A stretch of 64,000 bases of DNA from contig JAUZSN010000002.1 in NCBI GenBank assembly GCA_030949405.1, positions 2,714,553 through 2,778,552 on the forward strand, in the 5' to 3' direction. Positions 1 to 64,000 of this stretch are shown here, one piece after another; position 1 is the stretch's first letter, and the number at the start of each line of letters is the position of its first letter. Both the position numbers and the translations under genes were made by a program. This stretch comes from Methylococcales bacterium. GTDB taxonomy: Bacteria > Pseudomonadota > Gammaproteobacteria > Methylococcales > Methylomonadaceae. The notes below the pieces were generated by a model. That model was given only the letters and a program-made list of their open reading frames with translations, did not search any database and was not told where the DNA came from.

Positions 1-372
1 CTCTAAAAAAAATGCTTTAGGTTTTTTTGCTTCTAATATTTCGACAATATTGAAAAATAAATTACCTCTCTCGGACTTATGTGTGTCATTAAATCCTCTT
101 TTATGACCTGCTTGACTAAAAGGTTGACAGGGAAAACCAGCACATAAAATATCAAAATCAGGTAGGTCTATAGGATTTATTTTTCTTATATCATCATTAA
201 ACATCCCCTCATTAAAGAGAGTGGGATTTGATTTTTTAAAGTTATGCTCATAGGTTTTTCTAGCAAAAGGATCTATTTCTGAAGAAAACACACATTCTCC
301 ACCTAGTGATTCCATAGCGATGTGAAAACCGCCAATGCCAGCAAATAAATCTATAAACTTAAAATCACTCAT
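1..372 (-). CDS. DNA (cytosine-5-)-methyltransferase, N-terminal part (cut by window edge)
   Basis: This is the 5' 124 codons of a C5-cytosine DNA methyltransferase; the rest lies left of the window. It starts with ATG at 372-370. Motif I is visible as DLFAGIGGF near residues 8-16 (AdoMet binding). The catalytic motif IV is GFPCQPFSQAG with its active-site cysteine. The fragment stops at the E of the expected ENV motif. It would methylate cytosine in host DNA, as a solitary enzyme or as the M part of an R-M system. It sits in its own integron cassette: the attC at 422-519 lies just upstream and the gene reads leftwards like its neighbours. Specificity cannot be read because the target-recognition region is missing. 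Confidence 0.9.
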   Translation of the reverse strand, partial: MSDFKFIDLFAGIGGFHIAMESLGGECVFSSEIDPFARKTYEHNFKKSNPTLFNEGMFNDDIRKINPIDLPDFDILCAGFPCQPFSQAGHKRGFNDTHKSERGNLFFNIVEILEAKKPKAFFLE

Positions 373-421
373 TATTTAATAATTACCTTTCATATATTAT
401 TGCTACCTCAATTACCTTTAC

Positions 422-519
422 ACATAACACCCAAATCACTTGACGTAAAAAGTGGCGGGGCTTTTGCGACAGCAAAAGGCGTGACGCTTTTTACGGTCAA
501 GTGGATTTGTTTGTTAGGT
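422..519 (-). other. attC: attC recombination site (between methyltransferase and NERD-helicase cassettes)
   Basis: This is a near-perfect imperfect palindrome of 98 bp. Its outer boxes are ACATAAC (422-428) and GTTAGGT (513-519), close to the RYYYAAC/GTTRRRY consensus. The inner arms (CCAAATCACTTGACGTAAAAAG facing its complement) would fold into a long hairpin, as the recombined strand of attC sites does. The NERD-helicase stop codon overlaps the inner box. The 9 bases at this box, TGACCTAAC, are the exact reverse complement of the start of the same cassette at 2398-2390, the signature of a cassette once closed into a circle. It is nearly identical to the site at 8081-8178. Confidence 0.88.
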
Positions 520-2372
520 CATTTTTCAACATATTCAGGCCATGTTTTTCCATAAGGAATTAACTCACTTGAACATGAAACAATAGTTAAATAACTTCCA
601 TCTAAATGTCTTTTTAGTCGAGTTAGACCTGTATATATTAGAGCCAATGATTTTTTATCCACTGATTGTCCAATAAAAATTACAATAGCTCTTGACTCCC
701 ATCCTTTAAAGCTATGAAGTGTAGTTGCTTTGATTCGTGAATCACCCATATAAAAACCCATTTTTTTTCTTCTTGATTCGCGAGTATCATTAGAAAATGT
801 ATGACATGAGTTAACTCCTTTAGAACCTAGTTCAGAGATTACCTCAAGACCTTTACTATTGGTATCAGATAAAAATGTTATGTCAGGTATAGAAACTAAA
901 TCTGACTCTGCATCTGTAGCTAATAAAAATAATTCTTCCCTACATACCTGAGCGACTAAATTAGACGAAGTGTGTACCCACTTTAAAGCACATGGAAACA
1001 TATTTAATTCACTTTGTTCCGATACAGGTAAATTTACAGTTTCCTTAAGTAAAAATAATTCTGCAAATTTTCTAGAGTACTCAAGGGCTAATAATGGTAA
1101 TCTATAGCTGATTTTTAGTTCCGCCCAGTCACCACGAAAACCAGCTCCATTCATTGCTTCATCTGTCCATGCACTTGCCTTATCATAAATATCTTGAGTT
1201 GCATCAGCAACAAGTAGCATTTCACCATCTGTTTTACATACTTTTCGTAAAAGCTCCCACCAACTGGGCATAAAGTCCTGCCCTTCATCCACTAAAACAG
1301 CGTCATATTTTTCTGTAATATTGGATGAGTCATTTAGTATTGATGAAACAAGGCTGGGTAACTCTAGACTAAGAACCTCATTTACATTTTCATTATTCGC
1401 CCAAATATTTTTATACTCTTCTTCAAAGTCATTTTCTTGGCATACCCTTTTACACCAAAAATGAAAATTAAGCCATGTAATATCTTTACGTGTTTTTCCC
1501 GCTGACTGAGGGCAACGAACTGAAATATCCATAAGATAATGAAGCAGGGTAATATTAAAAGTAACAACTAAAACCCTTTTACCCTCCCCAAGTAGCTCAG
1601 CTGCTCTTGCTGCTAAGATTAGTGATTTACCTGACCCAGCAGCTCCTTTAATTCTGCGGTAACCTGACTTTGTTCGTGACTTAACAAATGATATTTGTGT
1701 TTGATCAAGATCCAAAGGCTGCCTCTGAGTTATCGAGAAATCAGGTTCTATTAGCCAATTTCTCAAATCTTTAGCTAACTCATCATTCATAAATTTTGAA
1801 TATCGCCTAAAACCTTCTGGAAATACAGCATTTATATTTCCAGATTGAACAGAGTTTGCACCTGTTAATGGGTTATAGCTTGGATATTTCTCCATCCCTC
1901 TATAATTTAAACTTTTAGCAAATAATTGTTTTATAGATTCATCAGTAGCAAAAGGAAATATAACTCCAGCAGTTATAGCTGCAAACCCTGCCTTACCATC
2001 AATACGAGGACAATACAATTCATGGATTTCTTGCTTATACCTACATATTTTTTCTATAGGATTCTGGCTTTGCAATGAGAACTGCTTTCCATCCTTTTCA
2101 CCTATTAGTATTGGTGACTTTAAAGTGCGCTCTACAACGCTATACTTCATGGCTTGTAAATTCCAATCTTTTACTTCAAAAACAGCTATCCCAACTTGTG
2201 GATGTAAAAGTACAAAATCTGGACGTAAACCATTCAAATGAGGTTGAAGATAAATTTCCCATTCTATCGGTAGATGTTCATTAAAAAGATCAAATACAAT
2301 TCTTTCACCTTCAGTTAATGGTTGGCGTAATTTATCAAACTGATCTAATGGTGGAGAAATAAATCTAGACAA
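519..2372 (-). CDS. NERD nuclease-domain / superfamily 1 helicase protein (cassette gene)
   Basis: This 617-residue protein probably acts on DNA as a nuclease-helicase. Residues about 20-130 resemble a nuclease-related (NERD) domain, with the stretch RPDFVLLHPQVGIAVFEVKDW. A UvrD-like helicase core follows: Walker A KGAAGSGKS near residue 244, a Walker B-like DEGQDF near 357, and a C-terminal motif TTLHSFKGWESRA near 557. The start is TTG at 2372 with GGGAG seven bases upstream; no ATG fits better. The stop TGA overlaps the attC at 422-519 and the start lies about 20 bases after the attC core at 2392-2398, the usual tight packing of an integron cassette. NERD-helicases occur in phage-defence loci, so a defence role is likely but inferred. 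Confidence 0.85.
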   Translation of the reverse strand: MSRFISPPLDQFDKLRQPLTEGERIVFDLFNEHLPIEWEIYLQPHLNGLRPDFVLLHPQVGIAVFEVKDWNLQAMKYSVVERTLKSPILIGEKDGKQFSLQSQNPIEKICRYKQEIHELYCPRIDGKAGFAAITAGVIFPFATDESIKQLFAKSLNYRGMEKYPSYNPLTGANSVQSGNINAVFPEGFRRYSKFMNDELAKDLRNWLIEPDFSITQRQPLDLDQTQISFVKSRTKSGYRRIKGAAGSGKSLILAARAAELLGEGKRVLVVTFNITLLHYLMDISVRCPQSAGKTRKDITWLNFHFWCKRVCQENDFEEEYKNIWANNENVNEVLSLELPSLVSSILNDSSNITEKYDAVLVDEGQDFMPSWWELLRKVCKTDGEMLLVADATQDIYDKASAWTDEAMNGAGFRGDWAELKISYRLPLLALEYSRKFAELFLLKETVNLPVSEQSELNMFPCALKWVHTSSNLVAQVCREELFLLATDAESDLVSIPDITFLSDTNSKGLEVISELGSKGVNSCHTFSNDTRESRRKKMGFYMGDSRIKATTLHSFKGWESRAIVIFIGQSVDKKSLALIYTGLTRLKRHLDGSYLTIVSCSSELIPYGKTWPEYVEK

Positions 2373-2391
2373 TGGTATGCTCCCTGTTGTG

Positions 2392-2493
2392 ACCTAACGA
2401 CCAAATCACATGCCGTTTAAAGTGGCGGTTTTTTTTGCGGCTCTTTGCAAAAAAATGACGCTTTAAACGGTCAGGTGGATTTGATTGTTATGC
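2392..2493 (-). other. attC: attC recombination site (between NERD-helicase and R-M cassettes)
   Basis: A second 102-bp hairpin of attC type with outer boxes ACCTAAC (2392-2398) and GTTATGC (2487-2493). The arms (ACCAAATCACATGCCGTTTAAAG against CTTTAAACGGTCAGGTGGATTTG) differ in sequence from the other two sites but keep the same architecture. The left box matches the NERD-helicase cassette end in complement. The right box TGCATAAC (minus strand) is the exact complement of the R-M cassette start GTTATGCA at 8087-8080. Confidence 0.87.
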
Positions 2494-2539
2494 ATTATAT
2501 AGCACATAAACCTATAAAAATAATTTTCATTTTTATGTA

Positions 2540-2550
2540 GACAATAAGTC
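2540..2550 (+). promoter_or_regulatory. single C-box-like operator upstream of the methyltransferase
   Basis: GACAATAAGTC has the GAC-N5-GTC form of the two operator halves in front of the controller gene (8004-8029). It lies 24 bases before the methyltransferase ATG and just upstream of GATAAT (2561-2566), a possible -10 element. In C-controlled R-M systems the controller can also act on the M promoter. One half-site is weak evidence, so this stays tentative. Confidence 0.4.
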
Positions 2551-2858
2551 ACTTATGTGGGATAATTCAACCCATGAAATTTGCAGACTTTTTTTCAGGT
2601 ATCGGTGGTTTTAGGCTCGGTTTAGAGAGTATAGGCTGGCAATGCGTATTTTCAAATGATATAAATTTGGATTCAAATGCGATTTACCAGAGTAACTTTT
2701 CAACAGATGAATTTTCAAATAATTCAATTGTTGATATTAAAATTAACGATATACCAGACTTTGATGTTTTTTGTGGTGGCTTTCCATGCCAACCTTTTTC
2801 TATTGCTGGAAAAAGAGAAGGGAAAGCTGATGATAGAGGCAATCTTTTTGAACATAAT

Positions 2859-3977
2859 AGACTTGTTCTTTAAGAAGAAGTTAATATATCATGTTAAAAT
2901 TCCATAGGATAGCCGCTAAAAAAGAAAATAAATCTTTTACACCTTCTTTTTTATTTCTAAACTTGTCAACTAGGCATCTATATCTTTTCATTCCACCGAT
3001 TACATGCTCAACAATGACTCTTTCACGACTCATCTCTTTGTTTTCTTTTTTTTGATTTTCAGTTAATGTTGGGTTTGGATTATGCTTAGATTTATTTGGT
3101 TTTTTATGAGGAATATTTACCGAATTAGTTTTATATTCATTATTAAACCCCAAATAACCTAAATCAATAAATATATTAAAATTACTAAACCAATTTAATT
3201 CTGGATTAAATTCTTTTTTAAACATTCCATAATCATGATTTTTACCTGGAAAACTAACCCCAATATATAAAATTAAATGACCTAAAGAAGCTATAGTGGT
3301 ATTTTTAATTGTATGCTGTTTTTTTTACCACTGTAAAATTAATTTTGTTCTTCATAGTCACTAGGGCGTTGTACAGCACGCTCTGTAGCATCTATTATCA
3401 ATGTTTGAACTCCGCCAAAAGCCTGCTGCATTTCTTCAGGGGTTGAAAAACTTGTTGCAGGTAAAACATTAAATATATCTAACGTCTTTATTAAAATTGG
3501 AAATAATTTGTATACATGAGTATGGGCGCATGATTTATTCATATTAAAAGAAAACCCTAAGTGATCGAAAGTAGAATAACACTTCATATAATTTAATATA
3601 AATAATAATTTGTCTGCGGGTGTTTTTAATGTGCTATCTAAACCACTACCGTATTTTCTTTCTTTATTTTCATGTTTTTCTTTTTGATCTTCAATAAGGG
3701 TCTTTTCAAATAGAGATAATAGTAAAATAAAATGTTCTGTTTTTAATCCTGTTAAAGCTCTTAACTGTCTATCATCATAAATTCTTGGTAAAATTTCTTT
3801 TATTTTCATGTTATACTTTGATTTTTATTTTTTATAGAAATTTATTATAAAGCTTATTTATTATTTTTAATAATTTAATTTAAAGTTTATTTATTAGGCT
3901 GTATCAACTGATTGTGAGTGTTATCAAGTATATATAAGCAATTGATTTTAATATATTTTATTTAGAAGAACAAGTCT
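2859..3977 (-). mobile_element. IS5-like insertion sequence, copy 1
   Basis: A 1119-bp element ends in perfect 12-bp inverted repeats, AGACTTGTTCTT on the left and its complement on the right. It interrupts the m5C methyltransferase gene. Two further copies (5294-6412 and 6495-7613) have the same length and almost the same sequence. It encodes a DDE transposase on the minus strand in two frames. Reconstruction of the target gene suggests a TA duplication at this copy. Short AT-rich duplications and the two-frame layout suit the IS427-type branch of IS5, but the exact group is an inference. Confidence 0.92.
2881..3809 (-). pseudogene. IS5-like transposase, copy 1 (two frames, nonsense mutation)
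   Basis: The N-terminal part (3339-3809) has a helix-turn-helix-like region and the first catalytic Asp in LIIDATERAVQRP. The C-terminal part (from about 3330 to 2881) has the second Asp in FIDLGYLG and the Glu in VEHVIGGMKRYRCL. The frames meet at a run of eight A (coding strand), so a -1 slip there would join them as SGKKKQHTIKN. This copy has TAA at 3339-3341, before the slip site, where copy 2 has GAA. The stop would block the fusion, so this copy is probably inactive. Confidence 0.82.
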
Positions 3978-5293
3978 ATTATACGAATTTGCTCACACAA
4001 AAAACCTAAAATAATTTTCTTAGAAAATGTTAAAAACTTGTATTCAATGGATAAAGGGAGAATTTTCAAAGAGTATATTAAAGAGCTTGAAGATATTGGC
4101 TATCAACCATTTTATGAGGTTATTGATAGTGCTAAGTTTAATATACCTCAATCCAGAAGCAGATTATTTATTGTTGCTTTTAGATCGGATTTAAATATTT
4201 CTAGCTTTTCTTTTCCCCAAGGTAGCAACAATAGAGTCCCTATAAGTAATATTATTAATAAGAATGACTGCTCTATTCCTTTAGGAAAACGATGGAAATA
4301 TTATGTTGATTACTATTCAGGAAAACTAACAGAAGAAGATTTACCCTTTACCATACCTAAAACAAGGAAAAAACTTGAAAGAGCTGATAAAGATATAGAT
4401 TTAAACGACTGTATTTATCAACTCCGCTCAAGTGGAGTAAGAGCCTTATCTATAAATAAACCATTGCCAACTCTAGCGGTTAGTATTAGTGGTGGTGGCG
4501 CAATGATTCCAATATATAGCAAAGAAAAAAGGCATTTAAGTGTTCTCGAAATGCAAAGAATAATGGGATTTCCTGATGCTTTTAACTTCCCTGTATCACG
4601 AACACCTTCCATTAAAGGGCTTGCTAATGCGGTATGCCCCCCCGTAATATCCGCTATAGGAAAAGAAATTATAGCTACCGCTTAATACGGTCTTTTATAT
4701 CTTCTTTTGTCGGTGAAATTATATTACTTTTTTCTATATATCCTAGAGCGCATGACATGCAGCTCTCTGAATTTAAATCACATATATTACATATTTGCCA
4801 TTTACATTTATTACAATAAAAACAGAGTGCCTGATAGTTTTTTTGCTCACTATCCCCGCCTTTTTCTACAGGAACTCTATGATCCCATACGAGCCTAACT
4901 CTATCCTTAGCAAATACATTATGAGGAATATCTTTTGCTGACTTTATTTTTGAGCCACAAAAATTACATAACCCTTTTTGGGTTTTCAATATTTCCCTTT
5001 GTGTGACTTTATTAGGTTGTTTTCTTTTTGCCTTTTTAGTGGCGTTAAAAAGTTTTTCATGATCTTCAAAATCTAAAACATACTTTTGACCTCCCAATCT
5101 TTTTTCACCGACTGGATTTTTAATAAAAACAAAACCTTCTTCATTCCAAAGCTCGCTAAATGGTTTGTTTGCATCTGAATATGAATCAAGTATCAGATTA
5201 TCTGGAATTCGACTATCTAACTCAATTTTTAATTTTTTAAGGTTATCAGTTGTATTTGTTAAGTCACTTTCACAGCCTTCTCCATGCTTTATT

Positions 5294-6412
5294 AGACTTG
5301 TTCTTTAAGAAGAAGTTAATATATCATGTTAAAATTCCATAGGATAGCCGCTAAAAAAGAAAATAAATCTTTTACACCTTCTTTTTTATTTCTAAACTTG
5401 TCAACTAGACATCTATATCTTTTCATTCCACCGATTACATGCTCAACAATGACTCTTTCACGACTCATCTCTTTGTTTTCTTTTTTTTGTTTTTCAGTTA
5501 ATGTTGGGTTTGGATTATGCTTAGATTTATTTGGTTTTTTATGAGGAATATTTACCGAATTAGTTTTATATTCATTATTAAACCCCAAATAACCTAAATC
5601 AATAAATATATTAAAATTACTAAACCAATTTAATTCTGGATTAAATTCTTTTTTAAACATTCCATAATCATGATTTTTACCTGGAAAACTAACCCCAATA
5701 TATAAAATTAAATGACCTAAAGAAGCTATAGTGGTATTTTTAATTGTATGCTGTTTTTTTTACCACTGTAAAATTCATTTTGTTCTTCATAGTCACTAGG
5801 GCGTTGTACAGCACGCTCTGTAGTATCTATTATCAATGTTTGAACTCCGCCAAAAGCCTGCTGCATTTCTTCAGGGGTTGAAAAACTTGTTGCAGGTAAA
5901 ACATTAAATATATCTAACGTCTTTATTAAAATTGGAAATAATTTGTATACATGAGTATGAGCGCATGATTTATTCATATTAAAAGAAAACCCTAAGTGAT
6001 CGAAAGTAGAATAGCACTTCATATAATTTAATATAAATAATAATTTGTCTGCGGGTGTTTTTAATGTGCTATCTAAACCACTACCGTATTTTCTTTCTTT
6101 ATTTTCATGTTTTTATTTTTGATCTTCAATAAGGGTCTTTTCAAATAGAGATAATAGTAAAATAAAATGTTCTGTTTTTAATCCTGTTAAAGCTCTTAAC
6201 TGTCTATCATCATAAATTCTTGGTAAAATTTCTTTTATTTTCATGTTATACTTTGATTTTTATTTTTTATAGAAATTTATTATAAAGCTTATTTATTATT
6301 TTTAATAATTTAATTTAAAGTTTATTTATTAGGCTGTATCAACTGATTGTGAGTGTTATCAAGTATATATAAGCAATTGATTTTAATATATTTTATTTAG
6401 AAGAACAAGTCT
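5294..6412 (-). mobile_element. IS5-like insertion sequence, copy 2
   Basis: Same 1119-bp element as 2859-3977, with identical 12-bp terminal repeats, inserted in the endonuclease gene. Reconstruction of the reading frame (PYIKHGEG) fits a 2-bp AT duplication if the flanking TA is counted as part of the element. It stands only 82 bases from copy 3 in the same orientation, so the pair could act as a composite unit or recombine. Confidence 0.92.
5316..6244 (-). pseudogene. IS5-like transposase, copy 2 (early stop)
   Basis: Compared with copies 1 and 3 this copy keeps GAA where they have a stop, so the frame runs on through FYSGKKN at the A8 slip site. A -1 shift at that site would extend it into the C-terminal frame as in the others. 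However, a G-to-T change creates TAA in the DQK-EKHEN stretch (complement of about 6115-6117), cutting the N-terminal part. The intact C-terminal frame is 5316-5660 and beyond. The product is probably not made in full. Confidence 0.8.
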
Positions 6413-6494
6413 AATATAAGGAATTCCATTTACGCAAAATTTTGTATTTACAAAGAAAGCGTTAACAATTGCCGTAATATGCCCATGACTTAAT

Positions 6495-7613
6495 AGACTT
6501 GTTCTTTAAGAAGAAGTTAATATATCATGTTAAAATTCCATAGGATAGCCGCTAAAAAAGAAAATAAATCTTTTACACCTTCTTTTTTATTTCTAAACTT
6601 GTCAACTAGGCATCTATATCTTTTCATTCCACCGATTACATGCTCAACAATGACTCTTTCACGACTCATCTCTTTGTTTTCTTTTTTTTGATTTTCTGTT
6701 AATGTTGGGTTTGGATTATGCTTAGATTTATTTGGTTTTTTATGAGGAATATTTACCGAATTAGTTTTATATTCATTATTAAACCCCAAATAACCTAAAT
6801 CAATAAATATATTAAAATTACTAAACCAATTTAATTCTGGATTAAATTCTTTTTTAAACATTCCATAATCATGATTTTTACACGGAAAACTAACCCCAAT
6901 ATATAAAATTAAATGACCTAAAGAAGCTATAGTGGTATTTTTAATTGTATGCTGTTTTTTTACCACTGTAAAATTAATTTTGTTCTTCATAGTCACTAGG
7001 GCGTTGTACAGCACGCTCTGTAGCATCTATTATCAATGTTTGAACTCCGCCAAAAGCCTGCTGCATTTCTTCAGGGGTTGAAAAACTTGTTGCAGGTAAA
7101 ACATTAAATATATCTAACGTCTTTATTAAAATTGGAAATAATTTGTATACATGAGTATGGGCGCATGATTTATTCATATTAAAAGAAAACCCCTAAGTGA
7201 TCGAAAGTAGAATAGCACTTCATATAATTTAATATAAATAATAATTTGTCTGCGGGTGTTTTTAATGTGCTATCTAAACCACTACCGTATTTTCTTTCTT
7301 TATTTTCATGTTTTTCTTTTTGATCTTCAATAAGGGTCTTTTCAAATAGAGATAATAGTAAAATAAAATGTTCTGTTTTTAATCCTGTTAAAGCTCTTAA
7401 CTGTCTATCATCATAAATTCTTGGTAAAATTTCTTTTATTTTCATGTTATACTTTGATTTTTATTTTTTATAGAAATTTATTATAAAGCTTATTTATTAT
7501 TTTTAATAATTTAATTTAAAGTTTATTTATTAGGCTGTATCAACTGATTGTGAATGTTATCAAGTATATATAAGCAATTGATTTTAATATATTTTATTTA
7601 GAAGAACAAGTCT
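6495..7613 (-). mobile_element. IS5-like insertion sequence, copy 3
   Basis: Third copy, again 1119 bp with the same 12-bp inverted ends, inserted in the 5' third of the endonuclease gene. Flanks read TTAA on both sides if the outer TA pair is counted as element, or TA if not; both restore the frame. One C insertion and one A deletion relative to the other copies cancel in length. Confidence 0.92.
6517..7445 (-). pseudogene. IS5-like transposase, copy 3 (frameshifted)
   Basis: The N-terminal frame starts at 7445 but breaks after FDHLG because of an extra base in a C run at about 7190-7193. The second frame restarts at NMNKSCAHTHVYKL and again meets a TAA after EEQN. The slip run is A7 here instead of A8. 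The C-terminal frame with FIDLGYLG and VEHVIGGMKRY is intact to 6517. This copy is inactive by at least two lesions. Confidence 0.82.
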
Positions 7614-7749
7614 ATTAAAGTAAGCAGAGCTGGGATAGTTCTCCGTTTATGCATTTTAATAATTCTATTGTCATTAAAGACAATCTCGTAACACCCCTCA
7701 ATCTTATTTTTTTGAATAATTTTGATATTTTTTATATATAACCTTGTCA

Positions 7750-7980
7750 TTATCCTTCAACGCCCTCTAATAAACAGCTAGTTGTTATTTTTAGAGCATT
7801 TGAAAGCTTTACAAGATTAATTAAAGAAGGGTTGCGTTTTCCAGTTTCAAGCATACTTATATAAGTTCTATCCAACTCGCAAATTTCCGCAAGTTTTGCT
7901 TGTGAAACACCGAAATTTTCCCGTTTTACCTTTAGGTTCTTAGCAAAGGAATTTAATATAAACACTCTGTCATTTTTCAT
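7750..7980 (-). CDS. R-M controller (C) protein, XRE-type helix-turn-helix
   Basis: This 76-residue protein is almost entirely one XRE-type helix-turn-helix: GVSQAKLAEICELDRTYISMLETGKRNPSLINLVKLSNAL. The size and fold match the controller proteins of type II R-M systems, which bind their own promoter as dimers and time endonuclease expression after entry into a new host. The start is ATG at 7980; a longer reading to 8031 would run through the operator and is unlikely. The stop TAA overlaps the endonuclease ATG as TAATG, so C and R are translationally coupled. A double C-box lies 24 bases upstream (8004-8029). The gene itself appears intact although both partner genes are disrupted. Confidence 0.87.
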   Translation of the reverse strand: MKNDRVFILNSFAKNLKVKRENFGVSQAKLAEICELDRTYISMLETGKRNPSLINLVKLSNALKITTSCLLEGVEG

Positions 7981-8003
7981 GGTAGCTATCATCTTAGGAT
8001 GTA

Positions 8004-8029
8004 GACTAAGAGTCAACGGACAATATGTC
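8004..8029 (-). promoter_or_regulatory. Double C-box operator of the R-M controller
   Basis: Two 11-bp palindromic boxes, GACTAAGAGTC (8004-8014) and GACAATATGTC (8019-8029), are separated by AACG. The GAC-N5-GTC pair with a CGTT spacer on the minus strand matches the layout of C-protein operators known from type II R-M systems. TATAAT on the minus strand (8037-8032) abuts the operator. The expected effect is autoregulation of the C-R operon. Confidence 0.78.
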
Positions 8030-8080
8030 ACATTATATAAATACCTAGTTTTTAGAAAGTTTTACAGAACGTGTTTTTTT

Positions 8081-8178
8081 GCATAACGCCCAAATCACTT
8101 GACGTAAAAAGGGGCGGGGCTTTTGCGACAGCAAAAGGCGTGACGCTTTTTACGGTCAAGTGGATTTGATTGTTAGCT
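8081..8178 (-). other. attC: attC recombination site (between R-M and PLD-nuclease cassettes)
   Basis: A 98-bp attC hairpin with boxes GCATAAC (8081-8087) and GTTAGCT (8172-8178). The body is almost identical to 422-519, differing by only a few bases, as in the homogeneous attC families of sedentary chromosomal integrons. The nuclease stop codon (8173-8175) is embedded in the right box. The left box begins the R-M cassette. Confidence 0.88.
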
Positions 8179-9147
8179 TTTGACAATAAAGCTTCTCGCA
8201 TCCATTATTTCAATATATTTAGCACCACAATTACCAATGCCAATAGATTTATTTTTCAACATTTCTTTTATAGCTGTTTTCATGTTATCAAAATCTGATG
8301 CTATTACAGAATAGCCGTTGATTTTTTCTGTTTTATAACAAAGAAATAGAGTTTCACTTTCCCCATCACGATCTGGGAACTTGATAATAATTTTTTTCTC
8401 AGGTGTTTTGTAAATGCCCTGATATGTAACGCCACCTCTAGGGCCAACATAAAAATCAATTAAATATGAGTTTTCAGGGAGTTCTTCCCAACCTTCGTAG
8501 GCTTCTACATTTACACCATATTTAGATTCATTTTTTTGCGCATTATCTAAAATGTTTTGGGCTTCATCACTCAAATTATTTTCAGTATATAGGACAAAAA
8601 ATATTCTTCTGTCTTTAATTCTTTCTGGATTAGAAGAAAGCACGCTCAACAATGATTGGTCACTTTGTATTTTTGATCTTGAATTTCTCCTGACAGCCCA
8701 TAGCTTGCTATATTTTTCAATATCTCTTTCCGTAATTATTTTTGAATTCTCCCAATGCCTTAACCACCATTGTCTTATCTTATTCTGTCCATCCTTGGTC
8801 TCTTCTTTGTAGCCTGCCTCTATCCAGCCTGTAATTTCATCTCCTTCTAAACCCAAGCCATTAGCTGATAAATTAGCAGAACCAATAATAGTGCTATTAT
8901 CTCCAATATATACCTTGGCATGTAATTTTTCAGATGTTTTTATTTCTACATCGTTTTCAAAAAGAGCTTTAATTGTATGAGGATTAGTTGCACCAGATTC
9001 AAGATTACAAATCATTCTAACTTTACAATTTTTTGGAATAAGCTCTAAAGCTTTTTCACCAACAAAGGCTACTGCACAGTCAACATGTTCAGACTCAGAA
9101 AATAATTCAGAAATTGACGTTCTAATATCGACTTCATTTAGAAACAT
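8173..9147 (-). CDS. PLD-family (HKD) nuclease, cassette gene
   Basis: This 324-residue protein carries a single phospholipase D-type HxK-x4-D motif, HAKVYIGDNSTIIGSANLS, near residues 75-95. Such proteins, including some restriction enzymes, dimerise to build one active site and need no metal. The N-terminal half is the PLD nuclease fold; the C-terminal half (from about 170) has no motif I recognise. The start is ATG at 9147, preceded by AAGGAG nine bases upstream, within 30 bases of the cassette boundary. The stop lies inside the attC at 8081-8178. No partner methyltransferase is in the cassette, so a stand-alone defence or DNA-processing role is inferred from the fold and neighbourhood. 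Confidence 0.83.
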   Translation of the reverse strand: MFLNEVDIRTSISELFSESEHVDCAVAFVGEKALELIPKNCKVRMICNLESGATNPHTIKALFENDVEIKTSEKLHAKVYIGDNSTIIGSANLSANGLGLEGDEITGWIEAGYKEETKDGQNKIRQWWLRHWENSKIITERDIEKYSKLWAVRRNSRSKIQSDQSLLSVLSSNPERIKDRRIFFVLYTENNLSDEAQNILDNAQKNESKYGVNVEAYEGWEELPENSYLIDFYVGPRGGVTYQGIYKTPEKKIIIKFPDRDGESETLFLCYKTEKINGYSVIASDFDNMKTAIKEMLKNKSIGIGNCGAKYIEIMDARSFIVKS

Positions 9148-9166
9148 GGGTGATACTCCTTATGAA

Positions 9167-9231
9167 AGCTAATGCGTCTGTGAGCGGCGAAAGAGTTTGC
9201 GAGTTTCGTCCGTTCGACAGACTTGTTATCA
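9167..9231 (-). other. attC: degenerate attC-like site
   Basis: A 65-bp hairpin with GTCTGT/ACAGAC inner arms and outer boxes AGCTAAT (9167-9173) and GTTATCA (9225-9231). The left box has T where the core AAC should end, so recombination there is probably weakened. AAAGCTAA just before the break matches the end of the PLD-nuclease cassette in complement, so this is that cassette's boundary. The right flank GTTATCAGGTCG is the exact complement of 9311-9322, delimiting a gene-less cassette of about 90 bases plus site. Confidence 0.6.
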
Positions 9232-9291
9232 GGTCGCCGCTTAGGTGCTTGATGGCAAGTTTGGCGTACGGTATCCGCTCACAGACGCATT
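9171..9291. repeat. nested 17-bp inverted repeat around the degenerate attC
   Basis: AATGCGTCTGTGAGCGG at 9171-9187 returns as its exact reverse complement at 9275-9291. The outer repeat therefore encloses the 65-bp hairpin and could form a competing, longer hairpin. Both ends show AAT/ATT in place of the AAC/GTT core, suggesting a rearranged or duplicated attC. Confidence 0.65.
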
Positions 9292-9310
9292 ATCAGGTCG
9301 TTGTCTCGCT

Positions 9311-9455
9311 CGACCTGATAACAATTTATTAATAGGCAAGTTTGCCCGAATAAACCGATATAGCAGGATAAATAAGCATATTTGCCCTTCTTTTACCTTT
9401 TCAGGTAAATTTGCCTTTATAATATGCGTGTCACTGGATGTTCAGGCAACTTTGC
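9311..9455. repeat. attI: probable attI region with repeated GGCAA-TTTGCC motifs
   Basis: The first cassette core GTTATCA (minus strand, 9322-9316) marks where attI should end. To its right short palindrome-like units recur: AGGCAAGTTTGCCC (9333), GCATATTTGCCC (9378), CAGGTAAATTTGCC (9402) and CAGGCAACTTTGCC (9441). Integrase-binding direct repeats are a known part of attI sites, so these may play that role. TATAAT at 9418-9423 on the plus strand could serve the intI remnant. The attI assignment rests on position between cassettes and intI, not on a recognised attI sequence. Confidence 0.45.
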
Positions 9456-9512
9456 CTTATGATTGGACTTGAAATTCATTTTAAACCTTAGCCTAAAAAT
9501 GTCAACTAAAAT

Positions 9513-9662
9513 ATGAAAATACTAGATGAAGTCAGGAATATTATTCGTGTTAAACATTATTCCCGTCATACAGAATCCTGTTATTGTGATTGGATAAAAC
9601 ACTTTATTCTATTCCAAAAAATGCAAACCCATAGCACTGAAGTGAAAGTCAATTTAATTTAA
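9513..9662 (+). pseudogene. intI: integron integrase intI, N-terminal remnant
   Basis: The 49-codon frame from ATG at 9513 to TAA at 9660-9662 starts MKILDEVRNIIRVKHYS and continues RHTESCYCDWIKHFILF. This matches the N-terminal SAM-like domain of integron integrases (compare the LDQVR..IR..HYS.RTEQAYV.WI..FI.FH pattern). Homology ends soon after, and no catalytic domain with the Arg-His-Arg-Tyr residues occurs downstream. It is divergent from the leftward cassettes with the attI region between, the standard integron layout. The array has therefore lost its local integrase. The 244 bases that follow (9663-9906) show no gene I can support. Confidence 0.8.
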
Positions 9663-9906
9663 TTTAACACTGACTCCAATTATCATATCGTAACTTTCAA
9701 TATCAAATACTTAGGCGTATAGTTTCTTTGTAAGTTGAGCGAGTTTTTTAGATTCAACTAATAAAAATATAAATGACTACCATTTCATAGGCAAACACTC
9801 CAACCCATAAAACCATATAAATTTAACCCTTAATAACCTTATGCCTTACTAAATTTTTATTGACTGAATAAAATCAAGAGGCCAATCTGCGTAATATAAG
9901 TTAATT

Positions 9907-10389
9907 ATGAACATTAAAATAATCGTACTTCTTTTAGGTTTATTAATCGCGAATGTCCACTCTATCGCACATTCAGAAGAAACTCATTTTAAAAAATTTC
10001 AGCAAGGCAGTTATCAGCAACTTTTAAACCACTATAAAAATAAACCCTTTGTCTTGATTATTTGGTCGATTACTTGCTCACCCTGTTTAAAAGAAATGGC
10101 TTTTATTTCAACACTTCATCAACAACAGCCTAAATTAAATTTAATCCTACTGACCGTAGATGACCTAAGTGCTAATGCTGAAATTAATCACATTTTAACG
10201 AAATATAATTTAATCGACTTAGAAAACTGGGGATTTTTTGAAGGCCATGCCGCTAAATTACGCTTTGAAATTGATCCTAACTGGTATGGCGAACTCCCTA
10301 GAACCTATTTTTTTGATAAACATCATCAACGCACGGCCATTAGCGGCCTTATTAGTGAGGAAAAATATAAACAGCTATTAGCTCTTTAA
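9907..10389 (+). CDS. Exported thioredoxin-like (TlpA/ResA-type) protein
   Basis: A 160-residue redoxin with an N-terminal signal segment (IKIIVLLLGLLIANVHS), so it should act in the periplasm. The active site is WSITCSPC, a CxxC motif near residues 57-60 at the start of a thioredoxin-fold helix. A hydrophobic strand (LILLTVDDL) and a conserved-type Pro in ELPRTYFFD near residue 135 follow, as in TlpA-like proteins. Such proteins reduce disulfides, often during cytochrome c or periplasmic enzyme maturation. Neighbours do not reveal a substrate. It stands alone on the plus strand, facing the cyclophilin gene. Confidence 0.8.
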   Translation: MNIKIIVLLLGLLIANVHSIAHSEETHFKKFQQGSYQQLLNHYKNKPFVLIIWSITCSPCLKEMAFISTLHQQQPKLNLILLTVDDLSANAEINHILTKYNLIDLENWGFFEGHAAKLRFEIDPNWYGELPRTYFFDKHHQRTAISGLISEEKYKQLLAL

Positions 10390-10423
10390 ATACTATGTTC
10401 ACGCTAAATGAACGCTATAACCA

Positions 10424-11335
10424 TTACTCTGTAAGACTAATTTCTGTTTGTACAATATTAGAACGTAATGAATGCAGTAAATCACCCACGCCTTTATCGG
10501 CTTCATTAAAAAGTGCAAACAAGGTATAGTTTCCAGAAATTCCTTCTGGAATAGTAAAATTTAAAAGTATATGAGCGGTATTATCCACAGTAACTGCCCG
10601 CTTAAAAACCGTCGGTGTGAAGGTAAATGAAACCCCATCATCCGTTAAATAGAGAAATTTCCCATTAGGTAATAAGATAGCGGCCCATAAATCTAAAGCC
10701 ACCTCACGGGTAATTCCTGACTCTTGAACAGAGACATTAATTATTTCACCCACGGCGTAACTTGTTTTTAACGCGGTAAAGGCTAGCTGCCCTTCTCTAC
10801 GACGAACGGTATTAATAACGACGGATTCAAGCGGAATATCCTGCGTATTAGTCGCGGATGCACTGATACTATCAATGGCTTCCATTCCTGCAACAACCTC
10901 ACCAAAAACAGCATAACCCGAATTAGTTTCGGTATAATCTAAAAAACTATTATCCACATTATTAATAAAAAATTGAGCCGTTGCTGAATTAGGATCATTC
11001 GTTCGTGCCATTGCAATCGTCCCCCGTTTATTCAATAAACCATTATTTGATTCCAGAACAATAGGGGCAAGCGTTTGCTTCATAACCAAATCCGTACCAA
11101 ACCCGCCGCCTTGAACCATAAAATTACTAATAACACGATGAAACAAGGTGTTATCGTAAAAATTTGAATCAACATAGCTTAAAAAATTAGCAACCGATAT
11201 CGGGGCCGCTTCAGGGTTTAAATTCACCGTAAATGTCCCACGGTTAGTTTCAACATCAACAAAAGGATTTGCGATAACGAACGTTGGTGCAACAACCAGT
11301 AAACAAAAAGAGAGGATGAGAGAACGTTTATTCAT
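10424..11335 (-). CDS. Exported cyclophilin-type peptidyl-prolyl isomerase with C-terminal extra domain
   Basis: A 303-residue protein with a signal peptide (SLILSFCLLVVAPTFVIA). Residues about 25-185 form a cyclophilin domain, with ETNRGTFTVNL, FHRVISNFMVQGGG, GTIAMARTNDPNSATAQFFIN and GYAVFGEV, the conserved isomerase core. Single-domain bacterial cyclophilins have about 165-190 residues, so the remaining 115 form an additional beta-rich region of unknown role. It probably catalyses proline isomerisation during folding in the periplasm. It lies 34 bases from the convergent redoxin gene, and downstream of pfp on the same strand but separated from it by a terminator. Confidence 0.85.
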   Translation of the reverse strand: MNKRSLILSFCLLVVAPTFVIANPFVDVETNRGTFTVNLNPEAAPISVANFLSYVDSNFYDNTLFHRVISNFMVQGGGFGTDLVMKQTLAPIVLESNNGLLNKRGTIAMARTNDPNSATAQFFINNVDNSFLDYTETNSGYAVFGEVVAGMEAIDSISASATNTQDIPLESVVINTVRRREGQLAFTALKTSYAVGEIINVSVQESGITREVALDLWAAILLPNGKFLYLTDDGVSFTFTPTVFKRAVTVDNTAHILLNFTIPEGISGNYTLFALFNEADKGVGDLLHSLRSNIVQTEISLTE

Positions 11336-11369
11336 GAAATAAACCTTAATTTTCAGCGTGTCATAGTAA

Positions 11370-11400
11370 AATCTTCGAGGCGAAAAATTCCCCGAAGATT
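11370..11400 (-). terminator. Rho-independent terminator after pfp
   Basis: On the minus strand AATCTTCGGGG (11400-11390) pairs with CCTCGAAGATT (11380-11370), 11 bp with one G-T wobble and a 9-base loop, followed by TTTTA. It sits 28 bases after the phosphofructokinase stop and should end that transcript. Confidence 0.7.
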
Positions 11401-11428
11401 CATTTTTTTAATAATCTAAAAATAAAAA

Positions 11429-12658
11429 CTAATGGGTAACGTTAACCAACGTCCCTTTTGTTTGCCCAATGTCGGCTAATGTTTGTGTAAACCAATCACA
11501 TTCAATATCAAACGGTTTACCGCCTTTAATCCGTGGAAACTCAATGGCGCGTAAAACATCATTTTGGTCATCATCATGTCCAATAACCCCTGATTCACGA
11601 CGTAACGCACATTCAACCGCTAAATCCGCACAGGATTTAATTAATCGCATATCTTCGGTATTGGCCGCCGCAGCACGGGCAAAATAACCTGATTTTTGAA
11701 TTAAGGTTTTTTCGGCACCAATCATTTCTGCAAATTGCTCACCCAACCACTTTCCAGGATTGACCGCATCTAATTTAATATGACCAAACGCATCACGGGG
11801 AACTTCCTGTCCTTGCGCTTCCATTTCAGCAACAATAGCCTCCACGCCCGCGCCTTCTGAAACAAAAATATTCACACAATCTACCTGATCCATCACTGTG
11901 CGTAAGCGTTTTGCTTCGGCCGCAAGATCCAGTGCCATTTCAGGAATAAAAACGGCATGAACTTCAAACGCGTCACGCGTTAATCCTAATTCAGGTAACC
12001 AGTCCGTTTTATCTAATAATTTACGGTATTCTTGTGCCGTTGCCGCCGTTAGCCAACCGCAATTACGCCCCATAACTTCATGAATGATTAACATTCGTGG
12101 GTTAGAATTATTTTCATCAACCACATTTTGAAAATATTTCGCCCCTTGCTCGGCGGCTGTCCACGCGCCTAATGATTGTTTAATGGGAAACACATCATTA
12201 TCAACCGTTTTAGGTAACCCGATAACGGTTAAACCATAATCATTTTTTGCCAAATAAGCCGCTAAATCAGCCGCTGCGGTATTGGTATCATCGCCCCCAA
12301 TGGTGTGTAAAACGTCTACGCCATCTTTGATAAGCTGTTCAGCCGCCACTTTTTGTGGGTCTTGACCTTCTTTAACCAAACCGCGTTTGATGCAATCTTT
12401 AATATTCGTTAATTTAACGCGGCTGTTACCAATACTAGAACCGCCTATTTTTTGTAATCGTCCTGCATTGGCCCGAATTTCAGGCGTGACCGAATAATAA
12501 TCGCCTAATAATAGACCCTTATAGCCACTGCGATAGCAAATTATCTCAATACTGGGATCAATCTCACTATAACGCTCAATTAAGCTTCCAACGGCAGAGT
12601 TAAGGCAAGGGGCGAGTCCACCTGCGGTTAAAAGTGCTACTTTTTTAGGTTTATTCAT
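11429..12658 (-). CDS. pfp: Pyrophosphate-dependent 6-phosphofructokinase
   Basis: This 409-residue phosphofructokinase interconverts fructose 6-phosphate and fructose 1,6-bisphosphate. It has LLTAGGLAPCLNSAVGS near the N-terminus for phosphate-donor binding, the catalytic segment PKTVDND, and GGDDTNTAAADLA. The GGDD and PKTxDND forms are those of PPi-using enzymes; ATP users normally have GGDGS and PGTIDND. The cofactor call is therefore inference from motif. The reaction is reversible, which suits organisms running the enzyme in both glycolytic and gluconeogenic direction. The start is ATG at 12658. It is a single-gene unit ended by the hairpin at 11370-11400. Confidence 0.92.
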   Translation of the reverse strand: MNKPKKVALLTAGGLAPCLNSAVGSLIERYSEIDPSIEIICYRSGYKGLLLGDYYSVTPEIRANAGRLQKIGGSSIGNSRVKLTNIKDCIKRGLVKEGQDPQKVAAEQLIKDGVDVLHTIGGDDTNTAAADLAAYLAKNDYGLTVIGLPKTVDNDVFPIKQSLGAWTAAEQGAKYFQNVVDENNSNPRMLIIHEVMGRNCGWLTAATAQEYRKLLDKTDWLPELGLTRDAFEVHAVFIPEMALDLAAEAKRLRTVMDQVDCVNIFVSEGAGVEAIVAEMEAQGQEVPRDAFGHIKLDAVNPGKWLGEQFAEMIGAEKTLIQKSGYFARAAAANTEDMRLIKSCADLAVECALRRESGVIGHDDDQNDVLRAIEFPRIKGGKPFDIECDWFTQTLADIGQTKGTLVNVTH

Positions 12659-13024
12659 AATATTTATAGATAGTCATGTTAAAAATGAGAATATTGACAG
12701 AATAGTGTTTATTTTTACTCGGTCAATACCAGCAAAAATTTAAACCCTCAATAACGAAACTTGAGTTATTTTGATTAGCATAAAAGGGGAGTTATTATTT
12801 TTAATTCCCTCATAACGTAAGGTATTTGAACGTCAATTTAATCAAGTTTTCACTCATTAATCACGTGATAGTAAGGTTAAATTTTATCAAATTTTAACAC
12901 ATTCTCTTTAAGACTTCCGTTTCCGAATTTTTAGAGCTAAGTCTCAATTAAAGTAAAAAATACGAATATCGTCTATAATACGTGAAGTATTTAGCCTAAA
13001 TTTTTGATTACTTGAGAGTATTTT
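12659..13024. promoter_or_regulatory. Divergent intergenic region of pfp and ftsK
   Basis: No gene is seen in these 366 bases, which separate two outward-reading genes and must hold both promoters. TATAAT at 12974-12979, 46 bases before the ftsK start, is a plausible -10 element for ftsK; no good -35 hexamer sits 17 bases upstream. The rest is AT-rich with no clear hairpin. Confidence 0.4.
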
Positions 13025-15265
13025 ATGACAGGAGATAGACCTAAGATCCTACAAATTTCATTATCAATCCTATTTTTTGTTTTTGCATTCGTATCCTCTG
13101 TTATTTTATTTAGCTATGATAAAAATGACAGTGCGTGGACATCAAGTGATGGCTCACTCGAAATTAATAATATTTTAGGCACTATGGGCGCGTGGGTTGC
13201 TGATATTACCTTAAGTCTCTTTGGTTTTATGGCCTTTTTATTTCCTTTTATGCTTGCATGGCATAGCTATTTATTATTTCAACGCAAACAACCTAAAGGC
13301 CCGCTAAATACATTATTGTCAGCGCTAGGATTAGCAATTACAGTACTCGCTGGGACCGCTATTTTTTACCTCTATATTCCAAGTTTATCGATTGAATTAC
13401 CTCACGGACGAGGAGGCATTTTAGGTGAAATGGCAGGCGATAGTATGTTATTTCTTTTCAGTGATGGCTACGCTCCTCGTTTAATACTGGGTATTTTTAT
13501 TTTAGGGATGACCATTTTTAGCGGCCCCTCTTGGTTTTCAATTATGGATTGGGTTGGGAAACACACCTGTCAAGTAGCGATCAAATTACATCACGCTATT
13601 ACTGATCGTTCAGAAACGGATAATTCTGACGAGGCTTTTTCCAGTCTTTATGAGGAACCATCGTTGGATGCTAATAAACCCAATGACTTCCCCCTTAAAA
13701 AATCAAAACCTAACAATAACACTAACAAATCCGCTAAAATTTCCAAAAAACCAACCCCTGTTTATCATGCGGCTTTGCCAGATGCGTCTTTACTGGTTAA
13801 ACATAAGAAAAAAATTAAAGGTTATTCAAAAACAGAATTAGAAACCATTGCTGATTTAGTCGAAACTGTATTAGATGAGTTTAATATCTCTGTAAAGGTC
13901 GTCGATAAATTTCCAGGGCCTGTTATTACACGCTTTGAATTACTCTTAGCCCCTGGAATAAAGGTAAGTAAGGTCAGTGGGTTAACCAAGGATATAGCAC
14001 GAGGGTTATCCGTTCAAAGTGTGCGTATCGTGGATGTTATTCCAGGAAAGCCCGTTATTGGACTCGAAATCCCGAATAAAGAACGCGAAATAGTGTCATT
14101 TAATGAATTAGTTAATTCAAAAGAATTTTCTGATGCAAAATCCCCGCTTACGTTAATTTTAGGTAAAGATATTGCATCAAAACCCGTCATGGCTGATTTA
14201 GGAAAAATGCCCCACTTATTAGTCGCAGGAACAACAGGCTCAGGAAAGTCAGTGGCCATTAATACCATGATTTTAAGCTTATTATTTAAATCCAGCCCGA
14301 AAAAAATACGGCTCATTATGATTGACCCCAAGATGCTGGAGTTATCTGTTTATGAAGGAATTCCCCATTTATTAACGCCTGTTGTTACCGACATGAAAGA
14401 AGCCAGTAATGCGCTACGTTGGGCGGTTGCTGAAATGGAACGCCGCTATAAATTAATGTCTAAACTCGGCGTTAGAAATTTACAAGGCTTTAATCATCAA
14501 ATAGAACGCGCTATTGAGCAAGGTCATCCCATTCTTGATCCTTTATTTCAACCTGACCCACTGATCGAAGGAAAGCAACATAAACCGTCACTTGAAGCCT
14601 TACCTCATATTGTCATTGTTATTGATGAATTAGCTGACATGATGATGATTGTGGGTAAAAAAGTTGAGGAACTGATTGCTCGTTTAGCTCAAAAAGCACG
14701 TGCCGCTGGGATTCATTTAATTTTAGCCACACAACGCCCCTCTGTCGATGTCCTAACAGGTTTAATTAAGGCGAATGTTCCAACACGAATATCATTTCAA
14801 GTGTCATCACGTATAGATTCACGAACTATTTTAGATCAAAGTGGAGCCGAAGGTTTATTAGGCAATGGTGATATGCTTTATTTGCCCCCAGGAACAAGTA
14901 TTCCCATACGCGCGCATGGAGCCTTTGTCGATGATGATGAAGTACACAGCGTGGTTGAGTTTTTAAAAACCACCGCACCCACCAATTATTTGACTACTAT
15001 TTTAGACGAATCGAAAGAACCCATTCCAGGGTTAGATAAAATGAATATAACGGCATCAGACTCTGAAATCGATGTTTTATACGATCAGGCGGTTGCTTTT
15101 GTTATTGAGAGTCGAAAAGCCTCTATTTCTAGCGTTCAAAGACGATTAAAAGTCGGTTATAACCGCGCAGCAAGAATGATTGATGAAATGGAAGAGGCGG
15201 GTGTGATTAGTGGGCCTGAGCATAATGGTTCTCGTACCGTTCTCTCGCCCGCGTTAGATGAATAA
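13025..15265 (+). CDS. ftsK: DNA translocase FtsK
   Basis: A 746-residue cell-division DNA pump. The N-terminal 170 residues contain four or so membrane helices that anchor it at the septum. A short linker rich in Lys, Asn and Pro follows (about 195-250), much shorter than in E. coli FtsK. The motor then has Walker [10 protein letters not shown] near residue 402 and Walker [14 protein letters not shown] near 530. The last 70 residues are the gamma winged-helix domain ([22 protein letters not shown]), which reads KOPS sequences to orient translocation toward dif. ATG at 13025 is the first in-frame start that keeps the membrane segment. galU follows after 34 bases. Confidence 0.96.
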
Positions 15266-15299
15266 AACAAAAAATAGATATTATAAACAAGGAATTTAA

Positions 15300-16178
15300 A
15301 TGCAACAAAAAATAACAAAGGCTGTTTTTCCAGTCGCAGGATTGGGAACACGATTTTTACCAGCGACTAAAGCTAACCCAAAAGAAATGCTATCTATCGT
15401 TGATAAGCCCTTAATTCAATATGCTGTCGAAGAAGCCATTGACGCAGGTATTGAAACGCTTATTTTTATTACAGGTCGGAATAAACATTGTATTCAAGAT
15501 CATTTTGATAAAACCTATGAATTGGAAGCAGAATTAGAAAAAAAAGGGAAGTTTGAACTGGTTAATCAATTAAAAAACATCCTTCCCTCTCATGTTTCTT
15601 GTGTTTTTATTCGTCAAAATCAAGCGTTAGGGTTAGGTCATGCGGTGAATTGTGCAAAACCTATTATTGGTGATGAACCTTTTGTGGTGTTATTAGCCGA
15701 TGACTTAGTAAGAAAGAATGGCGAAAAAGGCTGTACGCGCCAATTAATTGAATTATTTGATGAACAGAACGCCAGTATTTTGGCCGTAGAATCCGTTGCC
15801 AAAGAAGAAACGGATAAATACGGTATTGTTTCCATCCAGCCACAAAATGAAAGGGTGGGGAATTTAGTTTCCATTATTGAAAAGCCAAATCCTGAAGAAG
15901 CCCCCTCTAATCTTGCCGTTATTGGTCGCTATATTCTGACTCCAGCAATCTTTAAACACCTTGATTCTTTGGGAAAAGGACGAGGGGGCGAAATTCAACT
16001 AACGGATGCCATTGCAAAATTATTACAAGAAGAATCTATATTAAGCTATAAATTTGAAGGAAGACGCTACGATTGTGGCTCTAAATTAGGCTATTTAATT
16101 GCTAATGTTGAACACGCTTTATTACACCCTGAAATTAAAACAGAGTTCTTAGCTTATTTAAAAAATATTGACTTATAA
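15300..16178 (+). CDS. galU: UTP-glucose-1-phosphate uridylyltransferase
   Basis: A 292-residue nucleotidyltransferase making UDP-glucose from UTP and glucose 1-phosphate for cell-envelope sugars and related polymers. The nucleotide-binding signature FPVAGLGTRFLPATKANPKEML occupies residues 10-31. VVLLADDL near 130 carries the metal-binding Asp pair, and EKPNPEEAPSNLAVIGRY and GRRYDCGSKLGY are typical of GalU. Length matches the family (about 290-300). AAGGAAT precedes the ATG. It follows ftsK by 34 bases on the same strand and may share its transcript. Confidence 0.95.
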   Translation: MQQKITKAVFPVAGLGTRFLPATKANPKEMLSIVDKPLIQYAVEEAIDAGIETLIFITGRNKHCIQDHFDKTYELEAELEKKGKFELVNQLKNILPSHVSCVFIRQNQALGLGHAVNCAKPIIGDEPFVVLLADDLVRKNGEKGCTRQLIELFDEQNASILAVESVAKEETDKYGIVSIQPQNERVGNLVSIIEKPNPEEAPSNLAVIGRYILTPAIFKHLDSLGKGRGGEIQLTDAIAKLLQEESILSYKFEGRRYDCGSKLGYLIANVEHALLHPEIKTEFLAYLKNIDL

Positions 16179-16327
16179 CTAATTGATAAATAGTAAGTTT
16201 AAAAAACCATATTCTCGTAAATTATTGATAAAAAACAACTTTTTTTATTAAAAATGAATCTGCAAAGCAATGCAGCTTACTGTAAAATCCCTGCCTTGTT
16301 TAAATATACTTGTCAGGAATCGCATTA

Positions 16328-18880
16328 ATGTCCGCATCATTATCACCTACGCCAAACGCTCCTATTACTGAAATTTCCTTACAAAATGCATCTATAGATA
16401 TTTGGGAAACTAAATACCGTTTAAAAACTAAAGAGGGGAACCCTGTTGATAAAGATATTGATGCCACTTATCAACGGATAGCTAAAGCACTCGCGGCGGT
16501 TGAGAAGACCAAGGATTTACAAAAGAAATATTATCAAGAGTTTTTATGGGTTTTACGACAAGGGGCGATTCCTGCGGGGCGTATTATTTCTAATGCAGGG
16601 GCTGAAAAACATAAGCCTGCGACTTCGACGATCAACTGTACTGTTAGCGGAATCATCGAAGATAGCATGGATGATATTTTAAATAAAGTTCATGAAGCGG
16701 GGTTGACATTAAAAGCTGGGTGCGGAATCGGTTATGAATTTTCAACCCTTAGACCCAAAGACGCGTACGTTTCAGGCGCAGGTGCGTATACTTCTGGGCC
16801 GTTGTCATTTATGGATATTTACGACAAAATGTGCTTTACAGTGTCTTCGGCTGGCGGACGACGGGGCGCGCAAATGGCAACTTTTGATATTTGCCACCCT
16901 GATGTTATTGAGTTTATTCGTGCAAAACGCGAAGATGGGCGTTTACGTCAATTTAATCTTTCTTTATTAATTACCAGCGAATTTATTGAAGCGGTTAAAA
17001 ATGATTCTGCTTGGCCATTATCTTTTCCTGTTAGAGCAAAAGAAGTTAAACAAGATAATTTAGATTTAAAGGATGTTGAGAAAATTATCTGGCGTGATTT
17101 ACCTAATACAGATCAATATGTGAATAATGAAGCGGGGTTAGTTGCTTGTCGAATTATTAAAACCATTCCCGCTAAACGTTTATGGGACATTATTATGTCC
17201 TCAACCTATGATTATGCCGAGCCAGGTTTTATCTTAATTGATAAAGTCAATGAAATGAATAATAACTGGTATTGCGAAAATATTCGTGCGACTAATCCAT
17301 GTCTTGCCGAAGGTACACTCGTTTTAACGCCAACGGGATTACGAAAAGTTGAGACTATCATAGAAGGGGATACTATTTCGACTATTGATGGTGAAGGAAT
17401 AGTTAAAACCGTTGAAAAGCATAACAATGTAGCGGTTTTACGAGTTTCATTTGCTAACGGTAAAACATTACGTGCAACAAAAGCCCATATCTTTCATACG
17501 CTGGATGGAAAAGGTTCAATTAATAAAAATAAACGCTTAGAAAATTTAAATGTAGGTGATTTAATTAGAACCTATGATAAAGATAATTTATATTCAACGA
17601 GTATTACTAAAATTGAAGCGGATGGCTTTAGTAATGTTTATGATTTGTATGAGCCTAAATCAGATACTTGGATTACAGAAGGTATTGTTAATCGTGGTTG
17701 TGGTGAACAAGCCCTACCCCCATACGGAAGTTGTTTACTTGGCTCAATTAACCTAACTCGTTTCATAAAAAAACCGTTTACTAATGAATCATCCTTTGAC
17801 TGGGATACTTATCGTAAAGCAATCCGAATTTTTACCCGCTTGTTAGATAATGTCGTCGAAATAAACGGCCTGCCTTTAGAAAAACAACGCGAAGAAATTA
17901 TTTCAAAACGCCGTCATGGCATGGGTTATTTAGGCTTAGGCTCAACGGTCACCATGTTGGGAATGAAATACGGCGATGAACAATCACTTACGTTCACCGA
18001 AGAAATTACAAAAGTGTTAGCGATTGAAGGCTGGAAAGAAGGTCTCGCTTTGGCTAAAGAAAAAGGCACTGCTCCAATTTTGGAAAAAATATTTACGGTA
18101 ACGGGGGAGATGTTACATAAACGTCCTGAAATGGTAACGGATGGTTATAACGTCGGTGATAAAATTGCAGGTAAAGTATTACATGCTAAATATAGTCGTT
18201 ATATGCAGCGGGTTGCTGAGGCAGAGCCTGAATTAGTCGCCGAATTGATTGAAATAGGAGCGCGATTTACTCACGCAACCAGCATAGCGCCCACCGGTAC
18301 AATTTCTTTATCATTAGCCAATAATGCCAGCAATGGCATTGAACCCAGTTTTGCCCATCATTATTCGCGTAATATTATTCGTGAGGGTAAAAAATCAAAA
18401 GAGAAAGTGGATGTCTATTCATTTGAATTATTGGCTTACCGTGCCTTAATTAATGCCGAGGCGATGCCTTATAGTGATAACCCAGACCATCAATTACCTG
18501 ATTATTTTATTTCTGCCGACCATGTTACTCCTAAACAACATGTCGATATTCAAGCCGCTGCACAAAAATGGATAGACTCTTCAATTTCAAAAACCGCCAA
18601 TGTACCCACCGATTATCCTTATGATGATTTCAAAGATATTTATCAATATGCCTATGAAAAGGGTTTAAAAGGTTGTACCACCTTTCGTTTTAATCCTGAA
18701 GTCTTTCAAGGTGTATTAGTCAAAGAGGCTGATTTAGAAAATACCACGTATCAGTTCACCTTAGAAGATGGGACTAAAGTTGAATTAAAAGGCAATGAAG
18801 ATGTTGAATATGATGGTGAAATACACTCAGCAGCAAATTTATTTGATGCCTTGAAAGAAGGCTATTATGGAAAATTTTAG
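16328..18880 (+). CDS. nrdJ: Adenosylcobalamin-dependent (class II) ribonucleotide reductase with embedded Hint/intein domain
   Basis: This enzyme reduces ribonucleotides to deoxyribonucleotides using a B12-generated thiyl radical, so it works with or without oxygen. Visible features are the N-terminal GRIISNAGAE region, the STINCTVSGI segment with the first redox Cys, SSAGGRRGAQMATFDICHPD, the NPC/GEQ radical-cysteine site, HATSIAPTGTISLSLANNASNGIEP, and a C-terminal tail. The NPC and GEQ parts are separated by a 133-residue Hint-like insertion (17300-17698). Without it the protein has about 717 residues, a normal size. I chose ATG at 16328, with AGGA ten bases upstream, over an in-frame TTG at 16310. 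Only excision of the insertion could restore the catalytic cysteine loop. Confidence 0.92.
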   Translation: MSASLSPTPNAPITEISLQNASIDIWETKYRLKTKEGNPVDKDIDATYQRIAKALAAVEKTKDLQKKYYQEFLWVLRQGAIPAGRIISNAGAEKHKPATSTINCTVSGIIEDSMDDILNKVHEAGLTLKAGCGIGYEFSTLRPKDAYVSGAGAYTSGPLSFMDIYDKMCFTVSSAGGRRGAQMATFDICHPDVIEFIRAKREDGRLRQFNLSLLITSEFIEAVKNDSAWPLSFPVRAKEVKQDNLDLKDVEKIIWRDLPNTDQYVNNEAGLVACRIIKTIPAKRLWDIIMSSTYDYAEPGFILIDKVNEMNNNWYCENIRATNPCLAEGTLVLTPTGLRKVETIIEGDTISTIDGEGIVKTVEKHNNVAVLRVSFANGKTLRATKAHIFHTLDGKGSINKNKRLENLNVGDLIRTYDKDNLYSTSITKIEADGFSNVYDLYEPKSDTWITEGIVNRGCGEQALPPYGSCLLGSINLTRFIKKPFTNESSFDWDTYRKAIRIFTRLLDNVVEINGLPLEKQREEIISKRRHGMGYLGLGSTVTMLGMKYGDEQSLTFTEEITKVLAIEGWKEGLALAKEKGTAPILEKIFTVTGEMLHKRPEMVTDGYNVGDKIAGKVLHAKYSRYMQRVAEAEPELVAELIEIGARFTHATSIAPTGTISLSLANNASNGIEPSFAHHYSRNIIREGKKSKEKVDVYSFELLAYRALINAEAMPYSDNPDHQLPDYFISADHVTPKQHVDIQAAAQKWIDSSISKTANVPTDYPYDDFKDIYQYAYEKGLKGCTTFRFNPEVFQGVLVKEADLENTTYQFTLEDGTKVELKGNEDVEYDGEIHSAANLFDALKEGYYGKF
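17300..17698 (+). other. Mini-intein / Hint domain inside nrdJ (non-canonical C-terminus)
   Basis: The 133-residue insertion starts at a cysteine in NP-CLAEGTLVLTPTG (intein block A) and has a block B TxxH in ATKAHIFHT. The segment SNVYDLYEPKSDTWI looks like block F. No LAGLIDADG or HNH homing endonuclease is present, so it is a mini-intein. It is placed exactly before the radical cysteine: the host sequence would become NP-CGEQ after splicing. The C-terminal end reads EGIVNRG-C. Canonical inteins end in His-Asn before the nucleophile, so splicing chemistry is uncertain; a bacterial intein-like domain is possible. Confidence 0.78.
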
Positions 18881-18945
18881 ACCTTCAAACGTAAAAACTA
18901 TTTTTTAAGTTCTATTTAAAAAATAGAGCCAAACTAAATTCGCAC

Positions 18946-18972
18946 CCTAAGATGGGTTATGTCCATCTTAGG
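18946..18972 (+). terminator. Rho-independent terminator after nrdJ
   Basis: CCTAAGATGG (18946-18955) and CCATCTTAGG (18963-18972) form a perfect 10-bp stem with a 7-base loop, followed by a T-rich stretch (TAATTTTCCTTTT). It lies 66 bases after the nrdJ stop. The T-tract is interrupted, so efficiency is uncertain. Confidence 0.65.
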
Positions 18973-19066
18973 TAATTTTCCTTTTAATTTGTTTCTTTGT
19001 AAGTAATTTGCTACAATTAAAAAAAATTTCGCCGTTACAAATTTGCCGTTAATTTAAATAGAGACT

Positions 19067-19672
19067 ATGATTAAACTATTAACCTTATTGACTATTACTT
19101 TTTTAGTCGGTTGTACTGGGGCACCCAAAACAAAACTAACGCAAGTATCCTCATTAAAACCAGTAACATGGGAAACGCCTTTTTTTGTAAAAAAGCCCTA
19201 TAACAACCCATTAAAATGCTCAATTACCCCACTTACAGCAGAAGAAAAATCAGTAAAGCGATCCATTGAATTATTAGAAAAGTTTTTTGAAGAATGGAAA
19301 GCGGTTAAACATCGAATGGGGGGCTTAAGTAAACGAGGGGTCGATTGCTCAGGCTTTGTTCAATTAACATTTTTAAATCAATTTGACCTTAAAGTGCCGC
19401 GCACAACAGGTTTACAAGTCAAGCTAGGCAAGTCGATTCCAAAAAATAAGTTGAAAACAGGTGATTTAGTTTTTTTTAAAACCAGTCCTCGGGTTAGGCA
19501 TGTCGGTATTTATTTGAAAGATAATATCTTTATCCATACGTCATCAAGCAAAGGCGTGATGAAATCAAAGTTAAACAAGGGATACTGGGCTAAAAAATAT
19601 TGGAAAGCTAAACGCGTTGCCTTTAAAACGACCGATTTCTTTAGTCAATTGATTCGCCGCGAGCAAGTTTAG
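19067..19672 (+). CDS. NlpC/P60-family lipoprotein peptidoglycan hydrolase
   Basis: A 201-residue lipoprotein: MIKLLTLLTITFLVGC ends in a lipobox Cys at residue 16, so it should be anchored in a membrane facing the cell wall. The C-terminal 125 residues are an NlpC/P60 cysteine peptidase. The catalytic Cys lies in GVDCSGFVQLTFL, the His in RHVGIYL, and a further polar partner in FIHTSS. These enzymes cut D-Glu-diaminopimelate or stem crosslinks; Spr/MepS-like proteins are the nearest type. The last 32 bases overlap the convergent UbiH-family gene. Confidence 0.88.
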   Translation: MIKLLTLLTITFLVGCTGAPKTKLTQVSSLKPVTWETPFFVKKPYNNPLKCSITPLTAEEKSVKRSIELLEKFFEEWKAVKHRMGGLSKRGVDCSGFVQLTFLNQFDLKVPRTTGLQVKLGKSIPKNKLKTGDLVFFKTSPRVRHVGIYLKDNIFIHTSSSKGVMKSKLNKGYWAKKYWKAKRVAFKTTDFFSQLIRREQV

Positions 19673-20855
19673 GTAATTTTCCTTCAAGGCCCATTGCCGC
19701 TTTCATAATCTTATTTTTAACAGGTAAAACCCGCTCCGCTAATCCTAAGCCTAAATTCCTTAAAAATTTAATTGGAACTACTTTATTACTAAAAACACGA
19801 TAAAAAATATCCATAACGGTCATCATTTTTAAATTTTCATTGCGACGTAAGGATTCATAACGCTTTAAAATCGTTACGTCAGCAATATTTTCGCCGTTTT
19901 TAGCCGCATCAACTAACACTTCGGCCAACGCAGCCGCATCCAACAAGCCAATATTAACCCCCTGCCCTGCTAATGGGTTAATCATGTGCGCGGCATCACC
20001 GACTAAAGCAACGCCTTGTTTAACATAACTTTGAGCATGTTGCCGCCTTAATGGAAAACTGGCAACGCCTAGAATTTGTGTGATTTTTCCAAGACAATCA
20101 GGAAAAGCGGCTATTAATTCCTGTCTTAATTCAGGATAAGATAAAGCCTTCAATCGCCGTACTTCATCTGCTGAATTATACCAAACAACCGAACCATAAT
20201 AATCGGTCAGCGGTAAAAAAGCTTGAGGACCTTCGGGGGTAAAACGCTGCCAAGTAATATCTTGTTGTGGATAATCGGTTTCAACATAAATAACCATCGC
20301 ATGTTGCTGATAATCCCAACTGGTGACACCTAAACCAACACTTTGTCGTACCCGTGACTGACCGCCGTCTGCGGCAATAAGCATTGTTGTCTCTAATAAT
20401 TGGCCATTATCAAGTTCTAATTGGGTTTCTGTGAGTGAATAATCTATTTTTTTAATACCGACGGGCGCAAATAAGCTAATATTTTCAAATTGCTGTAATC
20501 GTTCCAATAAAGCAAGTTGTGTTATTCGATTTTCAACGATAAACCCTAATTCAGAATGCTTAATCGCATCACTGCAAAATTCAGTATCACCCGTTGTTTC
20601 AAAAACACGCATACGTTTAAATGGACAATAACGTCGCTTTAAAATACCTTGCCAAGCCCCGACCGTTTCAATAATATTTTTAGAGGCGATACTTAATGCG
20701 GAAACCCGCAAGTCATGAGGCTGATCCTCTGAAAATTCATCAGGAAGGTATTTTTCTATAATAGCAACATTTAAATTACTACCGCCTAGGCCACACGCAA
20801 CAGCGGCACCAACCATGCCACCACCGACAATGATAATATCAAATTTTTGAGTCAT
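19641..20855 (-). CDS. UbiH/UbiF/Coq6-family FAD-dependent hydroxylase
   Basis: A flavin monooxygenase, probably hydroxylating a ubiquinone precursor. The dinucleotide fold is FDIIIVGGGMVGAAVACGLG at the N-terminus; the second FAD signature GVALVGDAAHMINPLAGQGVNIGLLDAAAL lies near residue 300. I start it at ATG 20855 (MTQKFD), leaving the FAD motif 10 residues in; longer reading to 20918 adds 21 residues of unlikely sequence. The family has several members that act at different ring positions, and sequence alone does not tell which one this is. The 3' end overlaps the lipoprotein gene by 32 bases, tail to tail. Confidence 0.87.
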   Translation of the reverse strand: MTQKFDIIIVGGGMVGAAVACGLGGSNLNVAIIEKYLPDEFSEDQPHDLRVSALSIASKNIIETVGAWQGILKRRYCPFKRMRVFETTGDTEFCSDAIKHSELGFIVENRITQLALLERLQQFENISLFAPVGIKKIDYSLTETQLELDNGQLLETTMLIAADGGQSRVRQSVGLGVTSWDYQQHAMVIYVETDYPQQDITWQRFTPEGPQAFLPLTDYYGSVVWYNSADEVRRLKALSYPELRQELIAAFPDCLGKITQILGVASFPLRRQHAQSYVKQGVALVGDAAHMINPLAGQGVNIGLLDAAALAEVLVDAAKNGENIADVTILKRYESLRRNENLKMMTVMDIFYRVFSNKVVPIKFLRNLGLGLAERVLPVKNKIMKAAMGLEGKLPKLARGESID

Positions 20856-21085
20856 CTGAATGAATTTTAAGTTAAGTTTTTTGGGAATAGAGCTTTGTAT
20901 TTTATTCATAACTCGCATTATGATAAAATAGAAGAGTTTAACTCACACTTTATTGTGAAGATTTAAAACCGTTACTCATTAAGCTTACTTGGTAAGTATA
21001 GGACTTGGAACTCTATCATGCCGTGAAAAAAAACACTACATGCACTTACCATTTAAAAGAGATAGTTTTTAAAAACAGGGAAATT

Positions 21086-24000
21086 ATGATTAGAAATCCC
21101 CAAAATATAGGCACAAATAAAATGCTTTATAACGCTGATTTATCGCAGGATAGCTGCGGAGTTGGGTTCATTACCCATAAACAAAGTCAACAAACTCATG
21201 ATGTTTTATTAAAAACCCATGAGGCTCTTTGTACTATTCCTCATCGTGGCGGTATGAGTGCAGAAGGTGTCGGGGATGGTGCGGGGGTTAATATTGATTT
21301 ATCACTTAAATTCTTTCGTAAAATCACAAAAAAAAACAACCTTGAGTTAGGAGAATTCGGCGTTGCTAATTTTTTCTTTCCAGAAGACCATGAACATCAT
21401 GACTCGGACGCACGCGTCATGGTTGAAAAATATTTAAAACAATTTGATTTTCCTATTATTAGGTGGCGCGATGTGCCTATTAATAATAAAGAGATTAATG
21501 AGGCTGCGATTAAGGCGCAGTTACCAATTAAACAAATTATTTTTAGTCGTCCTAATCATTTAAAAACAGCAACGCATGAAGAATTTGAAAGTCTCATTCA
21601 AAAGGCATTATTAACAATAGAAGCCGAAGGTTTTACTGATGATAACTTACAGGGGTTTTACCCTCTTTCCATGAGTTCACGCACTCAAGTGTATAAAGCG
21701 CGTTTAAACTCGAATGAAGTCATCCCTTATTTTATAGATTTATACGATACCGACCACGAAATTAGCACTTTATTTTTTCATACCCGCTTTTCAACCAATA
21801 CTGAACCTGCCACCATGATGGCACAACCTTTTCGTTATATGGCGCACAATGGTGAGCTAAATACCGATAAGAAAAATCGTTTAAGCGAAAATGCGATTGC
21901 AAAGCAACAAAATAAAACCGTTATTTTTCCAAAAGGACAATCCGATTCAGGACGTTTAGATCAAACACTCACCCGTCGTATTAATGAAGATGGCTTAGAC
22001 ATTGTTACCGCTGTCTTAGCCATGATGCCCCCTGCATGGGAAAACGACCGCTCATTATCCGATGATGTGCGAGCAATGTTGGAATACTTTAGTCTTTATG
22101 AAGAAAAAAATGATGGGCCTGCGGCCTTAATTTTTAATGATGGCATTCGAGTAGGTGCGCGTTTAGACCGTTTAGGCTTACGGCCTTTACGCTCAGTTGA
22201 AACCGATGATTATTTAGTGGTGATGTCAGAAGCGGGACAAATTGACTTCCCGCCAGAGCAAGTTTTAAGGCGCGGACGGATTGAAGCGGGGGGCATGTTA
22301 TATTTCGATCATGAAACCCAGCAAGCCTATAATAGTCATCAAGTTATGGAACGTTTAGCGAAAGAACACGATTATAAAAAATTATTAGCCGATAGCTGCA
22401 TCCATTTATCAGAACTTGAAACCGTGGCCTTATCTGCGATTGATAATAAGCGTGAGTTTAGTATCGAACAGCAACATACCGCTTATTCCTTAAACCAAGA
22501 AAGTTTTAAATTTTTACTGGATCCGATGCTAACTGTCGGATTAGAAAAGGTTTCTGCAATGGGCTATGGCATTACGCCTAACGCACTTTCAAAAGCAGAA
22601 GGCGGCATGTCACGTTATTTTAGCCAACGTTTTGCTCAAGTGACTAATCCACCGTTAGATTCCTTGCGTGAAAGTGATGGCATGACTTTACGGGTTGCAT
22701 TAGGCGCAAAACCGAATTTTTCACCCCAAAATTCACAGCAACTAGTCATTGATTCCCCTGTTTTACAACGTCCACAACTCGCCCAAATTTATCAACAACA
22801 AGCGGTTAGTGTCGTTACTTTAGAAATGCTTTACAGTCCTGATTATGAAAATCAAGCGCGGAATGCCGAACAGTTAGAACAGGCTTTATTAAGCGTTTGT
22901 GATCAAGTAGAACAGGCCGCGCGTGATAATATTGGGATTATAGTCTTAAGTGATAAAAATATTAGTCCCGAAAAAGCGGCCATTCCTGCGTTATTAATGA
23001 TTTCAGCGGCGAATCAGCGTTTAGTAAAACAAGGTCTACGCTTTAATTCCTCCTTAATTGCCGAAACAGGACAAGCCGCCAGTCCGCATGATGTCGCCAC
23101 TATCTTAGGGTTTGGCGCATCGGCTTTATGTCCTTTGAGTGTGCATAATCGCGTAATGACGCACTATCAAGATAACGAGTCGCAACAACAAGCTTTAGAT
23201 AACTTCCAAAATGGCGTGGCTAAATCATTGATGAAAACCATGGGGAAATTTGGTTTATGTACCGCTGAAAGTTATATCGGCGGCGAGTTTTTTGAATCCA
23301 ATTATTTAGATACGAATGAGCCTAAATTAAACGGTTATTTTCCTAATATTCACGCCTCTGTCGGCGGTGTACAGTATGCAGATCTTGCTGCCAGTGCTAC
23401 CGAATGGCATCACAAAGCATTAGCCATAAACGATGAAAAGGATATTCCCTTTTTAGGCTTATTCAAAGAACGCCAAGAAGGGGCGGGACATACGTTTGGT
23501 AATGTTTCGGTACGTGAATATATTAAAATGACCGATGAGCCTATTTTATATATTCCTCAACAACAATCAACGGTCGCGAGTGATACCGCTTATGCTGATT
23601 TTGGTTATGAAAAACGGACACCCGAACAGATTGATGCCTTTGGTGTAACGCCAGCTTATCGAAGTTTCATAAAACATTTGTATATCGAACGGGAATCTCG
23701 TCCTGCGGCATTGCGAGATATTGTTGATTTTCCAGCCGATATTTCTACCGCTAATACGGCGGATGAATTTAATCTCATTTTAAATAAACAAAACCTACGC
23801 GGCAATAACAATTATTTAATTCGCGGATTAAACGTTAATGCAACAGCCGATGGCTTTCAAATTACATTCACCGCGAATAATACGGAAAAACGCTTACATG
23901 AACTCTTAAGTCACTTTGAAACTTGTTTTGGCACAAAAAGTTTAAGTACGAAAATTGATGCCGATACTCTAAACATCAACGTCATTGATAATGATTTATT

Positions 24001-26503
24001 CGCTAATTATTTAGCCACCATTAAAACCGCCCCTGATGCCATTGAATTATCCACCGTTCAAGCAGCCCATGAGATTACTAAAAAATTAGCCACGGGGGCA
24101 ATGAGTCATGGCGCGTTATTATCAGCAGCGCATGAAGCCGTTGCACAGGGAACAAATATTGCGGGCGCAGTCAGTAATTCAGGGGAAGGTGGCGAACACT
24201 CCAGTCGTTTTGGCACGTTAAAATCCAGTAAAATAAAACAATTTGCCTCGGGTCGTTTTGGCGTTTGGGCAGGTTATTTGGCCGATTCTAATTGTGAAGA
24301 AATTGAAATAAAAATTGCCCAAGGTGCAAAACCCGGTGAAGGTGGTCAATTACCTGCGATGAAAGTCTCGGTTGAAATTGCCTCATTACGAGGGGGAACA
24401 CCGAAAGTTGAATTAGTGAGTCCGCCACCGCATCATGATACCTATTCGATTGAAGATTTAGGACAATTAATTCATGATGCCAAAGCCGCACGCGTTAAAG
24501 TCGTGGTTAAATTAGTCTCCTCTGAAGGCATTGGAACAATTGCTGTTGGGGTTGCGAAAGCAGGCGCGGATGTCATTAATGTCGCGGGTAATTCTGGCGG
24601 CACAGGCGCGGCTGCGGTCACTAGCTTAAAGCATACAGGACGCTCGCCTGAAATTGGTATTGCCGAAGTTCACCAAGCCTTAGCTGTCAATGGCTTGCGT
24701 GATAAAGTGGTCTTACGTTGCAGTGCGGCTCATCAAAGCGGTTTAGATGTCGTGAAATCCGCCATTATGGGCGGCGATTCCTTTGAATTTGGGACGACTG
24801 CATTAATGATGCTTCGCTGTGTAATGGCGAAAAATTGTAATGTAAAATGTCCCGCTGGTTTAACCACCGCGCATGAAGAATTTAAAGGCGATTCACGTGT
24901 TTTAGCGCAATATTTTATGAATTTAGCCCATGAAGTCCGCGAAATTCTCGCTGATTTAGGCTATCAATCTTTAAAAGATATTCGAGGACAAGCTGATTTA
25001 TTGCATTTAATTGACCATCCAACGATGGTGGGGCAATTAGATTTCACCGATTTATTAGCGCAGGTTACTGTCCGTAAAATTGCTCAACCTATTTATTTAG
25101 AAGCCAATTTTTTAATTGATGATCTCATTATTGAACAGGTTAAATCGAATTTAATTGATAACAATAGCTCACATGTAATTATTGAAGGGGCGGCGTTTAA
25201 ATTAAATAATTTGAATAAAACCGTAGGTGGACAAACAGCGATTGATATTGAACGATTACTGCATTATGAATTGAATGATGCACAACGTGCCACGTCGCCG
25301 ATTATTTATACCAATCAACACGGTCGGCATTATTTTGCCCCTGATAGTGTTATTATTCGTACCACAGGATCAGCAGGACAAAGTTATGCTGCATTTTTGA
25401 ATGATGGAATGCGAATAGAACATACGGGAACCTGTAATGATGGAGTCGGTAAAACCATGTGTGGCGGGACAATCATTGTCAAATCACCAGGGGGCGGCTC
25501 AAGTAATGCGGGTGAAAACGTATTAATTGGTAACTTTGCCTTATTTGGTGCGTCAGGCGGTAAAGTCTTCATTAATGGTGAAGGCGGTGACCGTTTTGCC
25601 GTCCGAAATTCAGGCGCGATGGCGGTTGTTGAAGGCGTTGGCGACTTTGGTTGTGAATACATGATTAACGGGACTGTCCTTAATCTGGGTGGTTTTGGGA
25701 AAGGCTTTTGTACGGGAATGTCGGGTGGAAATGCCTATCAATATGATCCTGATAATTTATTAAAGGATTTGTATGATAAAACGTCGGTTGAAATTCGTTG
25801 TTTAAGTGAAGAAACCAAGGTTTCTAGAGCGCATGAACAATTTATTTTAGCGATGCTTGAGCAACATCTTGAGTACACAGGCTCGGAAAAAGCAAAAGTC
25901 TTATTAGAAAACTGGCAAACTGAACGTCAACACTTTTTTATTGCCATCCCTTTATGGTTATATAAAACTCAAACCGCATCTTTTTTACAACAAGCACTTG
26001 AACGTAAAGTCATCATAGAAGAATTATCCATCGCTTTAGCTCAACAACAAATTGCAGAAGTGAAGAATGCTCATCAAAAAAACACGCCCTTATTTGATGG
26101 TGCAGTGCCTGCTTATGGTGATATTGACACTCAATTAACATTTAAACTCATCAATAGTTTTGCAGTGATAGATACCGCTGAAAAACTAACGGATGACGTG
26201 TTTAAGTTAATAACGGAAAGACCCCGTAAATTACAAGATACGCTGGTTAAAAGTATTCGTGAAGCCTATAGCCACTACAGTGATGAACAACTCGCCTCAT
26301 TACTCGCAGCAAAACGTTTAACCGATTATAAAACAGCGTTAATGAATCGGGATGTCCAAAGTATTAATTCTATGGGTTCAACGGCATGGATTATAGAGCA
26401 AGATAGAGTTAATCGTAATGCATTAAACGTCTTAACATCGGTTGATGAATATCTCGCTAGTCATGTAAGTTTGGAAATTGTCCAAGCGATGATGACTGCG
26501 TAA
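21086..26503 (+). CDS. gltB: Glutamate synthase large subunit (long form)
   Basis: GltB moves the glutamine amide to 2-oxoglutarate. The amidotransferase domain begins at the cysteine of QDSCGVGF after a short propeptide (MLYNADLSQDS resembles it), with YMAHNGELNTDKKNR further on. The FMN synthase domain has SNSGEGGEHSSRFG, GAKPGEGGQLPAMKVS, VNVAGNSGGTGAAA and a 3Fe-4S cysteine set in CVMAKNCNVKCPAG. The C-terminal alpha-subunit-like beta helix (GTCNDGVGKTMCGGTIIV) follows. I place the start at 21086 (CAGGG six bases upstream); ATG 21122 is an alternative. At about 1800 residues it exceeds the usual 1500, with about 200 extra residues at the C-terminus. No gltD is adjacent. Confidence 0.93.
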   Translation: MIRNPQNIGTNKMLYNADLSQDSCGVGFITHKQSQQTHDVLLKTHEALCTIPHRGGMSAEGVGDGAGVNIDLSLKFFRKITKKNNLELGEFGVANFFFPEDHEHHDSDARVMVEKYLKQFDFPIIRWRDVPINNKEINEAAIKAQLPIKQIIFSRPNHLKTATHEEFESLIQKALLTIEAEGFTDDNLQGFYPLSMSSRTQVYKARLNSNEVIPYFIDLYDTDHEISTLFFHTRFSTNTEPATMMAQPFRYMAHNGELNTDKKNRLSENAIAKQQNKTVIFPKGQSDSGRLDQTLTRRINEDGLDIVTAVLAMMPPAWENDRSLSDDVRAMLEYFSLYEEKNDGPAALIFNDGIRVGARLDRLGLRPLRSVETDDYLVVMSEAGQIDFPPEQVLRRGRIEAGGMLYFDHETQQAYNSHQVMERLAKEHDYKKLLADSCIHLSELETVALSAIDNKREFSIEQQHTAYSLNQESFKFLLDPMLTVGLEKVSAMGYGITPNALSKAEGGMSRYFSQRFAQVTNPPLDSLRESDGMTLRVALGAKPNFSPQNSQQLVIDSPVLQRPQLAQIYQQQAVSVVTLEMLYSPDYENQARNAEQLEQALLSVCDQVEQAARDNIGIIVLSDKNISPEKAAIPALLMISAANQRLVKQGLRFNSSLIAETGQAASPHDVATILGFGASALCPLSVHNRVMTHYQDNESQQQALDNFQNGVAKSLMKTMGKFGLCTAESYIGGEFFESNYLDTNEPKLNGYFPNIHASVGGVQYADLAASATEWHHKALAINDEKDIPFLGLFKERQEGAGHTFGNVSVREYIKMTDEPILYIPQQQSTVASDTAYADFGYEKRTPEQIDAFGVTPAYRSFIKHLYIERESRPAALRDIVDFPADISTANTADEFNLILNKQNLRGNNNYLIRGLNVNATADGFQITFTANNTEKRLHELLSHFETCFGTKSLSTKIDADTLNINVIDNDLFANYLATIKTAPDAIELSTVQAAHEITKKLATGAMSHGALLSAAHEAVAQGTNIAGAVSNSGEGGEHSSRFGTLKSSKIKQFASGRFGVWAGYLADSNCEEIEIKIAQGAKPGEGGQLPAMKVSVEIASLRGGTPKVELVSPPPHHDTYSIEDLGQLIHDAKAARVKVVVKLVSSEGIGTIAVGVAKAGADVINVAGNSGGTGAAAVTSLKHTGRSPEIGIAEVHQALAVNGLRDKVVLRCSAAHQSGLDVVKSAIMGGDSFEFGTTALMMLRCVMAKNCNVKCPAGLTTAHEEFKGDSRVLAQYFMNLAHEVREILADLGYQSLKDIRGQADLLHLIDHPTMVGQLDFTDLLAQVTVRKIAQPIYLEANFLIDDLIIEQVKSNLIDNNSSHVIIEGAAFKLNNLNKTVGGQTAIDIERLLHYELNDAQRATSPIIYTNQHGRHYFAPDSVIIRTTGSAGQSYAAFLNDGMRIEHTGTCNDGVGKTMCGGTIIVKSPGGGSSNAGENVLIGNFALFGASGGKVFINGEGGDRFAVRNSGAMAVVEGVGDFGCEYMINGTVLNLGGFGKGFCTGMSGGNAYQYDPDNLLKDLYDKTSVEIRCLSEETKVSRAHEQFILAMLEQHLEYTGSEKAKVLLENWQTERQHFFIAIPLWLYKTQTASFLQQALERKVIIEELSIALAQQQIAEVKNAHQKNTPLFDGAVPAYGDIDTQLTFKLINSFAVIDTAEKLTDDVFKLITERPRKLQDTLVKSIREAYSHYSDEQLASLLAAKRLTDYKTALMNRDVQSINSMGSTAWIIEQDRVNRNALNVLTSVDEYLASHVSLEIVQAMMTA

Positions 26504-26524
26504 TTTTGTTTATTGGAGAAATAA

Positions 26525-27607
26525 ATGTTAGCAACAAAAGAAGAATTACAGACGGAAATAGAAGCGCAAAGAAATTTATTAAGCACGGATAGATTAGATA
26601 TTTCTTTTGGCGAATTGATGAGTATGTATGAGCGTGAAGAGATTAAAATTAAACCAGATTTTCAACGTTATTTTCGCTGGGATGAAGAGCAGCAAACACG
26701 TTTTATTGAATCAATTCTTTTAGGTATTCCCATTCCTCCTATTTTTGTTGCCTCAGATGGTGATGGTGTATGGGAATTAGTGGATGGTTTACAACGAACC
26801 TCAACTGTGCTTTCTTTTTTTGGTATTTTAAAAAGTGAAGATAAAGAGATTAAAGAAAAAAATAATTGGGTTTTAGGCGCAGGAAATAAAATTAAAACCC
26901 TAGAAGGATTTTCTTATGAAACACTACCTAATGTCTTTAAATTAAATATCAAAAGATCAACTTGCCGAGTTGAGATTCTTAAGTGGAATAGTAACTATGA
27001 TATGCGATTTGAATTATTTAATCGACTCAATACAGGCGGTTCACCTTTAACTGCACAAGAAATTAGAAATTGTATTTATAGAGATATTTCCAGTGATTTT
27101 AATGATTTTTTAAAACATATTTCTGAGAATAAAGATTTTCTCGAACTAATTGATTTAAATGATAATAATTTAGAACAACTTTATCATGAAGAATTAGCAC
27201 TTAGGTTTATTTCTCTTTATAACAATAAAGATAATATAAAAACTGGGCTTGCTCAACATATGACTGATTTCATGAAACATGCGTTGGAAAATAAAGAGTT
27301 TGATTATGAAAAATATGAATCTATTTTTATAAAGACATTTAAGTTATTACAGCCTTTAAGTAAGAGTATTTTTCGGAGTAAAGATAGAAAAGGACGAATA
27401 ATAACCACTATTTATGATATTGTGACTATTGGTGTCAGTGAATATTATGATTTTTATAAAGACAAACCAATAACGTTAATTCAGGAAAAAATTGATCGTC
27501 ATCAAAAAGAAATTATTAATGTTATCAAAACATCAAGTAGTAATGGGCAAAAAGGGAGAATAATTGATCGTATAGAAATCGCTCGTAAAATATTTGGAAA
27601 CCAATGA
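26525..27607 (+). CDS. DUF262 (GmrSD-N-like) protein
   Basis: A 360-residue DUF262 protein: KIKPDFQRYFRWDEEQQTRFIESILLGIPIPP near residues 38-68 and the ELVDGLQRTSTVLSF motif near 87-100 are its hallmarks. The DGQ/LQR motif belongs to a ParB-like nucleotide-hydrolysing fold. DUF262 is the N-terminal half of the type IV restriction enzyme GmrSD; here the nuclease half (DUF1524) is absent. GGAG precedes the ATG. The stop overlaps the start of the HEPN gene as ATGA, so the two are coupled. The pair interrupts the metabolic genes gltB and cysJ, consistent with an acquired defence or toxin-type module. The function is inferred. Confidence 0.8.
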   Translation: MLATKEELQTEIEAQRNLLSTDRLDISFGELMSMYEREEIKIKPDFQRYFRWDEEQQTRFIESILLGIPIPPIFVASDGDGVWELVDGLQRTSTVLSFFGILKSEDKEIKEKNNWVLGAGNKIKTLEGFSYETLPNVFKLNIKRSTCRVEILKWNSNYDMRFELFNRLNTGGSPLTAQEIRNCIYRDISSDFNDFLKHISENKDFLELIDLNDNNLEQLYHEELALRFISLYNNKDNIKTGLAQHMTDFMKHALENKEFDYEKYESIFIKTFKLLQPLSKSIFRSKDRKGRIITTIYDIVTIGVSEYYDFYKDKPITLIQEKIDRHQKEIINVIKTSSSNGQKGRIIDRIEIARKIFGNQ

Positions 27608-28268
27608 ATACAGCGTTAGTTCTTTTAGAGCAAGAAATTACTTCTGATATAGACACAAGACTAAGCTCAATATCGAGTATTAAGACACTCACCTCACGTT
27701 ATAATCTTTTAGACTACGATAAAGATTTACTGTTACAACATTCAATCCCTATGATTTATTCAATCTGGGAAGGATTTATTCAGCAAACTTTTCAAATTTA
27801 CATTAGGACATTAAATAAACTAGAACTTAGCTTTGATACTCTTTGCAAACCCATGATTATTTTTCATTTAGAAAATAAATTTAAACAATTTGCAGAATAT
27901 CCTAAAAAATTAGATAAAAAGCTACTTTTTTTAAACAACTTAATCAATTTTATCATGCTGAAAAAATTAATATTAACCCTATTGTAAATACTGAAAGTAA
28001 TGTTGGCTTTGCTATTCTTAATAAAATATTAGCAGAATTTAACCTTGAAAAGATTCAAGAATACCCTGAACCTAAATACTCTTTAAAAGATGAACTTGAT
28101 AAATTCCTTTTAAAAATCAGAAATAATATTGCTCATGGACAAAATTCTATTTTAGTAACGACAAATGATATAACTAGAGCTGCAAAATTAGTAACATTGT
28201 TAATGGACTTAGTTTTTGAAAGAATCAAGGAGGGTTTTATTAATCAGACTTACCTTGAGTCTACATAA
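27604..28268 (+). pseudogene. HEPN-domain protein (MAE_28990-like), frameshifted
   Basis: Starting at ATG 27604 the frame runs to 27987, but homology-like sequence continues in the -1 frame: FKQLNQFYHAEKINI onward to LEST and TAA at 28266-28268. The second frame contains RNNIAHG, the RxxxxH motif of HEPN ribonucleases, near residue 180. The break falls in a run of seven T at about 27927-27933; one more T would restore a 221-residue protein. HEPN nucleases often pair with a regulator, and here the neighbour is DUF262. The frameshift may be a real loss, phase variation at the homopolymer, or an assembly error. Confidence 0.7.
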
Positions 28269-28332
28269 TAAAAAAATTATGACCTACCTAAAACAAATAG
28301 AAAACTATCTCATTTTAAATTATTAGCCTTCA

Positions 28333-30072
28333 ATGAAAACACTGAAAATTCCAAACAACGCCCCTTATTCTGATACTCAACGCGCATGGCTCACAGGATT
28401 TTTTGCAGGAATGCACAGCCACATGTTGCAAAGTGCTAGCGCAAACCAAACCGCCAACGCACAAATTATTAATATTCTTTACGGAACGCAAACAGGGACT
28501 TCTGAATCCGTTGCTCATGATGCTGCCGAGGCCGCTAAAACGCATGGCTTAAACCCCATTGTTAAAAGCATGGATGAGCTTGAAATTACTGATATGGCCA
28601 CGATGGAGTATTTGCTCATTATCACCAGTACTTATGGTGAAGGGGATATGCCTGATAATGCTCAAATACTTTGGGATGCAGCAAGTAATGATGAAGCTCC
28701 CCGTTTTGAAAATACCCACTATTCCATCTTAGCTTTAGGCGATACCAGCTATGATCTATTTTGTCAGGCTGGAATAGATTGGGATCAACGTCTTGAAGCT
28801 TTAGGGGCTAAACGTGTTTATCAACGTATTGATTGTGATGTTGACTTTGAAGAGCCTGCAGAAAGTTGGATAAGCAGCGTTATTCCGCTTATGTCTGATG
28901 GGTCTGCCACGACGCTACTGGATAACGAGGCCCCCACAAATAATAAGCCTCAGTATAATCGTAAAAACCCATTTCCCGCGACAATGACCCTAAATAAAAT
29001 TGTCACCGCTGAGCATTCATCAAAAGAAACTCGTCATTATGAAATCTCCATTGCCGGTTCTGGTTTAAGCTATGAAGCAGGGGATGCTTTATGCATCATT
29101 CCTACCAATTGTCCTGAATTAGTCGAAGCGATCATTCAAGCCATTGGCTGTAAAGGCGATGAGGACGAACCTGTTAAGGGTGAATTAATCAGCTTGCGGG
29201 AAGCGTTACAAAACCAATTTGAAATTAAATTACCCAGCAAAGAACTCATTGAAGAAATTGCTAAACGTTCAGGCGATCAAGTCTTAAATGAATGTTTAGA
29301 GTCTAATGATAAAAGCAAGCTCAATGATTATTTATGGGGACGCGATTGTTTAGACTTAATCGTACAATCCGCGAATATGGAATTTTCTGCCGCAGAATTC
29401 ATCGCTCTTTTAAAACCGTTACAACATCGTGCTTATTCCATTGCGTCCAGTGGAAAAATGTACCCTGAAAATGTGCATTTAACCGTGGCGAGTGTACGTT
29501 ATCAAGCGCAAGGACGTGAACACAAAGGGGTTTGCTCTACTTATTTAGCCGATATTGTCGGTGAAAGTACCGATGTTAACGTCTTTTTTACCCCTAATAA
29601 AAGTTTTAGAGTCCCAGAAAATAATAATTTACCGATTATTATGGTCGGCCCTGGAACAGGTATTGCACCTTTTCGTGCTTTTTTACAAGAACGAGAGTTT
29701 AGAAAAGCCCAAGGGAAAAATTGGTTGTTTTTTGGTGATCGAAATGCCGAAACCGATTTTATCTATCAAGATGAATTGGAGGCGATGCAAAAAAATGGAA
29801 TCTTAAACCGTTTAGATTTAGCCTTCTCTCGCGATCAACAAGAAAAAATTTATGTACAAGATAGAATGCGTGAAAAAGGGGCTGAAATTTTTGCATGGTT
29901 AGAACAAGGCGGCTCTTTCTTTGTTTGTGGCGATGCCTATCGCATGGCAAAAGATGTCGATCAAGCCTTACATGATATTATCACCGAACAAGGCCATAAA
30001 TCCGAAAACGAAACCCTTGATTATATTAATCAACTAAAAAAAGAAAAACGCTACGTTAGAGATGTCTATTAA
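28333..30072 (+). CDS. cysJ: Sulfite reductase (NADPH) flavoprotein alpha component
   Basis: A 579-residue diflavin reductase that passes electrons from NADPH through FAD and FMN to the CysI hemoprotein for sulfite reduction. Residues 48-190 are a flavodoxin domain (ILYGTQTGTSESVA; TSTYGEGDMPDNA; LALGDTSYDLFC). The FAD domain has HRAYSIASSG near 368. The NADPH domain shows GPGTGIAPFRAFLQERE near 438 and ends in YVRDVY, matching CysJ. ATG at 28333 follows a stretch with no clear Shine-Dalgarno sequence. The hemoprotein gene cysI is not next to it. Confidence 0.92.
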   Translation: MKTLKIPNNAPYSDTQRAWLTGFFAGMHSHMLQSASANQTANAQIINILYGTQTGTSESVAHDAAEAAKTHGLNPIVKSMDELEITDMATMEYLLIITSTYGEGDMPDNAQILWDAASNDEAPRFENTHYSILALGDTSYDLFCQAGIDWDQRLEALGAKRVYQRIDCDVDFEEPAESWISSVIPLMSDGSATTLLDNEAPTNNKPQYNRKNPFPATMTLNKIVTAEHSSKETRHYEISIAGSGLSYEAGDALCIIPTNCPELVEAIIQAIGCKGDEDEPVKGELISLREALQNQFEIKLPSKELIEEIAKRSGDQVLNECLESNDKSKLNDYLWGRDCLDLIVQSANMEFSAAEFIALLKPLQHRAYSIASSGKMYPENVHLTVASVRYQAQGREHKGVCSTYLADIVGESTDVNVFFTPNKSFRVPENNNLPIIMVGPGTGIAPFRAFLQEREFRKAQGKNWLFFGDRNAETDFIYQDELEAMQKNGILNRLDLAFSRDQQEKIYVQDRMREKGAEIFAWLEQGGSFFVCGDAYRMAKDVDQALHDIITEQGHKSENETLDYINQLKKEKRYVRDVY

Positions 30073-30108
30073 ATCAACTTATTTTTTTATCCTAAAATGG
30101 GTGTTTCT

Positions 30109-30801
30109 ATGCCAATAACAATCCTTGTTGTTGAAGACGAAGAGGCTATTCGAGACATGTTAGCCATGGTTCTTGAACAAGCGGGCTTAACTATTTTTGC
30201 CGTGGCCAGTGCTGAGGAGGCGTTACAATTTTTGACCGATAATCCCTTACCTGATTTATTAGTTTTAGATTGGATGCTACCAGGAATTAGCGGGATCAAA
30301 TTAACGCAACGTTTAAAAAAAGATGATATTTATCAGCAAGTTCCCATTATTTTATTAACCGCTCGAGGTGAAGAGGACGATAAAATTAAAGGGCTCGATT
30401 GTGGTGCTGATGATTACATGACTAAACCTTTTTCACCCAAAGAATTAATTGCGCGTATTAAAGCTATTTTGCGTAGACAAGGGGGCTTAGAAACTAAAGC
30501 GATTATTTCGGTCGGTCCCATTAATTTAGATCAAGAACAGCACCGCCTAAGCATTAATAATAAAAATTTAGTCATGAGTCCAACTGAATTTCGTTTAATG
30601 CACTTTTTTATAACCCATCAAGATAAGGTTTATAGTCGTACTCAATTATTAGATCATGTTTGGGGGCGTAGTACCTATGTTGAAGAGCGAACCGTTGATG
30701 TTCATATTCGCCGTTTAAGAAAAATTTTACTCCCCCATCAGTGTGATACGCTCATTCAAACAGTTCGCGGATTTGGGTATCGCTTTTCTCTAACGGATTA
30801 A
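30109..30801 (+). CDS. phoB: PhoB-type response regulator
   Basis: A two-domain OmpR/PhoB regulator of about 230 residues. The receiver has the acidic pair VVEDEEA, the phosphoacceptor Asp in LLVLDWMLPG, a Thr in LLTARGEED and Lys in DDYMTKPF. The C-terminal winged helix (LVMSPTEFRLMHFFITH to TVRGFGYRF) binds DNA. I start at ATG 30109 rather than 30097, because GGGTG lies upstream and it keeps the usual MPITILVVEDE beginning. The kinase gene phoR follows after 3 bases. Together they probably control the phosphate-starvation regulon; the assignment to phosphate is by family resemblance. Confidence 0.9.
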   Translation: MPITILVVEDEEAIRDMLAMVLEQAGLTIFAVASAEEALQFLTDNPLPDLLVLDWMLPGISGIKLTQRLKKDDIYQQVPIILLTARGEEDDKIKGLDCGADDYMTKPFSPKELIARIKAILRRQGGLETKAIISVGPINLDQEQHRLSINNKNLVMSPTEFRLMHFFITHQDKVYSRTQLLDHVWGRSTYVEERTVDVHIRRLRKILLPHQCDTLIQTVRGFGYRFSLTD

Positions 30802-30804
30802 CTC

Positions 30805-32067
30805 ATGTGGGAATGGCGAAAAGAAATTATTAAACTGCTGTTGTTTATCCTCTTAGCGGGTATTTTAAGCACGTTTATGGGCTATTTTTTCCCGATGTTG
30901 AGCCTAATTTTACTCTTTGCCCTTATTCGCCAGTCGCTCTTAATTACTCAATTAGAACATTGGTTAAGTCATGGGGCGGGCGGTGAAATTCCACGGGGCT
31001 TAGGAATATGGGAGGATATTTATTATCATTTTTACCGTCTAAGGGTAACCAAAAAAAAACGCAAAAAACAGTTAAGTAAAATACTCAAACAATTCCGTCA
31101 ATCAACCGATGTTTTACCTGATGCCGCTGTTGTTTTAGGACAAAACGATGAAATTGAATGGTCAAATAAGCTGGCTAAAAATGTATTGGGTTTAAAAAAA
31201 TCGGATAAAGGCCAACGCCTGCCTAATCTTATTCGACAGCCTGCGTTTATTGATTACTTGAACAATCATCAAGCTCATAACCCCCTCATTATTAATTCCC
31301 CCGTTAATAATCAATTAATATTACAACTTCGTTTGGTTAATTATGGAACAGGTCAGCGGTTATTGATTGCTCAAGATGTGACCCAACAAAAAAAAATGGA
31401 AGTGATGCAGAAAAATTTTGTTGCGAATATTTCCCATGAATTAAGAACGCCGTTAACCGTATTAAAAGGCTATTTAGAAACCTTACAAGAACAACCGTCT
31501 GAAACCCATTCTAAACTTTTAAAGCATTCTCTGGGCCAGATGTCCGCACAAACTGACCGAATGCAATACCTCGTCAATGATTTATTATTATTGGCTCGCT
31601 TAGAAACACAACAGCAAACAATAAATTATGTTGATATAGCTCAATTAATTACACTTATTTGTAGCGAAACCAATCAGCATGAATTTGCATCACGAATTAA
31701 ATTACAACTTGAAACTAAACTAGGTTTACAGGGAAACCGTGAAGAGTTATACAGTGCCTTTAGCAACTTAATTATCAATGCCTTAAAATATTCGCCTAAG
31801 GACTCAACGATAAACGTCATTTGGTCAAAACAAGGCGAGCAATTATGTTTTGATGTGATTGATAACGGCGAAGGCATCGCCCCTGCACATATTTCACGCA
31901 TAACCGAACGTTTTTATCGGGTGGAAATTAAACGTGACCGTAAAATAAACGGAACGGGGTTAGGGTTAGCGATCGTCAAGCATGTGCTGATGCGTCATGA
32001 GGCTCAATTAGAGGTTAATAGTCAATTAGGTCAAGGCAGTCATTTTCGTTGTATTTTTAAACGATAA
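30805..32067 (+). CDS. phoR: PhoR-type sensor histidine kinase
   Basis: A 420-residue membrane kinase. The N-terminus (KLLLFILLAGILSTFMGYFF and following) has two hydrophobic segments with almost no periplasmic loop, as in PhoR. A PAS-like region spans about 95-190. The phosphorylated His lies in NISHELRTPLTVLKGYL near residue 210. The ATPase domain has NLIINALKYSP, DNGEGIAPAHI and NGTGLGLAIVKHVL. It autophosphorylates and signals to PhoB, encoded directly upstream, 3 bases away. Lack of a sensing domain suggests input via other proteins such as the Pst transporter with PhoU, which are not in this window. Confidence 0.9.
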   Translation: MWEWRKEIIKLLLFILLAGILSTFMGYFFPMLSLILLFALIRQSLLITQLEHWLSHGAGGEIPRGLGIWEDIYYHFYRLRVTKKKRKKQLSKILKQFRQSTDVLPDAAVVLGQNDEIEWSNKLAKNVLGLKKSDKGQRLPNLIRQPAFIDYLNNHQAHNPLIINSPVNNQLILQLRLVNYGTGQRLLIAQDVTQQKKMEVMQKNFVANISHELRTPLTVLKGYLETLQEQPSETHSKLLKHSLGQMSAQTDRMQYLVNDLLLLARLETQQQTINYVDIAQLITLICSETNQHEFASRIKLQLETKLGLQGNREELYSAFSNLIINALKYSPKDSTINVIWSKQGEQLCFDVIDNGEGIAPAHISRITERFYRVEIKRDRKINGTGLGLAIVKHVLMRHEAQLEVNSQLGQGSHFRCIFKR

Positions 32068-32088
32068 GGCCGGTAAGAGATAAAAATC

Positions 32089-32718
32089 ATGGATATGCAT
32101 CAACAACATAATTTAAAAGATAAAGTTTTTGACTATCAACAAAAATTAGAAGAAAACCCTCAGCACCTAACGGCTTATTACAATATGGGCGTTATTCTAA
32201 AAAAACTAGGGTGCTTAGAGCAGGCGGTTGATGCCTATAAAAATCAATTAAACGTTAACCCATTACATGAAAAATCTTGGAATAATATAGGGACGGTTTT
32301 ATTTAAACAGGAAAGGTACTCAGAAGCCAAAAAATCCTTCAATAAAGCGTTGGAAATTGATCCCACTTATGTGTACGCGCTTACAAACTCAGCCGAGTTA
32401 GCGTTAGTAGAAAAAGATTATCCCCTTTGTTTACAGTATGTAAATGAAATTTTGAAACTAGTCACTGATAATACCGAAGAATACATTCTCGCCCCGTTTA
32501 TAATTTGGTTAACTGCCGCTGATAAAAGCTATCAACCTGTACTGGATGCCATTAAAAATCAAGATAATGAACATGCGTTTAACTGGAATTTTGAAAGCCT
32601 TGAATTAGTTATTTACACACTTTGTAAATCGCAACAAAAAATTGCCGAAAGTTTTATCGCTTATTTCAATAAGGACTTAAGCTTATCAGGACTACAAGAA
32701 AGATTAAAAAATGATTAA
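32089..32718 (+). CDS. Tetratricopeptide repeat protein
   Basis: A 209-residue protein without signal peptide. At least three TPR units are visible between residues 20 and 120: TAYYNMGVILKKLGCLEQAVDAYKNQL, KSWNNIGTVLFKQERYSEAKKSFNKAL, and YVYALTNSAELALVEKDYPL. TPR units mediate protein contacts, so this is likely an adaptor. The C-terminal 90 residues have no motif I recognise. It lies 21 bases after phoR and 71 before mnmG and may be transcribed with phoBR. Confidence 0.8.
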   Translation: MDMHQQHNLKDKVFDYQQKLEENPQHLTAYYNMGVILKKLGCLEQAVDAYKNQLNVNPLHEKSWNNIGTVLFKQERYSEAKKSFNKALEIDPTYVYALTNSAELALVEKDYPLCLQYVNEILKLVTDNTEEYILAPFIIWLTAADKSYQPVLDAIKNQDNEHAFNWNFESLELVIYTLCKSQQKIAESFIAYFNKDLSLSGLQERLKND

Positions 32719-32789
32719 AAAGAAAAGATTAGGCTTGGTAATGGACTAAGATGCCTTTAAAATAGGGTTTTATCTGAAAAATTGACGCT

Positions 32790-34658
32790 GTGAAATTTCA
32801 AAAAGAATTTGATGTAATTGTCATTGGGGGCGGTCATGCAGGAACAGAAGCCGCATTGGCTGCTGCTCGTTGTGGCTGTAGCACCTTATTATTAACCCAA
32901 AATATTGATACGCTTGGCCAAATGAGTTGCAACCCTGCCATTGGGGGCATTGGTAAGGGTCATTTAGTGAAAGAAATTGATGCCCTTGGCGGAGTCATGG
33001 CAAGGGCAATTGATCATGCAGGGATTCAATTCAGAACCTTAAATGCCAGCAAAGGCCCTGCTGTTAGAGCGACTCGCGCTCAAGCCGATCGTGTTTTATA
33101 TAAACACGCCGTGTGTAAAACCTTAGAAAATCAACCGAATTTAAGGCTCTTCCAGCAAACCGTATCGGACTTAATCGTTGAAAATGATCAGGTCATCGGC
33201 GTTAACACTCAAATGGGATTATCGTTTCATAGTCACACCGTCGTTTTAACCACGGGTACATTTCTAGGCGGACGCATTCACATTGGGCTTGAAAACTATA
33301 CAGGAGGACGCGCGGGTGATCCTGCCTCTATTGCCTTAGCAGAACGATTACGTGAACTTCCCTTTAAAGTTGATCGTTTAAAAACAGGCACGCCCCCACG
33401 CATTGACGGGCGGACGATTGATTACAGTCAACTGGAAACCCAACAAGGGGATACACCGTTACCTGTATTTTCATTTATAGGGTCACGTCAACAACATCCG
33501 CGACAAATTCCGTGTCATATTACTCGAACCAACCGTAAAACTCATGACATTATTCGTCAGGGCTTGGACCGATCACCGATGTATTCGGGGGTTATTGAAG
33601 GCGTAGGCCCTCGTTATTGCCCGTCCATTGAAGATAAAGTAATGCGTTTTGCAGACCGTGATTCACATCAAATTTTTGTTGAACCCGAAGGATTAGAGAC
33701 CCACGAAGTTTACCCCAATGGTGTTTCGACCAGTTTACCTTTTGATGTTCAATATGCGTTTATTCGTTCAATGCAGGGGTTTGAAAATGCTGAAATTATT
33801 CGACCCGGTTATGCCATTGAATACGATTACTTTAACCCCATTGATTTAAAATCCTCGCTTGAAACTAAATATGTCCAGAATCTTTTTTTTGCAGGACAAA
33901 TTAATGGGACAACGGGTTATGAAGAAGCCGCCGCACAGGGACTTATTGCAGGGCTTAATGCCGCTCGTTTGGTAAAAGGAGAAACGAGTTGGTGTCCACG
34001 TCGTGATGAAGCCTATATAGGGGTTATGATTGACGATTTAATTACCTGTGGTACACAAGAGCCTTATCGAATGTTTACCAGTCGAGCAGAGTACCGTTTA
34101 TTATTGCGCGAAGATAATGCCGACTTACGCCTTACTGAAAAAGGGCGCGAATTAGGCTTAGTTGATGATAAACGATGGTCTACGTTTATTGAAAAACGGG
34201 AGGCGGTTACTCAATTACAAGCCCAGTTAAAACAAAAATGGATTCGACGCGATAGCCCAGAAGCCGCCCAAGTTGAAACACTCTGGGGTAAAAAATTGCA
34301 AAAAGAAGTGAATTTAATGGGCCTATTACGCCGTCCTGAAGTTGATATTAAAAACTTATTACCCTTTTTGAATACCGATGAAATTAATCAATCAGTCTCG
34401 GAACAAGTCGAAGTTCAAGCTAAATATGCTGGGTATATTGAACGACAACAAACGGAAATTAATCGAGCGTTACGTTATGATGATTACCCCTTATCAACCT
34501 CATTTGATTATCAACAAGTCCCTGGGTTATCAAATGAAGTCCGTGAAAAATTACAACGACATCAACCCGAAACCCTAGGGCAAGCCTCACGAATACCGGG
34601 GTTAACACCCGCAGCCATTTCACTTTTATTAGTCTATTTAAAAAAGAAACATGATTAG
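32790..34658 (+). CDS. mnmG: tRNA uridine 5-carboxymethylaminomethyl modification enzyme MnmG
   Basis: A 622-residue FAD enzyme that, with MnmE, adds the carboxymethylaminomethyl group to the wobble uridine of several tRNAs. The dinucleotide motif [19 protein letters not shown] covers residues 11-29. [23 protein letters not shown], the Cys-containing segment [11 protein letters not shown], and the C-terminal helical MnmE-binding region with [13 protein letters not shown] are all present. The start is GTG at 32790. rsmG overlaps its 3' end by 8 bases, the usual gidA-gidB arrangement near replication origins, although dnaA is not seen here. Confidence 0.95.
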
Positions 34659-35259
34659 AACTATTTTAACGTCAGGTATTACCGAGCTAGGCTTAAGTGA
34701 TGAGCCTCAAAAACTTGAAAAACTAATCGCTTTTATCGACTTAATAATAAAGTGGAATAAAGCCTACAATTTGACCGCGATTCGTAATCCAGAAGAAATG
34801 GCTCGGCTTCATATTTTAGATAGTCTCGCCATTAGCCCTTATATTCGGGGGCAGCGATTAATTGATATAGGAACAGGGGCGGGTTTACCAGGGATTCCAT
34901 TAGCTATTTATCATCCTGAGATGCAATTCACATTACTGGATAGTAATGCTAAAAAAACACGTTTTGTCCAGCAGGCGATATTGGAATTGAAATTAACCAA
35001 TGTGATAGTTCAGCATCATCGAGTTGAAGATTTTAAACCTGAAATAGGATTTGATACCGTCACTTGCCGTGCGTTTTCGAGCATGGACACTATCATGCAA
35101 TTAACCGCCCATTTATTTAATGATAAGGGCTTATTATTAGCCATGAAAGGACAAACACCCAAGGATGAATTAGCCTTATTAAGTCAACATTATAACTTAA
35201 TTAACTTAACTGTCCCCAGTATTGACGCAGAGCGGTGTTTAGTCTGTATTGAAACTTAA
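34651..35259 (+). CDS. rsmG: 16S rRNA (guanine527-N7)-methyltransferase RsmG
   Basis: A 202-residue AdoMet methyltransferase acting on 16S rRNA G527. Motif I is [33 protein letters not shown] near residues 70-102; the N-terminal [17 protein letters not shown] is characteristic. [10 protein letters not shown] and LAMKGQ follow. It starts within the end of mnmG, so translation is coupled. A bidirectional terminator follows (35271-35298). Confidence 0.94.
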
Positions 35260-35270
35260 ACGTGAAGCCT

Positions 35271-35298
35271 AAAGAGACGTGAATCATCGCGTCTCTTT
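35271..35298. terminator. Bidirectional terminator between rsmG and the exported protein gene
   Basis: AAAGAGACG (35271-35279) and CGTCTCTTT (35290-35298) form a perfect 9-bp stem with a 10-base loop, flanked by A and T on either side. It stands between two convergent genes and can serve both. Confidence 0.7.
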
Positions 35299-35317
35299 AA
35301 ACCAATACGGGTGTGAT

Positions 35318-35788
35318 TTACTCGTCGCAATCATCCTCTACGACGAGAGGCATCTCAACCGATTCTTTTATAGCCGCTTCGGGTTCTATTTTTTTATCAG
35401 CGACCTTAACCAACCAGCCATTCGTGCCTTTACATTCAAGCTTTGCACTCACAAACGCATTAATACGAATAAATTTTCCTGTGTATTCCGCAGGTATTTT
35501 ACTGGTGATGCGATAAAAACTATTGTGGTTTTCGATTTTGTATTTAATAATTTTATTTTTGATGACAATTTTAACCGAATCCGCCACCACTTTATTTGAT
35601 AATACAAAGCTAAATTCAGATTCAGGCTCAACTTCTATTCTTGCTGGCACTTTATAAACGGGTAATGAAAACCGTTCAAACCGTGGTTTTTTACATTGCT
35701 CATCAACAGCACCGCCATTATAAGCGGAAGCACTGTAACTCGTAATCAAGACCGAGAAAAGAAGTAATGTTTTTAGTATTTTTTTCAT
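35318..35788 (-). CDS. Small exported protein of unknown function
   Basis: About 156 residues from ATG 35788; a GTG 12 bases upstream is an alternative. The N-terminus MKKILKTLLLFSVLITSYSASA is a signal peptide. The mature part is small and beta-rich, with two cysteines far apart (DEQCKKPRF and AKLECKGTNGW) that could form a disulfide. It ends in an acidic tail, VVEDDCDE. I do not recognise a family. It is alone on the minus strand between rsmG and ctaA. Confidence 0.7.
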   Translation of the reverse strand: MKKILKTLLLFSVLITSYSASAYNGGAVDEQCKKPRFERFSLPVYKVPARIEVEPESEFSFVLSNKVVADSVKIVIKNKIIKYKIENHNSFYRITSKIPAEYTGKFIRINAFVSAKLECKGTNGWLVKVADKKIEPEAAIKESVEMPLVVEDDCDE

Positions 35789-35929
35789 AATTATCTTCAC
35801 TTTATTTAGGTTGTTAGGGTTGTAACCTAAGTCACATTTTGAACCGTTAGTTTAGTAGATTTTATAAGCCTATGAAAAGAGTTTAATCCATCGAGTTCAA
35901 ATTAAAGTAATTCACTTGACGAAAAGGTT

Positions 35930-36973
35930 ATGAATCGCGTACCTTTGATTTATTCAATTACTTATCAATCCACAAAAACCTTCATGATAGACACACAAGC
36001 CGCTTTACGCTTTCGGCGTTTAGGAATTTTAGCGATTTTTGCCATTTACTTAGTTATTTTAGTCGGGGGATTAGTGCGTGCATCAGGCGCAGGCATGGGC
36101 TGCCCTGATTGGCCAACCTGCTTTGGGCAATGGGTTCCCCCCACAGATGAATCCCAACTCCCTGCTAATTATCATGAAATTTATGCAGAACGGGGTTATA
36201 AAGATACCGTTTTTAACCCTATAAAAACATGGACAGAATATGCCAACCGTCTGGTTGGAGTTAGCATTGGAATTTTTATTATTTTTACCGCGTGGGCATC
36301 ACGAATTTATTTAAAAGCCGATAAAGGCGTTTTTTACTTATCGTTATCGGTCTTATTGTTAGTGTGTTTTCAAGGATGGTTAGGTTCTGCGGTTGTTGCC
36401 AGTAATCTTAAACCCTTTATGATTACCCTTCACATGTTATTGGCCTTATTCATTGTCGCCTTGTTGATTTATGCCATTGCGCGTTCACAGCGTGACTTTA
36501 TAGCACAATTAGAAACAACCGCGATTCCCCCCATGATTAAAACCACCTTAATCATCGCAATGGCCATGACCTTATTACAAGTCATCATGGGGACACAAGT
36601 TAGAGAAGCCGTTGATTTCATCGCCAATGAACATGGCTATATTAATCGTGACTATTGGCGTGATAGTTTTCCGATGGTTTTTTATATTCACCGCTCATTT
36701 TCCGCTCTAATTTTATTCATTAACTTAGGTTTAAGTTGGAAAATTTATAGCCATGTCAATAAAGGACATTTATTAATTCCTGCGGTGGGGAGTTTAATGG
36801 GCTTAATTATTACCGCTATTTTGGCAGGTGTTAGTTTAGATCGCTTAGGAATGCCTGCGGTGGCTCAACCCATTCACTTATTGATGGCCAATTTAATTTT
36901 TGGAGTCCAGTTTTTTATTTATACCTGTTTACGTTATGCAACGACAAGCGAGCCGAACGTTACCCCTCGATAA
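35930..36973 (+). CDS. ctaA: Heme A synthase (COX15/CtaA family)
   Basis: A 347-residue membrane protein that oxidises the C8 methyl of heme O to make heme A for cytochrome c oxidases. Around eight membrane helices are visible. LVILVGGLVRASGAGMGCPDWPTCFGQW near residues 42-69 is the conserved first helix and loop. Histidines in TLHMLLAL, YIHRSFSAL and QPIHLLMANL are candidates for heme binding. ATG 35930 is used; ATG 35984 would trim 18 residues. No oxidase subunit genes are adjacent. It converges on trpG. Confidence 0.9.
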   Translation: MNRVPLIYSITYQSTKTFMIDTQAALRFRRLGILAIFAIYLVILVGGLVRASGAGMGCPDWPTCFGQWVPPTDESQLPANYHEIYAERGYKDTVFNPIKTWTEYANRLVGVSIGIFIIFTAWASRIYLKADKGVFYLSLSVLLLVCFQGWLGSAVVASNLKPFMITLHMLLALFIVALLIYAIARSQRDFIAQLETTAIPPMIKTTLIIAMAMTLLQVIMGTQVREAVDFIANEHGYINRDYWRDSFPMVFYIHRSFSALILFINLGLSWKIYSHVNKGHLLIPAVGSLMGLIITAILAGVSLDRLGMPAVAQPIHLLMANLIFGVQFFIYTCLRYATTSEPNVTPR

Positions 36974-36992
36974 CACTTAAAATTAAATAACC

Positions 36993-37583
36993 TTAACCCT
37001 CTAAAAAATTTCGTAATAAATCATGCCCATGCTCGGTTAAAATAGATTCTGGATGAAATTGCACGCCTTCAATAGCGAGTTTTTTATGTCGAACCCCCAT
37101 AATTTCATCCATTTCACCCGCTTCATTTTCAGTCCAAGCGGTCACTTCTAAGCAATCAGGTAAGGTGGATTGCTCAATCACCAACGAGTGATAACGGGTC
37201 GCAGTAAACGGGTTATTTAACCCTGTAAATACACCTGTATTATGATGATAAACAGGTGAAACCTTACCATGCATAATTTGTTTTGCATGAATAATATTTC
37301 CGCCAAAGGCATGGCCTATACTTTGATGACCTAAACAAACGCCTAAAAGAGGGATTTTTCCTGCAAAATGTAAAATTGTTTCCACAGAAATTCCCGCTTC
37401 TTTAGGCGTACAAGGCCCTGGAGAAATCACAATTTTGTCAGGATTAAAGGCCTCAATTTCAGCGATACTCGCCTCATCATTACGTATTACAGTGACCTCA
37501 GCCCCTAATTCACCCAAATACTGGACTAAATTATACGTAAACGAATCATAATTATCAATCATGATTAATTTTATAGAACTCAT
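36993..37583 (-). CDS. trpG: Anthranilate synthase component II (glutamine amidotransferase)
   Basis: A 196-residue class I amidotransferase supplying ammonia to Trp[21 protein letters not shown] is the N-terminal signature. The nucleophile Cys is in [15 protein letters not shown] near residue 82; His and Glu are in GVQFHPES near residue 174. It overlaps trpE by 4 bases, which supports trpG. Its product could also serve p-aminobenzoate synthesis, as in several bacteria with one shared amidotransferase. Confidence 0.92.
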
Positions 37584-39067
37584 TGAGACTCTCCTGCTAA
37601 ACCTGCTTCTGCCATTGCCACCGCTTTAAAAACAGCCCGCGCTTTATTCATCGTTTCATCCCATTCATTTTGGGGGACCGAATCATAAACAATCCCAGCC
37701 CCTGCTTGAATATGTAAAGTTTCATCTTTAATGACCGCCGTTCTAATCGCAATAGCGGTATCTAAATTGCCAGACCATGAAATATAACCCACGGCACCCG
37801 AGTAAACTCCGCGTTTAATCGGCTCAAGTTCATCAATAATTTCCATCGCTCTAATTTTAGGCGCACCGCTCACGGTTCCTGCTGGAAATGTAGCGGCTAA
37901 AACATCAAAGGCATCATAATCGGGATTTAAATCCCCCGTTACATTAGAGACAATGTGCATCACATGGGAATAACGTTCAACCAACATTTTTTCAGTGAGT
38001 TTTACCGAGCCTATTTTAGAGACACGTCCCGCATCATTACGCCCTAAATCAATTAACATTAAATGTTCGGCTAATTCTTTAGGATCAGCGAGTAATTCTT
38101 TTTCTAATTGTTCATCTTCTTGCTTATTTGCACCCCGTGGCCGTGTTCCAGCAATAGGGCGTACCGTCACCATATCATCTTCTAAACGAACTAAAATTTC
38201 AGGGGATGAACCCACAACATGAAAATCCCCTAAATTTAAATAGTACATATAAGGGGAAGGATTTAAACACCGTAAAGCTCGATATAAGTTTAAGGGCGAG
38301 GCCGTATAAGGAATTGATAAGCGTTGCGATAAAACAACCTGCATAATATCGCCATTCGTAATATATTCTTTAGCTTTTAAAACCGCCTCTTTAAACCCTT
38401 CTTCTGTAAATTCTGAAACAAAATCACTTTCATTAACCTGCTTAGGCGCGGGATGTTTGGGGGGGTGAGCTTTTAAATTACGTAATTGATTAATGAGTTC
38501 ATCTAAACGCTGCTGTGCTTTTTGGTAGGCATGATACGTTTCAGGATTCACATGTGTAATTAACACAACTTTGCCTGATAAATTATCAAATACCAACATT
38601 TCTTCAGAAACCATTAATAATATATCAGGGCAATCCAATGCATCCGCCTTATCGGATGATTTTAATTTAGGTTCAATATAAGCAATGGTTTCATAACCAA
38701 AATAACCGACAAGTCCCCCACTAAAACGAGGTAAACCCTCTATATCAGGCACGTTATAGCACGCTTTAAAATCGTCAATCCAAAGTAAAGGCTGAGGATG
38801 TTCAAACGATTCAGTAATTTCACCCTCTTTTTCAAGTGTAATTAAATTACCATAAATTTTAACAACGGTTTTACAGGGTAAGCCAATAATTGAATATTGT
38901 CCCCATTGTTCCCCTCCGTGTACCGATTCAAATAAATAACTATAGTCCCCATCAGCGAGTTTTAAATACGCACTTAAGGGCGAGTCTAAGTCCGCTAAAA
39001 TTTCGCGGCATACGGGGATGCGATTATAGCCTTGTTCGGCGTAGTGGTTGAATTGTTCTAAGGTCAT
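37580..39067 (-). CDS. trpE: Anthranilate synthase component I
   Basis: A 495-residue chorismate-using enzyme, first step of tryptophan synthesis. The C-terminal chorismate-binding domain shows [48 protein letters not shown] and [23 protein letters not shown], all typical. The N-terminal half contains the regulatory region with a [10 protein letters not shown]-type motif (compare the Trp-binding SP.S...L segment). It starts at ATG 39067 and is followed by trpG. No trp leader peptide was found upstream. Confidence 0.93.
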
Positions 39068-39461
39068 TATTAACGTGTTATTTTATTATTTTATCGTATT
39101 TAACATGAATTATTAATTTAGAAGCCGGTCAAACTTAATTATTGAGCTTAACAAATTTCTAGTAAGCTATTCAGAAACCACTAAATTTCCGAGCCTTATA
39201 CATGCCCTGATTTTTTATTGAAATCCATCAGAAAACTCATTTCTAAAGTAGTGAATTAAAGAAAATTTGTATCGCCTAAAATTTCAGTTTCAAAAAATTT
39301 GAACCAACGTGAGTTTAGAAGAACGATCAAATGGCTTTATCATATAGCAAATATAATAAAAGAGGTATTAACTTTTCTTTAATAAAAATGCACTTGACTA
39401 TTAAGTTTACGCTAAGAACGTGAAATAATAGCCCCTTCATCTTCAAACATAGATAAAACCA
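39068..39461. other. Intergenic region of trpE and ettA
   Basis: These 394 bases separate divergent genes. The stretch is AT-rich and must hold promoters for both, but no hexamer pair with good spacing stands out; TTGACT near 39395 lacks a matching -10 at 17 bases. The 64-codon minus-strand frame in it is not convincing. Confidence 0.4.
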
Positions 39462-41126
39462 ATGGCGCAATATATATATTCCATGAATCGGGTCGGAAAA
39501 ATCGTCCCCCCGGAAAAACATATTCTTAAAAATATCTCCTTATCTTTTTTTCCAGGCGCAAAAATTGGGGTTTTAGGCTTAAATGGGTCGGGTAAATCGA
39601 CCTTACTTCGCATTATGGCGGGCATCGATACCGATATTGAAGGGGAAGCCATTCCACAAAAAGGCATTAAAATAGGGTATTTATCGCAAGAACCGCAATT
39701 AGACCCAAATAAAGATGTTCGCGGAAATGTTGAAGAAGCCGTTGTTGAAATGAAAACGACCCTCAGCGCATTAGATGCTGTTTATGCCGCTTATGCCGAA
39801 CCGGATGCTGATTTTGATAAATTGGCGGTCGAACAAGCTCGTTTAGAAGATATTATTAATGCAGCGGATGGACACAATTTAGAGCGTCAATTAGAAGTCG
39901 CTGCCGATGCGTTACGTTTACCGCCTTGGGATGCCGATGTTTCTAAATTATCAGGCGGGGAAAAACGGCGAGTGGCGTTATGTCGTTTATTGCTCTCAAG
40001 CCCTGATATGTTATTACTCGATGAGCCGACTAACCATTTAGATGCTGAATCGGTTGCTTGGCTAGAGCGTTTTTTACATGATTTTACTGGCACGGTCGTT
40101 GCGGTGACTCATGATCGTTATTTCCTAGATAATGTCGCAGGATGGATATTAGAGCTTGATCGAGGCATGGGAATTCCTTGGGAAGGCAACTATTCCACTT
40201 GGTTAGAACAAAAAGAACAGCGTTTAGAACAAGAAGAACGTCAAGAAACCTCACAAATGAAAGCCATGAAAGCCGAGCTTGAATGGGTACGTTCTAATCC
40301 TAAAGGTCGTCATGCAAAAAGCAAAGCCCGTTTAGCGCGTTTTGATGAGTTATCCTCTAAAGAATTTCAAAAACGGAATGAAACCCAAGAAATTTACATT
40401 CCACCTGGCCCGCGTTTAGGGAATATGGTTATTGAAGTTGAAGGGATTAATAAAAGTTTCGGTGATAAGGTTCTGGTTAATGACTTGAATTTTAAATTAC
40501 CCCCTGGCGGAATTGTAGGTATTATCGGGGCTAATGGCGCAGGTAAAACCACCCTATTTAGAATGATGGCTGGGTTTGAAGAAGCCGATAGCGGATCAGT
40601 GACACTCGGAAAGTCCGTACAATTAGCCTATGTGGATCAATTACGCGATGACATGGATGATAAAAAAACGGTTTGGGAAGAAATTTCAGATGGGTTAGAT
40701 CTTATCACCGTAGGAACCTATGAGACCTCATCCCGCTCTTATGCAGGGCGTTTTAACTTCAAAGGAGCCGATCAACAAAAACACATTGGTAATTTATCGG
40801 GCGGTGAACGTAACCGTGTTCATTTAGCTAAATTACTGAAACAAGGGGGGAATGTATTATTACTCGATGAACCCACGAATGATTTAGACGTTGAAACCTT
40901 ACGGGCTTTAGAAAATGCAATTTTAGCCTTTCCAGGGTGTGCGGTTGTAATCTCTCATGATCGTTGGTTCTTAGACAGAATTGCGACCCATATACTGGCC
41001 TTTGAAGGCGATAGTGAAGTGCTTTGGTTTGAAGGAAATTATGAAGATTATGAACTAGATCGTCATAAACGCCTAGGGACAGATGCCAACAATCCTCACC
41101 GAATTAAGTATAAAAAATTAGCCTAA
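39462..41126 (+). CDS. ettA: Energy-dependent translational throttle protein EttA (ABC-F)
   Basis: A 554-residue ABC-F protein with two ATPase domains and no membrane helices; it binds the ribosomal E site and regulates entry into elongation according to energy state. Domain 1 has GLNGSGKST near residue 40, [16 protein letters not shown] near 163 and [11 protein letters not shown]. The linker (PtIM) is about residues 240-300, rich in Glu and Lys. Domain 2 has GANGAGKTT near 357, [15 protein letters not shown] near 445 and [11 protein letters not shown]. The [17 protein letters not shown] beginning and length match EttA. Confidence 0.95.
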
Positions 41127-41148
41127 TGCAAATAAATTAAAAAATAGC

Positions 41149-41176
41149 TTGCCTAATTTTAAAAAGTCTTTATAAT
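41149..41176 (+). promoter_or_regulatory. Promoter of tRNA-Lys
   Basis: TTGCCT (41149-41154) and TATAAT (41171-41176) with a 16-base spacer lie 16 bases before the tRNA, a good sigma-70 layout. Confidence 0.7.
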
Positions 41177-41191
41177 TGTATTCTTCTTATC

Positions 41192-41267
41192 GGGTTGTTA
41201 GCTCAGTTGGTAGAGCACCGCACTTTTAATGCGATGGTCGAGCGTTCGAATCGCTCACGACCCACCA
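41192..41267 (+). tRNA. tRNA-Lys (anticodon TTT)
   Basis: This 76-base tRNA has a complete cloverleaf: acceptor GGGTTGT pairing with ACGACCC, D-arm AGCTCAGTTGGTAGAGC, anticodon loop CTTTTAA giving TTT, and T-arm GCGTTCGAATCGC. CCA is encoded. Phage-type sequence begins directly after its terminator, so the 3' half is the likely attachment site of the prophage. Confidence 0.95.
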
Positions 41268-41303
41268 TATATATCATTGAAAAGCCTCGCTTTTTAAGTA
41301 ATC

Positions 41304-41328
41304 AAGCCGACCTAGTGTCGGTTTTTTT
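41304..41328 (+). terminator. Rho-independent terminator after tRNA-Lys
   Basis: AAGCCGAC (41304-41311), loop CTAGT, GTCGGTTT (41317-41324): an 8-bp stem with one G-T pair running into seven T. It ends the tRNA transcript and marks the edge before the prophage. Confidence 0.85.
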
Positions 41329-41344
41329 ATGTCTAAAATATTAA

Positions 41345-41366
41345 AAGTGTCAACAAAGTGTCAACA
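41345..41366. repeat. Tandem 11-bp repeats next to the probable attachment site
   Basis: AAGTGTCAACA occurs twice back to back (41345-41355 and 41356-41366), just past the tRNA terminator. Short direct repeats here could be integrase arm-binding sites, but no integrase gene is seen to support this. Confidence 0.5.
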
Positions 41367-41382
41367 TTTAATTAATCATAGA

Positions 41383-41668
41383 TTAATGTAAATTTTTCCG
41401 ATATTTGGCACACTTTTTAGTTTATATTTGGCACACTTTTAAATGGCTATTCAGCCTTTAAATGTTCCTCTATCCCTTCTTTTTCTATTTCAAAATATTG
41501 TGTATTTAAAAGATATATGGCACATCTATATTAATTTGATTTTTTGATATTTAATGTAAATTTTTCCGATATTTGGCACACTTTTTAGTTTATATTTGGC
41601 ACACTTTTAAATGAGCTATTCAGCCTTTAAATGTTCTTCTATCCCTTCTTTTGCTATTTCAAAATATT
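41383..41668. repeat. 117-bp direct repeat pair covering the end of the prophage methyltransferase
   Basis: 41383-41499 and 41551-41668 are nearly identical, with one inserted base and a few substitutions, offset by 168 bases. Each copy holds two ATATTTGGCACACTTTT units (41401, 41424, 41569, 41592) followed by sequence of the methyltransferase 3' end (codons for the EEHLKAE tail). The right copy contains the real stop codon. The left copy is therefore a duplicated gene end. Confidence 0.85.
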
Positions 41669-42473
41669 CATTGTCAATCTCTATTCCAATAAATTTACGC
41701 TTCAATTCTTTGGCGGCTTTTCCTGTACTGCCACTTCCCATAAATGGGTCACATACCATATCGCCTTCTTGGGTCACTAATTGTATTAATTGCCTCATCA
41801 ACTCAACTGGCTTTTGTGTTGGATGTTTGAATTTATAATGCTCTTTATGCACTCGCAATACAGAAGCAAGTCGTTTCCCTTTAATATGAGCATCATAACA
41901 ACTCCTAGCTCCGCAAGACTTTTTAGTGCCTGTAACTGTTATTCCATGTTTAACTGCTTTTTTACCAAACCATTTTTCGCCGTCACGCCACGACACAAAA
42001 TCGCTGCCTGTTTTAAAACCCCTTAACTTTCCCACCAATCGCTTTAAATCTGCTTCAATATTATGAGGCGAGATTAATTTATCGCTGGCTATTTTATTAA
42101 TCCATACCTTATTAATAGTTGCCTGTCCTTTACAAAACAACGCCATTTGCTCATGGGTTCGCATTAGGGGCGCGACTGGCGATGATAATCTAATTTTATC
42201 CCAGATTAATTCTTCCTTAAAATTAAACCCCAAGGTACTACACAATACACCCCATCTATAAAAAGAAATGCCTCTGCCGAAGTAAATCAAAAAGCCATCT
42301 TTTTTAAGGACTCTAAAGCATTCTTTAAATAACTTAACCTCATCAAAATGCCTGTCCAGCTTATGTTTTTTAAGGTAAAGATAAGGTGGATCAAATATCA
42401 AAGCATCAACACTTTCATTGGGAAGTGTTTTTAAGGCTTCTAAACAATCGGCTTTTATTAATTGATTACTCAT
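41616..42473 (-). CDS. Prophage DNA adenine/cytosine-N4 methyltransferase
   Basis: A 285-residue methyltransferase of the amino-methylating class. The catalytic motif IV is DPPYLYLKKHK (DPPY) near residue 30, and the AdoMet motif I is near the C-terminus as DPFMGSGSTGKAAKE, an order typical of the beta class. KHPTQKPVELMRQLI precedes it. It would modify phage or host DNA, probably to protect the phage from restriction. No endonuclease is adjacent. ATG 42473 is chosen over a TTG two codons earlier. It is the last prophage gene before the tRNA, and its 3' end is duplicated outside the gene. Confidence 0.88.
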   Translation of the reverse strand: MSNQLIKADCLEALKTLPNESVDALIFDPPYLYLKKHKLDRHFDEVKLFKECFRVLKKDGFLIYFGRGISFYRWGVLCSTLGFNFKEELIWDKIRLSSPVAPLMRTHEQMALFCKGQATINKVWINKIASDKLISPHNIEADLKRLVGKLRGFKTGSDFVSWRDGEKWFGKKAVKHGITVTGTKKSCGARSCYDAHIKGKRLASVLRVHKEHYKFKHPTQKPVELMRQLIQLVTQEGDMVCDPFMGSGSTGKAAKELKRKFIGIEIDNEYFEIAKEGIEEHLKAE

Positions 42474-42547
42474 AGTCAACCCATGCGTTACGGTTGGTTG
42501 GTTGGTTGGTTATTGTTTGTTTTCATTGTCGTTATTGTCAAATTATT

Positions 42548-43528
42548 TTATACTGCTTCTGCACTTACGCGCGTTGTTGCTCCTGCGTTACTCCATGTGT
42601 GAGTCACACTTGTTGCATTCCATACTCCATTTATCCCCTCTCTAAATTCCTGTAATATTATATGTCCTTCTGCTGCGACCGCAGGGTTTCCAATGGCTAA
42701 TGTAAAATTCATTTTAGCCTCATCCCGTTTTAGTTTTGCTAATTCAGATTTAGATGCCGATTCGGCTTCATCTTTTGAGTCGTAAGTATGTCTTAAAACC
42801 TTCTGAGGTTTCTCACTACTTGTTTCGACTTTTTCAACTTTGGCTGTTGCTTTATTATGCCATTTTGCTTGTATAGAATTTATCGCGGGACGCTCTGCAC
42901 GCGTCATACTATATGAGGGTTTACATTGATTTTTTGTGATTTTTATTGGTGGGACAGGGTTTCCACTTACCGCCCGACTTGCGCCTCGCTTTGAAAAAAT
43001 TAAATAATTTTGCGTCACTTTGACTACGGCATCATATTTTTGAGCGATTCGAGATAGAAGATGAATATCTGACTCATCCGTCTGAGCAAGATCTTTGATT
43101 TTTTTTCCAGATAAATCTGAGCCAACTTTAGGACTTAACCCATGCTTACTGGCAACTTCAGAAACAATCTCTTTCACCGTTTTATCTTCCCATTGTTTGG
43201 TTTTTTGATCCTTTATCGTTCCTTTACTTCCTAAATCGGCAGCTTTACCGCGTATAACCATTTTTTCAGGAGAACCTGATAACGTAACCTCATCAACTGT
43301 ATATGTCCCCATATTAACCAGTCCCTTGTTGCCCTTGAAACCTAATGAAACTTCTATGCTTGCTCCTGTTTTTGGCATTTCAAGCATGGAATCTCTATCA
43401 TCAAGAGTCAAGCTAACACTATCAGAATCCCAGCCAGCTTCATCTGTGATCGTTAATGATAGCAGTCTCGTTTTAATAAGATCAGTGACATTTGAGCCGT
43501 TCACAGACACCTTATATATAGGAGTCAT
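42548..43528 (-). CDS. P2 gpD-like tail protein (late control protein D)
   Basis: About 326 residues, resembling the gpD/VgrG-like hub of P2-type tails: LSLTITDEAGWDSDSVSLTLDDRD near the N-terminus, and VKEIVSEVASKHGLSPKVG with DLAQTDESDIHLLSRIAQKYDAVVKV in the middle. It forms the trimeric ring between tube and spike. ATG 43528 follows AAGGA; the gene overlaps gpX by 4 bases. Confidence 0.88.
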   Translation of the reverse strand: MTPIYKVSVNGSNVTDLIKTRLLSLTITDEAGWDSDSVSLTLDDRDSMLEMPKTGASIEVSLGFKGNKGLVNMGTYTVDEVTLSGSPEKMVIRGKAADLGSKGTIKDQKTKQWEDKTVKEIVSEVASKHGLSPKVGSDLSGKKIKDLAQTDESDIHLLSRIAQKYDAVVKVTQNYLIFSKRGASRAVSGNPVPPIKITKNQCKPSYSMTRAERPAINSIQAKWHNKATAKVEKVETSSEKPQKVLRHTYDSKDEAESASKSELAKLKRDEAKMNFTLAIGNPAVAAEGHIILQEFREGINGVWNATSVTHTWSNAGATTRVSAEAV

Positions 43529-43734
43529 TCCCAAATCCTTATAGGCGTTATATCGTTTAGGGGAATGGGTAAATCAGGTAACGTGATATAAATGCCCGTT
43601 GATAAAACTTCAGGTTGCTCTGATAGATTCTGATTGGCTTGTAGCACTAACTCAACAACACCCTCTTGCACGCCATAATTTTTGTAGCAAATATTATCTA
43701 ACATATCGCCATCCTTAGTTAAATACTTACTCAT
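43525..43734 (-). CDS. P2 gpX-like tail protein (LysM-like)
   Basis: About 69 residues: SKYLTKDGDMLDNICYKNYG at the start and a TGIYITLPDLP stretch near the end, the LysM-like pattern of gpX. The ATG at 43734 sits within the last codons of gpU, so translation is coupled. It probably binds the tail end of the tube or cell wall during assembly. Confidence 0.85.
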   Translation of the reverse strand: MSKYLTKDGDMLDNICYKNYGVQEGVVELVLQANQNLSEQPEVLSTGIYITLPDLPIPLNDITPIRIWE

Positions 43735-44116
43735 CGTCTTCACCATATCGAATTAAATTCATCGTAAACTCAATTTTTCTACCGACCCCGTTGCTTAATA
43801 ATATGCTATTGGTTTCTGCAATTTTCACGATACACCATTTCCCTAATATCGCCCCAGTTCCGCTGACAAGCATCAAAGGTTTACCTTCTTCAGCGGAAGA
43901 CTTCATTCGTACGATTTGAGAATGGCCGCCTGCAAAATCGGGTAAAATCGTACCATTCAGCGTTATTTCATCACTTCCGATTCCCAGAAACTGCTGCGCT
44001 GGCCTTTGCCCAATGCGTTCTTGAGCTTTCCATCTGTAGCTCGTAGTACGCTGTAACGTCTCGTATGCTGCTGTATGCAACGAAAAAATATAACTCCCTA
44101 AAATCATACTAATCAT
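43727..44116 (-). CDS. P2 gpU-like tail terminator protein
   Basis: A 129-residue protein in the gpU family; the segment ILPDFAGGHSQIVRMKSSAEEGKPLMLVSGTG is characteristic. gpU caps the tail tube and sets its end. It lies between tape measure and gpX as in P2. Confidence 0.87.
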   Translation of the reverse strand: MISMILGSYIFSLHTAAYETLQRTTSYRWKAQERIGQRPAQQFLGIGSDEITLNGTILPDFAGGHSQIVRMKSSAEEGKPLMLVSGTGAILGKWCIVKIAETNSILLSNGVGRKIEFTMNLIRYGEDDE

Positions 44117-44141
44117 AGAGCTGCCCCCGCTGCATTACTTC

Positions 44142-47099
44142 TTACGATTCCTTAATTTTAGCAACAACAATTTCGGCTAATTCTTCGCTATCTTCATTTG
44201 AATTTTGATTAATTGTGATATTAAGCGTTATTTGCGGTGAAATTGTTTGTGTATTGCTTTTATTGAGTGACGTTGGTTCTTCTGAAGTTTTGTTTATTGC
44301 ATTATCAATATTGATTTTTGCAATATTTTCCTCTTGTTGTGATTTACCAAGCATGTCAATTTGCACTGGCTCTAATGATTTAAAGGAAAACTCTTTAGGG
44401 ATTGCATTAACAGCTTTTTGAATCTCTCCGATGATGCTAAAACCTTGAGAGAGAACGGTGGTTATTTTTTGAGCATCGCCTAATATTTCATTTTTAGATT
44501 CAGGTAGAGTTTGCGCTAAATCATTATTGGTAACAGTTAAATCCTGCTCTAATGGCTTAATAACAGGCTTTGTGGACATAGCATCTACTGATTTTTGAGT
44601 TTTACCAAGCTCAGATGCAGGCAAATCCTGTGCTTTAGATAACAAAGGAACACCAAAATCTTTATTTTTGATACCGATATTCGTATCAACCATAAACCCT
44701 TTTGAAATAACGTCAGCAATTTTTTGAGTTTCACTAATAGGCTTATTCTTGCTCTTAACTAAACCTTGCTCTAAACCTTGATTGATGAATCCGCCGTACT
44801 CCATAAAAACACGGCTCGGACTATGAATTCCTAACGCGCCTTTGAACGCGCTTTTAATACTAGTACCGATTGATAGAATTTTAGCTTTAACCTTGCCATA
44901 ACCTGCGCTCAATCCTTTTAGTAGTCCTGACATGATATGGCCGCCTATCGCCAGAAACGCTGAAGCCATGCTCATACCTTTTGATTTTAAACGATCAAAA
45001 TACACGACCCCTTTAGCAACAGCTTCACCGATCCATACACCAATACCCTTAACGCCTGTGGCTAAAAACCCAATAACATGAGCTACGGCTGAAATTGCCG
45101 CGCCCAATTTCATACCAAAATCCTGACCAGCAGTTGCCGCACTATCTAGCTCACCTTTAGTGGCTTCTAAGGGACTAAACAACTGACCCAGCCAACCAAA
45201 AACAATCCCAAGAGATTGACCAATAGAGCTAAAAATAGGCTGTAAAGGAGCTAATGCTTCCATCACAGGAGCTAATCCTGTTTTCAAACCCTCCCACACT
45301 CCTCCAACAAAAGCCTTGATTGGTTGCCAATATTGCCAAACTGCTACTGCCAATGCTGCAACTGCCACAATAACTAGACCGATAGGGTTAGCGGTCAAAG
45401 CCGCATTCAAAGCCCATTGTGCAGCGGTCATTAACGCTGTACCCACCGCCAAGGCTTTTTGTTTAACGGCTAATGCGCTAGTAACAACTTGATGTCTAAC
45501 CAATGCAATATTAGCGCGCATGGTTGAAATTCTAAAAAAATCGAAGGTGGCACGACCAAAAACCAGCGCGTCACTTAATAAAGTCGCACCAAATTTAGCC
45601 GCCAACGAGGAAACTTTAAATGTAATTAGGGCGGCAACTGTACCGATAATAGCATTAGTTAATTTAGGATGTTTTTCTGCAAAAGCGACTACTTTTAGTA
45701 ATATGCCACCGATTGCATCAGCCCCTTTATTAACCGCAGGTAATAAAACACTGCCCACTGTAATAGCTAAATTTGTGGCTTTATTTGATAATAATTGCAG
45801 TGAATTAGCTGTGGTCTTGCTTCTTACATCGTACTCAGCTTGCATTGAACCTGCGTATTTTGACGACTCACCGACTTTATCTAAAGCTCCTTTATAAATA
45901 TCTAAACCGCTAACTAATTTAGCGACAATATCATTATGATTTTTTCCAAACATATCAGTTATCACTCCCATCAACTGATCTTTAGGAACTTTCGTTTTTA
46001 GTGCCTCCATAACCATTAAAATAGTTCCTTGAGCATCTTTTTTCATACCACTTCCAATCTGCTTGGCTGTCATCCCTAAAGGCTTAAGCATCTTGTCGTC
46101 AAAAGTATCCTTTGCTGTTGCTAATGCTGTAAAGATTGCCTTCATGCCTGTGGCGGCAATTTCGGGCGGTGTTTTCAGTGCAAGAAAAGTCGCACCCAAT
46201 GCCCCCACTTGTTTGCCTGTCAACCCAATTAATTTGCCAACAGAGCCAACGCGATTAGCAATATTAAGCATATCACTAGCTTTGGCATCCATATTATTAG
46301 AAAGATGGTTGTATGCGTCCCCTAATGAAACCACCTCTTTTTGAGACAACTGAAAAATTGAACGCATCCCTGTCATTGCCGAACCTGCTTGCTCGCCAGA
46401 CATATCAAACGCCACACCCATTTTTGCAGCATCTTCAGTAAATCTTAACAACTCATTTTTAGCAATCCCTGCCTGACCTGCCGCCGCCATAATGTCGCCT
46501 AGACCTTGAGCCGCCATAGGTATCTCAGTTGACATTTTAAGAATTGATTGCCCCATCGCATCAAAATCAGCTTTGCCGTCAAAATTAACGACTTTACCGA
46601 CATCTGCCATCACCGACTCAAACTCAATCGCTTTTTTAATCGGTAACGCCATCGCCATACCCAGTCCAAGCGTTCCTACGATTTCTCCTTGTAATTCAGA
46701 GCGACGATTACGATTACTATCTAAGGTTTGGCGACGTTGGAGCTGGCGATTAATTCGTGCTTCGGATTGCTCAAGCCTGCGATTTTCATTAGCAATATCA
46801 CCTATTTCTAAACCATAGCGATTAGCCGCAGCGGTGGCTTGCTGTAATTCTTGTTCAACGCGATCAATTTCATCAGCTAAATCACTACTACCGCTTTCAG
46901 TTTGAGATTGCTGCTGATTGAGCTGTCTTAATTGATTTTGAAGCCGTACAACATCAGTCCCTGCTGTGCGAGCAAGCCGCGTCCTACCTAACCGTTGATT
47001 TAACTGCTCTGCTTCGCGTGAGGCATTAGCAAATGCACGCCCCAAACTTGGATCAGTTGTCGCACCAATAGTAATACCTAATGAAATATTGCTCGCCAT
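44142..47099 (-). CDS. Tail tape measure protein (P2 gpT-like)
   Basis: About 985 residues. The N-terminal 150 residues form a coiled coil (RLARTAGTDVVRLQNQLRQLN and onward). Residues 150-430 are the TP901-type tape measure core (FESVMADVGKVVNFDGK, MAAAGQAGIAKNELLRFTEDAAKMGVAFD). Hydrophobic helices follow at about 480-640, with GALGIHSPSRVFMEYGGFINQGLEQGL near 750. Its length sets tail length. ATG 47099 with GGAAAG upstream is preferred over GTG 47111. A hairpin with a T-tract stands just upstream of the gene. Confidence 0.92.
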   Translation of the reverse strand: MASNISLGITIGATTDPSLGRAFANASREAEQLNQRLGRTRLARTAGTDVVRLQNQLRQLNQQQSQTESGSSDLADEIDRVEQELQQATAAANRYGLEIGDIANENRRLEQSEARINRQLQRRQTLDSNRNRRSELQGEIVGTLGLGMAMALPIKKAIEFESVMADVGKVVNFDGKADFDAMGQSILKMSTEIPMAAQGLGDIMAAAGQAGIAKNELLRFTEDAAKMGVAFDMSGEQAGSAMTGMRSIFQLSQKEVVSLGDAYNHLSNNMDAKASDMLNIANRVGSVGKLIGLTGKQVGALGATFLALKTPPEIAATGMKAIFTALATAKDTFDDKMLKPLGMTAKQIGSGMKKDAQGTILMVMEALKTKVPKDQLMGVITDMFGKNHNDIVAKLVSGLDIYKGALDKVGESSKYAGSMQAEYDVRSKTTANSLQLLSNKATNLAITVGSVLLPAVNKGADAIGGILLKVVAFAEKHPKLTNAIIGTVAALITFKVSSLAAKFGATLLSDALVFGRATFDFFRISTMRANIALVRHQVVTSALAVKQKALAVGTALMTAAQWALNAALTANPIGLVIVAVAALAVAVWQYWQPIKAFVGGVWEGLKTGLAPVMEALAPLQPIFSSIGQSLGIVFGWLGQLFSPLEATKGELDSAATAGQDFGMKLGAAISAVAHVIGFLATGVKGIGVWIGEAVAKGVVYFDRLKSKGMSMASAFLAIGGHIMSGLLKGLSAGYGKVKAKILSIGTSIKSAFKGALGIHSPSRVFMEYGGFINQGLEQGLVKSKNKPISETQKIADVISKGFMVDTNIGIKNKDFGVPLLSKAQDLPASELGKTQKSVDAMSTKPVIKPLEQDLTVTNNDLAQTLPESKNEILGDAQKITTVLSQGFSIIGEIQKAVNAIPKEFSFKSLEPVQIDMLGKSQQEENIAKINIDNAINKTSEEPTSLNKSNTQTISPQITLNITINQNSNEDSEELAEIVVAKIKES

Positions 47100-47126
47100 G
47101 ATTCTTTCCACTTAAATGGACATAAA

Positions 47127-47159
47127 AAAAGCCTGCTAGGATCACTCCATCAGGCTTTT
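47127..47159 (-). terminator. Hairpin terminator between gpE' and tape measure gene
   Basis: On the minus strand AAAAGCCTG (47159-47151) pairs with CAGGCTTTT (47135-47127), loop 15 bases, followed by more T. It overlaps the E' stop. In the transcription direction it could reduce read-through into the tape measure gene, which is unusual inside a tail operon. Confidence 0.6.
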
Positions 47160-47299
47160 GGTTCAAACTCTTTAATCGCATCAAACCAGTGCATTAGCTC
47201 TTCAAACGAAAATTCTTTAATTTCCGTTAAACTCCAGCCTGTGCGTATTGAAATGTAGACACAGACTTGCCTAGTTTGTTTTGTGCTTAATCTAAAAAA
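47150..47299 (-). CDS. Tail assembly chaperone E' extension, made by -1 frameshifting
   Basis: Downstream of the gpE stop the -1 frame reads RLSTKQTRQVCVYISIRTGWSLTEIKEF and ends LMHWFDAIKEFEPKA with TGA at 47152-47150. The TGWSLTEI and MHWFDAI parts are typical of the P2 E+E' product. The slip site T TTT TTA (47299-47293) lies at the gpE end, at GGT TTT TTA. A -1 shift there yields GFFRLSTK. The frame has no independent start. Confidence 0.8.
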   Translation of the reverse strand, partial: FFRLSTKQTRQVCVYISIRTGWSLTEIKEFSFEELMHWFDAIKEFEPKA

Positions 47300-47538
47300 C
47301 CTGAGTAAACCTCTTGAATCTGCATATAATCCGACATATCCATAGCTTCGATTTGTTCAGTTGTTACCTCGCATAACGCTGCAAACAGAAAAATTTCTTT
47401 TTCAGATTCATTGCCTTTGCTTCGATTTGCCGCTAACTGATCGCGAACTTTTACGCGGCGCATAGACAGCTCTGTCAGCGAACCAACAGGATACTTCAGC
47501 TTAATGACAACAGGAGCTCTTGAATTATTTTTATCCAT
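47287..47538 (-). CDS. Tail assembly chaperone (P2 gpE-like)
   Basis: An 83-residue protein (PVVIKLKYPVGSLTELSMRRVKVRDQL and onward; ends EVYSGFLD). Its position between tail tube and tape measure identifies it as the chaperone that coats the tape measure. A fraction of ribosomes should slip at the end to make the E+E' form. The start overlaps the stop of the small upstream gene as TAATG. Confidence 0.83.
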   Translation of the reverse strand: MDKNNSRAPVVIKLKYPVGSLTELSMRRVKVRDQLAANRSKGNESEKEIFLFAALCEVTTEQIEAMDMSDYMQIQEVYSGFLD

Positions 47539-47684
47539 TATTTTTTACCTTTAACTTGTGGTTTTTTGACTACCAATTTAATCTTACCATCCATTAGTAG
47601 ATACTTGGCTTGACGAGAACTCATCCTAAGGATGTCACTTTTTGCATACTGTTCAAATGCAATCAAAACCGTGTATTCATTCAT
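47538..47684 (-). CDS. Small conserved-position protein between tail tube and chaperone
   Basis: A 48-residue frame starting ATG 47684 (MNEYTVLIAFEQYAKSD) and ending VVKKPQVKGKK. It begins right after the tail tube stop and overlaps the chaperone start. The basic tail suggests nucleic acid or protein binding. I do not recognise a family, but tight spacing supports it as real. Confidence 0.6.
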   Translation of the reverse strand: MNEYTVLIAFEQYAKSDILRMSSRQAKYLLMDGKIKLVVKKPQVKGKK

Positions 47685-47685
47685 G

Positions 47686-48189
47686 TTAAATTCCTAAATT
47701 TGCGCGAGTAGTTGCTAGTTGATCGACACCATCAATAATGCGAACCATGTTAGGTACATCTATTTCATAAATGACTTCGTTATCAATTGTCAGCTTGTAA
47801 TACCGTAGTGCTACGGCAAGCTTCAACGTTGCCTTATCACCGGGCTTCCAGCTTCCTGAATCGACCTCTTTCACCATCCCCATCAAATTGATAGTTACAG
47901 CTACTTCATCTCCATTTTCTGATACCAGTGACCCTCTAATTGTCAGCGGTTTTAATTTACCAGGTGCAAGCCCGTAAAGCTTTAAAACCGCTTTATCAAA
48001 ACGGGTCAAAGTAAAATCCATTTCTAACTTTTCCATGCCCATCTCGACCTCGACAGCAGCATCCATGCCGCCATTACGAAATTCTTCAGTTTTGGATGCC
48101 AACTTGGGCAAAGTTATTTCTTCAATGTTTCCAGCCTGTCCACGACCGTCAACAAAAAGATTCATATTTTTTAAAATATCATCTAACAT
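47686..48189 (-). CDS. Major tail tube protein (P2 FII-like)
   Basis: A 167-residue tail tube subunit: NMNLFVDGRGQAGNIEEITLPKL at the start, VEMGMEKLEMDFTLTRFD and the end YKLTIDNEVIYEIDVPNMVRIIDGVDQ are typical of FII. It forms the inner tube of the contractile tail. It follows the sheath gene by 12 bases. Confidence 0.9.
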   Translation of the reverse strand: MLDDILKNMNLFVDGRGQAGNIEEITLPKLASKTEEFRNGGMDAAVEVEMGMEKLEMDFTLTRFDKAVLKLYGLAPGKLKPLTIRGSLVSENGDEVAVTINLMGMVKEVDSGSWKPGDKATLKLAVALRYYKLTIDNEVIYEIDVPNMVRIIDGVDQLATTRANLGI

Positions 48190-48201
48190 TTTTATACCTC
48201 C

Positions 48202-49695
48202 TTATTTGAAAATATCTTTAATATAATCATTAACCAAATGTGAGCGGAAAATAATATGTTCAGCGGGTGCGGGTGGTGTGAAGTCAAAATCAAAATAGAT
48301 TTTTCCTTGAGAGATTTGATCAGGTGAATTTAAATCAGGATCAGCCCAACATTGCCCACCCAAGATTGCACCTACAGTCACTAAATGTCGCAAATAATCA
48401 TTAACACTCTCAACCACATCCTCTACATATGTTTTAGTGATATTGCGATCAACTGCCCACATGTGTCCCTGCAATAACGATTCATGAATCATATCCGCTG
48501 TACGAACAACATTGATAAATGCCCACTTAGGGTCGGCAGAACAAGTTCTGTTGCCCCATAATCTGTACCCGTCTTTTTGGATGATTGTTGTGACTTCATT
48601 TTCATTGAGATAATTTGCACGAGCATTTACATCACCTAGCGTAAAATCTACTTTCCGAGCTGTCCCTGTGATGCCATAAATTTCACGGTTGGACGGCGAC
48701 CACCAAAATCCTCTTTCAGTATCTGACTTAGAAATAATACCTGCAACGCGCGCAGACGCAGGTTGGTTCATTTCTGAGTTGCTTACCACATCCCAAACTT
48801 TAGTCTGAGGATCAACGATATAAACACGTTTTGACCCGAAATTTTCACGATAGCTAATTGCATTCGCATCCGTTGAGTTAGGGCCATCTGCGATAATAAC
48901 GGCTTTTAGCCTATCGGCAATATCCAGCATTTCAGAAACAACTGCTTGCTGATGACTAAACCCTGGGGCAATGAGAATACGGGGGATCACTTTTACTTGC
49001 GATTCAGCATCTAGCAATGACTGAACGCCTAACCGCGCCCCACCTGTACTAACGCCGCCAATAATTTTTGACATAGTTGCAGCCGCATCAACGCCTTCTG
49101 CAACGCGGATGACAACAATCATCGCGCCTGCCTGATCGAAAACAGCATCAATGGCATCTGGCAATGTCCCTTGCTTATCGCCTACGATGTCTAATTTTGC
49201 CCCTTCCACGCGACTGCCTGCAATAAGCGTTGGCGTATTCAGAGGAAAAGCCTCGTCTACCCCCCCAGACAATAACTTGATTTTAACCGATGCCTGAACA
49301 GTAGTTATAGATGAACCATTGCTGCTTACCGATACTAATGCAGAGGCTTGATTATTTGCTTTGATAGCAGTAATAATTTCTGCAGGTGTTGTTGTAATAT
49401 CACCCGCGGCATTGGTTGCCAAACTAATAACAATCGCCACTTGTGATACAAAGATAGATAGCTGTGCATTATTTGATTTGGGGTTCTTCTGGTGGATGCT
49501 GATATTATTTCCAGCACGTCCATGCGTGTTTGCACTCCAGATTAGACCCTTGGTTAAAAGAGTCGCTGTTACTGCTGGAGCTGAGTTGGGTGCTGTTCCA
49601 ACTAACCCGATAACACTGGATTTAACGGTTCGGATTGGACGCGAGCCATCGTCAATTTCGACAACCTCAACGCCATGTAAAAACTGTTCTGGCAT
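48202..49695 (-). CDS. Tail sheath protein (P2 FI-like)
   Basis: A 497-residue sheath subunit. EQFLHGVEVVEIDDGSRPIRTVKSSVIGLVGTAP at the N-terminus and VWDVVSNSEMNQPASARVAGIISKSDTERGFWWSPSNREI in the C-terminal domain match the FI family. Residues 60-170 include an inserted domain (Ala-rich, SVSSNGSSITTVQ). Contraction of this sheath drives the tube into the host. Confidence 0.92.
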   Translation of the reverse strand: MPEQFLHGVEVVEIDDGSRPIRTVKSSVIGLVGTAPNSAPAVTATLLTKGLIWSANTHGRAGNNISIHQKNPKSNNAQLSIFVSQVAIVISLATNAAGDITTTPAEIITAIKANNQASALVSVSSNGSSITTVQASVKIKLLSGGVDEAFPLNTPTLIAGSRVEGAKLDIVGDKQGTLPDAIDAVFDQAGAMIVVIRVAEGVDAAATMSKIIGGVSTGGARLGVQSLLDAESQVKVIPRILIAPGFSHQQAVVSEMLDIADRLKAVIIADGPNSTDANAISYRENFGSKRVYIVDPQTKVWDVVSNSEMNQPASARVAGIISKSDTERGFWWSPSNREIYGITGTARKVDFTLGDVNARANYLNENEVTTIIQKDGYRLWGNRTCSADPKWAFINVVRTADMIHESLLQGHMWAVDRNITKTYVEDVVESVNDYLRHLVTVGAILGGQCWADPDLNSPDQISQGKIYFDFDFTPPAPAEHIIFRSHLVNDYIKDIFK

Positions 49696-49803
49696 AATGG
49701 TCTCCCTATATAAAAATGAGTTTTAGAATAAGCGGTTTTGATGCTTATAAATAATAAATTGATTTAAAATGACGAGACTTGCGCCTCGCCATTTTGAAAT
49801 TTA

Positions 49804-50334
49804 TTAACCTTTTAAGATACTTGCAACAGCATGACCGCGCGTTGCGAGATCGTTAAAAACCCTTTCAACGCCTTTATTATCAATAGGAAGGATAATTTCT
49901 TTGCTCACACGTTTATCAAACCACTCTTGCGATTTTATCACCGCATTAGCAAAAGAATTTACACCGTGCAGTTTCTCAAAAAGGGAAATACGCTCCTTTT
50001 TATACGAGGAGTCTGCGCTATTTGATAGTGCTAGCGTATCCATTGTAATATTATCTATTGCGTAAGATGCGGCATCTGATATAGTGCCGATGAAAGATTT
50101 ATCATCCCCAATTTCTAATATTTTATTTCTAATAATATTTTTTCTTGCAAGATCATATCCTTTTTCTACAGCTTCTATGCTTGATGAAATAGTTGTATTT
50201 TTTTCATAAAAAATATCTAAAATTATTGCATCATCAGTTAGATTAATTTCAACTAAATCGCTGCCGATAGTAAATTCTCGATTCAGCAAAGAGTCTTTTT
50301 CAAGTTGGGTTAATTCAGGCTTTTTAATTGTCAT
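49804..50334 (-). CDS. Prophage protein of unknown function, probably tail-fibre associated
   Basis: A 176-residue hypothetical. The N-terminus MTIKKPELTQLEKDSLLNREF and helices such as AVEKGYDLARKNIIRNKILE suggest an all-alpha, soluble protein. It lies directly downstream of the fibre gene, where fibre-assembly chaperones commonly sit. No family recognised. Confidence 0.6.
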   Translation of the reverse strand: MTIKKPELTQLEKDSLLNREFTIGSDLVEINLTDDAIILDIFYEKNTTISSSIEAVEKGYDLARKNIIRNKILEIGDDKSFIGTISDAASYAIDNITMDTLALSNSADSSYKKERISLFEKLHGVNSFANAVIKSQEWFDKRVSKEIILPIDNKGVERVFNDLATRGHAVASILKG

Positions 50335-50346
50335 AATAATACCAAT

Positions 50347-52014
50347 TTAATTTTTCAAAATCATAATTCCGCTGACATCAAATAACTGAGTAGCGACTAA
50401 AGTTTCAGCATCGACAATAATGCTAAAACCGCTTGTCCCTTCGAGTTTGAATGTAGCATCTACTGTTGTCACGACACCATCGGTTGATGCTTGTGAGGTC
50501 ATGGTAAGAGGATTGATAATATTATTACCCTCACTAACTTTAGGTAAAAACTTATGATATAGCTCATTAAAACCAGTAAGCTCATAACTCATTTTCAAAG
50601 TTTTCTGACCTATGGCTTTAAATTCTCTGCTAATAAATTTTAACTTATCAGCAGGCCGAAAAGCGACAATCTCACTAACTTGTGAGTTCACTATGGGCAT
50701 CACATCTTTATTACCGTTGAAAACTGATCTAACTTCGACATAAGCTGGCAAATTAGATAGCTCATTGAGAATACTTATTTCTTGCCAAACTTCACCCAAA
50801 AGAATCTCAATTTTAAAATTAGTTTCGCTTGACTCTTGAATTAATTTTTTGATAGATACTGATGCGATCCCACCAGGGACAGATAAGTTATTTAATTTTA
50901 TAACATGAGATGAATTACTGCCAAAATCTGCAAAAACAAAAGAATAAGCCAAATCTTTTTTTAAATCAGATGTCCAAAATTTTCCGTCTTGCGTGTAAAA
51001 AGTTCCGCCCCGAGAGTCTTGATTAAGAGAATAACATTGAAGCCATTTTGCAGATGACTTTATAATAAAAGCATAAGATTTATTTGCTTCTAGCAATACG
51101 GGATGCTCTAAATCAACATGAACACCCTCCAAAATCCCGGTATTCGATAATGCCGCATCTTCGCGAAAAACGCCTTCGCAAATAACATTATCTAAATCCG
51201 GCATTCCATAAGCTGTCTCAACTAAAATTAAAGAGGGTTTTGCTGCCACTCTATCTCTCCCGGGGTAGGCGACTTTAAAATCAAATCCAATAACAACACG
51301 AGGTTTATCTACTTGAAAAGTCTGCGCTACCATACTTCCTTCCAACGGTTTTCCTGCTACTTTATACGTATATGTGTATGGATAATATCCACTATAATAA
51401 TATCTCCAATACCAATAGTATCCATAATAATTTCGGTAGTAATACCAGACCGTTCTTGTTACGTAACGATAAAAAGCGGCGTAACTTGAAACATCAACAT
51501 AGGATGATGCTAACGTCCAACGCTTATCGATAACGGGAGTAAATTTTGGCATTAAATGCCCCCCAATCTCTACTCCTTCTGACGATAACTGTCTGACAAC
51601 CTTATTATTAATTCTAGCGTCAAACGGAAAATGCACACCGTCATCAACAGACGCACGATACAAGGGATCACCCGAATTTGAATCTTTGTTTTCGAGGGTC
51701 ATATCTAGGTTAGTAGCAAAGGGTGTGTTTGGTGAGATGCCGACTTTTGATGCAACTCGACCCAGCTGCAAAATGATTCCTCTTATTGTTGCGTCAAGGC
51801 TTTCTGTGCGCCCTCGCAACTCCCCAAGCCCACCAGTCTCCATCGCCGCTTGTAGCTTCAAAATAGACGGGACGATTGTTGGGTCAACGCCGCCTAGGTC
51901 AAAAGGAACATCGCCTTCCTCAGTTAAAAGCATCGGTAACTTTTTCAGAACTTCGCTTGTGATGCGCCCCGTTTTATCTAAACTCTCAATTACTGTTGCT
52001 AGTGTAATAGCCAT
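50347..52014 (-). CDS. Tail fibre protein with tyrosine-rich tract
   Basis: A 555-residue protein between the collar-like gene and the sheath. Residues 1-110 look like a coiled-coil attachment part (ILKLQAAMETGGLGELRGRTES). Residues about 188-219 hold an unusual run of tyrosine and tryptophan (VWYYYRNYYGYYWYWRYYY). The rest is a beta-rich carbohydrate-binding-like region (TGILEGVHVDLEHPVLLEANKSYAFII). It is likely the host-recognition fibre; this is inference from position and composition. Confidence 0.72.
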   Translation of the reverse strand: MAITLATVIESLDKTGRITSEVLKKLPMLLTEEGDVPFDLGGVDPTIVPSILKLQAAMETGGLGELRGRTESLDATIRGIILQLGRVASKVGISPNTPFATNLDMTLENKDSNSGDPLYRASVDDGVHFPFDARINNKVVRQLSSEGVEIGGHLMPKFTPVIDKRWTLASSYVDVSSYAAFYRYVTRTVWYYYRNYYGYYWYWRYYYSGYYPYTYTYKVAGKPLEGSMVAQTFQVDKPRVVIGFDFKVAYPGRDRVAAKPSLILVETAYGMPDLDNVICEGVFREDAALSNTGILEGVHVDLEHPVLLEANKSYAFIIKSSAKWLQCYSLNQDSRGGTFYTQDGKFWTSDLKKDLAYSFVFADFGSNSSHVIKLNNLSVPGGIASVSIKKLIQESSETNFKIEILLGEVWQEISILNELSNLPAYVEVRSVFNGNKDVMPIVNSQVSEIVAFRPADKLKFISREFKAIGQKTLKMSYELTGFNELYHKFLPKVSEGNNIINPLTMTSQASTDGVVTTVDATFKLEGTSGFSIIVDAETLVATQLFDVSGIMILKN

Positions 52015-52064
52015 TATTTTTCACCTATTTTTAAATGTTTTTTAATCGCGTTAATTTGAAATTG

Positions 52065-52598
52065 CTAATCGTTTTGAGTTCGTCTTACACCGTCGATTAA
52101 TTGTAAAAAACCGAGAAAATCACCTTCAAGATAGAGATCAAGAGCCTCGCGAGCTTTAGTTGTTAGCTCCGTTGCCATCTGACCAATATCCAATGGGGAG
52201 TAAGTAAAATCAAAAGTAACATCAGATTTACGCGCTAGAACTAAATGAAACTGCAAACCCATCCCCCTTGATTTATAAATGCCATCCGTCTGCGGTACGT
52301 AGCGCGAGTAAGCATAAATAGTCCCGTCATCCAGCCTTAGCGCAAATCCTCTTAAATCAAACTCAACCTCGGGCGGAATTGAAATTTTAAACTCAGTTAG
52401 GCCAGCTTGAGAGTCATTTTTTGCCAAGATGGGTAGCGAGTAAACCTCAGAAATTAAGTGCCTTGCATCATAGCCGTCATACGCTGCTCCCCCGTCAATC
52501 ACGAAATCTTTGATGATCGGCATCACACCCGTACTTAACGATTGAGTTTCAGCATTAATCCCCTCATCAGTGATGTTTAATATTGATCCTATTGCCAT
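52065..52598 (-). CDS. Tail-collar-like fibre attachment protein
   Basis: A 177-residue protein starting MAIGSILNITDEGINAETQS and with FVIDGGAAYDGYDARHLI and IPPEVEFDLRGFALRLDDGTIYAYSR. The pattern resembles the N-terminal part of Mu/P2 fibre proteins that attaches to the baseplate. It follows gpI by 11 bases. Confidence 0.65.
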   Translation of the reverse strand: MAIGSILNITDEGINAETQSLSTGVMPIIKDFVIDGGAAYDGYDARHLISEVYSLPILAKNDSQAGLTEFKISIPPEVEFDLRGFALRLDDGTIYAYSRYVPQTDGIYKSRGMGLQFHLVLARKSDVTFDFTYSPLDIGQMATELTTKAREALDLYLEGDFLGFLQLIDGVRRTQND

Positions 52599-52609
52599 TA
52601 CTCCCCCCT

Positions 52610-53749
52610 TTAAAAATTTTGTAAAACCATAAATCCTGCTGAAACATTTAAATGACCCAGCACACTAACAACGTCATCTCCATTGTCCTCTACAATGCCG
52701 ACTACGCCTGCCGAGACGACACTGCTTGCAATACTTTCATGGGTGATTGATTGATTTGAAAAGATCGTTGTCATTGGCTCAATATGCGGTTTCTCAGCAT
52801 AATTAAGCATTAAGATTTGACCGCCAAAACCTGATAAACTTGATGAGTAAACAATAGGCTTCGCATCATCATTAACATTAATAAACGCATTGACGCTTAC
52901 AGAACTTTCAACTGTCAAATCATCATCAACAGTAATCTCGTTATCGTGATAAATCATACTCATACCACCAGCGGTAACATGCTGATGCACAAATAAATCT
53001 TTACTTAAATTTTCGATTTCCTGAGCTGTCCAGTTTGAGACAATATTAACCAGAGATTTTTTTTTATTTTGCTCACTGTAATTAAGTGAGAAAAAACCTG
53101 CCCCCATACTGCTAAGGGTATTAACATCTAATGCAGGCAATGAGTCATCATTAATAGTGTAAAGCCCTGAAATTTGATTAAATCGCGCTGCGGTTGATTT
53201 CTCATCAATTCTTAACTCACGCAAATCATTGGCAACGCCTACTGTCGCCGCCCTGATTTTTATCATTGAATCAGCATTGCTATTAATGCTAACTGCATAA
53301 TGCGCTGACAATCGTTTAGATCGATCTATAAATTTTTTCAGTGCAATTTGGCTTGAGTTGGTAGCAATATTTTTTAAATCATTATTAATATCAACTTTAA
53401 AACGCCCACGCCCTATTTTTTCGCTATCATCGCTCCACTCACTAACCGCCGCATCAATGCCGAGGCTTTTAATAGCTAATTCAACAGCGTACAACGTGCC
53501 TTTGTACTTATGAATTTCAACGCTATTTCCAATGACGTTACGTTTTATTTCATTAGTCCAGGTATCACTCCAAACATCAACTGATAACGCCCAAGCCAGC
53601 CACGGCAATAATTCAGCGGGACAACTATCAACACGCCACAACTCACGTAAGGGAACAGGAAGCGCGCTAATTTCATCATGATTTACGCGCTCAATATCTT
53701 GCTCAAGTAGAGTGCTGTTAGACGGTAAAATTGTTTTAAATTCAGGCAT
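52610..53749 (-). CDS. Baseplate/tail protein gpI with long C-terminal extension
   Basis: About 379 residues from ATG 53749, which lies inside the last codons of gpJ. The N-terminal 180 residues are gpI: LPVPLRELWRVDSCPAELLPWLAWALSVDVW and GTLYAVELAIKSLGI. P2 gpI has about 180 residues; the extra 200 (SINSNADSMIKIRAATVG onward) are of unknown origin and may add a fibre-docking domain. Confidence 0.85.
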   Translation of the reverse strand: MPEFKTILPSNSTLLEQDIERVNHDEISALPVPLRELWRVDSCPAELLPWLAWALSVDVWSDTWTNEIKRNVIGNSVEIHKYKGTLYAVELAIKSLGIDAAVSEWSDDSEKIGRGRFKVDINNDLKNIATNSSQIALKKFIDRSKRLSAHYAVSINSNADSMIKIRAATVGVANDLRELRIDEKSTAARFNQISGLYTINDDSLPALDVNTLSSMGAGFFSLNYSEQNKKKSLVNIVSNWTAQEIENLSKDLFVHQHVTAGGMSMIYHDNEITVDDDLTVESSVSVNAFINVNDDAKPIVYSSSLSGFGGQILMLNYAEKPHIEPMTTIFSNQSITHESIASSVVSAGVVGIVEDNGDDVVSVLGHLNVSAGFMVLQNF

Positions 53750-54725
53750 CACGTCCACCAAAAGTGACGTTTATACCCGTACAAAACGGGGCTTGCCACT
53801 TCTCGCAACGGATAGGTAGACTCATATCAAACTCAACCCTATGAACGCCGGTCAAATGCGTTTTTGCAGCTATCGCAGTTAATTCAATATCCGCCCCCAA
53901 TTTGTGATGAGACTGAACAAATGCGTTTAAATTTTTTCGTGCCAACTCAAGCACAGGTTCTGGCGAGGGGCCGTAATTAAGGATTAGGCGAACATTAATT
54001 GAATACCTGATGATTTCTGCTGACTGAATAATTAGCTGATCAGCAATCGGCCGCTTTTTCTTATCATTCAGAGCTTCTGAAACAATCGCCAATAATGAGC
54101 TTGGGGCAATGCCTGAATCATCATGCCCTAAAATTGTAATAATTACTTCTGAGGCATTGGGCGAGTAACCCGACGCATCTTTTACTCGACCGTCCGCTGA
54201 TAGCGCGTGATACAAATAAGATTCCTCGCTACCTGCCGTTGTAAACTGATCTAAAGCCAAAGCATATCGCCGCCTAAAAGCTTCGTCCGACTCATAAATC
54301 GCGACTTCGGTATCAGTAGCCTCTTTTATCATTAGACGCTCTAAGCCAAATATTTTAAATAGCTCATCTTGATCGCTACCTTTACAGTAAGCTGGCATCA
54401 CAGCTAAAGCGGCGTCATTGATACGCTGTCTTAATAATAGCTCCCTATAAGCTGAAACTTCTAATAATCGAACAACGGGGTCACTCTCTAAATCAAGATA
54501 AAAAAGCCCCGATTCTTTATCGACAGGAATTTTCCAATACCTCTCCCCGTTAGTTGATTCAACTAAATCAGCCGATTTAACAATGGCGTGACTATTTTCG
54601 TCAATTAAGTTGGGCTGAATAGCATTAAATTGCGTTTTTAGCTCTGATAAGATTGCCTCATAATCTAATATTTGAACAACATCAGGCACAGGCAGGTCAG
54701 GTAAAAAAATATCTTGAGAACTCAT
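53742..54725 (-). CDS. Baseplate wedge protein gpJ
   Basis: A 327-residue protein of the P2 gpJ family: LPVPDVVQILDYEAILSELK at the start, LLRQRINDAALAVMPAYCKGSDQDELFKIFGLERL, and FRRRYALALDQFTTAGSEESYLYHALSADGRVKDA are all typical. It forms the wedge of the baseplate. It overlaps gpW by 4 bases. Confidence 0.92.
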   Translation of the reverse strand: MSSQDIFLPDLPVPDVVQILDYEAILSELKTQFNAIQPNLIDENSHAIVKSADLVESTNGERYWKIPVDKESGLFYLDLESDPVVRLLEVSAYRELLLRQRINDAALAVMPAYCKGSDQDELFKIFGLERLMIKEATDTEVAIYESDEAFRRRYALALDQFTTAGSEESYLYHALSADGRVKDASGYSPNASEVIITILGHDDSGIAPSSLLAIVSEALNDKKKRPIADQLIIQSAEIIRYSINVRLILNYGPSPEPVLELARKNLNAFVQSHHKLGADIELTAIAAKTHLTGVHRVEFDMSLPIRCEKWQAPFCTGINVTFGGRDA

Positions 54726-55060
54726 AGAATTACCCCATCAATACTAATCAAATCACCTAAATACTCACCGTCAAGCGTCAAACTAAGTCGTCCATTTTCG
54801 GTAATTTCTGTTGCTTTTAACTGACCTAGCTTAAACCGAGGTTCCCACTTATCTAACGCAATAGCAGTCGCTGAAAAAATTTTAATAATTGTATCTTCAT
54901 TCATTGGCGCATCAACTAAATCTTGAACACCCGAACCGTAATCGCGCCGCATGACTCGCGTCCCAATCGGCGTCGTTAAAATATCGGCGATAGATTGACG
55001 CAGATGATCTATACCCGTTATTTTCTTGCCTGTTGTTTTTTCAAATCCAATTCTACTCAT
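54722..55060 (-). CDS. Baseplate protein gpW (T4 gp25-like)
   Basis: A 112-residue protein; IDHLRQSIADILTTPIGTRVMRRDYGSGVQDLVD and EPRFKLGQLKAT are typical of the gp25/gpW family. It nucleates sheath assembly at the baseplate. Confidence 0.92.
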   Translation of the reverse strand: MSRIGFEKTTGKKITGIDHLRQSIADILTTPIGTRVMRRDYGSGVQDLVDAPMNEDTIIKIFSATAIALDKWEPRFKLGQLKATEITENGRLSLTLDGEYLGDLISIDGVIL

Positions 55061-55069
55061 TATTTTTGC

Positions 55070-55648
55070 TTATTTTTGCGGAGTTGGCTTAGGTGTTCCG
55101 CCGTGCACATGCCCGTTATAAATTTCACGGTCAGCTTGCATTGAGCGTTTTTTATCCGATACATGCCCTTCGGATTTTATGTTATCAGTGGCGGTAATTT
55201 TTCCAGTCACAGTTACATCACCGGCAATACTAATGCCACCATCCGCGACAATTTCAACTGTCCCATCCTTAGGCAAAATCGCTTTTAAATGATGCTTTTT
55301 GCGATCATACTCAACGACACAGCCATCTTTATAAGTCATCCTGTGATGATCTTCGGTATTATCTTCAGTCGGGTTGGGAAACGAATCTTGATATAGTGAT
55401 CCTAGAACCACCCCTTGATTAACTTCCCCCGACGGGCATAAAACAATAACTTGCTCATCTTTCTCTAATGCGTGCCAGGTGACATTATTGTTCGCACGAT
55501 GTACTACCCACGGTAGCCACGCGCTCAAAAGGTCGCCTATGCGAACTTTCAATAAAGCTTTGTCGTAATCAACCTCCTCAATTTTTCCGAACCGAAGTAT
55601 ATTACTGGTACGTCTATCGCCTTCAGTTATATTAAATTGATCACTCAT
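55070..55648 (-). CDS. Baseplate assembly/spike protein gpV
   Basis: A 192-residue protein with FGKIEEVDYDKALLKVRIGDLLSAWLPW (OB-fold base) and a beta-helical tip near VEIVADGGISIAGDVTVTGKITAT. The C-terminal HVHGG has the His-x-His type used for the iron site at the spike tip of P2 gpV. It pierces the outer membrane. Confidence 0.9.
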   Translation of the reverse strand: MSDQFNITEGDRRTSNILRFGKIEEVDYDKALLKVRIGDLLSAWLPWVVHRANNNVTWHALEKDEQVIVLCPSGEVNQGVVLGSLYQDSFPNPTEDNTEDHHRMTYKDGCVVEYDRKKHHLKAILPKDGTVEIVADGGISIAGDVTVTGKITATDNIKSEGHVSDKKRSMQADREIYNGHVHGGTPKPTPQK

Positions 55649-56181
55649 ACAATTTGCTCATAATCATCTTTATGATCCACACCAATCTTAGGGGATTCAC
55701 TCCAATAAATTTCCGTAGGAATTACGCCGTCTTCAAGATAAAGATCGCATCCTAATCTAACTGTTTGCTTAAAACTAATCGCCCACATGGCAATACCATG
55801 CTTATCAACATCTCCTGAATACAAATTTTGCGCGTTGATTGATTCAGGTGGATCAATCTTTTTTAATCCCCAATCATTAATAGGTATCAATAATAGCAAT
55901 GCTTGCAAAATATTGATTACTGACACATTACGCGGTAATCTCGGTTTATCCGATGTAACTATATGAACACCAATTAACAGCGTTATGTCACGCTCTCCCG
56001 TTGCAACAATCTTAATCTCAGGAGCAGCTAATAACGAAATAAAAACAGCAGGCGTTTTAGTAGCGACTCGTCGCAATTCCTTTAAATCAAATCGTCCACC
56101 ATGAACTTCACAGCGCCTAAGCGCAGGTAAAGCCTCATCAACTTTAGTTTGAATAGCGTCTAAAACATCTGTAATACTCAT
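55645..56181 (-). CDS. Mu gp37-like protein (DUF1834)
   Basis: A 178-residue protein starting MSITDVLDAIQTKVDEALPAL, with LRRVATKTPAVFISLLAAPEI. It fits the Mu gp37/DUF1834 family, thought to be a tail-completion or neck-type protein. It is overlapped by 4 bases on both sides, so it is part of the morphogenesis operon. Confidence 0.8.
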   Translation of the reverse strand: MSITDVLDAIQTKVDEALPALRRCEVHGGRFDLKELRRVATKTPAVFISLLAAPEIKIVATGERDITLLIGVHIVTSDKPRLPRNVSVINILQALLLLIPINDWGLKKIDPPESINAQNLYSGDVDKHGIAMWAISFKQTVRLGCDLYLEDGVIPTEIYWSESPKIGVDHKDDYEQIV

Positions 56182-56618
56182 ATATTTCTATCTGCCCATT
56201 GGTCTAAAATTTGTATCAAATCATTTTCGTTATCAGTAGATATACCTAAAAAAGGTCTCCCCTTAATGTTCCGTGAGTCATCACCCATTTGATGGGTAGC
56301 TGCATAAATCAAACCAGAACCAACAACCACCTGACTACCTTCAACTTGAAAATGAATATCATCAACTAAATCGCCTTCACTCATTAATAAGGAGTGATCC
56401 GAGTGCCGCTTGGCAGCATAATCTTCCGACCATTCCGCCCATACGTTACCCTCTGAGTCTGTTTTTTCATCGCTGATGCGGCGTTGGGTTTGACTAACCA
56501 CCTCGGCGGCAAGATCTTCTCGCAAACTATGCAGGGGTAAATGCTGAATTGCCCGTAGGCGTTCTTGCAAACGCTGTATAGAGCCTGCATCAACCTGAAT
56601 ATCAAGACCAACAGGCAT
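56178..56618 (-). CDS. Phage virion morphogenesis protein (Mu gpG / P2 gpS-like)
   Basis: A 146-residue tail completion protein: RRISDEKTDSEGNVWAEWSEDYAAKRHSDHSLLMSEGDLVDDI is characteristic of the family, and YAATHQMGDDSRNIKGRPFLGIS is its C-terminal hallmark. It shares one base with the upstream gp36 gene. Confidence 0.9.
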   Translation of the reverse strand: MPVGLDIQVDAGSIQRLQERLRAIQHLPLHSLREDLAAEVVSQTQRRISDEKTDSEGNVWAEWSEDYAAKRHSDHSLLMSEGDLVDDIHFQVEGSQVVVGSGLIYAATHQMGDDSRNIKGRPFLGISTDNENDLIQILDQWADRNI

Positions 56619-57058
56619 TAGAGTAATTCACGCTGTGATTGACGGCTAAACATGCGCTTGCCCCCCATTAATCTAGCCTTACCCGTTGCCCCTAAGTTTT
56701 CTACTTTGCCGCTCATGACCTGCTTAGCTTTGGGACACAATAGCCCCAATCTTTTTATCGCCTTATCATATCGCTGATCCTTTTCATCCGTTGCCACCTG
56801 CATACTGAAGCCCAGTCTACAGACTGCAATATCAACGCAAATAGCGGTCAACTGACTAAATTTACCAACCAACGGCATAGAAACAGGTGTGTCATAACAG
56901 TGTCTTAGCCAGCCGTCAATCTCTGAGCTGGCATCCTCCAGCGCACGACTAACCTGAGTTACATCATAGTCATCACTGGTATCATTATCGCTATTTGAGA
57001 TGACTATTAGCTCATCTAATGTGTAGCGTTCGATAATATCCTGAGCCGTTGCGTACAT
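56618..57058 (-). CDS. Mu gp36-like protein (DUF1320)
   Basis: A 146-residue protein, MYATAQDIIERYTLDELIVISN at the start and ALEDASSEIDGWLRHCYDTPV in the middle, as in the DUF1320 family. It is probably a head-tail connector. Basic C-terminus (GGKRMFSRQSQRELL). Confidence 0.87.
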   Translation of the reverse strand: MYATAQDIIERYTLDELIVISNSDNDTSDDYDVTQVSRALEDASSEIDGWLRHCYDTPVSMPLVGKFSQLTAICVDIAVCRLGFSMQVATDEKDQRYDKAIKRLGLLCPKAKQVMSGKVENLGATGKARLMGGKRMFSRQSQRELL

Positions 57059-57087
57059 TTTTTATCCTGTCCATTCAAGTGGACGGT

Positions 57088-57279
57088 TTATTTAACGATT
57101 AATATGGGTTCAGCTTGCCATGCCGCTAATTGCTCTGGCGTATACCGAGTAACCAATACAGGCTCTTTACCAAATTTACGACCCGCACGGCAAAATCGTA
57201 TTGCGCCCGTGGTGCGAATGGCTAAAGGCTTTAATACTTGCGCCTCGCCTTCAGTTTCTTTTTTTGTTTTTACAGCCAT
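57088..57279 (-). CDS. Small Mu-like structural protein (FluMu gp35-type)
   Basis: A 63-residue protein between the major head gene and gp36: IRTTGAIRFCRAGRKFGKEPVLVTRYTPEQLAAWQAEPIL. The pattern (hydrophobic strand, basic loop, final TPEQLAAL-type motif) resembles small proteins at the same place in Mu-like prophages. It may bind nucleoprotein at the connector. Confidence 0.65.
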   Translation of the reverse strand: MAVKTKKETEGEAQVLKPLAIRTTGAIRFCRAGRKFGKEPVLVTRYTPEQLAAWQAEPILIVK

Positions 57280-57282
57280 GAT

Positions 57283-58194
57283 TTACCCCCCTGTTCCCGT
57301 TGATCCCCAGCAAAGCTGCCAAAATCCATAGCCGCCAGCCGCTCTTGCTTCTGCGCCAAATTTAAACTTTTTACGCATAAAAACATCGTCTGCCTGCATA
57401 TCGGTTTGTGAAACAAACACAGGTTTTTTACGGTCTTGGTAAATAAACGGTTTAACAGCTTTAGTCGTATCCAGCAAAAACCAAACTGTATCGGAGTCCA
57501 TACCGTCATCAACAACAACCTCGGCTGTTTTTCTATAGGGATTAGGCTTCCCATCTTCAAACCGCTCAGTGGTCATTAATAAATTAGCCGTATCTTCCAG
57601 CGCGGGCGGGACAAATAAAATATTGGGGCGGGTATTTAATGTGCGCCCGTCATCATCTTTGAACTTACGCATCGCAGTACGTGCCATGCCGTAGCTTGCT
57701 TGTGCGGCTGCTAATGTTGCACAAGATAAAACCGCTGTGCCTTTATTAGAAATTGATTTTCCAGCGACTTGGTGGTCTGTGTCGCACATATACTGACCAT
57801 CAAAGCAAGGTTTTTTAAAAATACCATTGACCAACTCAGAGACAATTTCACTGGGTAAAAGCCGCGCTGATTCACCTGCGCTTTGTGCCAGTGGCGCATA
57901 AATCCCCAACGTATCATCTTCAATATCATTGCGATCAACTTCAATGGTGGTTTCCCAGTCATCATTTGCAATAACATAATTATTAGCTTCCAATGATTTA
58001 ACGTGTTTCTCACCGACCCAGCGCTTCATTCTTGGAAACTGAGACAGCCACTTGTAATCATTTTGGCTGGTATTTGAAGGAACAACCATTGCAATTTTCT
58101 GCCACGGCGTTGCTTCGGTTAGCGCAAGTTGCTTATTAAATATGGTGCTTAAATTAACAAAAATATTGCTAAGGGACGCTTTGTTTACAATCAT
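57283..58194 (-). CDS. Mu gpT-like major capsid protein
   Basis: A 303-residue major head subunit: NKASLSNIFVNLSTIFNKQL at the start, WLSQFPRMKRWVGEKHVKSLEANNYVIANDDWETTIEVDRNDIEDD in the N-terminal third and PNILFVPPALEDTANLLMTTERFED are typical of gpT. It makes the icosahedral shell. Confidence 0.92.
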   Translation of the reverse strand: MIVNKASLSNIFVNLSTIFNKQLALTEATPWQKIAMVVPSNTSQNDYKWLSQFPRMKRWVGEKHVKSLEANNYVIANDDWETTIEVDRNDIEDDTLGIYAPLAQSAGESARLLPSEIVSELVNGIFKKPCFDGQYMCDTDHQVAGKSISNKGTAVLSCATLAAAQASYGMARTAMRKFKDDDGRTLNTRPNILFVPPALEDTANLLMTTERFEDGKPNPYRKTAEVVVDDGMDSDTVWFLLDTTKAVKPFIYQDRKKPVFVSQTDMQADDVFMRKKFKFGAEARAAGGYGFWQLCWGSTGTGG

Positions 58195-58209
58195 CTGTTT
58201 TAATCCTAA

Positions 58210-58614
58210 TTAACTTTCAACCCAAACGCCATCAGCGTCCAGTCCGATTACCATTCCTGCCGCAGAGCGTGAGCTACTACCGTCGGTCAGCGAAACAGTT
58301 TCACCATCTTCGATATAGCAAACTTTACCGAGTGCTGATTGAGTAACGGCATCCGTGCTAGAGTTTGCCCACAAAAACGCTTTCTTGCGGCGAATTTTGA
58401 TGGTAATTGCAGCGTCATCACCTAGATGATTATCTACGCGCTCTTCAAACCGACCTATGTAAGTCAACCCTGTTGTTGCAGTACCAGGTACTGCAAATCC
58501 TGCTGCATTAATACACGCTATCCCGCCTGCAAAACAGATAACGCCCGCTGCAATAGGAACGTTTAAAATTTCGCCGTCTTGATGCGGGGTATTCCTGTCT
58601 TCTGTTAAAGCCAT
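58210..58614 (-). CDS. Head decoration-like protein (DUF2190-type)
   Basis: A 134-residue protein. GVICFAGGIACINAAGFAVPGTATTGLTYIGRFEERVDN and GKVCYIEDGETVSL suggest the compact beta fold of capsid stabilising proteins found between protease and capsid genes. It lies 15 bases before gpT. Confidence 0.72.
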   Translation of the reverse strand: MALTEDRNTPHQDGEILNVPIAAGVICFAGGIACINAAGFAVPGTATTGLTYIGRFEERVDNHLGDDAAITIKIRRKKAFLWANSSTDAVTQSALGKVCYIEDGETVSLTDGSSSRSAAGMVIGLDADGVWVES

Positions 58615-58616
58615 GA

Positions 58617-59615
58617 TTAAGCTACCTTAGTGCCATATTTGGCAATGTCTTCTGCGGAGTTTCCGAACATATCCGCTACTGATTTTTGTTCAGCGTTTAA
58701 AGCGGTGTCTTGTTTAGGTGGTTTTTTGCCGTCAAGATTACTTGCCGCTACGATTTCTGGGGCGGCGGCAACAAATTCTTTAAAGCGTTTTAAGCCTCCC
58801 TCTTGCTGACAATTAGCAACATGATAATCTTTAGTCGCTGGGGTGATCTTACCGTCTTTTAGAGCTTGATTAATTGCGGTTTCAATTTCACTATCGCGAC
58901 CCTGCTTTTCAATAGTCACCAACTTTTCATTTGCTTCTTTGGTTTGGTTTAAAGCAACGTCATAATCAGCACGTGGTACAAACTTATCTAGCGCAGGATT
59001 AGTTGCACGGTTGTTTGCGGTGGCGACATCGCCTTTTAATTTTTTAATTGCTGTCACAGCGGATTCAACGCTATCCTCAGCATCCAACCCAAGGGCTGAG
59101 GCAATTGCTTTGGGCAATTCCATTAGTATCTCCGTTTTAGAATGTTTACTTTGTTGATTTAGGGCGGTATTTAATAGATTAGGACTATTCGTTAATCCGA
59201 CACTTTGAATACCGACAATGCGGCGTGTGTTTTTCTCATAAATTAAAACAGGGGATAAATAGCGATACTCACGCTTTTCAACCGCGTTTCTACCGTGTTC
59301 TGTCCAGTCTACTTTTACCCAAATAGAGCTGTTCTCTCTTGCCTGCATTTCCACACCCCAGCCCGTAGCTGGGGCAGGATCACCTTTAGGAGCCTTATGT
59401 TCTGACGAATGCTCAAAGTCAAACACCAACTTAAGCCCCTGTTCTTTTAAAGCGGTAAAGCGGTTCAGTACCGTTTGCGGCTGGTCATTAATCCATTGGC
59501 GGCCATCTACGCCTTTCACTTGCAAGCCTGCGGGAATAAGCTCTACCCATGACGGCACGTTGCCGTTATCGGTTTTAAGTTCAGCGCAAAGTGAGGTGAG
59601 TAATAATGTTTTCAT
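58617..59615 (-). CDS. Mu gpI-like prohead protease / scaffold
   Basis: A 332-residue protein: WINDQPQTVLNRFTALKEQGLKLVFDFEHSSEHKAPKGDPAPATGW carries the I-type protease signature (His with nearby Asp/Glu) near residues 40-90. RYLSPVLIYEKNTRRIVGIQSVGLTNSPNL is also typical. The C-terminal 150 residues are helical scaffold. It matures the prohead. Confidence 0.88.
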   Translation of the reverse strand: MKTLLLTSLCAELKTDNGNVPSWVELIPAGLQVKGVDGRQWINDQPQTVLNRFTALKEQGLKLVFDFEHSSEHKAPKGDPAPATGWGVEMQARENSSIWVKVDWTEHGRNAVEKREYRYLSPVLIYEKNTRRIVGIQSVGLTNSPNLLNTALNQQSKHSKTEILMELPKAIASALGLDAEDSVESAVTAIKKLKGDVATANNRATNPALDKFVPRADYDVALNQTKEANEKLVTIEKQGRDSEIETAINQALKDGKITPATKDYHVANCQQEGGLKRFKEFVAAAPEIVAASNLDGKKPPKQDTALNAEQKSVADMFGNSAEDIAKYGTKVA

Positions 59616-59811
59616 GTCGCTAGATTACTAATTTCTAGCGTAACTGAATAATAAAGTGATTTAAAATTTAATGGAGGGTGGAAAAGAGGGAGCAGAAGAT
59701 AGGTTGTAAATAATGCCTTATCTTTATAAGAGACTTAAAATCTAACGCGGTTCTAACGCACCTTTAGCGGTTGATTTTGTTTTTTTGGGAGCTTGATAGA
59801 TAGACAATAAA

Positions 59812-59834
59812 AAAACGCGCTTAGAGCGCGTTTT
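59812..59834. terminator. Terminator between the head-morphogenesis and protease genes
   Basis: AAAACGCGC (59812-59820), loop TTAGA, GCGCGTTTT (59826-59834): a perfect 9-bp stem with A and T on either flank, usable in both directions. It separates the small 140-residue gene from the protease-capsid operon, which must have its own promoter in 59616-59811. Confidence 0.8.
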
Positions 59835-59860
59835 GGTTAATTTTAGTTAATTGGTATTTG

Positions 59861-60283
59861 TTAAAATATTTTAATACCGAATGAGACTGCCGCTTTTGCA
59901 ACTTCTTTTGCCATTTGCAGTGAGCCTTCATTCATTAGCTTAACCAGCTTATCACCAATAGATTCATTTTTGCTGATACTCTCTGGAGTGCTTTTTAACA
60001 CCTCCAATCCTTTAGAAGTTAATACCGCCCGTCCATAACCATATTGCCCTTTATCTTTTATGCGGATATAACCCGTTTCAATGAGCCATTCCATAGTGGC
60101 AAGGCAAATAGTAAAACGCATTGAGCGTACTTTATTATTATCAAGCACTGTCCCATACTCATCTGTTTCTTTATCACCGCTTAATTCTCTAGCATCTAAG
60201 GCAGACTCTAGCGGAAATTTAATATAAAGGTAACTAAGAATGGTTGCCACAAACTCATCGAATAATTCTATATTTGCCATCAC
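59861..60283 (-). CDS. Prophage protein of unknown function
   Basis: About 140 residues (MMANIELFDEFVATILSYLY). The middle, FTICLATMEWLIETGYIRIKDKGQYGYGRAVLTSKGLEVL, looks like a winged-helix fold. It could regulate phage genes or DNA entry, but no family is recognised. It overlaps the upstream small gene and is followed by a terminator, so it ends that transcript. Confidence 0.6.
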   Translation of the reverse strand: MMANIELFDEFVATILSYLYIKFPLESALDARELSGDKETDEYGTVLDNNKVRSMRFTICLATMEWLIETGYIRIKDKGQYGYGRAVLTSKGLEVLKSTPESISKNESIGDKLVKLMNEGSLQMAKEVAKAAVSFGIKIF

Positions 60284-60400
60284 TTAATCCTCGTTAATTT
60301 GATATTCAGGTGGTAAAGGAAAAATGCTTATTTTCTCCTCCAAAGAATCCTCAATTTTTTGCAAGTCATCTTGTATTGCTTTATCTAAATCTATCTCCAT
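60284..60400 (-). CDS. Small acidic prophage protein
   Basis: A 38-residue frame starting ATG 60400 (MEIDLDKAIQDDLQKIEDSL) within the last codons of the MuF gene and ending just at the next gene. It is acidic and helical. A longer reading to 60520 is possible but would overlap the MuF coding end by 140 bases. Confidence 0.45.
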   Translation of the reverse strand: MEIDLDKAIQDDLQKIEDSLEEKISIFPLPPEYQINED

Positions 60401-61857
60401 ATTGCTTGACGATAAGGTCGCCAACTTTTTTGGCGGATCCCCTTGGGATGGGCGAGTTTCTGTATTCTGCCCAGCTTTCGGCGATAAACTCTTTAATGTT
60501 GGTTGCGTTTTCTTCGGCATAAATTGAGACCTCTGTTTTAAGCAGCTTTTCTTTTTTTAATTTTCTGAAAAGCCTTTTAATATCTTTATTTTCTCGAATG
60601 AGTAGTAAATTATCTAATTGATGCCCTAGCTCATGATCTACTACATATTTCATAGACCCTGAACCTTTTGCCCAATAACCTGAGTCAGCAACGTCTCGCA
60701 CAATCTCTGCTGCACTTTTCTCATAAGCTTCATTAAAAGCAATTCCACCAATACCGGCTTCAGCCATTGATTGAGCAAAACCCCTTACTTTTTTTAATCT
60801 CGGCTTGTACTTTTTAACTCGCCTTGTCACCTCATCAGGGGTAAGCCCCATTGCGGTGAACTTTTGAGTCAGCTTTTCTATCTCTCTTTTACGAAATAAT
60901 TGAACTTGTACTTGAGACGAACCTGTAAAATATTGATTTTTTCTTAGCTCAGGAAATTCTTTAATGGTTTCATACAGAGCTTTGTTCCAATCATTAACTA
61001 AATCTATATCTCGTATATTACCAAAATCAACAGCACCTACTATATCATTATCTATTAAATATTTTTCAGCTTCTTTAATCGTTGATGAGGCAATAAATAA
61101 ATTAGATAGATTGCCATTTTCTAGCTCCCTAATTTGCCGAACAAATGCAGGGTTTGTATCCCAGCCTGGGTGAATGCCCTTGGGTACGCGTTCAATTAAA
61201 CCTGTGCGTTTATTTGTCCAGTTTTCATAATGTATTGGTGGTGATTTGGTTAAATATTTACCCGTTTTATTAAGCCTATCGTATTCTTTCTTACTAATTT
61301 GCCTAATCCAGCATTTACAGCCCCATCCATTGGGTGTGAAATGCGTTTGCCAAAAAAGGGTCATCCGCTGGAAGCATGATGCCATCCCAAGCGACGTGTT
61401 CAGGTCGATGATGTTCAGAGGGGCCCAATTGATACAGTAGATAAGGTAATGCTGCTTTAGTACGTTGGATTCGCTCCCATTTTCCAGCCCCTCTGGCAGT
61501 ACGCATATTGGCACGGTAAATGGTTTTTAAACGCCTAGGGCTGCCTAACTGCACGTCTTTAATTTCGCCTGTTAAGGGGTCGCGCATATCTTTACGCCCC
61601 CACCAGCCTTTTTGTTGTAATATTGGTTTTAATTCTTTTTGGAATTGATGAAAGGTTTTACCTTCTTTTATAGCTTTAGACACCGCGCCCTGAATATCCT
61701 CTAAAATATCAACGGTCATGGCTTTAGCGACTGTGAAGCTATAAGCGTGTTCAGCTCGCCAGACGTCCCGATAATCAAAGCCTATCTTTAAATCTTTGCT
61801 GTTGAAATAATCCAGAGCTTCTTTAGGGACGGGCTTTTTAAAAACTTCACCTGTCAT
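60381..61857 (-). pseudogene. MuF-type head morphogenesis protein with C-terminal zincin domain, frameshifted
   Basis: The N-terminal part (61857 to about 61352) is a MuF/gp30-type minor head protein: LDYFNSKDLKIGFDYRDVWRAEHAYSFTVAK and RLKTIYRANMRTARGAGKWERIQ. It runs out of frame at a run of six A (61352-61357), where one fewer base would continue as FWQTHFTPNGWGCKCWIRQIS, the normal MuF motif. The second part to 60381 carries VVDHELGHQLD near its C-terminus, a zincin HExxH signature, with a downstream EFIAESWAEY. MuF proteins are known to carry toxin or enzyme domains, so this is a likely effector. The frameshift could be real, or a sequencing error in the homopolymer. Confidence 0.78.
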
Positions 61858-63395
61858 TATTTCGCCCCATCACCCAAACCCCGTGCTTTAAACGTAGCAA
61901 GGGCTAAGGACTCTATTAACTCATTAGGCTGCATGGTTTCTAGTAACTTAGGCAGCGAGTCTAAAAACTCCTGATAACTTTCGGCTTTATTGACTAAGGT
62001 TTCAATCGGATTAATCACAGGCTCTAGCACTTGCTCCCAATCTTCCAAGACCTCATTTTCCAGCAAATCCATAGCATCAGGAACTTGAGCTTGGCGCATA
62101 TTAAACGCCTTCGCATGATTGGGCGCGGTGGCAGTTTGAACGCCCAGCAACTTACCGACAAAATCACCTTTGCTGTCTTGCTCGGGGTCAGGCAAGCCAA
62201 ACTTGTCACGAATCACCGACTGCTCAACCTCTAAGCCCAAAGGCACAAGTTTTTCTAAGGTAGAAGCTAATAATTCAAGATCTTCATTGTCAGGCACGTA
62301 CACGCAAATTTGCGGATAATGCGCTTGCTCGCCATAGTTCAGATCAATAAACGATTTTACAAAATCACGGTTTAAAGTATTCGATAAGCGTTTGGCATCG
62401 GCTTTTAAAATATCAATCCGTACTTCATTATGCACTTTAGCTTGCGCTTGCGAGCTGCCATTATCTGCGGTCATGGTTTGACCTAAAACCGCTTTTGATA
62501 GCTGACTATCCAAATATTCAGCCAGCTCTTTAAACATGCCAGCCCCACCACCTGCACCTTTGGAGGACTCCACAAAATCTATTGCCATAGATTCGGGGAT
62601 TACCGCCCCGGCATCGCTGGCAATATTGCTAATAGCTGTGATTAGAGTATCTATTTCATCATCGGTTGCACCGCGTCCGAATTTTCCCACACGCAGAGGT
62701 AGGCCAAAAACGTCAGCAAACGCCATCCAATCCTTTAATGTCCACGTTTTACACATATAAGCAATGGCGGCCATGCGGGCTAAACCTGAACGAACAGTTA
62801 ATCCAGATTTTATCTTTGGTTTATGGGTGATAAAACGATGTGGTTCTAATGCTATTCCGTCAACTAAATTATTTTCATCCAATAAGCGTAATTCTGCCCC
62901 TGCCTCTCTATCCCATGTAAACCAATGCGGATCACGCCAAATAAAATCAGGCTGCCAAAACTCACCGCGTTGCCAAACCATTTCTACCACCGAGAAGCCT
63001 TTCCCTAAAGCATCTAATAAATCATCAAGACAATCCTCTTGAAAGCAGGGGCGTTTAACTTGTTCGCGGATTGCTTGGGCGAGGTCTAAATCTTTTGATT
63101 CATCGCTAGCCGATTCGACGATAAGCTCTAAGCCCGAGATGGCAAGCTTACGGGTTCTTAGGACAGAGCCATAATGCGCATCGCGCTCTTCCATTTCTTC
63201 AGCTAGAGATAGATACGCTTGATGATCGCCATTTTCAGCTTGTTGAAAAATAGTGGCTAGACGTTCTGGCGTTAAGCCGTTGCTTACTGATGCCGACCCC
63301 CAAACTTGCCTAACACCTGTTAGGCTCGGTCTAGCCAGCTCTTTCCCCAAACTTTGTTTTTTAATGGGCTTTCCGTATTGATCTAGTATTTTCAT
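61857..63395 (-). CDS. Mu gp29-like portal protein (DUF935)
   Basis: A 512-residue portal: ERLATIFQQAENGDHQAYLSLAEEMEERDAHYGSVLRTRKLAISGLELIVE and VVEMVWQRGEFWQPDFIWRDPHWF are typical of DUF935. It forms the dodecameric ring through which DNA enters. ATG 63395 overlaps the gp28 stop as TAATG. Confidence 0.92.
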   Translation of the reverse strand: MKILDQYGKPIKKQSLGKELARPSLTGVRQVWGSASVSNGLTPERLATIFQQAENGDHQAYLSLAEEMEERDAHYGSVLRTRKLAISGLELIVESASDESKDLDLAQAIREQVKRPCFQEDCLDDLLDALGKGFSVVEMVWQRGEFWQPDFIWRDPHWFTWDREAGAELRLLDENNLVDGIALEPHRFITHKPKIKSGLTVRSGLARMAAIAYMCKTWTLKDWMAFADVFGLPLRVGKFGRGATDDEIDTLITAISNIASDAGAVIPESMAIDFVESSKGAGGGAGMFKELAEYLDSQLSKAVLGQTMTADNGSSQAQAKVHNEVRIDILKADAKRLSNTLNRDFVKSFIDLNYGEQAHYPQICVYVPDNEDLELLASTLEKLVPLGLEVEQSVIRDKFGLPDPEQDSKGDFVGKLLGVQTATAPNHAKAFNMRQAQVPDAMDLLENEVLEDWEQVLEPVINPIETLVNKAESYQEFLDSLPKLLETMQPNELIESLALATFKARGLGDGAK

Positions 63396-64000
63396 TACCA
63401 ACTTCCTTTTGAACTGGCAAAACCACCTGTGGTGTTAATCGGACGTTCGCGCCTGTCCGCATCTTTTTTAGTGTTCACTTTTACAGGAATATAACGATAT
63501 TCTTTATAGTCCATCAAACTTGCGAACCATGCCATTAGAAAAGCAATCGCCGCGTCACCGTGACGATCTTTGTTATCGCCTGTTTTTATATCGGGAACTT
63601 TAGGAATGCCGTTGACTAATTGAATTGCTCGCAGATCATTCAGCACATCAGCATCTTTGGGTATTTTTAGCTGCTCGTCTTCAAAAGCGGCCTTGAGTTT
63701 GGGCATATTTTCAAGATAAAAACCTTGGGTTAGCATCACTTGCTCTATACATTCCCCATAGCGATACCCTGCTTGTTCGGCTAAATATTGCCCATTGCCT
63801 CGTGCATCTAATGCCGCCCCGCTAAACTTTGGCAGACGGTCAATAATATAATAAAGAATTTGTTCTTGATTTTTGAAGGGGGCGTTTTTAAGTTCGACTA
63901 AAAAAGGGGCGGTTCGGCTGAGGTTTTGCTCAATTGCCAGCGGTGCGAGTACCGTTAAATCGCCACTCCGCGCAAAATCCTCTCCTAAACAATGTTGTAA
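63395..64000 (-). CDS. Mu gp28-like terminase large subunit, C-terminal part (cut by window edge)
   Basis: The last 201 codons of the packaging motor; the start lies beyond base 64000. GEDFARSGDLTVLAPL near the window edge holds the first acidic residue of the RNase H-like nuclease. AALDARGNGQYLAEQAG and DRHGDAAIAFLMAW are the other nuclease-type motifs. It cuts and packages DNA with gp27, which is not in the window. Confidence 0.9.
   Translation of the reverse strand, partial: LQHCLGEDFARSGDLTVLAPLAIEQNLSRTAPFLVELKNAPFKNQEQILYYIIDRLPKFSGAALDARGNGQYLAEQAGYRYGECIEQVMLTQGFYLENMPKLKAAFEDEQLKIPKDADVLNDLRAIQLVNGIPKVPDIKTGDNKDRHGDAAIAFLMAWFASLMDYKEYRYIPVKVNTKKDADRRERPINTTGGFASSKGSW

What the first reader, a model, noticed from the sequence alone, without database searches (positions are those of the whole stretch)
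17300..17698. Mini-intein at the radical cysteine of NrdJ with no terminal His-Asn
A 133-residue Hint-like insertion lies just before the catalytic Cys of NPC-GEQ. It has block A Cys and block B TxxH, but the C-terminal end is EGIVNRG-C instead of HN-C. If it did not splice, ribonucleotide reduction would fail, so either splicing uses unusual chemistry or another reductase is present.
Basis: partly seen in the sequence, partly recalled or inferred. Interest (0 to 1): 0.75.

Follow-up and report, generated by a model that had tools for sequence, protein, structure and literature searches.

The report
Intein family ending in glycine
A self-removing protein insert sits in the active site of a bacterium's only detected DNA-precursor enzyme, and it belongs to a family that consistently lacks the residue that known inteins use to cut themselves free, so these inteins probably finish splicing by a chemistry not yet described.

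Summary
Window 17300-17698 encodes a 133-aa Hint domain inserted before the radical Cys of a class II ribonucleotide reductase (NrdJ), ending Arg-Gly instead of His-Asn. It is not a decayed single copy. I found 33 distinct Gly-terminated inteins among 72 parsed at this site, in Methylomonadaceae, Chloroflexota and uncultivated viral contigs. They lie on one side of a branch (support 87/96). Cys1, block B Thr and His, Asp-F4, Asp-F13, Trp-F15, the last Gly and Cys+1 are invariant in 31 of 31 full-length members. Asp at F13 occurs in 33 of 33 Gly inteins and 0 of 39 others (one origin, so not 33 events). The model is a confident intein fold. The small endonuclease-free forms are under purifying selection. 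Three genomes with this mini-intein show no other reductase, though one is only about 70% complete. The insert separates Asn and Cys of the catalytic loop, so removal is presumably essential. Best reading: a functional intein with normal first steps but C-terminal cleavage without Asn cyclisation. Splicing itself is not shown.

The parts
16328..17299 (+). N-extein of NrdJ (up to ...R-A-T-N-P); ORF open from the TTG at 16310, ATG at 16328 likelier
   Evidence: extein 88.6-88.8% identical to intein-free same-genus NrdJ
17300..17698 (+). 133-aa HEN-less intein (Hint domain), Cys1 to Gly133
17300..17302 (+). Cys1, block A nucleophile, invariant in 31 of 31
17477..17488 (+). block B T60-x-x-H63, both invariant in 31 of 31
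17636..17698 (+). block F/G, V113-Y-D-L-Y-E-P-K-S-D-T-W-I-T-E-G-I-V-N-R-G133
17642..17644 (+). Asp115 (F4), invariant
17663..17665 (+). Asp122 at position F13 (His in most canonical inteins); 33 of 33 Gly-terminated, 0 of 39 others
17669..17671 (+). Trp124 (F15), invariant in Gly inteins and present in the 6 Asp-terminated ones parsed
17693..17698 (+). Arg132-Gly133 in place of His-Asn
17699..18877 (+). C-extein of NrdJ beginning with the radical Cys (+1), C-G-E-Q

Best explanation
The insert is a working protein-splicing intein from a distinct clade. It starts like a class 1 intein: Cys1, helped by T60, H63 and probably D115, forms a thioester with the N-extein, and Cys+1 (the reductase's radical Cys) accepts or ligates it. 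It differs at the last cut. The Gly133-Cys134 bond is broken without Asn, Gln or Asp cyclisation, because Gly has no side chain to cyclise. The cutting group has most likely moved to Asp122 at block F position 13, which would attack the Gly carbonyl or activate water, helped by W124 and R132. A variant that the data also allow is an N-to-S acyl shift at Gly-Cys, which frees the Cys amine to take the N-extein thioester. Shown here: sequence, grouping, conservation, predicted fold, selection and apparent lack of a backup reductase. Inferred: that it splices, and every chemical step.
For: 31 of 31 full-length members keep Cys1, T60, H63, D115, E118, D122, W124, G133 and Cys+1; R132 in 29 of 31. 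Block F/G has mean entropy 0.63 bits against 1.81 overall, and 1.17 for the same block in 27 Asn/Gln inteins. D-F13 in 33 of 33 Gly and 0 of 39 other inteins of the same site; it also holds in the 11 members that were fetched without a search pattern covering F13 or G7. One Gly branch, 87/96 (SH-aLRT 80 on the splicing domain alone). Endonuclease state changes three times in the tree while the Hint domain stays. dN/dS 0.20-0.23 for the Methylomonadaceae mini-inteins and 0.09 for an Anaerolineae mini-intein pair. Confident intein fold over the whole length, Z about 21 to solved mini-inteins. Empty sites in two congeners. No other reductase detected in three carriers. The NrdJ of carrier L032 also holds a second intein at another site with a canonical I-H-N|C ending, which fits a gene product that lives by splicing. 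N-to-S transfer is chemically favoured at Gly-Cys (passages of PMC3277902). F13 normally assists the C-terminal cut (passages of PMC4031507).
Against: No splicing product was observed. D-F13 with terminal Gly arose once, so the correlation is one event and proves no chemistry. Much of the family was fetched with patterns in block F/G, so the high conservation of that block is partly by construction. The C-extein evolves more slowly than the mini-intein (dN/dS 0.03-0.08 against 0.20-0.23). No coordinates were available, so the distance from Asp122 to the scissile bond was not measured. The window's genome is 96% complete; G061 and G062 appear by contig, position and size to be G590 (70% complete) and G588 (99%). 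One Chloroflexota carrier, G066, has a second NrdJ gene.
Confidence: 0.66

Rival explanations
1. Cleavage without ligation: the Hint domain cuts at one or both ends and NrdJ works as two associated pieces, like reductases encoded in pieces in some phages.
For: Split reductase genes exist in phages (Aeh1 nrdA-a/-b, phiYS40 nrdJ-a/-b; passages of PMC3653736). N-terminal cleavage needs only Cys1 and block B, which are intact.
Against: Cleavage-only type B BILs have no block G similarity (PMC4031507), whereas here block F/G is conserved with fixed spacing to Cys+1. Cutting both ends still needs a Gly-Cys cleavage without Asn. The cut would leave the catalytic Asn and Cys on different chains.
Confidence: 0.13
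2. The intein forms the thioester, but a host protease or other factor finishes the cut after Gly.
For: The last two residues are Arg-Gly in 29, Lys-Gly in 1 and Gln-Gly in 1 of 31 full-length members and could be a recognition site; Gly is a common P1 residue (recalled).
Against: The family spans two bacterial phyla and viral contigs, so the factor would have to be widespread. No candidate gene was sought.
Confidence: 0.09
3. A dead intein: it stays in place, and the enzyme tolerates it or is not needed.
For: The residues for Asn cyclisation are absent, and the mini-intein has dN/dS above its C-extein.
Against: Purifying selection, invariant catalytic residues and three changes of endonuclease state with the splicing domain kept; no backup reductase detected in three carriers; the insert splits the N-x-C-x-E catalytic loop (role recalled).
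Confidence: 0.06
4. Removal happens at DNA or RNA level, or by translational bypass.
For: None found: no Rfam match at gathering score in 15000-20000 and no repeats of 14 or more in 17100-17900.
Against: The frame is open throughout, the protein sequence is under purifying selection and the fold is an intein.
Confidence: 0.01

Closest known systems
Asp-terminated inteins at the same reductase site (S-L-D|C or S-F-D|C, Chloroflexota, L077-L080, L144, L145)
   Same: Same insertion point, Trp at F15, T-W-x-T-N/E-G-x-V/C-S pattern
   Different: They end in Asp, which can cyclise, and F13 is Leu or Ile. The tree has no outgroup, so that they are the nearest relatives is not shown
Class 1 inteins with C-terminal Gln, Asp or Glu (e.g. 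CIV RNR and Pab Pol II inteins; PMC4031507)
   Same: Loss of the terminal Asn in inteins that splice
   Different: Their last residue can still cyclise; Gly cannot
TGN/TGQ inteins at the same site in the same bacterial family (L004, L006, L007, L015)
   Same: Same site, missing penultimate His
   Different: End in Asn or Gln, F13 is Asn, 374-378 aa, on the other side of the tree
NrdJ-1 split intein (PDB 8ubs)
   Same: Same fold (Z 19.5, 132 aligned, 14% identity); named after a reductase gene
   Different: Split; ends in His-Asn (recalled)
Bacterial intein-like (BIL) domains, type A and B
   Same: Hint fold (2lwy Z 18.7); in type A a free amine attacks the N-terminal thioester (PMC4031507)
   Different: BILs lack the +1 nucleophile; type A keep His-Asn; type B lack block G

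Membership tests
Class 1 intein | Hint (intein) fold | tested here: met
   pLDDT 90.3, pTM 0.83; Z about 21 to Ssp DnaB mini-inteins over residues 1-141
Class 1 intein | Cys1/Ser1 nucleophile | tested here: met
   Cys1 in 31 of 31 (the parser looked for N-P-C or N-P-S starts)
Class 1 intein | block B Thr and His | tested here: met
   T60, H63 in 31 of 31
Class 1 intein | Cys/Ser/Thr at +1 | tested here: met
   Cys+1 in the window and 31 of 31; the parser asked for Cys here, so the count is by construction
[quoted passage not shown]
   Gly in the window and in 33 inteins of the clade
Class 1 intein | penultimate His (G6) and F13 His (common, not obligatory) | tested here: not met
   G6 Arg/Lys/Gln in 31 full-length members; F13 Asp in 33 of 33
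Class 1 intein | ligated exteins and excised intein | not testable with these tools
   needs expression and mass spectrometry
Class 2 intein | Ala1 in place of Cys/Ser1 | tested here: not met
   Cys1
Class 3 intein | no residue-1 nucleophile; Cys at F4 (WCT motif) | tested here: not met
   Cys1 present, F4 is Asp in 31 of 31
BIL domain | no +1 nucleophile; type B without block G | tested here: not met
   Cys+1 present, block F/G alignable and conserved
Class II RNR (NrdJ) | equivalog score and intact catalytic loop after removal of the insert | tested here: met
   TIGR02504 544 bits against a cut-off of 400; N-P-|-C-G-E flanks as in congeners

The most novel reading that the evidence does not exclude
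A further class of inteins exists in which the C-terminal junction is Gly-Cys and is broken by a relocated catalytic carboxylate (Asp at F13), or by a second N-to-S acyl shift, instead of side-chain cyclisation of the last residue. This breaks the rule that class 1 inteins end in Asn, Gln or Asp.
Probability: 0.58. Interest if true: 0.87.

Novelty: new variant of a known kind. Interest (0 to 1): 0.74.

Why it matters
[quoted passage not shown] A conserved clade with Gly, found in two bacterial phyla and viral contigs, contradicts that and predicts a new final step. It would show how the last irreversible step of splicing can be rebuilt inside the same fold. It could give tools whose excised intein carries a plain Gly carboxylate rather than a succinimide. 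Because the host gene is the only reductase detected in three carriers, survival itself is a readout of splicing, so the question is directly testable.

Tried and rejected
Random sequencing or frameshift error: rejected, since the same ending occurs in 33 distinct inteins. A backup reductase: not found by four family searches in G000, G061 and G062. G065, a Chloroflexota carrier, has one PF00268 hit of 76 bits but a single large subunit. Another carrier, G066, has a second NrdJ gene with an HQ-terminated intein, so the no-backup argument does not hold for every carrier.

An upstream Asn doing the cyclisation: position -3 is Ser in 28 and Asn in 3 of 31, so rejected. An internal Cys as in class 3: five of seven mini-inteins have Cys1 as their only Cys. 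Cultured phages: four tblastn searches of 50,697 records hit inteins in reductase, terminase, portal, helicase and other genes; I read the endings of four reductase inteins only (HN, GN, GN, SQ). The search with the 34-aa C-terminal piece at E up to 5 gave one record, the HN one. Plasmids: no match. Weak gammaproteobacterial matches (3 genomes, 24-26 bits) end SHN|S in a DnaB-like gene. Rfam and repeats at the site: nothing. Promoter and terminator counts near chance.

dN/dS: N-extein values for pairs with L032 are void, because L032 carries a second intein there. N- and C-extein values of the Chloroflexota pairs may suffer likewise (their frames run up to about 2,100 aa), so I use only intein values there. 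dS was saturated in two intein pairs and above 2 in two more, so ratios of 0.02-0.03 mean little.

Tree: no outgroup; the program warned of long branches meeting, of odd composition in eight Gly rows and of few filled columns in the mini-inteins. On an unrooted tree the joining of Gly and Asp groups is not informative, so a change from Asp to Gly is a guess.

Literature: eight full-text searches touching inteins and one on Gly-Cys acyl shift; no title or abstract opening in the listings named a Gly-terminated intein. I read passages only, of PMC7765530, PMC4031507, PMC7664689, PMC8772380, PMC3653736, PMC5050341 and PMC3277902. InBase and most subscription papers are not held, so absence from print is not shown.

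Rows dropped: only junctions followed by C-G/S-E with a block-F-like motif were parsed; 11 of 72 lacked a readable N-terminal end and were left out of the trees. The sample was fetched with Gly-family queries, so the share of Gly endings is not a natural frequency. No structure coordinates were available.

Full report
What is there. The window codes for a class II ribonucleotide reductase, NrdJ (open frame 16310-18880; TIGR02504 544 bits, cut-off 400). A 133-residue insert, 17300-17698, stands between N-P and the radical Cys of N-P-C-G-E-Q. It hits Hint_2 and the intein N-terminal model above their cut-offs. AlphaFold2 with an alignment of 12 family sequences gives pLDDT 90.3 and pTM 0.83. The model aligns over its whole length to solved mini-inteins (Ssp DnaB M86 variant 6fre Z 21.0, rmsd 1.7, 135 aligned; gp41-1 Z 20.6; NrdJ-1 Z 19.5). 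A second, viral mini-intein of the family folds less surely (pLDDT 83.7, pTM 0.78; not searched further). Congeners G002 and G005 have the same gene without the insert. The insert ends I-V-N-R-G where class 1 inteins end I-V-V-H-N. The 21-residue block F/G aligns without gaps, so the change is substitution, not loss.

A family, not a relic. A genome scan found the ending in two named records of the methanotroph Methyloprofundus kind (L032, 71%; L033, 68% identity) and five Chloroflexota (endings). In the window's bacterial family, strong matches to the insert occur in 3 of 237 genomes, the window's own among them; the weaker matches in 4 genomes, the window's own again among them, are GyrA and DnaB-like inteins. 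Viral contig scans added more. In 396 genomes of the class of G342 (Chloroflexota, by its route through L036's phylum) 54 matched the C-terminal profile at E 1e-4, 15 of them strongly (best match 69 bits or more; next 46 bits). In 369 genomes of the window's class 4 matched, only the window's own strongly. Parsing reductase-site inteins in the fetched loci gave 72 distinct ones: last residue Gly 33, Asn 26, Gln 7, Asp 6. The sample is biased towards the family because its sequences were the queries.

Anatomy. Across 31 full-length Gly inteins the invariant residues are C1, T10, G13, G31, T60, H63, F65, G109, V113, D115, E118, D122, W124, V130, G133 and the flanking C-G-E; R132 is kept in 29 of 31 (C and E of C-G-E were part of the parsing pattern). 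So the parts for the N-terminal thioester are all there, while the three residues that serve Asn cyclisation (F13 His, G6 His, G7 Asn) are replaced as a set by Asp, Arg and Gly. D-F13 is found in 33 of 33 Gly inteins and in 0 of 39 others, which have His, Asn, Leu or Ile. Several fetching patterns lay in block F/G, so its conservation is partly built in. But 11 members were fetched by patterns or a profile that did not single out F13 or G7, and D-F13 and Gly hold in all 11. On a tree built without these columns the Gly inteins lie on one side of a branch (87/96; 88% of 200 bootstraps); the splicing domain alone agrees (SH-aLRT 80). The swap is therefore one old event. Asp-terminated S-L-D inteins of the same site share Trp-F15 and the T-W-x-T pattern, and it is tempting to think that the cyclising carboxylate at the end was lost as a new one appeared at F13. 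The tree has no outgroup, so that direction is not shown. Block F/G is more conserved (0.63 bits; 1.81 overall) than in the Asn/Gln inteins (1.17).

Is it functional? Among 24 Gly inteins with an endonuclease-sized insert, both LAGLIDADG-type motifs were matched in 20. Seven members lack the endonuclease, needing 3 label changes on the tree. The small forms are under purifying selection (dN/dS 0.20-0.23 for the three Methylomonadaceae pairs, 0.09 for L138/L140), though less than the C-extein of the former (0.03-0.08). Synonymous sites of the mini-intein in L032 and L033 are closer (dS 0.25) than in the C-extein (1.64), consistent with a recent shared transfer or conversion of the intein tract. 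The window's genome has one reductase large subunit and neither class III, class I small subunit nor RNR_Alpha. G061 and G062, with the same mini-intein, give the same result; they appear to be G590 (70% complete) and G588 (99%). The L032 gene carries a further intein of about 436 aa at another site, ending V-I-H-N|C, so one polypeptide holds a canonical and a Gly-terminated intein. In the precursor, the Asn and Cys of the N-x-C-x-E catalytic loop are 133 residues further apart (roles recalled). An unspliced enzyme should therefore be dead, and no substitute was seen.

How it most likely works. Step 1, thioester at Cys1, as in class 1 (inferred from conserved C1, T60, H63, D115). Then one of two routes. 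Route A: transfer to Cys+1 gives the branched intermediate, and Asp122 attacks the Gly133 carbonyl or activates water on it; F13 normally assists this cut (PMC4031507 passages). Route B: an N-to-S acyl shift at Gly-Cys, which is intrinsically favoured at Gly-Cys junctions (PMC3277902 passages), frees the Cys amine to take the N-extein thioester, as proposed for type A BILs. I put splicing without Asn cyclisation at about two in three, Route A at about 0.35 and Route B at about 0.25. A third possibility, Cys1 attacking the Gly carbonyl after transfer, cannot be excluded. None of these steps is shown here.

Known or new. The features of class 1 are met except the last residue (and the less strict His at G6 and F13). 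Classes 2, 3 and BILs are excluded by Cys1, Asp-F4 and Cys+1. A 2020 paper states that Asn, Gln or Asp at the C-terminus is omnipresent in class 1 (PMC7664689 passage), and a review adds Glu (PMC4031507 passage). Eight intein searches of the open library listed nothing on Gly-terminated inteins, but most of the older intein literature and InBase are not held. I file it as a new variant of a known kind, working like a class 1 intein up to the last cut.

Noticed in passing
G000:C2:1466910 (L109): The same genome carries an intein in GyrA with a canonical V-H-N|C ending, an internal contrast to the NrdJ intein.
   Followed up: partly
L032, about 2090-3400: A second intein of about 436 aa in the same NrdJ gene, at K-A-G|C...V-I-H-N|C-G-I-G-Y-E-F, with canonical His-Asn.
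   Followed up: partly
L032 and L033, NrdJ mini-intein: Third codon positions are 83-90% identical in the windows inside the mini-intein but 33-77% in most extein windows (two reach 83 and 90%), with a drop right after the Gly-Cys junction: recent transfer or conversion of an intein that has no endonuclease.
   Followed up: partly
L077-L080, L144, L145: Asp-terminated inteins (S-L-D|C or S-F-D|C) at the same reductase site with Leu or Ile at F13 and Trp at F15.
   Followed up: partly
L004, L006, L007, L015, L091: T-G-N and T-G-Q terminated inteins at the same site with Asn at F13, another departure from His-Asn.
   Followed up: no
L039 and L046 (genome G066): One Chloroflexota genome has two NrdJ genes with different inteins at the same site, one ending AHQ and one ending SRG.
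   Followed up: no
L059 (viral contig): A polymerase-like viral gene has an intein-like block V-Y-D-L-Y-E-P without the Asp-Trp pair, ending V-G-D before Thr.
   Followed up: no
window 16310-16330: The mechanical ORF starts at TTG 16310, but AGGA at 16315 and ATG at 16328 suggest an 850-aa precursor.
   Followed up: no
window 18946-18972: A 12-pair stem-loop follows the NrdJ stop codon, a possible terminator; the scan's overall count is near chance.
   Followed up: no
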